Below are positions 1 through 36,674 of a DNA stretch of 36,674 bases, one piece after another (positions within the stretch are counted from its first letter, which is position 1; every line of letters starts with the position of its first letter). Origin of the DNA: a virus. The stretch is taken from positions 1 to 36,674 of IMG/VR virus record IMGVR_UViG_3300020027_000276; one strand, given 5' to 3'. The notes under the pieces are model-generated. The model ran no database searches, was not told where the DNA came from, and saw nothing but the letters and a program-made list of their open reading frames with translations. A program made the position numbers and the translations under genes.

Positions 1-591
1 TTATCGTCTGATGCCACTTTCAACTTCTTTCATTCTAATTTCTTCATACAAGTCGGAAACCGTGTTGTTCAGCTGCTGTAAAACTTGGCGTTTCTTATCA
101 CGGTTGCCGTCACTGGCTTTCTCCGCTTCCCACTGTAGGAGAGTTTTAGTCTGGGCCAATAGATTCCGTTGAGTGTCTATCATTGTACTTATATAATCAG
201 TAATAGTTTTTTCCAAAAAAATATTGTGAGCCTTTAGGTTCAAATTATTATCTTTTAATGATTCGATATACTCAATTCTATAAGAAAAATAGGCGTCATC
301 CCTATCTTTTTCACCAGTATTCGTTCTAGATACTTTCGATTTCTTCTTTTTTATTTCTCCATTTGGCCGATAGTCAACAATCTCAGGTGTCAGTTCCTTC
401 TTTTCAATTTCTTCCGGAGTTAGATAAAAGTAATCCCCTACAAACCTTAGAAAGAAGTATGAGGGGCGAGCTTTGCCACCTTCATAACTGGCAATCATCG
501 CTTTACTTACACTGAACATTTCGCCAAATCCCTCCTGGGAATCTCCAGTAAGCTTACGTAGCAATTTAAGATTCTTAGCAAGTTGAGTCAT
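1..591 (-). CDS. XRE-family phage repressor (CI-like)
   Basis: This is the likely lysogeny repressor. Residues about 5-60 form an XRE-type helix-turn-helix, with a recognition region around SVSKAMIASYEGGKARPS. The C-terminal half (about 100-190) is charged and predicted to form long helices or a coiled coil, suitable for oligomerisation. It has no LexA/S24 peptidase motif and no HExxH, so induction is unlikely to be by self-cleavage. The gene is transcribed leftward and faces the small protein at 691, the classic CI/Cro arrangement. Its stop codon is the first base triplet of the window. The HTH call is firm. The repressor role is inferred from position. Confidence 0.85.
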   Translation of the reverse strand: MTQLAKNLKLLRKLTGDSQEGFGEMFSVSKAMIASYEGGKARPSYFFLRFVGDYFYLTPEEIEKKELTPEIVDYRPNGEIKKKKSKVSRTNTGEKDRDDAYFSYRIEYIESLKDNNLNLKAHNIFLEKTITDYISTMIDTQRNLLAQTKTLLQWEAEKASDGNRDKKRQVLQQLNNTVSDLYEEIRMKEVESGIRR

Positions 592-613
592 TTCAAAAAA
601 AAATTTATCAATT

Positions 614-630
614 TATTTCAAATTATATCG
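614..630. promoter_or_regulatory. Candidate repressor operator, copy 1
   Basis: The 17-mer TATTTCAAATTATATCG lies between the divergent repressor and early genes, upstream of the rightward -7 element. A near copy (15 of 17 identical) occurs at 1006-1022, over the start of the third gene. Further TTTCAAA cores lie at 591-597, 998-1004 and 1008-1014. Repeated sites in an immunity region suggest binding by the adjacent XRE repressor; this is inference from position. Confidence 0.4.
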
Positions 631-649
631 TTTTCTATCTTTTTCTAAC

Positions 650-657
650 TATATTTG
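650..657 (+). promoter_or_regulatory. Early rightward promoter -7 element
   Basis: TATATTTG matches the Bacteroidota sigma-A -7 consensus TAnnTTTG exactly and lies 33 bases before the ATG at 691. No clear TTG is found at the expected -33 distance, so the promoter may be weak or activator dependent. It would drive the early genes from 691. Confidence 0.5.
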
Positions 658-690
658 AATTCACTATTGAACACAAAATAAGAAATTGCT

Positions 691-909
691 ATGAACCTCA
701 GTAAAAAAGCCTTAGATGCCATCTCTGACGGCAAAACTGGAATTAAACTAAAACTCGCCCTGGCGCTTAAATGCTCAGAGGGTTCAATCAATAGGTATAT
801 CAGGGAAAATGATGATGAGCTAACAAAAGCTGCTGCGATTGAAGTGATTCAAAAAGAAATGGGATTTCAGTACGAAGAGATCATTAAGCGAGAGGATGTC
901 GCTGCATAA
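691..909 (+). CDS. Small Cro-like HTH protein
   Basis: This 72-residue helical protein occupies the Cro position, diverging from the repressor. Residues about 17-50 look like a helix-turn-helix (LKLALALKCSEGSINRYI), in which the ALKCSEGSINRYI stretch would contain the recognition helix. It probably binds operators in the immunity region and favours early lytic expression. It ends in Val-Ala-Ala, a ClpXP-style C-terminus shared in spirit with three later early proteins. The HTH assignment is by eye and the Cro role is inferred from context. Confidence 0.6.
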   Translation: MNLSKKALDAISDGKTGIKLKLALALKCSEGSINRYIRENDDELTKAAAIEVIQKEMGFQYEEIIKREDVAA

Positions 910-994
910 GACATGGACAATTAGGAAGACAATTTTCTAATCGACCCCAAAGTACAACACGAAGTTTATAAACGCAATACCCCGTTTGTGTTAT

Positions 995-1022
995 TTCTTT
1001 CAAATTCTTTCAAATTATGTCG
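995..1022. repeat. Tandem TTCTTTCAAA repeat over a start codon
   Basis: A perfect 10-bp tandem repeat, TTCTTTCAAA (995-1004 and 1005-1014), runs into the ATG at 1017. The second copy continues into the 17-mer shared with the immunity region at 614-630. Its placement suggests an operator or translational control site for the gene at 1017. Confidence 0.45.
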
Positions 1023-1214
1023 AATCAGGCAATAATAAATAGACTACTCACGATTGAGGCGCAGGCAGACCAACTGCGTGAAGACTGTCGCAAAGCAAGA
1101 CGATTATTTGAGGGAGGGGTTTCTACCTCTCCCAAAAAAGTCAAGGGACTAACAGATGCACAAATTGCCAAGGTGATTGCAAACCGAAAAAAGTCATTAA
1201 TCAAGAATTCATAA
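1017..1214 (+). CDS. Small early phage protein
   Basis: This 65-residue basic protein has an N-terminal amphipathic helix (IINRLLTIEAQADQLREDC) and a C-terminal helical segment rich in Lys and Arg (GLTDAQIAKVIANRKKSL). I do not recognise a named family, though short proteins with this plan are common in Bacteroidota phage early regions. The helix followed by a basic tail would suit nucleic-acid or partner-protein binding, which is inference. The start codon is embedded in the TTTCAAA repeat cluster, so expression may be controlled by the repressor. Confidence 0.55.
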   Translation: MSNQAIINRLLTIEAQADQLREDCRKARRLFEGGVSTSPKKVKGLTDAQIAKVIANRKKSLIKNS

Positions 1215-1246
1215 ACCTTCATTTACCACCTCAAAAACAGTTTATT

Positions 1247-1702
1247 ATGTCACCATTAACGATTGAAAAAAACGGAACGCTTAAAAACACTGTCGAGTCA
1301 ACAAAGGATATCATCGCTGAATACATCGCCGTAAAACATGGAGGTAAGCATATGTATGAATCCATAGCCGATGTAGTTTATAATCTAATGCTGCCCCGGG
1401 GAGATGAAAAGGAGATGGGAAACGGCCTCTATCAAATGAGTTGCCTTATAAAGAAGCTGATAATTGCATCCCCGCAATTAGAAGGAGAATCAAAATTAGA
1501 TCCGGTTGAAATGGAGTGCCTTGTAGATCTTCAAAAGTTCTTCAATGAGTTTGATGCACACCGTGCCCCCGCCTGGGTTGAACTTGAGTATTTCGAAATC
1601 GACCAATACCCTGACGGATTTTCTGAAACCAATCATGAGTACTTTAAAAAAGCGCTGGCTGTTGCGGAGTTTGAAAAAAGTATAGAGAAAAAAGCCGCAT
1701 AA
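1247..1702 (+). CDS. Early hypothetical protein, paralog A
   Basis: This 151-residue acidic, mostly helical protein is of unknown function. It starts MSPLTIEKNGTLK, almost the same as the next gene product (MSPLTVTKTGTIK). The two also share an internal pattern of a VYN/VHN segment followed by LMLP or LFAP and GDE. They look like ancient tandem duplicates. It ends in Lys-Lys-Ala-Ala. The spacing to the next gene is about 30 bases and the leader is A-rich without a Shine-Dalgarno sequence, as is usual in Bacteroidota. No catalytic motif is seen. Confidence 0.6.
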   Translation: MSPLTIEKNGTLKNTVESTKDIIAEYIAVKHGGKHMYESIADVVYNLMLPRGDEKEMGNGLYQMSCLIKKLIIASPQLEGESKLDPVEMECLVDLQKFFNEFDAHRAPAWVELEYFEIDQYPDGFSETNHEYFKKALAVAEFEKSIEKKAA

Positions 1703-1733
1703 CCTTATTCTTAAATCAATAAACATTTTTACC

Positions 1734-2210
1734 ATGTCTCCATTAACAGTTACAAAAACAGGTACAATTAAGGATGAAGCTGCCGAATCTTTAGGCCCCG
1801 TAAGTGAATATATTAACGTCGTGTACCCAAGCACTCCTACCTGGCCGGAAAATCAATTTTTCGAAACTGTGCATAATTTATTCGCTCCCTCAGGAGACGA
1901 AGCAGTCGACGTAGACGAGACGGTGTTCGGAGTGAAAGAGATGATTCTTGATCTGATTAAAATTTCGGATGCTGATAACGTAAAGTATGCGTTGCGCCAT
2001 GAAGGAATGCTACTGTTGCTCCGCCTTTTAGAATTTATAGAAGAGTTTGAGGATGACAAACCCGCGCGTTTAAAACTCGAACAGCTCATTTATGAAAAAT
2101 ACCGCGGCTGTCGTAGTGCGAAAGAACTAAAAACTGCACGCGCCAGGTATGAGAGGATGATCAAAGTCCAACAGTTTAGCGATTCCCTCTCTAAAAGCAA
2201 AGCTGCATAA
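1734..2210 (+). CDS. Early hypothetical protein, paralog B
   Basis: This 158-residue protein is a divergent copy of the gene at 1247: matching N-terminus, a VHNLFAPSGDE segment matching VYNLMLPRGDE, and a long helical C-terminal half. The C-terminus is Ser-Lys-Ala-Ala, again a possible protease-recognition tail. It is acidic in the middle (about residues 60-115) and basic at the end. No enzyme motif is visible. Both copies stand in the same early operon between the immunity and replication genes, so a role in takeover or replication control is possible but unproven. Confidence 0.6.
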   Translation: MSPLTVTKTGTIKDEAAESLGPVSEYINVVYPSTPTWPENQFFETVHNLFAPSGDEAVDVDETVFGVKEMILDLIKISDADNVKYALRHEGMLLLLRLLEFIEEFEDDKPARLKLEQLIYEKYRGCRSAKELKTARARYERMIKVQQFSDSLSKSKAA

Positions 2211-2250
2211 TTACTCGAAACCTTTTTATTAACTACTCAATATTACAACC

Positions 2251-2700
2251 ATGTCTCAATTACAAAACGAAGCATTAATTGCCGCCAAGAGGGTTTTGGC
2301 AGCAACCATTACAACAGACCGCAGCAATACTTTTCCTTCAAGTGTGTTGCGTCTGGTGGATTACGATTTAGCGGGAGCTTGGGGATATCAGTTTGCCGTC
2401 GAACAATTTATTAAAGCAATAGCCAACCCGGAGATATCTGCTCTCCTTAAACAGGAAATGTGCGGTTCCCATTACAGCGACTTCGTTGACGCGGTCCTTA
2501 ATCTCAGCGTATTTCTTGAAGACATAAAGTCGCCTGAGTTAAACATCCAAATAATGGTAGCTCTGCTCGAAAACGGTTCTTGTGATAAAAGCGATGAAGA
2601 CCTTCAAACTCTTGTCGATGATCTCACCGAACAGGCAGAGATCGCAGAATCGGCAAAACAAATAAAGTCTCGCAGAAACCAATTAACGAAAGCCGCCTAA
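2251..2700 (+). CDS. Early hypothetical protein ending in Lys-Ala-Ala
   Basis: This 149-residue all-helical protein is of unknown function. It resembles the two previous products in size, acidic middle section and C-terminal TKAA ending, though N-terminal similarity is not evident. It may be a third, more distant family member. The A-rich leader AATATTACAACC precedes the ATG and no Shine-Dalgarno sequence is visible. It sits in a rightward run of early genes with short gaps (40 bases before, 9 after), consistent with one transcript. Confidence 0.55.
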   Translation: MSQLQNEALIAAKRVLAATITTDRSNTFPSSVLRLVDYDLAGAWGYQFAVEQFIKAIANPEISALLKQEMCGSHYSDFVDAVLNLSVFLEDIKSPELNIQIMVALLENGSCDKSDEDLQTLVDDLTEQAEIAESAKQIKSRRNQLTKAA

Positions 2701-2709
2701 CGCAAATTT

Positions 2710-3015
2710 ATGGGTAAAGTTCAATTTGAAATCAACGGAACGCGCATGACCATTGGAGATATCGAAATACCGCCTGAGTTTTTCGTGTTGTGCTTCAGCC
2801 ATAGCCAGCAGGCTTTTCATCGCGAATCGTTGGTTGATCATATTAAGACCAACTTGTCTGGATTCAGGGATAAAAAACCTATGGATTATTTGATTCTAGG
2901 AATATTTCCCGATGACGCTTCCTGTATGGCATGGTACGGTATGATGTGCAAAATTCTTGATCGCCCAGACATAAGTAACCTTACATATGACGATCTAATT
3001 CCGCCTGACTTTTAG
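2710..3015 (+). CDS. Early hypothetical protein
   Basis: This 101-residue protein has no recognised family. It opens with a short beta-like segment (KVQFEINGTRMTIGDIEIP) and then helices, with Cys at about residues 28, 77 and 86, not arranged as a zinc site. It follows the previous gene by 9 bases and ends 72 bases before the chosen start of the replication initiator, so it is probably co-transcribed with the replication genes. A replication-accessory role is only suggested by position. Confidence 0.5.
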   Translation: MGKVQFEINGTRMTIGDIEIPPEFFVLCFSHSQQAFHRESLVDHIKTNLSGFRDKKPMDYLILGIFPDDASCMAWYGMMCKILDRPDISNLTYDDLIPPDF

Positions 3016-3087
3016 ATGCCCCTACCCCGCCACTCCGTACCCTTCCAAATTAATCCACCTCTTACACACTCAAAACGGAGTTATATA

Positions 3088-4080
3088 ATGGCTCGAAAAG
3101 CGGAACCAGGTATCGATTTTTACAGGCTGGACTGTGCGCATATCAGAAACAAGAAGATCCGATTATTATTCAATGATCACGGAGCTGATGGTTATTGGAT
3201 TTGGCAATGCATCCTTTCGTCCGCATATGAAGGAAAGGGGTATTATTTTGACTTAAATGACGAAGACTCTCTGGAATTGTTTGCTGCCGATGTATGTAAA
3301 AAGGAGTTGACCTTGGTAATGGAAGTAATAAAGTGTTGTGTCAAACGAGGACTTTTTGACAGTAAAGTTTTTGGCAAATCTAACATCCTGACCAGTGAAA
3401 TGATGCAGGACAATTATCTCTTCGCGACTTCGGAACGCAGGAAAAAAGGCACAATTATAGATTTTTTCGAAGATTATATTTCTACTAAAATTCAAGAAAA
3501 TGAGCGTAACGTAAAAATTGTTCCCGGGAAGAATACTCATACAGACCTAATTCCTCCCGGGAACAATCCGCATAGTATAGTAGAGTATAGTATAGTAAAG
3601 GATAGTATAGTAGATAGTGTTTCTAAAGAAACACTCGGGGACCAGTCCCCGGAGATCAAAAAGGAACTGCTGGAAAAATATAATTCAATACCCAAAGACA
3701 AAAAGGCAATCCACGATTTTATAAAAAACAATAACCCATCTTTCCCCGACCCATATATGGCCCTCTGGAATTTATTTGCCGGGCAACACAATCTTCCATT
3801 GGTCAAGGAAGTAACGGAACTCAGAAAAAAGAAACTATCCACTCGTTTGAAGGAATCTTCTTTTGATTTCATTCAGATCATGCGAAAAGCAAATCAGGCG
3901 AATGATTTCATGCTCACTGGGAACTGGTTCACATTCGATTGGATATTTCACAGCCAGGTCAACTACATGAAAATTATCGAAGGAAATTTTGATAAAAAAG
4001 ATATAGATCCTAAAGTGAAACCTATTACGGCTGCGGATGAGATAAGGGCTGCTCGTGAGAGGTCAAATATTTCAAGCTAA
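3088..4080 (+). CDS. DUF4373-type replication initiator / replisome organiser
   Basis: This protein (about 330 residues) probably recognises the phage origin and helps load the helicase encoded next. The N-terminus (GIDFYRLDCAHIRNKKIRLL, then DGYWIWQCILSSAYEGKGYY) matches the DUF4373/Lin1244-like winged-helix domain found in phage replisome organisers. A low-complexity linker (about residues 145-195, with SIVEYSIVKDSIVDS) joins it to a helical C-terminal domain. I chose the ATG at 3088 rather than 3016 because GGAG lies 7 bases upstream and the domain begins there. The linker-coding DNA holds iterons and inverted repeats, as in lambda O. The stop is 5 bases before the DnaB gene. Confidence 0.8.
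   Translation: MARKAEPGIDFYRLDCAHIRNKKIRLLFNDHGADGYWIWQCILSSAYEGKGYYFDLNDEDSLELFAADVCKKELTLVMEVIKCCVKRGLFDSKVFGKSNILTSEMMQDNYLFATSERRKKGTIIDFFEDYISTKIQENERNVKIVPGKNTHTDLIPPGNNPHSIVEYSIVKDSIVDSVSKETLGDQSPEIKKELLEKYNSIPKDKKAIHDFIKNNNPSFPDPYMALWNLFAGQHNLPLVKEVTELRKKKLSTRLKESSFDFIQIMRKANQANDFMLTGNWFTFDWIFHSQVNYMKIIEGNFDKKDIDPKVKPITAADEIRAARERSNISS
3518..3651. other. Candidate phage replication origin (iterons plus inverted repeats)
   Basis: Inside the initiator gene lie, in order: a perfect 12-bp inverted repeat, TTGTTCCCGGGA at 3518-3529 and TCCCGGGAACAA at 3555-3566; three perfect copies of ATAGTATAGTA at 3572-3582, 3587-3597 and 3602-3612, at an exact 15-bp period; a hairpin GTGTTTC-TAAA-GAAACAC at 3617-3634; and a second inverted repeat CGGGGAC-CA-GTCCCCG at 3636-3651. 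Iterons within an initiator gene beside dyads are the classic form of a theta origin. Function is inferred. Confidence 0.6.
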
Positions 4081-4085
4081 CCAAC

Positions 4086-5591
4086 ATGGATATTAAAAAT
4101 CTAAATAACAAGGAGCGAAAAAATCGACGCCAGTCTTCTATTGATCTATCAACTATGGTTTACGGAAAAGTTCCTCCTCAAGCTAAAGAGTTGGAGGAAG
4201 CCATCCTTGGCGCCATCCTTCAGGAGAAACAGGCTTTTGAAAAAGCTCTTAGGATCCTGCAGCCAGAATGTTTTTATGTCGATGCCCACCAGCGGATATT
4301 CAAATCCATGATACGCCTGGAAAGCAAAAATGCGCCGATAGATATCTTAACTGTAGTAGAAGAGTTAAAAAGTAAGGAAGAGCTTGAGATAGTGGGTGGA
4401 CCGTATTATGTGACAAAATTAACCAACTCAGTGGTGTCGTCGGCAAACCTGGAGTATCATGCGAAAATAATTTATCAGAAATTCGTTCAAAGAGAAATAA
4501 TACGAGTTTCAGGTGAGGCTATATCCGAAGCTTACGAAGACAGTGCGGATGCATTTGAAACCCTTGAAGCAGCTCAACAACAATTAAGCAGTCTTACTAT
4601 TTCAAAAAAGACAAAACCTTACACAACATTCCAGACAGAGGTTGATAAAGCCGTCAAGCAAGTTTACGAAGTCAGGCAGAGCGGTAACGAACTAACAGGT
4701 GTTCCTTCAGGAATCCGGAAATTAGATTTGATAACCCAAGGATGGCAGAACTCCGACTTTATAGTCTTCGCCGCACGGCCGGCAATTGGCAAAAGTGCAG
4801 TGGCAGCAAACTTCGCAATGAATGCGGCATCTCATCCTGATAAGCCTACTCCGGTGGGGGTCTTCACGCTTGAAATGTCATCAGTGCAATGGGCTTTAAG
4901 AATGATATCTGCAGAATCTGAAATAGACATGTATCATCTGAAGCGCGGCCGTGTTACCGATAATGATATGAACCGATTATCTGAAATCGCCTACACGAAG
5001 CACAGATCCACGCCGATTTTCTTCGATGACACTCCCAGCCAAGACTTGTATCAACTGAAAGCCAAGTGCCGGTTAATGGTCGCTAATGAAGGGGTAGGAT
5101 TAATCATCATTGATTACCTCCAGCTCATGACTTCACAGCGCAGTTTCGGAGAGAACCGGGAGCAAGAAGTTTCCCGGATAAGTCGTGAATTGAAACAGCT
5201 GGCCAAAGAACTCAATATCCCTGTAATTGCACTCAGCCAACTGAGTCGAAAAGGCGATAGTCCGAACCCTGGCCTTTCTGATATCCGGGAAAGCGGAGCA
5301 ATCGAACAAGACGCCGATGCTGTTTTCTTTTTGATTGAGGTTACGGAAGATGATATCCGCAATGATGCATCTCTTATGGATAGTATCCTGGTAAAAGTTG
5401 CCAAACACCGCAACGGAATCAAAGAACAGATCCCGATAAAATTTGTGAAGTCCATTCAGAAATTAATGAGCGAGTCAGACTATGATGTTTATAAAGCTGG
5501 CAAAAGCACTGGCGGATGGAAGAAAATGCCTTCTATCGATATCGACCCAAATAAGTTTAACGAGTCAAATTCTAAAGAGATGCCATTTTAA
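4086..5591 (+). CDS. dnaB: Replicative DNA helicase, DnaB family
   Basis: This 501-residue protein is a full-length DnaB-type hexameric helicase that unwinds the phage fork. The N-terminal domain (about 28-165) starts PPQAKELEEAILGAIL. The RecA-like core has Walker A AARPAIGKSA (about 228-237), the EMSS segment (about 260), Walker B LIIIDYLQLM (about 338-347) and IALSQLSR (about 379-387). The usual phage Walker form is RPSMGKT; RPAIGKS here is a mild variant. The GAIEQDAD segment is also present. It is coupled to the upstream initiator and the downstream zinc-finger protein, forming the replication module. Having its own helicase makes the phage less dependent on host DnaB loading. Confidence 0.95.
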   Translation: MDIKNLNNKERKNRRQSSIDLSTMVYGKVPPQAKELEEAILGAILQEKQAFEKALRILQPECFYVDAHQRIFKSMIRLESKNAPIDILTVVEELKSKEELEIVGGPYYVTKLTNSVVSSANLEYHAKIIYQKFVQREIIRVSGEAISEAYEDSADAFETLEAAQQQLSSLTISKKTKPYTTFQTEVDKAVKQVYEVRQSGNELTGVPSGIRKLDLITQGWQNSDFIVFAARPAIGKSAVAANFAMNAASHPDKPTPVGVFTLEMSSVQWALRMISAESEIDMYHLKRGRVTDNDMNRLSEIAYTKHRSTPIFFDDTPSQDLYQLKAKCRLMVANEGVGLIIIDYLQLMTSQRSFGENREQEVSRISRELKQLAKELNIPVIALSQLSRKGDSPNPGLSDIRESGAIEQDADAVFFLIEVTEDDIRNDASLMDSILVKVAKHRNGIKEQIPIKFVKSIQKLMSESDYDVYKAGKSTGGWKKMPSIDIDPNKFNESNSKEMPF

Positions 5592-5602
5592 ATTCCCTAA
5601 AT

Positions 5603-6121
5603 ATGATAAATAATACTCTAGCTCAAAACGTAATTAAAAAATGTAGTCTGGTTGGATATATAAATTCGTACACAACCTTATTCGATAAAGGAAACCAGAT
5701 GCGAGGATCGTGTCCTCTATGCAAATCGAAAACAAAATCATTTGTTGTATCCGAAGAAAAAGAGCTTTGGTTTTGTACTGATTGTGGAGCGGTCGGTAAT
5801 ATCATTGGCTTTGTGATGAAAGTCCATGAATTAACTTATTCCCAGGCGGTTGAAAGATTAGCTGCGGAATACCACATAGCTGCAGAATCATTTTTGGCCG
5901 AGGGTATTTCAGACGAAGATCTCCTGAAGAGTATAGAAAATCAAATCTCATCATGCAAAACGCGTCTTCAGGAGTGTACATATCAATACGAAATTGACAA
6001 CCTGTTGGATAGATACAGCTGGCTGCTCGAAGAAAAGAAGCATTTTATAATTTATGTGGATGCGAAAGATAAAATACAATCTGTTCCCAGTCCATTAACG
6101 ACAGACAGTAATCATAAATAA
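5603..6121 (+). CDS. Stand-alone primase-type (CHC2-like) zinc-binding protein
   Basis: This 172-residue protein carries a zinc ribbon like the N-terminal domain of DnaG: Cys37 and Cys40 (SCPLC), then Cys58 and Cys61 (WFCTDCGAVGNIIGFV). The following ALT-like stretch (LTYSQAVERLAAEYHI) is also typical of DnaG-family proteins. The site is C-x2-C/C-x2-C rather than the usual C-x2-H/C-x2-C. There is no TOPRIM catalytic domain; the C-terminal 90 residues are helical. It may act as a primase accessory that recognises single-stranded DNA or recruits host DnaG to the phage helicase. It starts 11 bases after dnaB. Confidence 0.8.
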   Translation: MINNTLAQNVIKKCSLVGYINSYTTLFDKGNQMRGSCPLCKSKTKSFVVSEEKELWFCTDCGAVGNIIGFVMKVHELTYSQAVERLAAEYHIAAESFLAEGISDEDLLKSIENQISSCKTRLQECTYQYEIDNLLDRYSWLLEEKKHFIIYVDAKDKIQSVPSPLTTDSNHK

Positions 6122-6189
6122 GATAAAAAATAGAAACAAAGACGAATTATGAAATAATGCAATAATTTCTGTATTTGCTTAAAAAGTAA

Positions 6190-6369
6190 ATGCGTAAAAC
6201 TATTAAGAGGTCAAAAAAAGCACAATTACACCCCAGCCCTTCACTAGTTGATAAAGGCAGTAACGAAGACAAGATGAAAGATGAAGACGCCTCTGATCTT
6301 GAGTGGTTTTTTCTGGAACTGTTGGCCGAGCAGATGGAAGCGAAGTTTCCGGAACTCAGGGGATTGTAA
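6190..6369 (+). CDS. Small acidic/basic hypothetical protein (59 aa)
   Basis: A 59-residue reading frame runs from ATG 6190 to TAA 6367-6369. The N-terminus is very basic (MRKTIKRSKKAQ), the middle acidic (DKMKDEDASDLEW) and the end helical (FFLELLAEQMEAKF). It has the codon character and spacing of its neighbours and fills an otherwise empty gap between the zinc-finger gene and the gene at 6450. A promoter-like TGTATTTG lies about 20 bases upstream. I recognise no family; function unknown. Confidence 0.5.
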   Translation: MRKTIKRSKKAQLHPSPSLVDKGSNEDKMKDEDASDLEWFFLELLAEQMEAKFPELRGL

Positions 6370-6449
6370 GATGCGGTACTCAAAAACCGAGATAAATCGC
6401 TTATTAAACGTTAATGCAGAAATATAAAGAACCAATAAACTCAATTACT

Positions 6450-6704
6450 ATGAATGACAAAAGAAAATTTGGCGCTGAACAACAAAGCTTTAAGGGAATT
6501 ACAGTAAAACAACTTGTGAGTGGGGATATTCTCATTCGTTTACACCGGGAAGAATTAATACATTCGTTAGATAGCGCTGACACAGAAGACAATGGTACAA
6601 TTTTACTCGGGGCAATAAAGAGGACGTTGAAATCTGATAAAGGACATACTCATGCTATTCCGGTCGCTTTACCAAAAAGATCGAAGGAGCCGATGGCCGA
6701 TTGA
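6450..6704 (+). CDS. Small phage protein, paralog of the 13111 gene
   Basis: This protein (84 residues from the ATG at 6450; an upstream ATG at 6414 is possible) is of unknown function. It shares a pattern with the product of the gene at 13111: G-I/F-T-V, then a beta strand, EELI, a loop, G-T/S-V/I-x-L-I/L-x-A, a lysine, and H-x-x-P-V near the end. The two appear to be distant paralogs at opposite ends of the accessory early block. The leader AATAAACTCAATTACT is the A-rich, Shine-Dalgarno-less type usual here. The start was chosen to align with the paralog. Confidence 0.55.
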   Translation: MNDKRKFGAEQQSFKGITVKQLVSGDILIRLHREELIHSLDSADTEDNGTILLGAIKRTLKSDKGHTHAIPVALPKRSKEPMAD

Positions 6705-6723
6705 CCGTCCAAAATGAAGAATA

Positions 6724-7134
6724 ATGCAGAAGATTAAAATTTCATCGCTGCCAGTTATAGAATCACCCGAACAGCTTTTTAGTGTGGACAAGGTCATATT
6801 CTTAGACCTCATAGACACAACTACGACGATGGAAAAAGATGAGGTGTTCTCTGCTGCGGCCAAAGCCAGTCCGGAAACGTTCAACTATAAGGATCGCTGG
6901 CACCAGTTAGTTATCCTGCAGGGCGGTCCAGAGAACGTTTTTAAAAACACAAAAGCATTACAGATAACTTATGCGAACAGTGTAAAGGCTATATATGGTT
7001 GGGGAGGCGATCTCAATGACCTTGTAGCTTCTGGGCAAGCTTTTGACTTTAGCGAGTGGTGTAGCATGTGGAAGGCGGGTGTCGTTGAAATTGAACCAGA
7101 GATGCCGTGGGTATGTAAATTATTTAATCTCTAA
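6724..7134 (+). CDS. Hypothetical protein
   Basis: This 136-residue mixed alpha/beta protein is not recognised. Notable stretches are DKVIFLDLIDTTTTMEK (about 20-37) and KAIYGWGGDLNDLVASGQAFDFSEW. Aromatic residues are frequent in the second half. There is no transmembrane segment, signal peptide or metal motif. It starts 19 bases after the previous gene and is followed after 10 bases by the gene at 7145, so all three are likely on one transcript. Confidence 0.5.
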   Translation: MQKIKISSLPVIESPEQLFSVDKVIFLDLIDTTTTMEKDEVFSAAAKASPETFNYKDRWHQLVILQGGPENVFKNTKALQITYANSVKAIYGWGGDLNDLVASGQAFDFSEWCSMWKAGVVEIEPEMPWVCKLFNL

Positions 7135-7144
7135 AACAAAACAA

Positions 7145-7456
7145 ATGAACACCGCAGCAATTGCCGATTTAACTGAAGCTCTCCAAGTGATGGAAACTTA
7201 TAATCTGAGCTGCTTAATTTGGAATTTTAAAGACTGTCAACTGAAAGAGGTTGGGCATTATGAAGCAAGAGGCGGCGAAGAGATAGTATTATTGTGCCAT
7301 AGAGAAAATTCATATCTACCCTACCGGTTGGTTTTTAGTCCAATCGGGGAAACCGAAGCAGATGACTATATAATCACTCTGGTATTTCATGAGGATTATA
7401 GAATTCATATTATCCGAGATCCCCGTTATAAAATTGAAAGGCATATGGACACTTAA
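7145..7456 (+). CDS. Hypothetical protein
   Basis: This 103-residue protein is of unknown function, with alternating beta strands (EIVLLCHRENSYLPYRLVF, DDYIITLVFHEDYRIHIIRD). The frame is open upstream to 7043, but that part overlaps the previous gene, so the ATG at 7145 is preferred. It follows the previous stop by 10 bases. A 7-bp tandem repeat lies directly after its stop codon. No catalytic residues stand out. Confidence 0.5.
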   Translation: MNTAAIADLTEALQVMETYNLSCLIWNFKDCQLKEVGHYEARGGEEIVLLCHRENSYLPYRLVFSPIGETEADDYIITLVFHEDYRIHIIRDPRYKIERHMDT

Positions 7457-7461
7457 GACTG

Positions 7462-7489
7462 GTGATCTGTGATCTGTGATCTGTGATTT
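7462..7489 (+). repeat. Four-copy 7-bp tandem repeat
   Basis: GTGATCT occurs three times in tandem (7462-7482), followed by GTGATTT (7483-7489), just after the stop of the gene at 7145 and 30 bases before the ATG at 7520. It may be slippage-prone, with copy number varying between isolates. I see no other function. Confidence 0.7.
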
Positions 7490-7519
7490 GTATTAATTGT
7501 TAAACTAAACATCAAACTA

Positions 7520-7825
7520 ATGACCGGCAAGACAAGAAACATCACAGAATTTGTAACTGACCAAGATTATTATCAGTATATTTTCGAGGTTACCGGAGAA
7601 AAATGGGATTTCGCCGAAGCGTCTAATCGGAGATATTTTGGCGTAGTAGAAGAAGGTGATTATTATCAGCTTATGCCAGAGTGGAGAAGCGGGCCAGGTA
7701 ATTTCTTTGATTGGTATTGCGAGAATAGACCAGAAGATCAATTTTTTGTATTGAAATCTGATGCTGTATTAAGATTTGTTCAGTACTGGGTGAAATGGAC
7801 AGCACTTAAAAAAGATGTCAAATGA
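7520..7825 (+). CDS. Hypothetical protein
   Basis: This 101-residue protein is rich in Tyr, Trp and Phe and acidic overall (DQDYYQYIFEVTGEKWDFAE, EEGDYYQLMPEWRSGPGNFFDWYCE). I do not recognise a family. Its stop codon overlaps the start of the acetyltransferase gene by 4 bases (ATGA), so the two are translationally coupled and may act together. A small aromatic, acidic protein could be a partner or inhibitor of another protein, but nothing in the sequence proves it. Confidence 0.5.
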   Translation: MTGKTRNITEFVTDQDYYQYIFEVTGEKWDFAEASNRRYFGVVEEGDYYQLMPEWRSGPGNFFDWYCENRPEDQFFVLKSDAVLRFVQYWVKWTALKKDVK

Positions 7826-8286
7826 CAACTGAAACAATTTTATCGGTTTTGGTTGACCTTAATAACCTTAAGAAAAGTCACTTTAAATCTACCCGTGTCT
7901 CAGCAGATGTCGAATACGGAATATTTTCCTCAATACATAGAATGAAGTCGCAACCGGGTGGATCTCGCACATACCCCTTCTACTTAATTAAAAATAATGG
8001 GGGTACTTACGTAGCCGCCATTTACGAAATGATGGAAGATCTGCATTGGGCGGTACTACCTGAACATAGGAGACAAGGATGCCTAATCAAGCCGCTACAG
8101 GAATCAATTATTCCACATTTATTACAGGATAGAGAAATAATGACCATTTCTATAAATCCAGAGATAGGAATTGAAGAGGCTGCAGCGTCAGAGAAGATTG
8201 CTACTAAAATCGGATTCAAAAAGTTTAAAGAAGAAGGCGGTGAGACATTCTACCGAATTCTCAAGACAGATATCACAGCAGATTAA
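7822..8286 (+). CDS. GNAT-family N-acetyltransferase
   Basis: This 154-residue protein has the GNAT layout: beta strands up to DLHWAVLPEH, motif A with the acetyl-CoA pyrophosphate loop RRQGCL (variant of R/Q-x-x-G-x-G/A), a helix (IKPLQESIIPHLLQ), and the late SEKIATKIGFKKF motif. It would transfer an acetyl group from acetyl-CoA to an amine, on a small molecule or a protein; the substrate cannot be told. The second glycine of the loop is replaced by Cys or Leu, so activity is not certain. It is coupled by ATGA overlap to the aromatic protein upstream. Phage GNATs can modify host proteins during infection. Confidence 0.65.
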   Translation: MTTETILSVLVDLNNLKKSHFKSTRVSADVEYGIFSSIHRMKSQPGGSRTYPFYLIKNNGGTYVAAIYEMMEDLHWAVLPEHRRQGCLIKPLQESIIPHLLQDREIMTISINPEIGIEEAAASEKIATKIGFKKFKEEGGETFYRILKTDITAD

Positions 8287-8409
8287 CCGGAATCCATTAG
8301 ATAAATATATAAAAGGCGGTAATAAGTCGCCTCATATAATTGTTGCGATTACTTGCCAACCCAAAAATGAAAGTTTAAGAAATTAATAAGATTTTTCAAC
8401 GAAATTGTC

Positions 8410-8619
8410 TTAATCCATAACTCTCACTTCCCTGGACTTCTCTCCTGCTTTGTAAAGGGGTTGAATATACCTGAGAAAGTCATCATTAAATTCATTATTC
8501 TGTTGCATAACGATAGTTGACCCATGTAGCTCATATCCCTGCTCTAAATATGAAATTACTTCATTCATAAAATCTAAGTCATTTCCTTTACTTACGAGAA
8601 CAAAATCTGGTTTAGGCAT
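8410..8619 (-). CDS. Small leftward protein, DUF1737-like
   Basis: This 69-residue protein has the plan of small DUF1737-like proteins: an initial beta strand (DFVLVSKG), a helix (LDFMNEVISYLEQGY) and a second strand (ELHGSTIVMQQ). It is one of the few leftward genes in the early region, and it has its own promoter-like element (TTG, 20 bases, TATATTCG on the minus strand) just upstream of the ATG, which supports it as real. The opposite strand has no competing frame. Its function is unknown. Confidence 0.5.
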   Translation of the reverse strand: MPKPDFVLVSKGNDLDFMNEVISYLEQGYELHGSTIVMQQNNEFNDDFLRYIQPLYKAGEKSREVRVMD

Positions 8620-8637
8620 AGTTTAAAGTTTAGCTAC

Positions 8638-8668
8638 CGAATATACGTGACTTTTTCCCTGCCTCCAA
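8638..8668 (-). promoter_or_regulatory. Leftward promoter for the gene at 8410-8619
   Basis: Read on the minus strand, TTG (8666-8668) is followed after 20 bases by TATATTCG (8638-8645), one base from the Bacteroidota -7 consensus TAnnTTTG. The element lies about 19 bases before the ATG. Confidence 0.45.
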
Positions 8669-8741
8669 CTTAGCCTTCTGATGTAAATATTTGGGCTCTC
8701 CTCCATTTGAAGCTATATTTTGCAGAGAAAAATCATAACTT

Positions 8742-9035
8742 ATGGATGCGGAAACAAAGGCATATTTCGAGAGGATAAATAAAAAACTGAGTCTTCTCAT
8801 TGACCAGAAAAATACTCAGACATGGGTGTCAGTATCTTGGGTTGTTGATCTTACAGGCTGGGACAATCAACGCATGAGAATGGCTCGCGAGCAAGGGATT
8901 GTAAAATTTAAAAAGGCAGACACAGGCGGGTATTTGTATTTAATTGAATCAATACCTAAACTCTTTCTAAAAAATTACTATGACAACGGATCAAAGGTTG
9001 GAGAGAATAGAGAGGCTTCTAAGGGATCTCATTAA
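8742..9035 (+). CDS. HTH paralog 1 of 4
   Basis: This is the first of four related proteins in 8742-11229. The plan is an N-terminal coiled helix (FERINKKLSLLIDQK), then TWVSVSWVVDLTGWDNQRMR, a basic helix (REQGIVKFKK), and Y-L-Y-L-IESIPKLFL at about residues 66-80. This resembles a MerR/excisionase-like winged helix in which a hydrophobic IESIP segment ends the fold. It likely binds DNA, perhaps as a dimer through the leading helix. Its last 56 bases overlap the next paralog, so the extreme C-terminus is probably dispensable. An imperfect TATATTTTG element precedes it. The exact role is not known. Confidence 0.6.
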   Translation: MDAETKAYFERINKKLSLLIDQKNTQTWVSVSWVVDLTGWDNQRMRMAREQGIVKFKKADTGGYLYLIESIPKLFLKNYYDNGSKVGENREASKGSH

Positions 9036-9234
9036 AGTTTCATCTAAAAAAACATGGGTTAACTCTTCCTGGGTCATGCATGTAACCGGATTTACTAAAG
9101 AACAGATGAGATCTGCGAGAATGCAAGGTATTATAGAGTTCAAGCACTCGAAGACGCAGACTTATCAATACCTATTAGAATCCATTCCAGAAGTTTTTTT
9201 AATCAAGAAAACTTGGCCAAATGAACCCGCTTAA
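8980..9234 (+). CDS. HTH paralog 2 of 4
   Basis: This 84-residue protein repeats the family plan: LERIERLLRDLIKV, KTWVNSSWVMHVTGFTKEQM, a basic RMQGIIEFKHS stretch, and YQYLLESIPEVFLIKK at the end. It starts 56 bases before paralog 1 stops and itself overlaps paralog 3 by 14 bases, so the trio is a translationally linked tandem array. Its compact form without extra extensions probably represents the basic family unit. The likely function is DNA binding, for example excision or transcription control. This rests on fold-level reasoning only. Confidence 0.6.
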   Translation: MTTDQRLERIERLLRDLIKVSSKKTWVNSSWVMHVTGFTKEQMRSARMQGIIEFKHSKTQTYQYLLESIPEVFLIKKTWPNEPA

Positions 9235-9811
9235 GACCGCATCCGTTATTGACAAGAAGGTAGAAACACTTGCACTAGAGAAGCCTAAAAAGTTTAGATT
9301 TCTGGATCCATCGCGACCAATTGTACCACCAAAGAAGCTGACAAAGAAGGAAAAGGCTGCTGCAGAACAACAAGAGATAAAAGAATGGTCGGAAATACTT
9401 CGTGCGAAATGGGAACGACGAGATGCCATAAACGCAAAAAAATGGATAGAAAAAATAAAAAATGATGCTGCTATCACAATAAAGGAGGCAGAAGCGGTTT
9501 TGCCACAACCTCTTCGTGAAGAAATAAAGGCCGAATTCGAGAAAATAAACGAGAAGCTGGATCAACTGCTGAATAGGCAAAAAGGAAAGATCTTTTATAA
9601 GGCCAGTTTTAAGGAAACATGGGTAAGCGCTCAATTTATAATAGATCTTACGGGATGGAATGGTCAACGATTAAGTCAAGCAAGGAAGCAACGAATAATA
9701 ACGTATCGAGCACATAACGATCAGAGAGGTTACGAGTATCTGGTAGAAAGCTTAAGTGAAAAGTTCATTCTGAAAGTGATCGCCAAGCCAGATGCGCCTC
9801 CTAAAAGTTGA
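9221..9811 (+). CDS. HTH paralog 3 of 4 with a lysine-rich N-terminal extension
   Basis: This 196-residue protein has the family HTH in its C-terminal third (EKINEKLDQLLNRQ, ETWVSAQFIIDLTGWNGQ, RKQRIITYRAH, YEYLVESLSEKFIL). A unique N-terminal extension of about 105 residues is highly charged (PPKKLTKKEKAAAEQQEIKE, KWIEKIKND) and likely a coiled coil. The extension may let it contact RNA polymerase, DNA or a partner. It overlaps paralog 2 by 14 bases and ends just before three leftward tRNA genes. An extension of this size on one copy only suggests functional divergence. Confidence 0.6.
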   Translation: MNPLKTASVIDKKVETLALEKPKKFRFLDPSRPIVPPKKLTKKEKAAAEQQEIKEWSEILRAKWERRDAINAKKWIEKIKNDAAITIKEAEAVLPQPLREEIKAEFEKINEKLDQLLNRQKGKIFYKASFKETWVSAQFIIDLTGWNGQRLSQARKQRIITYRAHNDQRGYEYLVESLSEKFILKVIAKPDAPPKS

Positions 9812-9831
9812 ATCACCCGAATCTAATCTTG

Positions 9832-9902
9832 TTTGCCTACATGGATTCGAACCATGACTATTAGAACCAAAATCTAATGTGCTACCGTTACACCATAGGC
9901 AA
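9832..9902 (-). tRNA. tRNA-Gln (TTG anticodon)
   Basis: On the minus strand the acceptor arms TTGCCTA and TAGGCAA pair perfectly, the T arm is CATGG-TTCGAAT-CCATG, and the anticodon arm TTAGA-TTTTGGT-TCTAA has anticodon TTG, reading CAA. The discriminator base is A and the 3' CCA is not encoded. It is the last gene of a leftward Phe-Cys-Gln array. Confidence 0.9.
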
Positions 9903-9908
9903 ATGTTG

Positions 9909-9979
9909 AGGCCGGTACCGGATTCGAACCGGTGTATCCCGTTTTGCAGACGGGTCCCTAACCGCTCGGGCAACCGGCC
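9909..9979 (-). tRNA. tRNA-Cys (GCA anticodon)
   Basis: On the minus strand the acceptor arms GGCCGGT and ACCGGCC pair perfectly, the T arm is ACCGG-TTCGAAT-CCGGT and the anticodon arm CCCGT-CTGCAAA-ACGGG has anticodon GCA (Cys). The discriminator base is T, as expected for bacterial tRNA-Cys. It lies 6 bases from the tRNA-Gln gene and 3 from the Phe gene. Confidence 0.9.
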
Positions 9980-9982
9980 ATG

Positions 9983-10055
9983 TGGTAATTGCTGGTTACG
10001 ATCCAGCCCCTACAGATTTTCAGTCTGCCGCTTCCACCAGGTTAGGTTAATTACC
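9983..10055 (-). tRNA. tRNA-Phe-like (GAA anticodon), atypical arms
   Basis: On the minus strand the acceptor arms GGTAATT and AATTACC pair perfectly. The anticodon arm GCAGA-CTGAAAA-TCTGT gives anticodon GAA (Phe). The T-arm stem GCTGG/CCAGC is intact, but its loop is ATCGTAA rather than TTCGAAT, and the D arm does not form a normal four-pair stem. It may be a divergent phage tRNA or a decaying one. Confidence 0.7.
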
Positions 10056-10060
10056 AAAAA

Positions 10061-10092
10061 CAAAAAACCCGCTCAGAATTAACTAAGCGGGT
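10061..10092 (-). terminator. Leftward intrinsic terminator upstream of the tRNA array
   Basis: Read leftward, ACCCGCT (10092-10086) pairs with AGCGGGT (10073-10067) across a 12-base loop, followed by a run of six T (10067-10062). It lies only 7 bases before tRNA-Phe, so it would stop leftward transcripts arriving from the promoter-like element near 10177-10206 unless they read through. Confidence 0.7.
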
Positions 10093-10176
10093 AAGTATCG
10101 AGTTTGATCAATAGCTTATCTGCTCAGTCGATGACCGATAAAACAGAACTGCTGTTGATTAATTAAATTCATAAGG

Positions 10177-10206
10177 CAAAAGTAATTTTATTTTTCAAAC
10201 GAGCAA
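10177..10206 (-). promoter_or_regulatory. Leftward promoter before the tRNA array
   Basis: On the minus strand TTG (10204-10206) is followed after exactly 19 bases by TACTTTTG (10177-10184), a full match to the TAnnTTTG -7 consensus. Transcription would start near 10170 and run through the hairpin at 10067-10092 toward the three tRNA genes. Confidence 0.5.
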
Positions 10207-10249
10207 ATGATTTTGTCGGAGGAGTCGATAAAATTTTATGTTTGCGCCA

Positions 10250-10468
10250 ATGGAAAACTCTATTCAAATATATTTTACCCATGATAACACCAGGTATTTC
10301 GGAGTATTTACACCTGTAATGGGCGCGGGGGATACGGGCGTATATCATTTCCTGATCAACAACTTTTACCAAGGCCGGCTGAGAAAGAATGATAAATGGG
10401 TTTTTGATGGTAAGTTCCACGACAGGGCTGAAGATTTTGGAAACTTCCTCACTTTCTTAATGTCGTGA
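10250..10468 (+). CDS. Small hypothetical protein
   Basis: This protein (72 residues from ATG 10250; ATG 10238 adds four) is a small beta-rich protein (IQIYFTHDNTRYFGVFTP, YHFLINNFYQGRLRKNDKWV) ending in an acidic helix (DRAEDFGNFLTFLM). The next gene product has a similar layout of strands, a KW tryptophan segment and a closing helix, so the two may be distant relatives. A leftward frame on the opposite strand (10169-10420) is judged a shadow because it is poorer in composition. The gene stands alone after the leftward tRNA block, and its function is unknown. Confidence 0.5.
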   Translation: MENSIQIYFTHDNTRYFGVFTPVMGAGDTGVYHFLINNFYQGRLRKNDKWVFDGKFHDRAEDFGNFLTFLMS

Positions 10469-10531
10469 AAAAGCGGTAGAAATTACCTTTTTCACCATCA
10501 CCCGTATTTACCATTCCCGTATTTTCATTTA

Positions 10532-10750
10532 ATGCAAACAACCTATACAGATCCCAAGGGTATACGCCACAACCTGGAAGTCTATAAATCTTTCGAAAGA
10601 GGACATGTGATATACATAGTCTGGCGCGACGGAAAGTATTTGATGGATCTAGTAGTTGATTTAACCGGTAAATGGATCGATCGATGTGAAGGTGAGTCCA
10701 AAGACGCGGAAGAGATAGGATCTCTTGTAAGTAGTCTGAAGTTTGATTAG
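10532..10750 (+). CDS. Small hypothetical protein
   Basis: This 72-residue protein has strands (HNLEVYKSFERGHVIYIVWR, YLMDLVVDLTGKWID) and a short C-terminal helix (KDAEEIGSLVSSLKF). Its plan resembles the preceding gene product: two sheets, a GKW or DKW tryptophan, an acidic bend and a closing helix. Small proteins of this kind are common in Bacteroidota phages, but I cannot name a family. The function is unknown. A promoter-like element follows the gene at 10762-10792. Confidence 0.5.
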   Translation: MQTTYTDPKGIRHNLEVYKSFERGHVIYIVWRDGKYLMDLVVDLTGKWIDRCEGESKDAEEIGSLVSSLKFD

Positions 10751-10760
10751 ACTACAAGAG

Positions 10761-10792
10761 ATTGTTTGGCAATTGTTTGGCAAATAAATTTG
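10761..10792 (+). promoter_or_regulatory. Promoter with an 11-bp tandem repeat
   Basis: ATTGTTTGGCA is repeated in perfect tandem (10761-10771 and 10772-10782), and directly after it TAAATTTG (10785-10792) matches the -7 consensus, with TTG at 10762-10764 twenty bases upstream. The repeat overlaps the -33 to -7 spacer and could be an operator. The 170 bases to the next gene hold no convincing reading frame. Confidence 0.5.
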
Positions 10793-10963
10793 AACAACCA
10801 TAAAATATTGATTGCCACTAATGCTAAGTGTTCCTTATTCGGGTCCTACAGGATTTTTGAACTTTTCGTTTGGAAAATTGAGGAATTATACTTTAGATTA
10901 GTAGATGAATCTTCAGTAATAAAGCAGAGTAATTTTCATGCTTGAACGATTACCTCAATCGCC

Positions 10964-11229
10964 ATGTTAAAAATGAATTCATACGAAATGTTTGACCATA
11001 TCAGCCAACGCCTTGAAAGAATAGAAAGGCTCCTGAGAAACAGCCGACCACCAGCTAAAAGAAAGACCTGGATTAAAGTTAGCCAGGTCCGACAAATCAC
11101 TCCCTGGAAAACAAAAGATCAATTAAGGACAGCACGAGAGACCGGCCTTATTGAATGCAAGCGCGATAAAAATGGATTTTCTATTTACTCGAATCTATAC
11201 CTGAGATTTTCTTATTAGAAAAAAAGTAA
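10964..11229 (+). pseudogene. HTH paralog 4 of 4, frameshifted
   Basis: The frame from 10964 (or 10973) encodes the family plan, LERIERLLRNSR, KTWIKVSQVRQITPWKTKDQL and RETGLIECKRDKNG, then stops early in 11216-11218 with an aberrant tail. A -1 shift at about 11180-11182 restores Y-L-L-E-S-I-P-E-I-F-L-L-E-K-K with a stop at 11227-11229, exactly the ending of the other three paralogs. No canonical XXXYYYZ slippery heptamer is present, so a point deletion, a programmed shift of another kind or a sequencing error all remain possible. It lies after the tRNA block, separated from the other three. Confidence 0.65.
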
Positions 11230-11382
11230 GCTGTGTGGACCTAAAGAAGTCTCCTCATAATCATTGCAATCAAACCTGAAAAAGTCGAAAAGGCAATAAA
11301 TTTTGACTTTCAATACTTAAAAGTTAATTTGTTGTATTGCGCTGTGGTATCATTTCTTTCGTTAACTTTTTCAATTAAAACT

Positions 11383-11592
11383 ATGCATGATCAACCCGAA
11401 GGCCTTACATATTGGTTTGCCGGCCTACCTGAAGCGAACAAAAGCAAGGGGTATGAAATTGAAATTTTCGGATATGATGTGGATAAATGGAATCGAATCT
11501 TTGCGGCTAAGCAACGAGAAGATGAAATGACCCGACGACTTCTAAGAAAACTGGCAGCCGAGGCAATCATTATGATAAGTTTAAACAGCTAA
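11383..11592 (+). CDS. Small hypothetical protein
   Basis: This protein (69 residues from ATG 11383) begins MHDQPEGLTYWFAGLPEA and ends in a helical, Arg-rich stretch (AKQREDEMTRRLLRKLAAEA). The frame is open upstream to 11329, but that part is low-complexity and hydrophobic and contains no promoter-compatible leader, so the internal ATG is preferred. It is followed after 1 base by the next gene, implying translational coupling. No family is recognised. Confidence 0.45.
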   Translation: MHDQPEGLTYWFAGLPEANKSKGYEIEIFGYDVDKWNRIFAAKQREDEMTRRLLRKLAAEAIIMISLNS

Positions 11593-11593
11593 T

Positions 11594-11893
11594 ATGATAT
11601 CGCAAGAAATAATCAAAAAATTGCAGGCATTTGAAGAATCTGCGAACGTCGCAGCCGAACATTATGATCGAGGTATTAGAGTGTATAGATTTGGATCCGG
11701 ACCAGAGGAAGAATGGTTTTTCAGTAATGGAAGTGCCGAAGGTGATTTACTGCCTGAAGACCGTCTTTTCTTCTTTACTCGATCAATTGAAGGTTTTAAA
11801 GCCACCATTCTAAGTTTAAAATCAATTTGGGCGCTTTCGAGAGCGGAACTGATTGATAATTTGCAGCAAAATTTGAATTTGAAAACCCCATGA
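11594..11893 (+). CDS. Hypothetical protein
   Basis: This 99-residue protein is mixed alpha/beta: an N-terminal helix (EIIKKLQAFEESANVAAEHY), a strand-turn region (IRVYRFGSGPEEEWFFSNG) and a C-terminal helix (RAELIDNLQQNLNL). It follows the previous stop by 1 base, and a short MTNKAYAV-starting remnant begins 3 bases before its stop. I see no motif that assigns a function. It is one of a run of small genes between the tRNA block and the packaging region. Confidence 0.45.
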   Translation: MISQEIIKKLQAFEESANVAAEHYDRGIRVYRFGSGPEEEWFFSNGSAEGDLLPEDRLFFFTRSIEGFKATILSLKSIWALSRAELIDNLQQNLNLKTP

Positions 11894-11938
11894 CAAATAA
11901 AGCTTACGCTGTACCATACCACCCGATCCCAGGTTAAA

Positions 11939-11976
11939 TTGCTCCTATAGAAACAAAAAGTATATTTAGTAAAATT
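11939..11976 (+). promoter_or_regulatory. Promoter with TATATTTAGTAAAATT box
   Basis: TTG (11939-11941) and TATATTTA (11961-11968) are separated by 19 bases, the Bacteroidota promoter spacing, about 14 bases before the ATG at 11983. The extended box TATATTTAGTAAAATT (11961-11976) is 15 of 16 identical to 13083-13098 in front of the gene at 13111. Confidence 0.5.
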
Positions 11977-11982
11977 AAGTAC

Positions 11983-12234
11983 ATGGACTTGTTAGAGTTT
12001 AAGGAAGCTTTTTTGGCAAAAAGCGAAAAGATGAAGGCCGAAGCGCGCAAACAACAAGAAGATATTGCTGCTGGGCTAAGAAAAAAAGCTTTACTAAAAG
12101 AGGGGCCAGCCGATGGTAAAAGGCTTGTTATTCCATTTGACATGGATCTGATATCAATTCCAGAAGGGGAATATAAAGCAACCGGAGAAATTTTTAACGA
12201 CTTCTCAATATTCACTTATAATGTGACAAGCTAA
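11983..12234 (+). CDS. Small hypothetical protein
   Basis: This 83-residue protein has a long charged N-terminal helix (FKEAFLAKSEKMKAEARKQQ) likely to form a coiled coil, then a short folded end (KRLVIPFDMDLISIPEGEY). It sits directly behind a good promoter candidate, so it may be the first gene of a separate transcript. No known family. A protein of this size with a coiled coil and a beta end could be an adaptor or inhibitor, but this is speculative. Confidence 0.45.
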   Translation: MDLLEFKEAFLAKSEKMKAEARKQQEDIAAGLRKKALLKEGPADGKRLVIPFDMDLISIPEGEYKATGEIFNDFSIFTYNVTS

Positions 12235-12293
12235 GAAACCTGCTGAGGCCGGGAGGTGAGGTTGTGATTTCAGTACTATTTAAATTTTAAAAC

Positions 12294-12455
12294 ATGTCAA
12301 GTTTAGAAGTAATATTAGGATTGTGCGTTCTCGCTGTCATTGCCTTTTTATCCCGGTCTACCGGCACGCGGGACTCGCTAGAGAAAGATCGAAAAGAAAG
12401 AGAAGCGACAGAGCTTTATGAAATGGAGCGTAGAAGAGAATCAGGGTTAGATTAA
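12294..12455 (+). CDS. Small single-pass membrane protein (53 aa)
   Basis: A 53-residue frame runs from ATG 12294 to TAA 12453-12455. Residues about 4-20 (LEVILGLCVLAVIAFLS) form one hydrophobic transmembrane segment. The rest is highly charged (DSLEKDRKEREATELYEMER) and would lie on one side of the membrane. The gene ends 10 bases before the next ATG, as expected for an operon. Small membrane proteins of this type in phages include holin-like, spanin-like or superinfection proteins. Nothing here decides between them, and it is far from the tail genes where lysis genes usually sit. Confidence 0.5.
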   Translation: MSSLEVILGLCVLAVIAFLSRSTGTRDSLEKDRKEREATELYEMERRRESGLD

Positions 12456-12465
12456 AATATAATCA

Positions 12466-12759
12466 ATGACAAACAAAACATACGCAGTAAAGGATAAAGG
12501 CGTCTTCCGTATCGCGGTTGACTGTGGACCAGAACACGGATGGCAGGCTCTCCACATCCCTTTCGATCACTTCTACCACGATAAAAGACTATTCGCCTTC
12601 CTCGAACCAATCACCAACCCACCCGAAGACTTACAGGAATGGCAGGAGATACATCTTAAGAAAGATAGATCCCTGGCACTTGAAGGGCAGGCAGATTTAT
12701 TCTTTAGCAATTTCGAGGTGAAAGGGAAGAGAGGGATTGTAACGACTGTAAATAAGTAA
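12466..12759 (+). CDS. Hypothetical protein
   Basis: This 97-residue protein (MTNKTYAVKDKGVFRIAVDC...) has an N-terminal beta region and an aromatic stretch (FDHFYHDKRLFAFLEPITNP). It is not recognised. A 15-codon frame at 11890-11937 starts with almost the same residues (MTNKAYAV), suggesting a partial duplication in which only the beginning survives. It is followed after 3 bases by the gene at 12763. Its function is unknown. Confidence 0.5.
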   Translation: MTNKTYAVKDKGVFRIAVDCGPEHGWQALHIPFDHFYHDKRLFAFLEPITNPPEDLQEWQEIHLKKDRSLALEGQADLFFSNFEVKGKRGIVTTVNK

Positions 12760-12762
12760 GAG

Positions 12763-13023
12763 ATGAATAAGGCGCGTCGGCATGAGTTGAAAATACTGAA
12801 ATACAAAAAGCGATTAAAGTTAATTAAGGCTCCGAAAGAATGCGTTAAGAATCCGAAAGCAACCGTTAACGGAGTTCCTCACAATTATACCGCATACAGA
12901 AGCCATGGAGCGCCCTGCTCTTGTTCAGTATGTAGCCATCAAAAATATGAACGTGCAAAAGTTAATCGTTCTAAAGACGGGAAGAGTGAGATAAAACGAT
13001 ATCTCGGCATGAAAGCCATGTAG
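12763..13023 (+). CDS. Basic protein with a C-x-C-x2-C cysteine cluster
   Basis: This 86-residue protein is strongly basic, with an N-terminal lysine-rich helix (HELKILKYKKRLKLIKAPKE) and a cysteine cluster HGAPCSCSVCSHQKY at about residues 45-60. Cys, His and a nearby Cys at about 28 could bind a metal ion. Basic proteins with such a cluster are recurrent in Bacteroidota phage accessory regions and may bind nucleic acid. I cannot name the family. It starts 3 bases after the previous stop, so it is likely co-expressed. Confidence 0.5.
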   Translation: MNKARRHELKILKYKKRLKLIKAPKECVKNPKATVNGVPHNYTAYRSHGAPCSCSVCSHQKYERAKVNRSKDGKSEIKRYLGMKAM

Positions 13024-13082
13024 ATTTAAAAAATAAATTTCTCACTTCACGCCTAAGTGAAAAATAATTTTTGTTGTATTAA

Positions 13083-13098
13083 TATATTTAGTACAATT
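13083..13098 (+). promoter_or_regulatory. Promoter box shared with 11961-11976
   Basis: TATATTTAGTACAATT lies 13 bases before the ATG at 13111 and matches 11961-11976 at 15 of 16 bases. TATATTTA is close to the -7 consensus, though no TTG is found at the normal -33 distance here. The conserved extension beyond the -7 element suggests a shared regulator or a duplicated promoter region. Confidence 0.4.
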
Positions 13099-13110
13099 TA
13101 CTTCTCCAAT

Positions 13111-13347
13111 ATGGGAGACCAACTTCAATTTGTTAATGGATTCACCGTAATTGATAAAGACGATCATCTTTCTATCACTATCGATGCGGAAGAGTTGATT
13201 CAATTTTTAGCCAATGCCCCACGCCTACCCGACGGTAGCGTTCAGTTAATTGCCAGTAAACACGCTAGTCTATCACTCACAGGCTCCAGTCATTTGAAGC
13301 CCGTGGTAGCTGACGAGCAATGGCAGCCAATTCCCGAAAAAGTTTAA
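13111..13347 (+). CDS. Small phage protein, paralog of the 6450 gene
   Basis: This 78-residue protein (from ATG 13111) shares with the 6450 product the pattern GFTV, a strand (HLSITI), EELIQFL, a turn (PDGSVQLIASK) and H-L-K-P-V. A frame extending upstream to 13057 runs through the promoter box and is rejected. It is the last gene before the early/late boundary terminator at 13368. Two members in one genome, at the two ends of the accessory block, suggest a duplicated regulator or structural accessory; function unknown. Confidence 0.55.
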   Translation: MGDQLQFVNGFTVIDKDDHLSITIDAEELIQFLANAPRLPDGSVQLIASKHASLSLTGSSHLKPVVADEQWQPIPEKV

Positions 13348-13367
13348 TTCAGATTAATATTTGTTTT

Positions 13368-13395
13368 ACCCGGAGTTCAAAAGGCTCCGGGTTTT
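13368..13395 (+). terminator. Terminator at the early/late boundary
   Basis: ACCCGGAG (13368-13375) pairs with CTCCGGGT (13385-13392) over a 9-base loop, followed by TTTTG. It lies between the last early gene and the terminase genes. The T run is short, so read-through is possible. Confidence 0.6.
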
Positions 13396-13419
13396 GTCGT
13401 TTACGTCAATCAAGAAGTG

Positions 13420-13887
13420 ATGCAGGAACCTGGAGATAAGAATGTAGGTGGTAGGCCAACCGACTATCGAACGGCGTTTAACAAGCAAGCAGAGAAGCTC
13501 TGTAAGCTGGGCTCGACAGATAAAGAGCTGGCTGATTTCTTTGAAGTAACTGAGCAAACTATTAATAATTGGAAGGTTGAGCACCCTAAGTTTTTTGAGT
13601 CCATAAAGAAGGGAAAGGAAATTGCGGATGCTGAAGTGGCCGAAAAGCTATTTAAAAGAGCAACAGGCTATCAACATGCGGATGTAGATATAAAGATGTT
13701 TGAGGGGCAGATAATAACAACGCCGTTAACTAAACACTACCCCCCTGATACAGCAGCTGCAATCTTCTGGCTTAAGAACAGGCAGAAGGATAAGTGGAGA
13801 GATAAGCAGGAACACGACATTAGAACACCGGACGGGTTAGTAATAAATTTTGTTGATCAGGATGGAAACGCTCCGCTTACAGACTAA
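13420..13887 (+). CDS. terS: Terminase small subunit
   Basis: This 155-residue DNA-packaging protein recognises the phage pac or cos site and stimulates the large subunit. It starts with a GGRPTDY motif, then an HTH (LGSTDKELADFFEVTEQTIN, about 30-50), typical of HTH-bearing TerS proteins. A helical middle (DAEVAEKLFKRATGY) serves oligomerisation. A GTG precedes the ATG by one codon; I use ATG 13420. It overlaps TerL by 26 bases. This is the first of the uninterrupted late gene run. Confidence 0.9.
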   Translation: MQEPGDKNVGGRPTDYRTAFNKQAEKLCKLGSTDKELADFFEVTEQTINNWKVEHPKFFESIKKGKEIADAEVAEKLFKRATGYQHADVDIKMFEGQIITTPLTKHYPPDTAAAIFWLKNRQKDKWRDKQEHDIRTPDGLVINFVDQDGNAPLTD

Positions 13888-15052
13888 AATTAATCACGGC
13901 ACAACGCCGGTTTTTAATGCTAATCTGAAAGCGTATCAAAGCGGGAAGTTTAGGGTAATAGCGAATCAAGGGAGCACAAGGTCAAGTAAAACATATTCGC
14001 TCAGTCAGCTAATGGTAGCGCTGGCAAGTAAGAAAGAGTTCGGTAAAAAGGAGATAAGTGTAGTAAGCCCGTCTTTGCCGCATTTAAAAAAAGGAGCAAG
14101 GAAAGACGTACTGAAGATTCTCGAAGACCTGAATTTATTCAACGAGAACAACTTTAACCGAACAGATCAGATTTATACATTCCCGGCAACGGGTAGTTAT
14201 ATAGAGTTCTTTGGAGCAGAGGATAGTTTAAAAGTCAGGGGCCCGGGGCGGGACATTCTGTATGTAAACGAGGCTAATTTATTAAGCCATGCAACTTATA
14301 TCCAGCTGGCGATGCGGACTACTGAAACAATCTTTATTGATTTCAATCCGGCAGATGAATATAGCTGGGTGTATGATGTAGCGGATAAAGAAGGTAATAA
14401 GCTAATAGTAAGCAATTACACCCATAACCGGGCGAATCTTAGTAAGGAGCAGGTTGCAGAAATAGAGGCGCTTAAAGATGCGGACGAAAATCTATGGAAG
14501 GTTTTCGGGCTAGGTTTAAGAGGAACGAGCAGCGAAACTATTTATACGCACTGGAAGATTATTAAGGAAATGCCTGGAAGAGGAGAGAGATTTTACGGTC
14601 AGGATTTCGGGTTTAATGTTCCGTCGGCTTTGGTTGACATCGAACATTACGAAGGAGCGATTTATTTAGATGAGTTGCTTTATGAAACAAAACTTACCAC
14701 TAATGATCTTACCGAAAGATATAAGACTTTAGGAATAACAAAGAATGACGAGATTTTCTGTGATAATGCCGAGCCGAAAACTATTGAAGAACTAGTAAGA
14801 GCGGGATATAATGCGAAGCCAGCGGTTAAAGCGGTCACAGAGGGAATAAGAATGATGAAGTCAATGCCGATTTACGTAACAGAAAGATCGGTCAATTTAA
14901 TAAAAGAGTTCAAGAGCTATAAGTGGAAGATTGACAAGGATGGTAAAGTGTTGGATGAACCAGTGAAGTTTAATGATCATGCCCTTGATGCTTCCAGATA
15001 TGGGGTGTTCACAAAATTATCAATACCAGAATACGAATTTGATATACTCTAA
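13862..15052 (+). CDS. terL: Terminase large subunit
   Basis: This packaging motor ATPase and nuclease translocates DNA into the prohead. In the 396-residue form (ATG 13862) the Walker A is GSTRSSKT (37-44), Walker B is DILYVNEAN (131-139, catalytic Glu137), and the nuclease domain starts at YGQDFGF with Asp248, continues with DNAEPK and ends at HALDASRYG (Asp376). The set is that of the Terminase_3/6C-type proteins used with HK97-like portals. The TTG at 13850 is a possible alternative start, but the ATG is better placed. The gene ends one base before the portal ATG (TAA directly followed by ATG). Confidence 0.95.
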   Translation: METLRLQTKINHGTTPVFNANLKAYQSGKFRVIANQGSTRSSKTYSLSQLMVALASKKEFGKKEISVVSPSLPHLKKGARKDVLKILEDLNLFNENNFNRTDQIYTFPATGSYIEFFGAEDSLKVRGPGRDILYVNEANLLSHATYIQLAMRTTETIFIDFNPADEYSWVYDVADKEGNKLIVSNYTHNRANLSKEQVAEIEALKDADENLWKVFGLGLRGTSSETIYTHWKIIKEMPGRGERFYGQDFGFNVPSALVDIEHYEGAIYLDELLYETKLTTNDLTERYKTLGITKNDEIFCDNAEPKTIEELVRAGYNAKPAVKAVTEGIRMMKSMPIYVTERSVNLIKEFKSYKWKIDKDGKVLDEPVKFNDHALDASRYGVFTKLSIPEYEFDIL

Positions 15053-16489
15053 ATGGCGAATATAATAAGACAGGCGGCAAGATCGGTGCTTAGGCCATTA
15101 GGGTTCGTTGACGCGTCGCAAGGGTCTGCTGTAATGCAGGCTCAAAGTTCTTTGAATAGATTATTTAGGGCAGTCGGACTATCGCTTTATTCACCTTCTG
15201 ATTGGAAGATGGATGAATATATAGACAAGGGTTATGCGGATAATGCTACACTGTATTCTGTGGTAAACCGGATCATGAGAAGTGCTGCATTGGCACCGTT
15301 CAAGGTTTACCGTGTTAAAGATGGGCAAGAGGCAAAACACTTGAAGTATAAAGCCTTCACGGGGTCGGGAGCCACGGCTGAAAGTTTACAGCAAGCGGCT
15401 AGAATTAAGTCACTGACTTATGAAGAGGATACCAGCCACGAATTAAACACGCTAATTGAAAAACCAAATAAATACCAGGGCGGCAATGAGTTTACTCAGC
15501 TAAGTATAGGATACAAGCTATTAACCGGTAACAGGCTCTGGTTTAAGAATGTGCTTGATGCGGGAGCAGATGCGGGAAAACCAATCGCAATTTATAACCT
15601 CCCGCCTCAATGCGCAAATATCCTAGCTGGTAGTGTGATGTATGATATCATAGCTTATGAATTTCAGATGGTGGTTAATGCAAGGATTGAACCGAACCTT
15701 ATTATTCATTCGCGTTATCCAAATTTCACGTTTGATGGATCCGGATCTCATTTGTGGGGGATGGCTCCAATGCAATCTGGAAGGCGAACGCTGGATAGAT
15801 CGAATAAAGCGGAGAGAAGGGCCGTGACATTGCTAGACAAGGCAGGAGCAGCGGGGATCTTGTTTAATAAGCTTCAGGGCGCTAAGGATATGGATTCAGT
15901 GAAAGAGGGTAAGCTGAAGTACAAGCTGAACGAGGAAATACTTGGATCTGAGAATGCGGCGGCAATAGCAATAGCAAACGGAGACTTAGGGTATATCAAC
16001 TTCGGACAAACTGCGGTAGATATGGACCTGATCAATCAGGAGAGGTACACGGATGAAAAGATTTGTAACATATTCCACGCACCTCCGGGGTTGTGGTCAG
16101 CCTCAGCAAATGCTACCGATAATAATATTAAAGCATGGATGAAGCAGTTGATTACCCAGGCAGTTATACCGGAGCTTTCAAGCCTAAGGGACGACTGGAA
16201 CGAGATCGCAAAACTGTACAGAGACAAGAATTTATATGTCGATTATAGCCTTGAGTGCTATCCAGAGTTAATCGAAGATCAGAACCAGTTAGCTGCCCGC
16301 CTGGAAAAGATGTGGTACTACACAGGTCAGGAAAAGAGGTTAATGACCGGCGGAGATGAAGATTTGAATGAACCTATGTTAAACAAATATTTTATACCCT
16401 CCAGCTTGAAAGAAATCAACGATGCGAATCCTGATTCTCTGCAAAACGAACTGGACCGAATTGATAACGATGTTGATCCGAAGTTATGA
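15053..16489 (+). CDS. Portal protein, HK97-like
   Basis: This 478-residue protein would form the dodecameric ring at the head vertex through which DNA enters and leaves. It has the portal pattern of an N-terminal helical region, a SVVNRIMRSAALAPFKVYRV segment (about 72-91), LIEKPNKYQGGNEF (about 130) and the C-terminal helical region (QEVERYTDEKICNIF-like, then a LDEQNQLAARLEKM-like stretch). It directly follows TerL and is overlapped by 4 bases by the next small gene, the usual order of packaging and head genes. The assignment is by position and overall pattern. Confidence 0.85.
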   Translation: MANIIRQAARSVLRPLGFVDASQGSAVMQAQSSLNRLFRAVGLSLYSPSDWKMDEYIDKGYADNATLYSVVNRIMRSAALAPFKVYRVKDGQEAKHLKYKAFTGSGATAESLQQAARIKSLTYEEDTSHELNTLIEKPNKYQGGNEFTQLSIGYKLLTGNRLWFKNVLDAGADAGKPIAIYNLPPQCANILAGSVMYDIIAYEFQMVVNARIEPNLIIHSRYPNFTFDGSGSHLWGMAPMQSGRRTLDRSNKAERRAVTLLDKAGAAGILFNKLQGAKDMDSVKEGKLKYKLNEEILGSENAAAIAIANGDLGYINFGQTAVDMDLINQERYTDEKICNIFHAPPGLWSASANATDNNIKAWMKQLITQAVIPELSSLRDDWNEIAKLYRDKNLYVDYSLECYPELIEDQNQLAARLEKMWYYTGQEKRLMTGGDEDLNEPMLNKYFIPSSLKEINDANPDSLQNELDRIDNDVDPKL

Positions 16490-16713
16490 CACCGGAGGAG
16501 TTGATGATAAAGCTGGTTGAAATAGCGGCTATTAAGTGGCGGATCTATAGCGGGGATTGTAACAGGACAAAAAGTAATAAAGCAAAATGCACAAGGGTAT
16601 GGTGTGAAGAAAAGTTGTTTGAGTTGGATGGGTTGCCTGATGTGAAACAAAGGCTTGAGGATTATAGAACAGAGTTTAAAAAGGAACGATTAACACTGGG
16701 ATTGCCAGCATGA
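16486..16713 (+). CDS. Small head-region protein
   Basis: This 75-residue helical protein (MTPEELMIKLVEIAAIKW...) lies between portal and minor head genes, overlapping each by 4 bases (ATGA). It has two Cys (CNRTKSNKAKC) and acidic C-terminal helices. It is conserved in position in similar gene orders but I recognise no family. It may be a portal accessory or assembly factor. The doubly coupled overlaps argue strongly that it is a real gene. Confidence 0.6.
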   Translation: MTPEELMIKLVEIAAIKWRIYSGDCNRTKSNKAKCTRVWCEEKLFELDGLPDVKQRLEDYRTEFKKERLTLGLPA

Positions 16714-17534
16714 CCCGAACAGAACGAAATAAAAAGGCTCAAGAATATAAGCGCATTCTGACAGCGATAGAGACAAGATATATCACAAGGGTGTACACGG
16801 CTCTTAAAAGTCAGATCAGTTCTTTAACAGAGGTATTAAAAGCCTCAGGGATCGATCAAGCAAGAAGTCATTTAAACAGCTTCTCGTTTAATCTTAAGAT
16901 GACAGCCGTTGTCAGGGATATGCATTTAAAAGCTGGTTTATGGCTGGCTAACAGAACATACTCTGGATTACTTGCTGCTTCACCACAACTCAAGTACCGG
17001 ACATTCGGATATAATGAGCAGTGGACGGAAGAAATCTTAAGATACTTCAGACTGCATCTTTTGGAATCGGTGAATAATATCTCCGAAACTACGAAGGCGC
17101 ATATCCTGAAGATTATGGAGCGGGGGATATCTGAAGGATTGTCAGTCGACGAGATGGTGAGGTTGATTAACGATAAGGTATACCTGGGACACAGGGCGCA
17201 GGTAATCGTGCGCACAGAGAGCAATAGGGCTGCGAATTACGGGACCATTGTTGCGGCAGGCGCGTACGACTACCAAGTTGTGAAAGAGTGGATATCGATT
17301 CCAGATAACCGTAGGCGGCATTCACATTTGATAGTGGAAGGAGAAATGAGAGAGATGGACCAGCCGTATAGTATTGGCTTAATGTATCCTGGGGATCCGG
17401 AAGGACCATTAAAAGAAATTATTCTTTGTCGGTGCTTGCAAGCTATAGTGCCAAAACGAGATGAGCAGGGCAGATTGATACCGAAAATAATGAATCCGAT
17501 AATTCAGGGCAGACAAAACGAAATGATGCTTTAA
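16710..17534 (+). CDS. Minor head protein, Mu F / SPP1 gp7-like
   Basis: This 274-residue protein matches the head morphogenesis family (Phage_Mu_F): a helical N-terminal half, then the signature region SVDEMVRLINDKVYLGHRAQ, VIVRTESNRAANYG (about 168-181) and a C-terminal fold with RHSHLIVEGEMREMD and LCRC. Family members sit inside the head near the portal and may be ejected with DNA. The stop TAA at 17532-17534 is followed in the same frame by about 40 sense codons of coding character up to TAG 17655-17657, suggesting a shortened C-terminus or read-through. Confidence 0.8.
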   Translation: MTRTERNKKAQEYKRILTAIETRYITRVYTALKSQISSLTEVLKASGIDQARSHLNSFSFNLKMTAVVRDMHLKAGLWLANRTYSGLLAASPQLKYRTFGYNEQWTEEILRYFRLHLLESVNNISETTKAHILKIMERGISEGLSVDEMVRLINDKVYLGHRAQVIVRTESNRAANYGTIVAAGAYDYQVVKEWISIPDNRRRHSHLIVEGEMREMDQPYSIGLMYPGDPEGPLKEIILCRCLQAIVPKRDEQGRLIPKIMNPIIQGRQNEMML

Positions 17535-17641
17535 TGGAAATATGGAAGGCATACCAAGGTAGTTGTAAGCTACGGCGTTAATAGAGCTACCATACAAAGA
17601 ATTGTCACAGAAAGATTTGGCAGCATATATAATTATAGATC

Positions 17642-17932
17642 ATGGCTAAGCACATAGTAAAACAAGCTTTTTGGCATAAGGGATGGGTACAGCTGCTTTC
17701 AGTAGTGTCTACCGAGGTGGGCACTTATGGGATATGGTCTCCGCATTTCGCAAATGATGAGCAGCAAAAACCTATGCATATATATGCCAGGACCTACCAG
17801 GAAGAGCATGATAAATATGTTGATCAAATTGCCCTTCAGATGGATACTGAATATATCGAGGAGCTGAGAAAAGAGGGCAAACTTGTTGACGACAGGATTG
17901 CCGAATCAAAGAAAATTATTCAAACATTGTAA
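17642..17932 (+). CDS. Hypothetical protein between head genes
   Basis: This 96-residue protein (MAKHIVKQAFWHKGWVQL...) is of unknown function. It has an aromatic N-terminal half and an acidic helical end (EEHDKYVDQIALQMDTEYIEE, then KEGKLVDDRIAESKKI). It lies between the minor head protein and the prohead protease, with a 108-base gap before it that holds only the degenerate in-frame tail described for the previous gene. It might be a decoration or assembly protein; there is no motif evidence. Confidence 0.5.
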   Translation: MAKHIVKQAFWHKGWVQLLSVVSTEVGTYGIWSPHFANDEQQKPMHIYARTYQEEHDKYVDQIALQMDTEYIEELRKEGKLVDDRIAESKKIIQTL

Positions 17933-17970
17933 ACTACGTTAACTCATAATTCTACTACTATGAAATATAA

Positions 17971-18717
17971 ATGAGCTACGAAATAAAGAACAACTCCTGT
18001 AAAACGCTTGACGTTGACGATAAGTCTCGTCGTGTTAAGGTTGCATTGAACCGCGTCGGGGTTATGGACTTCGATAAAGACATTATCGAAAAAACTGCGT
18101 TTGATAAAACCATTACCGAAAGAGGACCAAAAGGCGCCGATCTTATCTGGCACCTTACTGATCATCGGGCATCCTTGAAAGACGCTGTGGGTAAGTTCCA
18201 CGAACTAGGAATTGAAGGCGACTACCTGTATGGAGTAACCGATATTCCTGCTACCAAATGGGGTGATGATGTGCTTAAATTCTATGTAGCCGGCGCAATC
18301 AACCAACACTCTATAGGTTTCTCAACCATTAAGCGCGAAGTTTTCAACGATGATAATTGGGATGCCAGGTACACAGTCATTAAAGAAGTAAAACTCTACG
18401 AAGGCTCGGCTGTGCTGTGGGGTGCGAACATCTTCACGCCTACGCTTGCTGTAGGAAAGTCCTTCAAGGATCTCACCAAGGAAGAGAGCGTAACCGCATT
18501 CGAAAATGAACTAAAAGAGATCGAATCAATTACCAAACTATTTAAGTCCGGGCACCTATCCGATCAGGCGTTCGAGCTACTTGATATTAAGATCGGACAA
18601 TCAAAAGAAAGATTATTACAACTCTATAAAGGAGCCACTCAACCCGTAGTGAATACAGTTGAAGCCGGTCAGACAGAGAAATATCTGGACGTATTCAAAC
18701 AATTCATTCAAAATTAA
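17971..18717 (+). CDS. HK97-type prohead protease
   Basis: This 248-residue serine protease (U35-like) cleaves the scaffold region of the capsid protein during prohead maturation. The triad can be placed at His65 (HLTDH), Ser114 (INQHSIGFS) and Glu144 (VKLYEGSAVLW), which match HK97 gp4 (His65, Ser115, Glu148) closely in spacing. The N-terminus shows the usual beta-rich start (GVMDFDKDIIEKTAFDKTI) where the family has an early Ser/Ala processing site. The C-terminal tail after about 165 is helical and probably self-removed. It lies 12 bases before the capsid gene. Confidence 0.92.
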   Translation: MSYEIKNNSCKTLDVDDKSRRVKVALNRVGVMDFDKDIIEKTAFDKTITERGPKGADLIWHLTDHRASLKDAVGKFHELGIEGDYLYGVTDIPATKWGDDVLKFYVAGAINQHSIGFSTIKREVFNDDNWDARYTVIKEVKLYEGSAVLWGANIFTPTLAVGKSFKDLTKEESVTAFENELKEIESITKLFKSGHLSDQAFELLDIKIGQSKERLLQLYKGATQPVVNTVEAGQTEKYLDVFKQFIQN

Positions 18718-18729
18718 AACGGGTTAAAA

Positions 18730-19986
18730 ATGGATCCTATTCAATTAAAAGCACAGTTAGAGGCTCTTGAAGCCAAACTGAAAGCAGAGGTTAATGCAGC
18801 TGCTAAAGCGGAGATAACCGCCCAAATCGATACACTAAAAGGCCAGCTCGCTTCAATAGAAACATTGAAGACAGAAAATATCGAACTGAAAGGTAAGGTC
18901 GCTACACTTGAGACAAATGCAGTAGCTAACCAAAAGTGGATTAATGAACAGATCGCCAAGCAAAAAGAATTTCCACAGGGAGGTGCCCAGCCAAATACAT
19001 TCGACGGTGTTTTAGGTAAAATGCTCGATGCGAAAAAAGACGCGTTGAAACAATATCGCGAAGGCAACGGTAAGGGCTTCTCGATTGAGATCGATAAGAA
19101 AGCTGTTGCTATCATGGGTAGCTCTACCCATTTAACCGGTTCTTATTTTGTGCAGCCAACGGTGGTGCCAGGTGTAATCTCCGCTCCGTACGAAGAAACA
19201 CACATGCGGAATATTCTGCCTGTTGGCACGACCAATTCTAATATTATCCGGTATATCCGTGATAATGGTGGTGAAGGTGCGCCAACAACAGTTGCAGAGG
19301 GTAGCGCAAAACCTCAAGCGGACAGGGACCTTGCCATCTATGACGCACCTGTCCGTAAAATTGCCGTTCACTTCCGGGTGCCAGAAGAAATGATCGAGGA
19401 TATTCCTTACCTGCAATCATTCCTGACAATGATCGGGCTTGAAGAAGTTGCTGTTGTTGAAGACGATCAGATTTTGTATGGCAATAACGTTGGGAACAAT
19501 CTTTCCGGATTATTCCCGAACGCAACCACGTTCAGCGCTGGTACTTCTACAGTGACAGCTCCGAATGAATTCGATGTACTCAGGGCTGCACGTAAACAGC
19601 TTCGTAACGCGAAATTAAACGGGCCTCTCGTTGCCCTCGTTGCTCCGGATGACTATTTCAATATGACCTCTCGCAAAGATACCAGCGGAAACTACATGTT
19701 CCTGTCTGCGTACGGTGTGAACCTGGGTCAGCAAATTGGAATAAATATTATCGAGCATACTTCAGTTGTTGAGGATGATTTCCTGGTAATGCAGCCACGG
19801 GCCGCCATGATCTTTGATCGTGCGGGCACAACCGTTAGGTTCTTTGATCAGGATCAGGACAACGCGATTAAAAACTTGATCACTATCGTGATTGAAAAAA
19901 GAATTGCGCTGCCAATCTTCAGGCCTGCAGGTATCATTAAGGGTACTTTCTCTACTGCTACTACAGCACTGTTACCAGCATCCTAA
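18730..19986 (+). CDS. Major capsid protein, HK97 fold
   Basis: This 418-residue protein forms the icosahedral shell. The first 100 or so residues are a long coiled coil (LEALEAKLKAEVNAAAKAEI), the delta scaffold removed by the upstream protease. The mature fold begins at about residue 125 with the region SSTHLTGSYFVQPTVVPGVI, includes the E-loop region near NGGEGAPTTVAEG, and the P-domain DPDD-like LVALVAPDDYFNM stretch at about 300. Such proteins usually make up most of the structural mass, which fits a strong terminator after the gene. Clear HK97-family assignment. Confidence 0.93.
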   Translation: MDPIQLKAQLEALEAKLKAEVNAAAKAEITAQIDTLKGQLASIETLKTENIELKGKVATLETNAVANQKWINEQIAKQKEFPQGGAQPNTFDGVLGKMLDAKKDALKQYREGNGKGFSIEIDKKAVAIMGSSTHLTGSYFVQPTVVPGVISAPYEETHMRNILPVGTTNSNIIRYIRDNGGEGAPTTVAEGSAKPQADRDLAIYDAPVRKIAVHFRVPEEMIEDIPYLQSFLTMIGLEEVAVVEDDQILYGNNVGNNLSGLFPNATTFSAGTSTVTAPNEFDVLRAARKQLRNAKLNGPLVALVAPDDYFNMTSRKDTSGNYMFLSAYGVNLGQQIGINIIEHTSVVEDDFLVMQPRAAMIFDRAGTTVRFFDQDQDNAIKNLITIVIEKRIALPIFRPAGIIKGTFSTATTALLPAS

Positions 19987-19996
19987 ATAATAACCG

Positions 19997-20021
19997 GGGG
20001 AGGTTACGGCCTCCCCTTTTT
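19997..20021 (+). terminator. Terminator after the capsid gene
   Basis: GGGGAGG (19997-20003) pairs with CCTCCCC (20010-20016) over TTACGG, followed by TTTTT. It begins 10 bases after the capsid stop. It would limit transcription into the connector and tail genes relative to the abundant capsid message. Confidence 0.85.
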
Positions 20022-20032
20022 AAATCATTGTT

Positions 20033-20335
20033 ATGGTAAAAGTAAAAGCACTTCAAACATCGGTCGGGGATTACGGCAAACTAAAAGCAGGTCAGGAAAT
20101 AGAAATGCCTGATCGTGTAGCTAAAGAATTGGCCGCTTCCGGACTGGTTGAAATTATCGATATGCAAGAAAAAGCAGAAGTTGACTCGACTCCGGAGAAA
20201 AAAGAAACAGGGCACGCGCCGAAAAAAGAAATGGATCCGACGCCGGAGAAAAAAACATCTATCAGGATTACCGAAAGTGACTCGGTGAAGAAGCTCAGAA
20301 AAGAAAACGAAACAGCATTTAATAAAGGCAAGTGA
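20033..20335 (+). CDS. Small head-region protein with lysine-rich tail
   Basis: This 100-residue protein has an N-terminal KVKALQTSVGDYGKLKAGQE-type beta domain that is common right after phage capsid genes, with a VAKELAASGLVEI segment. The C-terminal half is a lysine-glutamate-proline rich linker with TPEKKE-like repeats (STPEKKETGHAP, DPTPEKK) and no fold. It overlaps the next gene by 4 bases (its TGA lies within GTGA). It might be a head fibre or joining factor. Function is not certain. Confidence 0.6.
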   Translation: MVKVKALQTSVGDYGKLKAGQEIEMPDRVAKELAASGLVEIIDMQEKAEVDSTPEKKETGHAPKKEMDPTPEKKTSIRITESDSVKKLRKENETAFNKGK

Positions 20336-20880
20336 GTTACAACGCCGTCATAGATTTTAAAGTTGTCACCGACCTGTCAGCTGAACCAGTAACACTGGTT
20401 GAGGTAAAGCAGCATTTAAATATGCAGTTTGATACGGAAGGTAGCTATGAGTTTACTGATGATGATACTAAGCTGACCAGCCTTATGAAGTCCTGCAGAA
20501 AGAGGCTTGAAAAGTACACGGGTGTTTCTTTTGGCCCCAAGACGGTCAGAGCTATTCTAAATAACGGGAAGGGAAATATCGAATTGCCATACGGACCGAC
20601 AGTAGCTATTACAGCGATTATAGACGAGGATGGCGACACGATAGAGGCAGATGATTATACATTACAGGGAATAGAATTCAAGACCCTGAAAAGCCCGTGT
20701 AGCTGTTATGTTGACGTGACTTATACGGCAGGGTTTACAACGCTACCCGAAGATTTAAAGATGGCGTTACTCGAAGAGATTGCCTTCAGGTATGAGAACC
20801 GGGGAACGACAGAAAATAAATTATGTGATAGTGCTTTATTGCTCGCAGAACCTCATTCAAGAAATGTATGGCTGTTGTAA
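20332..20880 (+). CDS. Head-tail connector protein, gp6-like
   Basis: This 182-residue protein fits the gp6-like head-tail connector family: LVEVKQHLNMQFDTEGSYEF, then helices (KLTSLMKSCRKRLEKYTGVS), then the beta segment around LPYGPTVAITAI, and the C-terminal MALLEEIAFRYENRGT. Such proteins form a ring below the portal. The start is GTG at 20332, overlapping the previous stop (GTGA); the GTG was chosen because the family sequence starts right there. It overlaps the next gene by 13 bases. Confidence 0.75.
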   Translation: MSYNAVIDFKVVTDLSAEPVTLVEVKQHLNMQFDTEGSYEFTDDDTKLTSLMKSCRKRLEKYTGVSFGPKTVRAILNNGKGNIELPYGPTVAITAIIDEDGDTIEADDYTLQGIEFKTLKSPCSCYVDVTYTAGFTTLPEDLKMALLEEIAFRYENRGTTENKLCDSALLLAEPHSRNVWLL

Positions 20881-21206
20881 CCGGATCGATGTTTAAAGAA
20901 CCTTGCAGGCTTGAAAACCCTACAAAGGAGGCTGATGATGCCGGCGGCCATGCCGCAGTATATGAACACTTCTTAACAACGAGAGGGTACTTTCAAAAGA
21001 AGATGGGATTCAACAGCACAGAAGAGGGGTATAACCAAATAGTCAATGAGTACAGGGCTTACATCTGGTGGAGAAATGACATAGAGGCGAATATAACCAA
21101 GGACACAAGATTTATACGAGATAACCGGGAGTATTCAATTATTACCTGGAACAGATACAAAGAGAATAGAATGTTTTTAGAGTTCACGTTAATTGAGATT
21201 TTATGA
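20868..21206 (+). CDS. Head closure / head-tail joining protein
   Basis: This 112-residue protein resembles the SPP1 gp16-like head-closure (phage_H_T_join) family: a beta-rich fold beginning MFKEPCRLENPTKEADDAGG, with RGYFQKK and IRDNREYSIITW segments. It would cap the connector so DNA stays in until tail joining. It overlaps the connector gene by 13 bases and, at its end, a 30-codon gene by 4 bases. The order, connector then closure then gp10-like protein, is that of HK97-like phages. Confidence 0.75.
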   Translation: MAVVTGSMFKEPCRLENPTKEADDAGGHAAVYEHFLTTRGYFQKKMGFNSTEEGYNQIVNEYRAYIWWRNDIEANITKDTRFIRDNREYSIITWNRYKENRMFLEFTLIEIL

Positions 21207-21295
21207 TAACGTCACATCAACCATGGTTATTCGGATTCAGCGGAATTAAGTGCAATCTGGATTCATTGATTGAGGCGTTTAAAAGATTAAACTAA
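21203..21295 (+). CDS. 30-residue microprotein bridging connector genes
   Basis: A 30-codon frame (start MITSHQPWLFGFS, end FKRLN) runs from ATG 21203 to TAA 21293-21295. Its ATG overlaps the stop of the closure gene (ATGA), and its TAA overlaps the ATG of the next gene (TAATG). Coupling on both sides is strong evidence that it is translated, if only to carry ribosomes along. It is amphipathic with no known homolog. It could be a real assembly factor or just a coupling leader. Confidence 0.55.
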   Translation: MITSHQPWLFGFSGIKCNLDSLIEAFKRLN

Positions 21296-21870
21296 TGCCA
21301 TTCTCAATAAAAGTGGAAGGACTAGAACAGGTGTTAAGTCGGTTCAAAACATTTCCGGAGAGAATACAGAAAGCGGTATCGAGTGAATTAAAGTTGAGTG
21401 CAGAAAGGGTAAAGAGGTTAGCAGTTAAAGATGCGCCGGGCGACAGAGGAACATTAAGGCAGAATATAACGGTGAATCAATCCACAGGGATAGCGTTCAC
21501 AACAGTAGTGCAGAACCGAACCGCTGCATACATGGAGTGGGGAACGAAAAGTAAGAGACGTATACCAGCCGAATTGATGGCTTACGCCTCCTCGTTTCAG
21601 GGTCCGGGGCCGAAGGGCGGGCCAAGTATGCAGGACGCAATTCAGGCATGGGTAAAAAGAAAAAAGATAGCCGGTACTTACTCAGTAAAGACGAAAAGGA
21701 GAACCGGGAACAAAGCAACTAAAGAGAAACAGGATAAGGCATTAGCCTTTGTGATTGCTCGGAGCATAAGAAAGAACGGCGTTAACCCGCATCCTTTCTT
21801 CTTTAAAAATGTGTTTATAGTCAGGGACGAACTGATAAAGAGTATCGAAAATATTATGAAGGGATTATGA
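21295..21870 (+). CDS. Tail completion protein, HK97 gp10-like
   Basis: This 191-residue protein matches the HK97 gp10-like family: MPFSIKVEGLEQVLSRFKTF, a helix (IQKAVSSELKLSAERVKRLA), the PGDRGTLRQN loop and the YMEWGTKSKR segment near residue 80. It joins head and tail at the connector end. Its middle contains a basic, Gly-rich insert (FQGPGPKGGPSMQ) and its end is helical (RDELIKSIENIMKGL). It overlaps the following gene by 4 bases. Confidence 0.78.
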   Translation: MPFSIKVEGLEQVLSRFKTFPERIQKAVSSELKLSAERVKRLAVKDAPGDRGTLRQNITVNQSTGIAFTTVVQNRTAAYMEWGTKSKRRIPAELMAYASSFQGPGPKGGPSMQDAIQAWVKRKKIAGTYSVKTKRRTGNKATKEKQDKALAFVIARSIRKNGVNPHPFFFKNVFIVRDELIKSIENIMKGL

Positions 21871-22313
21871 AAGACTTTGATCTGGCATTGAGACGGGCAT
21901 ATTTCGCAGCTCTGAGCAATCAGATAGTTATTGAAGGAAATCCGATCCCAATAGCAGATTCAAAGCTTGAGGAATTTAAAACAGAAAATAGTATCTACAT
22001 ACTCGTTTGGAGTCAAAACGGGCGGGCAGAAGACACGAAGTGTAGTTACAGGTCGTACAGTGAAATTATTTTAGGAATTGTTCACACAATGAAAGGAGCG
22101 GGCACTAAAAAGATAGTTGACTTAGTAGCGGATCAGATTACGCAACGCTTATTCCCGACACGTAAGACAACTACGCTTCAAATCGAAAGTGGATTTCGAT
22201 TGTATGTTCCGAAATTAATAAGCACAGATACATCAGGTATTTCGCAAGTAGAAAATTCAAACGATTATAGAATAGTTAAGACACTAGTATTTTCAAACAT
22301 AATAATTCAATAA
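21867..22313 (+). CDS. Tail terminator protein (DUF3168-like)
   Basis: This 148-residue protein sits between the gp10-like and tail tube genes, the position of the tail terminator. It has helices at the start (DLALRRAYFAAL), strands (SIYILVWSQNG) and a KIVDLVADQITQRLFP helix typical of the terminator class. It would cap the tail tube and join it to the head. The ATGA overlap with the preceding gene supports a shared unit. The assignment is by position and broad pattern, not by a sharp motif. Confidence 0.65.
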   Translation: MKDFDLALRRAYFAALSNQIVIEGNPIPIADSKLEEFKTENSIYILVWSQNGRAEDTKCSYRSYSEIILGIVHTMKGAGTKKIVDLVADQITQRLFPTRKTTTLQIESGFRLYVPKLISTDTSGISQVENSNDYRIVKTLVFSNIIIQ

Positions 22314-22314
22314 A

Positions 22315-22764
22315 ATGGCAGCTACAGAAGTTCAAGGGTTAGAAGTGGTATTTCAGTATTCAACTGACCTTATTGCGCCCTACGATTGGAAAACTATTGG
22401 TTGCGAAACCGACAACTCGTCCGATAGTCAGGCGACAGTAAACGATACGGTAACCAAATGCGCAACCTTCTCTTCTGCCAGCAAGCCAACCAATGCTGTA
22501 TCTGGAAACGGAGTTGTGAATGCGGCTCCTGAAGCGGATGAAGCATCGTACAAAGAAATTGATGCCCTGTTGCAGAACCAAACCAAAGCAAGAGGCCGTT
22601 ACCTTAACCTGGATAACGGAACCATTGGTGATGGGGAAGCTATCTACAAAGAAGGCGAAGGAAGATTTACATCTCTTGGCCACGCAGCCCCTGCAGACAA
22701 TCTCCTGACATTCTCATGGGGATTCTCATTCTCAGGCGTTGTAATTACCACTCCTGCATCATAA
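22315..22764 (+). CDS. Major tail (tube) protein
   Basis: This 149-residue beta-rich protein (VEVVFQYSTDL-like, then FSSASKPTN) immediately precedes the tail chaperone pair, as the tail tube protein does in siphophages. It starts with AATEVQGLEVVFQYS and ends in LTFSWGFSFSGVVITTPAS, a low-complexity Ser/Thr rich end suitable for the tube surface. Tail tube subunits form hexameric rings around the tape measure. The 149-residue size is usual. It begins 1 base after the previous stop. Confidence 0.75.
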   Translation: MAATEVQGLEVVFQYSTDLIAPYDWKTIGCETDNSSDSQATVNDTVTKCATFSSASKPTNAVSGNGVVNAAPEADEASYKEIDALLQNQTKARGRYLNLDNGTIGDGEAIYKEGEGRFTSLGHAAPADNLLTFSWGFSFSGVVITTPAS

Positions 22765-22774
22765 AACTGGAAAT

Positions 22775-23119
22775 ATGGCAAAGAATAAAATGATCCTGAC
22801 GCTCGGTGATCAGGAAGTAACCTTGAAATTTAATATGGGCACCCTCCGGAGGATGAAAGATCTGGCTGGCAACGACCCATTCAGGCCGGTTAACACGGAG
22901 GACATGCTGGGGATGATTCTATTTTCCCAGGAAGTTATCAATGCCGGTGTGATGACGGAGCTGGGTACCGAAAAGCCTTTCTTCACTCAGGAGCAATTAG
23001 ACGATTACCTGACCATTTCACTAATGACGGAAATCGTTATAGCGTTCACTCAAGCCTATTCACCAGACGTGCCGGAGGTCAAGGACGACACACAGCCCAG
23101 CCCCGTTAACGTTCAGTGA
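22775..23119 (+). CDS. Tail assembly chaperone, G-like
   Basis: This 114-residue protein is in the position of lambda gpG between tail tube and tape measure. It has the chaperone-like pattern of a beta start (KMILTLGDQEVTLKFNMG) followed by helices (LDDYLTISLMTEIVIAFTQA). It ends in a Pro/Asp rich tail (DVPEVKDDTQPSPVNVQ). It would hold the tape measure until the tube is built. The +1 frame directly after its end is coding and leads into the second chaperone segment, so a longer frameshifted product is expected. Confidence 0.75.
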   Translation: MAKNKMILTLGDQEVTLKFNMGTLRRMKDLAGNDPFRPVNTEDMLGMILFSQEVINAGVMTELGTEKPFFTQEQLDDYLTISLMTEIVIAFTQAYSPDVPEVKDDTQPSPVNVQ

Positions 23120-23435
23120 TATACTCTCTGATGCGTTCGGGGTACTAAATCTTCATCCATGGGACTTTGACAGATACTCTTTTGAGGAGTTCATGTACAA
23201 AAGGAAAGGATTCTATGATTTCTATCAGGCAGGCAAACGAATAGATTTCCATCATTTGAGGATGGCAACTTTTGTGGGCATGCTGCCTCACATGGATAAG
23301 CGAGATGTGAAAAAAGGTATTGACGTCATTTTCCCGGATATCTATGGTGAGAGAAAAGAAGTGGGCTGGACTGATGAAAGACTGAAGAGGATAAAAGAAA
23401 AAGCCAAACGAATAAAACTCAAGAATAATGCCTGA
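23106..23435 (+). CDS. Tail assembly chaperone T extension (frameshift product)
   Basis: The frame from about 23106 to TGA 23433-23435 encodes FSDILSDAFGVLNLHPWDFD, then MYKRKGFYDFYQAGKRIDFH and a basic end, with continuous coding quality from before the G stop. This matches the T part of a gpG-GT chaperone, made by a +1 or -2 frameshift in the overlap 23099-23119. The codons around CAG-CCC-AGC-CCC-GTT and the stop CAG-TGA are possible sites. An internal ATG at 23193 could alternatively start a shorter protein, but the upstream coding region would then be unexplained. It overlaps the tape measure start by 8 bases. Confidence 0.7.
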   Translation, partial: LTFSDILSDAFGVLNLHPWDFDRYSFEEFMYKRKGFYDFYQAGKRIDFHHLRMATFVGMLPHMDKRDVKKGIDVIFPDIYGERKEVGWTDERLKRIKEKAKRIKLKNNA

Positions 23436-25890
23436 TTACAATATTGGTGTCAAGTTTGGAGCTACTGGTCTTGAGCAATTAAATAAAGATGTCGGATCGG
23501 CTACCAAAACGCTCACCGGATTATCAAAGGCATTTGTACAACTTCCTAAAGTTGATTTACGCAATATCGTTGTTGGGGCAACAGAGGTAAAAAAAGAAGT
23601 TGATGTTGCATTGACTTCTTTTCAGGCATTGGGAAATGCGTTCGTGCAACCTCCCAAACTGGATGTTACAGGAGTTGTAGACAATCTCAGAAGGGTACCG
23701 CCTGCAATCAGCGCATCAGTAGCCTCCCTGGATTCTTATAAGAAAGCGGTCAATGATTTACGGTCATCTACAGGGGCCGGAATTAAAGTTCCGATATCAG
23801 TAACATCTCTCGATCAGCTGCAGGCAAAGCTCGCTGATATACGTACAAAACTACAATCCAATACCGATCCATTATTATTCTCAAAATTAAGATCCGAAGC
23901 AGCAAGAACTCAGACTGCAATTTCGGCGTTAGATAAAAGTGTAGGAACGGCAGGGAAAGGATTGGGCGGCATTAGGCCCGGAGCTAATCAGGCAGGAACA
24001 GCATTACAAAACCTTGGACGTGTCGCTCAAGATGCGCCATTCGGGTTTATCGGCATTCAGAATAACATCAATCCCCTACTTGAATCCTTCCAAAGATTAA
24101 AGACCGAATCAGGATCATCTGCAGGCGCATTAAAAGCCCTTGGCTCATCTTTATTAGGTGCGGGAGGCGTTGGCCTTGGACTGTCACTCGTGACCGGTCT
24201 TATCACTGTAGCGGTTCAGAAATACGGATCCTTAAGTAATGCTATCAATGTTGTTTTCGGCCTGACTTCAAATCTTGAACAAGCAAATCGGGATCTTGCC
24301 AAATCTATGTCAGATGGTGCGGCCTCCGTGGCCGGCGAGGTTGCCACTATACAATCATTAGTATCAATCGCGCAGAACAAGGCATTAGCTGATTCGACAA
24401 GGCAGCAGGCCCTTGATAAGCTTAATACAGAATACGACAAGTATCTACCAAAGCTAACGCTTGAAAATATTGAGACAGAGAAAGTAAACGAATCTGTTAA
24501 GAAATTAACTAATTCGCTTGTTAGGCAGGCTCAAATAAAGGGCCTTGAAGATTTAATAAGTAAAGAAACTGCTAAGCAAGCCGAGGAATACATAAAAGTA
24601 CTGGATCAAGTCGCTAACAAAGGGTCTTTACTCTCCCAGGTATTCAACGATTTAATTTCCCCTGTTCCGGGGTTCTCTCAGAAAAAGGCATTGTTTGACT
24701 TTTCCCAAACGTTTGATAAGTCTGAGAAGAGAGCATCTTTCCTTACCGACACATTAAAAAATCTATTGTCTTTAGAGGCGGCGTCCGGAAACTTACAGCC
24801 TCCGCCTACCACCAAGCCTAAAGAGATTGACTTACTCGGCAAGCAACTTTCTGCACTGGAAAAGATCCGTAAAGTTCAACAAGAGATCGCTGACATTCCG
24901 ACCATTAATAAAAAAATTGTAGGGTTTGAAACAGAAGGGCTGACTAGTGCCGAGATCGAAGAACTAACCGGACGTCGGAAAATCGAAAAAGCGTTAAAGG
25001 ATGTTGATGCCCTGATTAAGACCAGTGAAAAAATATATGATTTAAAAATAAAGATTGCTGCTCGTGATTTAAAGAGTGGGGTAATAGATAAGGCGACCGC
25101 CGAAGATATAAAGAAGCAGGCTAAAGCTGACCTTGATAAAGTATTTCTACAGCAGGCGTTGATTTATGAGGCAACTGTGCGCGTTAAGCCTACCGTTATA
25201 ATTGAGCGTTATGATCTATCTCAAAGTCCAGAAGAGGTTACTTCCAATATCGCAAAGGCGCTAGGGCTCGACAAGACCATTCCGATTAAAGCGAGCGCAA
25301 CTGTTGAGCTACAAACAGTTGGCCTTGATAAGCGGCAGGCTATAGCGGCTATGGAGGGTATGGCAACTGAGCTTACTGCTTCAATAAATGCAATACTCAA
25401 TCAAGCAATCAATGATTCGTTTGTGGCAATAGGCGAAGGCATAGGAAACGCTATATCGGGCGGCGGCTTGAAAGATTTAGTTTCTCCGTTGCTAAATGTG
25501 ATTGCCAATGCTCTAACCGAGCTGGGTAAGGCTGTAATAGCCTATGGAACAGCTATGGCCGGATTAAAGATAGCACTCAAAAACTCCTACCTGAACCCTT
25601 ATGTAGCTATCGCTGTGGGTGTGGTCGCAGTTGCCGCTGGTCAGGCACTTAGGAACAAGGCTCAAAAGTCGACTCCTAAGTTTGCCAATGGCGGTATAGC
25701 CAATGGTCCGCTTTCCGGTTACGGAGTGGAACTTCACGGCCGCGAAATGATCATACCGCTTGACAGGCTTAACAACGCTCCGTCATTTACAAGTAAAGAG
25801 GGAATGAGTTTATTGCCTTCTATTAATTTCTCTGGCGATATGTTCCGCATCATGCTCCAAAAAGTTAATAGGAGAAAGGGAAGAGTATGA
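23428..25890 (+). CDS. Tape measure protein
   Basis: This 820-residue protein sets tail length and helps DNA eject. It has a coiled-coil and Lys-Asp rich N-terminal half, two hydrophobic segments (about 240-265 near GAGGVGLGLSLVTGLI, and about 710-735 near VAIAVGVVAVAAGQAL), and the C-terminal GGIANGPLSGYGVELHGREM stretch often seen in tape measures. At the usual 0.15 nm per residue it predicts a tail of about 120 nm. It is the largest gene but one, as expected. It overlaps the tail-tip gene by 4 bases. Confidence 0.93.
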   Translation: MPDYNIGVKFGATGLEQLNKDVGSATKTLTGLSKAFVQLPKVDLRNIVVGATEVKKEVDVALTSFQALGNAFVQPPKLDVTGVVDNLRRVPPAISASVASLDSYKKAVNDLRSSTGAGIKVPISVTSLDQLQAKLADIRTKLQSNTDPLLFSKLRSEAARTQTAISALDKSVGTAGKGLGGIRPGANQAGTALQNLGRVAQDAPFGFIGIQNNINPLLESFQRLKTESGSSAGALKALGSSLLGAGGVGLGLSLVTGLITVAVQKYGSLSNAINVVFGLTSNLEQANRDLAKSMSDGAASVAGEVATIQSLVSIAQNKALADSTRQQALDKLNTEYDKYLPKLTLENIETEKVNESVKKLTNSLVRQAQIKGLEDLISKETAKQAEEYIKVLDQVANKGSLLSQVFNDLISPVPGFSQKKALFDFSQTFDKSEKRASFLTDTLKNLLSLEAASGNLQPPPTTKPKEIDLLGKQLSALEKIRKVQQEIADIPTINKKIVGFETEGLTSAEIEELTGRRKIEKALKDVDALIKTSEKIYDLKIKIAARDLKSGVIDKATAEDIKKQAKADLDKVFLQQALIYEATVRVKPTVIIERYDLSQSPEEVTSNIAKALGLDKTIPIKASATVELQTVGLDKRQAIAAMEGMATELTASINAILNQAINDSFVAIGEGIGNAISGGGLKDLVSPLLNVIANALTELGKAVIAYGTAMAGLKIALKNSYLNPYVAIAVGVVAVAAGQALRNKAQKSTPKFANGGIANGPLSGYGVELHGREMIIPLDRLNNAPSFTSKEGMSLLPSINFSGDMFRIMLQKVNRRKGRV

Positions 25891-28394
25891 GTTACGGCAC
25901 ACAATATAGGGCTGAGTTCAGTAATGAGCTGAATCAAAATGTTCTGATTCTGTTCGCACAGAAAGACGTAGCACCGCTATCCGATCCGATACCTTTTGAA
26001 ATATCCGAGGACGGGTTAGAGATGAACGATGATTCGGATGATGGAACAATCATTGCGCGGGAGGTTGTTATAACGATCAATGCCGACGACCAAACGGCGA
26101 TAACATGGGAGACCTTCTTAACTGGTGGTTATGATGAGTGGTGGGTTATCATCTATGTAGATTACAATGCAGTATTTGAAGGCTTTCTGACACCAGAAGA
26201 AGGTTCTGCAGCTTTCCTTGATAAACCTTACGACGTAACACTGAGGGCTACCAATGGCCTGAAATTGCTCCAAAATATACCACTCACAAAACAGGATGGG
26301 TTAACTTATAAGGGAAAATTTACTCTTATTGATTATATCTCTTCAGCGTTATCGAAAACATTGCTAAACAATATTTCATCATCTACTGGAATACCGATAA
26401 GAATTTATTCGAATGTCTTTGAGGCATCCATGACCAATAGGTATCTGGATATAACTAAAGACTTTTACCAACAAACAAAACTCGATCACAGGACTTTCCA
26501 GAAAGATCCTACAACATTCGTTTCTTGCTACGATACTTTGTCAATTATTCTTAAACGACATTCCCGGTTATTTTACTGGAATGCTCGTTGGGTTATTGAA
26601 TGGATTGGTGAGCATCAATACGCTCCCGGTGGAAGGTATTACACAGAATACAATGCCGACGGAACGGTTATTCAGGGAGTCGAAGATCTTGAGAATTATG
26701 CAACCGTTGGAAAGACTGCTCTGATATATCCTATCAATGAGGATCAATTAGTGTCCTCCAACTTCGCTATCAATCTCGCAAGGACTGACTTTAAATTTAA
26801 AGTCTGGAAAGAAATACCTCTAAACAATAAGTTCGATAGAGGCACCTTCATCGACGAAGGACCGATGGCCGATATTTATGATCAGGATGGTGACGGAAAT
26901 ATCACTGAGACGATCGGAACTTATAAAAGGCACACTATTGATGATTGGACTTATGGCTTAATGACCTCAACATCAAACTTCGTAAATTTGCCGGCATTAA
27001 CCCCGGCTTCAGCAGTCCCATCACGAAGATCTATTTATACTATCTATGGCACGGAAACAATAAGAGAACTCATTTTGCCGCCTGTATCAGGTGGCAGCAC
27101 CCCTTCGTTTTATATGCTACAAGCAGATGGCATACCAGTGAAAGCTTACAGTCGCTTGAAGATTACTATGTCCTTGCGATTGGATAGCCCATATAATCCA
27201 TCAACCGGCTCAATACCATTTTTTAGAGGGTATATTCAAAGTAGTTCTTTGACTGATAGGCATTGGCTTCGCTATAGTGACGATGAAGAAAAAGACAAAG
27301 CAGAGTGGATAAAGGACAGTTTGGCTGGAAGTGGGTATGCTGTGAATAGCAGGCTGATGATTCTTAGTGATACGACCAAGTTTTATTCCCTTACAGTGGA
27401 AACGCAAACTATACCAGTGGACGGCACGTTTTATTTTTCGTTCATTACCGGACCGACAGGGCGAACCATATATATTACTGGCTTTGACCTTGAATACATC
27501 CCTTATATTGCCGGCGGATATATTCAGGTAGAAGGGGATTACGTACAACATTCTCAGGATGCGAATAATCAGGATAACGACATAGAGGAGATAATGATAT
27601 CCGATTCTCAGATTCAGGTTGTGGAGGGGGCAATGTTGAACGCTGCAGGACTGCCAACCAATCCGACCTGGTACCGGGGAAACATTGTCGAACGACAACA
27701 CTTCAAAGGACTGGTTAACCTGGTCCGCTTCAATATGGCATGGAGAAGATTTTGGGATATAACAGGATCTTTTACATCCCTCGACTTTGAACCTGAGAAT
27801 GATCAGTTGAATAAACAACCTATCGGGTATCATAAAAATTATCGGTTCATTGATCTTGGATTAGTCCGGGAGTTTATCCTCCGGCCTCCTTTAAGAATGA
27901 ATTTGTGTACGGGAGATATCAATGCTGAATTTCAGGAAGTCTTGCAACCAACGAATACAACTGAGGTATCCGTGGAATACTCAGATGTGATGGCTGCGAT
28001 TGTTCTTGCGATCAATCAAACCACCAATTCAGAATGGGACAGCGCGGGGCTGGCACCGGGAATCGGAACGCCATACTTTCCTCCGCAAGCTGCGGTTTTC
28101 ACACCATTTACAACGGTGCTAGCAGTAGTAACTAACCCCGGCGGAGTGGTAACTGTATCAGCTTCGCCGGGGACGGCTTCTAATACTCCTGTTCTTTTCA
28201 AGGATAGCGAAACAGTAGTAGACGGAAAGAGAATAACGGTTATTACACTCGGGCCAGATATAGAAATCGGCAACATATTCACAGTGTCGGTTTTCGGGCA
28301 TGACGTGGTTTATACTGTAGAAAATAAAATTGTTCCAGTAGATGGAGGCCAAGAGGGTGCTTTTAAATTCGACTATAGTTTCGGCAATGGCTGA
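25887..28394 (+). CDS. Distal tail / tail-tip (baseplate) protein
   Basis: This 835-residue protein follows the tape measure and probably forms the tail tip. The N-terminal part (about 1-130, YRAEFSNELNQNVLILFAQK, then WWVIIYVDYNAVFEGFLTPE) has the distal-tail beta pattern that docks on the tail tube. The rest is beta-rich with aromatic and Gly/Pro loops, and the C-terminal ~150 residues have a Val/Thr-rich Ig-like beta region (GGVVTVSASPGTASNTPVLF). It may carry receptor-binding or cell-wall contact functions. I see no peptidase or lysozyme catalytic motif. Confidence 0.7.
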   Translation: MSYGTQYRAEFSNELNQNVLILFAQKDVAPLSDPIPFEISEDGLEMNDDSDDGTIIAREVVITINADDQTAITWETFLTGGYDEWWVIIYVDYNAVFEGFLTPEEGSAAFLDKPYDVTLRATNGLKLLQNIPLTKQDGLTYKGKFTLIDYISSALSKTLLNNISSSTGIPIRIYSNVFEASMTNRYLDITKDFYQQTKLDHRTFQKDPTTFVSCYDTLSIILKRHSRLFYWNARWVIEWIGEHQYAPGGRYYTEYNADGTVIQGVEDLENYATVGKTALIYPINEDQLVSSNFAINLARTDFKFKVWKEIPLNNKFDRGTFIDEGPMADIYDQDGDGNITETIGTYKRHTIDDWTYGLMTSTSNFVNLPALTPASAVPSRRSIYTIYGTETIRELILPPVSGGSTPSFYMLQADGIPVKAYSRLKITMSLRLDSPYNPSTGSIPFFRGYIQSSSLTDRHWLRYSDDEEKDKAEWIKDSLAGSGYAVNSRLMILSDTTKFYSLTVETQTIPVDGTFYFSFITGPTGRTIYITGFDLEYIPYIAGGYIQVEGDYVQHSQDANNQDNDIEEIMISDSQIQVVEGAMLNAAGLPTNPTWYRGNIVERQHFKGLVNLVRFNMAWRRFWDITGSFTSLDFEPENDQLNKQPIGYHKNYRFIDLGLVREFILRPPLRMNLCTGDINAEFQEVLQPTNTTEVSVEYSDVMAAIVLAINQTTNSEWDSAGLAPGIGTPYFPPQAAVFTPFTTVLAVVTNPGGVVTVSASPGTASNTPVLFKDSETVVDGKRITVITLGPDIEIGNIFTVSVFGHDVVYTVENKIVPVDGGQEGAFKFDYSFGNG

Positions 28395-28796
28395 TTATTT
28401 ATTGACTAGAGAGAGTTCGAAAATAATTATCCTCTAACAAGCCAGATAAGATAAAATATTTGAGAGTTGTTATTGTATGTTTTTATCTTTGATGAACATT
28501 ATCTTAATGTTTACATCCTGAATTTAAAGGATGAATTTTCTCCGTACCCTCTCCGTTATAATCCAAAGAATATTAAAAGTAAACTACGCTATGCATTCAC
28601 TCCAAGTGAAATACAATGAAGAAATTCTGTAAGGGCCTACCAGACGCGAGCTCCATCCGTTTTTCATAAATACATCAATCATCTTAATCAACACAATACA
28701 ACAAAAGACTAGCGCGATTGCTACTTTGATAGAGCAAATGCAAAATTGATTTAGGAACTCCACCATTGGAAACGGCAAAGATTAAAGGCAAAAAGA
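28395..28796. other. Gene-free stretch after the tail genes, with a promoter
   Basis: This 402-base region holds no convincing gene; a leftward 64-codon frame at 28584-28778 is judged a shadow because of poor composition. On the plus strand TTTG (28459-28462) and TATCTTTG (28484-28491), 21 bases apart, make a promoter-like pair 305 bases before the sigma-like gene. No terminator is obvious. Confidence 0.45.
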
Positions 28797-29555
28797 ATGA
28801 AGAAATATCAAACAAAGACACCCTTCCCAGACTACTGTCCTATCAAACATAACCGATTTAATAATTTCGTCAATGCGAATATCAGATATTTTCAATGGCT
28901 AATTAACAACTTCTCAGGATTGGAGTCTAAGGACGACCGTGATGACCTGATGCAGGAAGTACTTTTATCAACATGGAAAAGATTTGACACTTTTAGTGGT
29001 GTGCATTTAGCAGGTTGGCTTAAGAAGACCGTAGAATATTGCTCGTCAAATTATCGGCAAGCTTATGTCAAATATAAAAACAGGAATGTTTTCGGATTAG
29101 ACTTCGATCGAATCGAACCTGTTGTAGAAGAGTATAGCGAAGACCATTTACAGAAATTGGAATGGGCTATGGCTAAATTACCGGACTGTGATCAAGAGAT
29201 ATTGGCGATCTATCTTAACCCGAACACGTCACTTAGGCGTGAAGCAATGATCCAGGGAAAAGGAGATGGATATTACGACAAAAAATTTTCGCTCATAAAG
29301 AGTGATCTAAAATGTTTGTTACAGGATAAACCTCCCCCACCCCGCTTCGTAAGGATAGGTGAGGGCTACCATTCTAATAAAGCAATTATTCAGCTAACGA
29401 AGGATGGACAATTTGTTAAACGATGGTCATCTGCAAAGGAGGCGGGAAGAGGGGGATTTAATTCAAAGAACATTGCAAATGTGTTGAAAGGTAAAAGACC
29501 GACTTGCCAGGGGTTTGTTTGGAAATATGAAGTTAAAGATTGCGAAACGGAATAA
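28797..29555 (+). CDS. ECF-sigma-like protein fused to a NUMOD1 domain
   Basis: This 252-residue protein combines three parts. Residues about 26-95 form a sigma region 2 (DDRDDLMQEVLLSTWKRFDT, then GVHLAGWLKKTVEYCSSNYR), which binds the -10 element and core polymerase. Residues about 118-176 form a region 4-like HTH (LEWAMAKLPDCDQEILAIYL, KKFSLIKSDLKCLLQ). After a Pro-rich linker, residues about 196-245 are a NUMOD1 module (AIIQLTKDGQFVKRWSSAKE, NIANVLKGKRP, GFVWKYE), usually found in HNH homing endonucleases. No nuclease motif is present. It may redirect polymerase to particular sites. The fusion is unusual. Confidence 0.7.
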   Translation: MKKYQTKTPFPDYCPIKHNRFNNFVNANIRYFQWLINNFSGLESKDDRDDLMQEVLLSTWKRFDTFSGVHLAGWLKKTVEYCSSNYRQAYVKYKNRNVFGLDFDRIEPVVEEYSEDHLQKLEWAMAKLPDCDQEILAIYLNPNTSLRREAMIQGKGDGYYDKKFSLIKSDLKCLLQDKPPPPRFVRIGEGYHSNKAIIQLTKDGQFVKRWSSAKEAGRGGFNSKNIANVLKGKRPTCQGFVWKYEVKDCETE

Positions 29556-29737
29556 CGCTGGCACAGAATGATGCAAACGCTTAAAAGATGATTTCCCCAT
29601 AACCCGGTCGAGGAGTGCCTTGTTCTAGGGCTGACTGAAGGTATTAAGTAATTTACTTGGTTAAGAGTAATCATATTGTTTTAAATAGAAGTTAAGTCCA
29701 ACATGAAAAGACTACTTTTCCGAAACGATATAGTAAT

Positions 29738-29745
29738 TAATTTTG
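29738..29745 (+). promoter_or_regulatory. Promoter -7 element for the gene at 29813
   Basis: TAATTTTG matches TAnnTTTG and lies 68 bases before the ATG at 29813. Upstream there is no clear TTG at the standard spacing, only TTTTC at 29716-29720, so strength is uncertain. The rest of 29556-29812 shows no gene. Confidence 0.4.
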
Positions 29746-29812
29746 TAATTTGTTCCTTAAGAGTTAAATTCAAGTGATTTTCTTCAACCTTTGCATAACC
29801 TAAAAAGTTGCC

Positions 29813-30244
29813 ATGACACAACCTCAACAAGAAAACATAATAGAGTTACAACCTAAAGAGTCACTCGCATGGGTTTGTTCCTTTTTAGTTCCTACAGCAG
29901 ATTTGTGGCTGGTACAGATTCATTTTCTGAATCTTGATATACCAGTTTGGGAGTTAAGAAATGAACAAATGGGAAATATGCCTCATTCGTCTTCGTACAC
30001 CAATAACACTAATACTTTGCAAAAAATACAGGTATATGTTCAGAGCCACGTGGATTCGACCGCGCCTGGCTATAACCCCGTGCTTGTACGCAAAACTGTA
30101 GTTACACACGAAAATCCATTTGATCCCGATATCCCAACATCGGTGACGCAAGGAATTACAATTGAATACCACTTTAGTAACGATTCTTCGACTTTTTTAG
30201 ACGAATGTACAATTAAGCTTAGGCTCTACGGGCTAACTTCATAA
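29813..30244 (+). CDS. Hypothetical protein with beta-rich fold
   Basis: This 143-residue protein has a beta-strand pattern (AWVCSFLVPTADLWLVQIHF, IPVWELRNEQ, LVRKTVVTHENPF, GITIEYHFSND) with a Ser/Thr/Asn rich middle (SSSYTNNTNTLQ). It has its own promoter-like element and stands alone after the sigma-like gene, so it looks like a moron-type cargo gene. It could be a surface or tail-associated protein or a cell-entry modifier, but no family is recognised. It contains no signal peptide. Confidence 0.45.
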   Translation: MTQPQQENIIELQPKESLAWVCSFLVPTADLWLVQIHFLNLDIPVWELRNEQMGNMPHSSSYTNNTNTLQKIQVYVQSHVDSTAPGYNPVLVRKTVVTHENPFDPDIPTSVTQGITIEYHFSNDSSTFLDECTIKLRLYGLTS

Positions 30245-30472
30245 TCCGATAAACCACTGGTTGTCAAAAAGCATAGGATAAGTTTTTAACCGGGTTGTAC
30301 TTAGCTCCGACACAGACGCCTCTTCTATGAGTGCCTATATAGTGAATATAGAGTTGCGAATGCAAAAGCAAATTGCAAAAAGCGCTTTGATTGAATCAAA
30401 GGCATCATCGGAATCTTATGTGGAAATATGCGGAGGTTTTATAATCCTATATTTGCTTCAATCAATTTCAGA
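30245..30472. other. Non-coding spacer with a perfect palindrome
   Basis: No gene is supported here. CTTTGATTGAATCAAAG (30385-30401) is a perfect palindrome with a single central base and could be an operator or hairpin. A rightward frame that begins at 30327 is judged spurious because most of it overlaps the better leftward gene at 30473-30871. Confidence 0.4.
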
Positions 30473-30871
30473 TTACTTATTAAGGATGGCAGTAATCCTT
30501 TTTGTCAAATCAGAACTAAATCCAAGAGGCAGTATAGTTCTTCTTTTTTCTCCATGCCAGATTACTTTAAATTTACCGGATTTTTCATTCTCTATATAAG
30601 GCAGCCAATTATTCAAAGCTTTGCTTAGATAAAGTTTAAGTTGGTATTCAGCTGTACCATTTTTTTCTCTCGGGGAGTTATGGAAATCTACTTTTAGTAA
30701 TGATATTTTTCGATTTTTCTCAACGCATTTAGCACAAAGTTCACTTTGGTGACGCATAATGCGATCGCAAAATTCTTTCATGTCTGCTTCGTACTGAGCC
30801 TTTGCTGCATTTTTGTTTGCGACCTTGCCCCGATTGATGTATGCAACTTTAAGAAAACTCATGAAATCCAT
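30473..30871 (-). CDS. Leftward hypothetical protein
   Basis: This 132-residue basic protein (start ATG 30871, with 30862 an alternative) has a helical N-terminus (KVANKNAAKAQYEADMKEFC), a C-x2-C pair (ELCAKCVEKNRK), and strands (ISLLKVDFHNSPRE, GKFKVIWHGEKRR). It may bind metal through the two Cys and nearby His, which is not certain. It lies leftward opposite a poor rightward frame. No family is recognised. It may be the last gene of a leftward unit that begins at 31096. Confidence 0.5.
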   Translation of the reverse strand: MDFMSFLKVAYINRGKVANKNAAKAQYEADMKEFCDRIMRHQSELCAKCVEKNRKISLLKVDFHNSPREKNGTAEYQLKLYLSKALNNWLPYIENEKSGKFKVIWHGEKRRTILPLGFSSDLTKRITAILNK

Positions 30872-30910
30872 TTTTAGGTTCTGAAGTAGAGGTAAATTGG
30901 CAATCGAAAT

Positions 30911-31096
30911 TTACACTTCTATTTGACACGCACTGTACACCGTCTTCTGAAAACTTCCGTCAACAAAGACAGACAGTTCATTGATTAGTCGGCCGTATTC
31001 CGTTGCTCTATCTGTAGGTCCGCAATAAACTTCTATCCATCGATCGTCGTCCCTGATCAGGGTCGCGGAAATGATCTCCATTACGATAAATGGCAA
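30911..31096 (-). CDS. Small leftward hypothetical protein
   Basis: This protein has 61 residues (start ATG 31096; ATG 31081 gives 56). It has alpha/beta character with an acidic middle (ISATLIRDDDRWIEVYCGPT) and a helix (RATEYGRLINELSVF). It is 39 bases upstream of the previous gene on the same strand, so the two probably share a transcript. No homologous family is recognised. The region to its right, up to 31283, is non-coding with no further feature seen. Confidence 0.45.
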   Translation of the reverse strand: MPFIVMEIISATLIRDDDRWIEVYCGPTDRATEYGRLINELSVFVDGSFQKTVYSACQIEV

Positions 31097-31282
31097 ACGT
31101 CATTTCGTTATTTGGATAGCTAGTCAGGACCCTAATGTCGTGCTTCGAGCCGGCTTATCCATTTTAGGAAGTTATGAAATTCTCGGCTGAAAAAAATCAG
31201 GAAAATTTGAAATCTTACCGCATAAAATAACTGTATATAATGGACCATTTTGCCTTATACATGTTTCTTAAGCCCTGTGAAT

Positions 31283-31296
31283 GGGCATTTTACTTT
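31283..31296. repeat. 14-bp direct repeat, left copy
   Basis: GGGCATTTTACTTT occurs perfectly at 31283-31296 and again at 33425-33438, bracketing the two-gene unit with the ImmA-like protease and the decayed NUMOD1 gene. Each copy is preceded by a short GC-rich inverted repeat and is followed by T-rich sequence, so both may be terminator-like. They could reflect module insertion. Confidence 0.5.
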
Positions 31297-31340
31297 TCTT
31301 TAGACTCAAGACTCTGATACAAACCGGTTTCCTTACCGCA

Positions 31341-31409
31341 TTGGAATATTATTTTTAATATTTTTGGAATATTTTTTTGCCAATTCCGGAAAGTGACTAT
31401 ATTTGGAAT
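31341..31409 (+). promoter_or_regulatory. Promoter with three TTGGAAT sites
   Basis: TTG (31377-31379) and TATATTTG (31398-31405), 18 bases apart, form an excellent Bacteroidota promoter; the ATG at 31424 is 18 bases on. TTGGAAT occurs at 31341-31347, 31364-31370 and 31403-31409; the first two copies extend to TTGGAATATT. The third copy overlaps the -7 element. The XRE protein of the second gene is the likely regulator. Confidence 0.55.
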
Positions 31410-31423
31410 CAAAATACCAGACT

Positions 31424-32032
31424 ATGAAAACCATTCTACAGTTTGAAGACGCAAATGAGATTTTGAAACCATACTATTCGGCACTTATCAAATGTTTAGA
31501 CAAAAGTTTTGCTGATTGTAACGCTATGAGTAATTTCTTTTCAACTCAAAATCCAGCCCACTTTAAACCGAGGACTAAGGGATCATTTATCGCTGACCGG
31601 CTGAAGATTCATCTCGGTAATCAATTTGACGCCGACTCAAACATAAGATTTGTTGAAATTAAAGGGGCTTTAGCTGTTGTAATTCAAGAAAAACTTGTAG
31701 TGCGGTTTAACAAGATAGATCAGCGGTTGAGAATGTCCATTAACCGTAGAACAAAGTCGTCGAAGCGCTACCTTAACCAAATTCCAATGGAAGGGCTAGA
31801 AGATATGACATATGTGTGGGGAGGCTATATGCCAGATAAAATTTGGAGTACTATAAATGGATACTACCTCACTTGTTATAATGGTAACTTAAATTGGCAT
31901 TACGACATGGGCAAAAATAGTTCTCTACAACAATTGAGTATTGAAATTCCACAAGATAAAGCCGCTAAACGCGTTAAACCAAAAACAAGACAAGGCAGCA
32001 ATTCGAACAAGAAAACTGGCACCGAAGACTAA
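31424..32032 (+). CDS. Hypothetical partner protein of the XRE-ImmA gene
   Basis: This 202-residue protein (from ATG 31424) is followed after 12 bases by the XRE-ImmA gene. It contains FIADRLKIHLGNQFDAD, a strand-rich middle (RFVEIKGALAVVIQEKLVV), the positive segment KIDQRLRMSINRRTKSS, then VWGGYMPD and YYLTCYNGNLNWHYDMG near residue 150-165. The end is disordered and basic. Similar proteins accompany XRE-ImmA/IrrE proteases in other genomes as far as I recall, but I cannot name the family. It may be a toxin, a substrate or a sensor partner. Confidence 0.55.
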   Translation: MKTILQFEDANEILKPYYSALIKCLDKSFADCNAMSNFFSTQNPAHFKPRTKGSFIADRLKIHLGNQFDADSNIRFVEIKGALAVVIQEKLVVRFNKIDQRLRMSINRRTKSSKRYLNQIPMEGLEDMTYVWGGYMPDKIWSTINGYYLTCYNGNLNWHYDMGKNSSLQQLSIEIPQDKAAKRVKPKTRQGSNSNKKTGTED

Positions 32033-32044
32033 ACAATAAAAAAT

Positions 32045-33097
32045 ATGAGGATTCTTAATACTGAAATTCTTGCTTTAGCCAGGGAATCACGCGGCTACAA
32101 CCAAAATCAACTTTCAGATTTATTAAGAGTAGAGCAAGGAACCGTATCGAAAATCGAAAACGGCAGGCTAGGCATCACTGATGAACTATTAGTGAAGATT
32201 GCTACAATCCTTAACTATCCGGTTGATTTGTTTTACGACGTTGAGAGAGTAATTAAAGTTGAAGGGCATTATCGAAAAAAGATTTCTTTACCGGCGAAAG
32301 AGTTGAAGGAATATAAAAGTAAAATGACTTTTGCCGAAAGGCACATTAATAAACTTTCAGATGCAGTTGAATTACCTGACGTCAAGATACCTTCATGGGA
32401 TGTAGAATCAGATGGGGATATCATTCAGGCGGCAAACTTTCTTCGTGAATATTGGAAAATCCCAAGAGGAAGAATAGAAGATTTGGCAAAAGTGACTGAA
32501 GATAATGGCATTATTATCGCTCCACTTGATTTAGGGGATATGGACGCGTTAAGCACCTATTCTTCCAGATATAATTTACCCATATTGTATGTCAACAAAA
32601 AGAGATCGGCTGATCGAATACGGTTTAATAATGCACACGAGCTCTGTCACTATGTCTGTCATTTTGGAAAAAAAATCTCTTCTGAAAGAGACATTGAAAA
32701 AGAAGCAAACATCTTCGCAAGCGAGCTTTTGTTACCGACTACCGAAGTCTTGCCACAACTGGTAAATTTAAACTTAGAAAAACTTTCAGATCTGAAAAGA
32801 TATTGGAAGGTTTCAATGCAAGCTATACTTTATAAAGCGAAATTTTTGAACGCTGTATCGGAAAATCAATATTACTATCTGGTCAAACAAATGAGCTCAC
32901 TTGGATACAGGAAGAATGAACCGATTATGATTCAACCTGATAACCCCAATCTTTTACGAGAGATATTGCAAACCTACATTGAGGATATGAGTTATTCGAA
33001 AACAGATTTAGCAAAAATTTTGTATCTCAATGAAAGTGATTTAGAGTCCACTTATTTTGGTGGAAGGCCAACTCCGAAATTCAACGTTTATCGGTAA
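32045..33097 (+). CDS. XRE HTH protein with ImmA/IrrE metalloprotease domain
   Basis: This 350-residue protein has an N-terminal XRE HTH (about 8-65, SRGYNQNQLSDLLRVEQGTV) and a zinc protease domain with HELCH at 198-202 and a third ligand near Glu220 (EKEANIFASELLLP). ImmA/IrrE-family proteases cleave repressors, as in ICEBs1 where ImmA cuts ImmR. Here DNA binding and cleavage are in one chain. The protein could sense damage or infection and degrade the phage or a partner repressor. It is co-transcribed with the upstream gene. The C-terminal 90 residues are a separate helical region of unknown role. Confidence 0.9.
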   Translation: MRILNTEILALARESRGYNQNQLSDLLRVEQGTVSKIENGRLGITDELLVKIATILNYPVDLFYDVERVIKVEGHYRKKISLPAKELKEYKSKMTFAERHINKLSDAVELPDVKIPSWDVESDGDIIQAANFLREYWKIPRGRIEDLAKVTEDNGIIIAPLDLGDMDALSTYSSRYNLPILYVNKKRSADRIRFNNAHELCHYVCHFGKKISSERDIEKEANIFASELLLPTTEVLPQLVNLNLEKLSDLKRYWKVSMQAILYKAKFLNAVSENQYYYLVKQMSSLGYRKNEPIMIQPDNPNLLREILQTYIEDMSYSKTDLAKILYLNESDLESTYFGGRPTPKFNVYR

Positions 33098-33103
33098 AAG
33101 AAC

Positions 33104-33402
33104 TTGCGAAGCATATTGGCATCCTTCTTTTCACTCACTGAAACTCAAAAATCGGGATTCACCTGGGCATTAGTCAAAAAGGCAATAGCCGAAAAAACCA
33201 TATACCGAAATTGTTATTGGAGGTATAAAGAAAAATCTCAGGTTGTTTACTTGCAACTAGATAACCGAGGTAAATTAATTCGCGAGTGGTCAAACCGGAT
33301 GAATTGAAAGCTGCAGGATACAGTCCTAATCAGATTAAACGAGTTTTCAGAGGTGAAACCAAAATGCATAAAGCCTTTTTATGGCAACGGGTTGCGTCAT
33401 GA
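33104..33402 (+). pseudogene. Decayed NUMOD1/IENR-type gene
   Basis: The main frame after 33104 encodes GFTWALVKKAIAEKTIYRNC, WRYKEKSQVVYLQLDNRG and KLIREW, then a stop at 33305-33307. A -1 shift near 33296-33298 continues as DELKAAGYSPNQIKRVFRGE and KAFLWQRV to TGA 33400-33402. That ending matches the NUMOD1 domain of the sigma-like protein (QLxxxGxxIxxW, then IxxVxxG, then FxW). A third frame just upstream (SVKELAKHIG near 33091-33117) also looks like part of it. It lacks a start and has two shifts, so it is decayed. It lies directly after the protease stop. Confidence 0.6.
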
Positions 33403-33424
33403 AACATTCGATTCCCCAGGGAAG

Positions 33425-33438
33425 GGGCATTTTACTTT
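33425..33438. repeat. 14-bp direct repeat, right copy
   Basis: GGGCATTTTACTTT, identical to 31283-31296. It is preceded by CCCC-AGGGAA-GGGG and lies between convergent genes (the decayed NUMOD1 gene and the leftward operon at 33453-35256), where a terminator would be useful. Confidence 0.5.
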
Positions 33439-33452
33439 ATAACCTCAAAAGT

Positions 33453-33905
33453 TTAAACTTCTTTGAAAAAACTTGCTAAAAAGGCTTTAACGTCTTTTTG
33501 CTGTTTTTTACTCAGGCTTGCTAAAACACTTGTAAATACAAGGTCACAGTGAGATCGGTTACAGTTTGTTGGCGTATGTTGAATATTAAATTCCGCTGAA
33601 CTTTGAGGATCTTTCCATGGGAAAGGTCCAATCGCCACTCCGGGTCTACCAACCTTTAAATGAAAGTCACAACTCCTATTTTCAATGTCTTCGAGCTCTG
33701 CCCACATGACGTCTGTAGGATCATTGGAATATTTACTTCTATTTAATGATAATCCCGCAGCAACGTCGGTCCATTTGATTTGACTAAATACGTCTGGAAT
33801 CGGCTGGAAGGGGTTGCCAGTGAATCGACGATAAAACCTTTCGGCCGGCTCGAAGCTACAGTCTTCCGTTCGGTCAAATTCAGACAGATAGGTCGGTGGC
33901 GTCAT
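33453..33905 (-). CDS. Third gene of the TIGR04255-led operon
   Basis: This 150-residue protein is not recognised. It has an aromatic N-terminal part (PPTYLSEFDRTEDCSFEPAE), FHLKVGRPGVAIGPFPWKDP, and conserved-looking polar residues (HTPTNCNRSHCDLV) near residues 110-125, which include two His and two Cys that could bind metal. A terminal helix follows (KKQQKDVKAFLASFFKE). Its start overlaps the previous gene stop by 4 bases, so it is coupled to the TIGR04255-like set. Function is unknown. Confidence 0.5.
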   Translation of the reverse strand: MTPPTYLSEFDRTEDCSFEPAERFYRRFTGNPFQPIPDVFSQIKWTDVAAGLSLNRSKYSNDPTDVMWAELEDIENRSCDFHLKVGRPGVAIGPFPWKDPQSSAEFNIQHTPTNCNRSHCDLVFTSVLASLSKKQQKDVKAFLASFFKEV

Positions 33906-34543
33906 TCAGATACGAATGCATTAGTTATTGTATTCAGAGTGACTTTTCCTTCAGTATCCAAGTGGATACTTCTGTATTTACCTGGGGTTGAAGAAACATA
34001 GATATAGGAAACTTCGTCATCTTCCTCACCGATAACAATATAATGTGTTCCATCCTCCCCTGCCCGAAAGATAGCAATTTCATTATCCGCAGTAAATGAG
34101 ACGGCGAAATCATGAGCCGTTAAAGCAAGGTCTTCGCTTAAGATATCAGCAATTGCTTGAAATTGGGATAGTTGGGGAGTGGTTAGAACGTGTTCGTCGT
34201 CGTGGAATAGTTTTTCTAATTGATCTTTAAAAAACTTTCTTTTTCGTTTTGACAAATCATCAATGGCGAAGAAACGATTGCTTATCCCATGTGACAACAA
34301 CGATAAAAAATAAAAGTGAAGCCCTGTCATTCGACTGACAGAGACGGGTGGCGCCCACGCTAAGGGCCTGCCATTATAATTCATCTTGTATATTCTGGAA
34401 GCATGGGGATTCGTCGGGAGATCGAATATCTCGCGATTGTACAATAATTCCAAATCAACTCCCTCACTTGTAGAGTTCTCCGTTAAGTAAGATCCAGTCG
34501 AGGGCATGCGACTAAGTTCAATGTCATTGTAGCTTAATTTCAT
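33902..34543 (-). CDS. Second gene of the TIGR04255-led operon
   Basis: This 213-residue protein is not recognised. It begins SYNDIELSRMPSTGSYLTEN, has a basic middle (RKFFKDQLEKLFHDDEH), an alpha/beta core (ALTAHDFAVSFTADNEIAIF), and near the end DGTHYIVIGEEDDEVSYIYV. Both flanking junctions are 4-base ATGA overlaps (with the genes at 33453 and 34540), so the three proteins are likely made in fixed ratio and may form a complex. No catalytic motif stands out. Confidence 0.55.
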   Translation of the reverse strand: MKLSYNDIELSRMPSTGSYLTENSTSEGVDLELLYNREIFDLPTNPHASRIYKMNYNGRPLAWAPPVSVSRMTGLHFYFLSLLSHGISNRFFAIDDLSKRKRKFFKDQLEKLFHDDEHVLTTPQLSQFQAIADILSEDLALTAHDFAVSFTADNEIAIFRAGEDGTHYIVIGEEDDEVSYIYVSSTPGKYRSIHLDTEGKVTLNTITNAFVSE

Positions 34544-35256
34544 AATGAATTATATTTATCAATGGCAAATGGAGTAATACTCGCGAAAAAAATTTCATTT
34601 TTGAATGTTCTTAGCGCAGCGAAATCATCACGCATATCAATTATTGCATTTCCTGCAGTTGGGATAACATTTTTAATGACGTCTATATCTAAATACAGTT
34701 TCTGTTGGCCGCTAACATCGACTTGAAGAAGTTCGTTGATAACACCACTTGCGGCAGACACCGCATCAAAGACCTCCATGCGGATAAAGGAAGAAATCAG
34801 GGGCTTTTGAATTGGATTAGGGGGTACGATGGTTAAATATGTGCTAACAGTTTCGCCAGGCTCCAGTATAAACTCATTAATGAACCGCAACGAAAATCTT
34901 CGCCATATCTGGGGTCGGAAATGAATAATATATTTATCAAGAAACTTTATTGCTTCAGGATAAAAAGAATCCCAGCTTGTATACTTTTGATTCAGAAATG
35001 AAAAGGCAAACCCATTCTCTCTGGCTTGAATTGAGACATTGTCTTTGGTATAAAATGCAATTCCGATCGTCTTTCGCTCAACGCTACTAATTGAATCAGA
35101 AAGCGTGCCTCCGATTTGAACTAAATTTTCATGTCTGTAAAATTCATCACCTAAGACTTCTCGAAATTGTTTAAATTCTGAATATTCAATAGACCGGCCA
35201 TGGTCAAACAGGACCTCAAGAATCGCTTCTTTGATCGGAGGCTTTGATAAAGTCAA
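34540..35256 (-). CDS. TIGR04255-family protein, first gene of a three-gene operon
   Basis: This 238-residue protein matches the TIGR04255 pattern: LSKPPIKEAILEVLFDHG at the start, GIAFYTKDNVSIQARENGFAFS, SWDSFYPEAIKFLDKYI, RFSLRFINEFILEP, KLYLDIDVIKN and LRTFKNEIFFASITPF. Family members are sporadically distributed and of unknown function. The start is TTG at 35256; no ATG gives the conserved start. The next two genes overlap by 4 bases each, so this is the leader of a tight three-gene unit. It lies between the ImmA/NUMOD1 module and the integrase. It is a candidate host-defence or moron module, but this is inferred from context. Confidence 0.65.
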   Translation of the reverse strand: MTLSKPPIKEAILEVLFDHGRSIEYSEFKQFREVLGDEFYRHENLVQIGGTLSDSISSVERKTIGIAFYTKDNVSIQARENGFAFSFLNQKYTSWDSFYPEAIKFLDKYIIHFRPQIWRRFSLRFINEFILEPGETVSTYLTIVPPNPIQKPLISSFIRMEVFDAVSAASGVINELLQVDVSGQQKLYLDIDVIKNVIPTAGNAIIDMRDDFAALRTFKNEIFFASITPFAIDKYNSL

Positions 35257-35459
35257 GTAAGTAAATTTAAAATAATAAACCTTGAATTCGACAATGCTGA
35301 TTAGATAGCACCAACATGGAATTTTTCGTTAGGATAGCTCTCGCAAAATAATCACCCCCTCCTATAATTAATAATTTTCATGGCTAATATCATGTTAATT
35401 TGTGAATTATCCAAATGACTAAGGCGATTGGTGACTAAAATGGTGATAACAATGAATAT
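35257..35459. other. Gene-free spacer between the operon and the integrase
   Basis: No gene is seen. TGGTGA occurs twice 12 bases apart (35429-35434 and 35441-35446), just after the integrase end in its transcription direction, and could be arm-type integrase sites. Attachment sites often lie next to the integrase; no tRNA-like core or matching direct repeat elsewhere in the window was found. Confidence 0.35.
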
Positions 35460-36674
35460 TTAAAACTCGTTCTTAACTTGCCGTAGTCTTTCATGTTGCC
35501 GCTCTTTTTCGCCCCCAAGATAATGGTCCATCGTAACGATTAGAGATGTATGTGCAGCCATTTTTTGTGCATCAATTGCTGAAAGTACTGCTGCTGTCTC
35601 GTCCAGGTTAGAATGCTTTAAACTATAAAAGTCAGCGGTAATCCCAAGCTTCTTTTTTACATGTCGATTCCAACGCCGGCATACCTGGTTAGAATTAATG
35701 GCTCTGTAACCGGGAATAAGGCCATCAGAAAAAAGAAAGTCATCTGATTTCGCCTGTTCAATCACTTCTTTCCAAAGCGGTAAAACAATGTCCTTGATCG
35801 TTCGCCAGGTCTCCCGGTACTGTTTACCTTTTTTAATTGTCATTTTGTACCGCTGATTTAAAAGATCAACATCTTGCTTTCTAATCAGCATTAATTCAGT
35901 TTCCCTGGCACCTGAATGAAAAAAGATGTGCATGAACCTCCAGAAACTGTAGTGACTCTCCTTCAAGTACTCATTCACCCTGGACCGATCCTCGAGAGAC
36001 AGTCTTTCCCGGATCCGCTTGACAGTCTTTTGCTTTTTGATTTTTGCCACCGGATCAATCTCAGTTGCTTCCATTTCAATTAACTCACTGAAAACGATCA
36101 TCAGATATGACCTGTATTGATTGTGTCGGTGTGCGCTCCATTTGGGATTGTCTTTTGCACACTGCTGGAAAATAACTTTAATATGCTTCCTGGTTACTTT
36201 GGAGATCGGTATGGTAGAGATTCTTAACTTTTGCGCAGCTGCCGACACGCCCTTGACGGTTGACTTGATATCATCCATCGTTTTTTTCGCCTTTTTGATC
36301 ATGAGTTGTGCTGCGCTCAACGCCTGGACAAATGGAGTGGCGGGATCAATCATGCCTTCACCCAACAAATCATCGTCTAAGGGCTGCTCGAAGGTTCCTA
36401 AAATAGGGTTATAATTCTGTTGCTGTAGTAACGCGAGCTCCGAATCAATTAAAGCCCGGGTAGCATCCTGCCGGGATTTTAGTGTTATGAATTGATTCAT
36501 CCCTTTAATGATTTTCAGTTTCCCCCTCTTGGTGCCTGGTTGGTGGGGTATAGCTGGATCGTAAAACCGGTAATAGATCAACCAGGGACTTTTGATATTC
36601 GCCTTGGCAGTATTCCAATTTTTGGGGGAAACTTTTAGCTCAGTACAAGAGCAATTGTTGCATAGCTGTAGCAT
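35460..36674 (-). CDS. int: Tyrosine recombinase / phage integrase
   Basis: This 404-residue site-specific recombinase would integrate and excise the phage. N-terminal residues (LKVSPKNW, LIYYRFYDP) fit the Bacteroidota integrase class. The catalytic domain carries Arg257 (HSGARETEL), Lys near 281-284 (IKKGKQYRE), His375 (AAHTSL) and nucleophile Tyr385 (MDHYL). Box II, usually HxLRH, reads YSLKH (350-354), so the second His is Tyr and the second Arg is Lys, as in many Bacteroidota elements. The ATG is the last three bases of the window, so it could be trimmed further upstream. Confidence 0.85.
   Translation of the reverse strand: MLQLCNNCSCTELKVSPKNWNTAKANIKSPWLIYYRFYDPAIPHQPGTKRGKLKIIKGMNQFITLKSRQDATRALIDSELALLQQQNYNPILGTFEQPLDDDLLGEGMIDPATPFVQALSAAQLMIKKAKKTMDDIKSTVKGVSAAAQKLRISTIPISKVTRKHIKVIFQQCAKDNPKWSAHRHNQYRSYLMIVFSELIEMEATEIDPVAKIKKQKTVKRIRERLSLEDRSRVNEYLKESHYSFWRFMHIFFHSGARETELMLIRKQDVDLLNQRYKMTIKKGKQYRETWRTIKDIVLPLWKEVIEQAKSDDFLFSDGLIPGYRAINSNQVCRRWNRHVKKKLGITADFYSLKHSNLDETAAVLSAIDAQKMAAHTSLIVTMDHYLGGEKERQHERLRQVKNEF

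Follow-up and report, generated by a model that had tools for sequence, protein, structure and literature searches.

A single gene of the window, by which we mean the whole stretch of DNA analysed here (a 36.7-kb virus record with a siphophage-like gene order), was found to encode a protein of 252 amino acids that joins an ECF sigma factor to a C-terminal NUMOD1 module. A sigma factor is the subunit of RNA polymerase that sets the start of transcription. Within the collections searched, the protein looks like an ECF sigma factor whose C-terminal extension is of a type not reported before. The explanation that we prefer is that a working ECF sigma factor acquired the tail by which a homing endonuclease binds DNA, which would give the holoenzyme an extra contact with DNA; in our judgement, it has about an even chance of being right. 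The main rival to this explanation is a neutral leftover fusion. The positions of the features are given in Table 1.

Table 1 Features of the window discussed in the text
Feature	Position	Strand	Basis
Whole fusion gene, ECF sigma factor and NUMOD1 (252 aa)	28797..29555	+	Open frame, coding-like codon use
Sigma region 2 (residues about 19-93)	28851..29075	+	Profiles, ECF alignments, model helices 19-38, 45-65 and 71-96
Sigma region 4 helix-turn-helix, divergent (residues about 115-178)	29139..29330	+	TIGR02989, alignment, model
Short proline-rich linker (residues about 179-187)	29331..29357	+	Gap between the two profile matches
NUMOD1 / I-HmuI-type DNA-binding module (residues 188-248)	29358..29540	+	Profile matches
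Decayed second NUMOD1	33098..33399	+	N-terminal half in frame 33098-33304, C-terminal half in frame 33274-33399
Integrase, right end of the window	35460..36674	-	Gene annotation

The fusion gene is a single open reading frame that starts at the ATG at 28797, within a frame that runs without a stop from 28755 to 29552. The codon-usage scores of frame 1 (0.108 in the sigma part and 0.084 in the NUMOD part) are coding-like, while those of the other frames are near or below zero, with one exception at 0.054. A frame artefact or a sequencing join was ruled out, because there is neither a stop nor a frame change and both halves are coding-like. The joint between the two parts sits at a domain boundary. 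In family profile searches, no nuclease domain (HNH, GIY-YIG or other) was matched outside the NUMOD1 stretch.

The core of an ECF sigma factor comprises about 160–180 amino acids and consists of regions 2 and 4. In the fusion protein, the sigma core spans residues 19–178, and regions 1.1 and 3 are absent, as in ECF sigma factors. Three profiles match this half: the NCBIfam ECF model TIGR02989 (residues 42–171, E 5e-10), the NCBIfam sigma70-ECF model TIGR02937 (E 9e-5) and PHROG 1740 'RNA polymerase sigma factor' (residues 16–138, E 9e-9). The Pfam model Sigma70_r2 matches residues 42–79 with an E-value of 5.6e-4, which is under its curated cut-off, region 4 was not detected by Pfam, and the sequence matches to PDB entries are weak. 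Since the Pfam and NCBIfam scores lie under the strict cut-offs of the families, the sigma half is a divergent family member; it diverges more than any other of the 16 sigma sequences in the comparison (18.8 bits, the lowest of the others being 39.5). Region 2 carries the DDLMQE and GWL...SNYR motifs common to ECF sigma factors. In the alignment with plasmid and viral ECF sigma factors, D49-D50-L51-x-Q53-E54 fall on the core-binding motif, and S145, A150 and L171 fall on the helix-turn-helix of region 4. The DDLMQE core-binding stretch is the best-preserved part of the sigma half. Thus, both elements by which an ECF sigma factor is recognised, a region 2 with the core-binding motif and a region 4 helix-turn-helix (the latter from TIGR02989 and the model described below), were found. 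Separately, two phage sigma factors of PHROG 1740 (L098:2893-3741 and L115:2848-3648) were observed to carry an insert of roughly 70 residues in the turn of the region 4 helix-turn-helix, and they have relatives without the insert.

When the whole protein was folded without relatives, the model was uninformative (pLDDT 34.7). The sigma half was modelled alone with viral ECF sigma factors, because a joint alignment of ECF and NUMOD1 sequences put the ECF region 4 on NUMOD1. The AlphaFold model of residues 1–181, built from an alignment with 15 viral ECF sigma factors, has a pLDDT of 80.5 and a two-domain shape, and its region 4 helices (115–127, 130–140, 146–152 and 159–175) reach a pLDDT of about 92–95 over most of their length. 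In the Foldseek comparison with the PDB, sigma factors make up at least the first 40 matches, the best being 5uxx (probability 1.00, E 1.4e-3). The modest E-values probably reflect a predicted domain placement unlike that of any solved structure; as this placement gives a TM of about 0.3–0.4 against the solved structures, the fold of each domain alone was used.

The NUMOD1 half scored 75.7 bits against a profile built from 32 viral NUMOD1s without the fusion protein, while the best of 5,000 shuffles gave 9.5 bits, by which a chance match is ruled out. PHROG 20162 (HNH endonuclease) matches residues 195–247 (E 6.6e-9), and PF22083 (I-HmuI_NUMOD-like) matches residues 208–242 with an E-value of 7e-4, which is under the cut-off. 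In a leave-one-out test, the NUMOD1 of the fusion protein scored 79.2 bits, above 22 of the 32 viral NUMOD1s, and therefore it is not decayed; as judged from this score, it is as well preserved as the modules of intact homing endonucleases. The NUMOD1 family profile also matches residues 133–171 of I-HmuI (PDB 1u3e, E 3.5e-5), which form the C-terminal helix-turn-helix that contacts DNA in the crystal. In I-HmuI, the tail contacts DNA at a distance from the cleavage site. The NUMOD1 of the fusion protein is homologous to this DNA-contacting tail, and its closest relatives are C-terminal tails of homing endonucleases of phages. Among named proteins, an HNH protein from Pseudomonas phage CL comes nearest to the module (42% identity over 59 residues). 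Furthermore, the residues just before NUMOD1 are shared with a subset of HNH proteins (RAGKDHIRSKPVLQ, KRGEEHHRNKPVIQ and KTGKDNHNAKPVYQ versus RIGEGYHSNKAIIQ); the linker is similar to those of L025, L047 and P0003, and the Pseudomonas phage CL protein is less close. The similarity extends into this G-x(3)-H-x(2)-K-x(3)-Q stretch, which makes it probable that a single capture event took the module from a homing endonuclease of the HNH type.

These results uphold the part of the sequence-only reading that concerned the architecture, namely sigma regions 2 and 4 and a C-terminal NUMOD1 joined in one protein that has no nuclease motif. The family searches returned matches to both parts, and the predicted fold is of the two-domain helical sigma type. 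The domain limits proposed there (26–95 and 118–176 for the sigma regions, 196–245 for NUMOD1) are close to ours. A decayed NUMOD1 about 3.5 kb downstream had also been claimed, and it was recovered as two frame-shifted fragments that match complementary parts of the profile and are both weak (10.1 and 11.1 bits). Homologs of the same architecture, for which a search had been suggested, were not found in the phage, plasmid, IMG/VR and GTDB collections, as described below.

The frame-shifted copy shows what an unselected module looks like in this IMG/VR record, and that NUMOD1-type elements come and go in this phage. The copy lies in a region with features of its own. The gene at 32045-33097 (+) matches the PADLOC model RmrA (1e-62), of a RosmerTA-type toxin-antitoxin or defence pair, and the ORF at 31403-32032 (+), which has no strong model match, is its likely partner. 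A 24-nt direct repeat (31273-31296 and 33415-33438, +; 88% identical) flanks the RmrA pair together with the decayed NUMOD1, and it may mark a mobile cassette or be terminator-like.

No second fusion of a sigma factor to NUMOD1 was found in IMG/VR, GTDB contigs, or phage or plasmid collections by searches with the whole protein, the sigma motif and the NUMOD1 motif; the IMG/VR and GTDB scans relied on short exact or near-exact peptide matches, which reach near relatives and could miss distant fusions, and GTDB was covered with this protein by one scan. A relative over the full length of the protein was likewise absent from the matches in these collections. The search for relatives of the sigma half alone gave no further fusion. 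In the 80 viral loci fetched for their related NUMOD1s, no sigma-like N-terminus occurs; HNH or GIY-YIG motifs can be recognised in about 70 of them, and in a few the N-terminus is unnamed by Pfam. Likewise, a NUMOD1 tail occurs in none of the 21 viral ECF loci fetched. The literature search yielded no report of a NUMOD joined to a sigma factor, and the domains that a review gives for ECF extensions are sensory, protein-binding or anti-sigma-like, with NUMOD1 not among them (PMC8999054). As no homologue of the same architecture occurs in the searched collections, conservation provides no argument for a targeting role.

According to the neutral explanation, a homing endonuclease gene landed beside a prophage sigma gene and a deletion then took the nuclease and left its tail in frame; NUMOD1 would be unused, and the sigma factor could be working or not. 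The fusion being a singleton, the habit of NUMOD1 to travel with homing endonucleases (as in the roughly 70 of 80 viral relatives above) and the decayed remnant 3.5 kb away are in its favor. However, the NUMOD1 half is as intact as in intact nucleases, the frame is open throughout the gene, and the joint falls at a domain boundary, and we regard a neutral origin as rather unlikely, although a very recent fusion would look alike in all three respects.

The surroundings of the gene were also examined. Genes for a DnaB-type helicase and a primase-type zinc ribbon, then for a terminase, a portal and a Mu F-like head protein, and then a tail-family match are followed by a cargo region, in which the fusion gene stands alone: there is no same-strand gene in about 400 bases before it or in 257 bases after it. 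With 37–39% identity, the terminase is similar to terminases of Bacteroides, Parabacteroides and Flavobacterium phages, and therefore the host is likely a member of Bacteroidota. Under the preferred explanation, with its even odds, the fusion gene would be a lone accessory gene (a 'moron') that a Bacteroidota prophage carries between its tail genes and its integrase. A promoter scan of 28380-33500 gave no more matches than shuffled sequences, and no promoter or binding motif was derived; a repeat scan around the fusion gene gave nothing beyond chance. A neighbouring anti-sigma gene is common with ECF sigma factors and is not universal; family searches matched no cognate anti-sigma gene in the ORFs flanking the fusion gene.

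Two other groups of genes were observed in the window. One is a three-gene cluster next to the integrase (33453-35256, -), whose first gene (34540-35256, -) matches TIGR04255 (E 6e-22) and whose other two genes match nothing. Another is a set of four small genes (8742-9811 and 10964-11218, +) that look paralogous by eye and share a TW(V/I)...V stretch followed by a TG(W/F)-type motif; one of them has a weak excisionase-like match (DUF1233, E 0.028).

The NUMOD1 module might instead be a regulatory extension that masks region 4 or core binding until needed, like the extensions of the ECF41 type. N- or C-terminal extensions with a predicted regulatory role occur in at least 26 ECF groups, and such an extension is inhibitory in ECF41 and required in ECF42 (PMC8999054); the lack of an anti-sigma-like neighbour by family search fits this explanation as well. 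We nevertheless consider it improbable, in that NUMOD1 is akin to the DNA-contacting tail of I-HmuI and not to a ligand- or protein-binding domain. It is very improbable that the sigma half has ceased to bind polymerase and that the protein acts as a repressor with two DNA-binding heads or inhibits a sigma factor of the host, as the divergence of this half and the missing Pfam match to region 4 could suggest, since the core-binding stretch is its best-preserved part and its fold model is confident.

Sigma factors normally read promoters via their own regions, which are regions 2 and 4 in the ECF kind. Under the preferred explanation, the capture of a homing-endonuclease tail by a working sigma factor, region 2 would bind the core of the host RNA polymerase and melt the − 10 region, and region 4 would read the − 35 element. 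Because the I-HmuI tail binds away from the cut site, NUMOD1, placed behind region 4 on a flexible proline-rich linker, could touch DNA at or upstream of − 35. Such a sequence-specific contact would raise the affinity or narrow the promoter choice for a few phage or host genes. Against this explanation, we count that no second case of the joined form turned up in the collections searched, that the sigma half is divergent, that its region 4 has no Pfam match, and that no promoter or binding motif was derived. A further step, which we take tentatively, is to regard the protein as a prophage sigma factor that owes its promoter choice, or the sharpness of that choice, to the homing-endonuclease module, that is, as a protein-encoded addressable sigma factor in parallel to RNA-guided ones. 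If this is true, a natural sigma factor with a swappable DNA-recognition module would offer a simple evolutionary route to new promoter specificity, it would be the protein-based counterpart of RNA-guided sigma factors, and the known uses of homing-endonuclease parts would be extended to transcription.

Three kinds of known systems can be compared with the fusion protein. The first is the ECF sigma factors (TIGR02989, PHROG 1740 and 5uxx), which likewise have regions 2 and 4 alone, the DDL.QE core motif and a two-domain helical fold; the fusion protein differs from them in its divergence and in its NUMOD1 DNA-binding tail, whereas the C-terminal extensions covered by PMC8999054 (SnoaL-like, TPR, WD40-like, Cys-rich and anti-sigma-like) are sensory, protein-binding or inhibitory, and none of them is NUMOD1. 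The second is the RNA-guided transcription complex with an RpoE-type sigma factor (PDB 9n9q), the sigma chain of which is among the Foldseek matches of the sigma-half model. This sigma factor, of about 260 amino acids with the ECF part at 16–186, is also coupled to an extra DNA-targeting device, which in this complex is a guide RNA with a separate protein. Unlike in the fusion protein, NUMOD1 is not detectable by profile in its C-terminal part, and none of the ORFs scanned on either side of the fusion gene encodes a guide-RNA-binding effector. The last is the HNH and GIY-YIG homing endonucleases (I-HmuI of 1u3e, the HNH protein of phage CL, and L004), with which the fusion protein shares the C-terminal NUMOD1 and the stretch just before it, and from which it differs in that a sigma factor takes the place of the nuclease.
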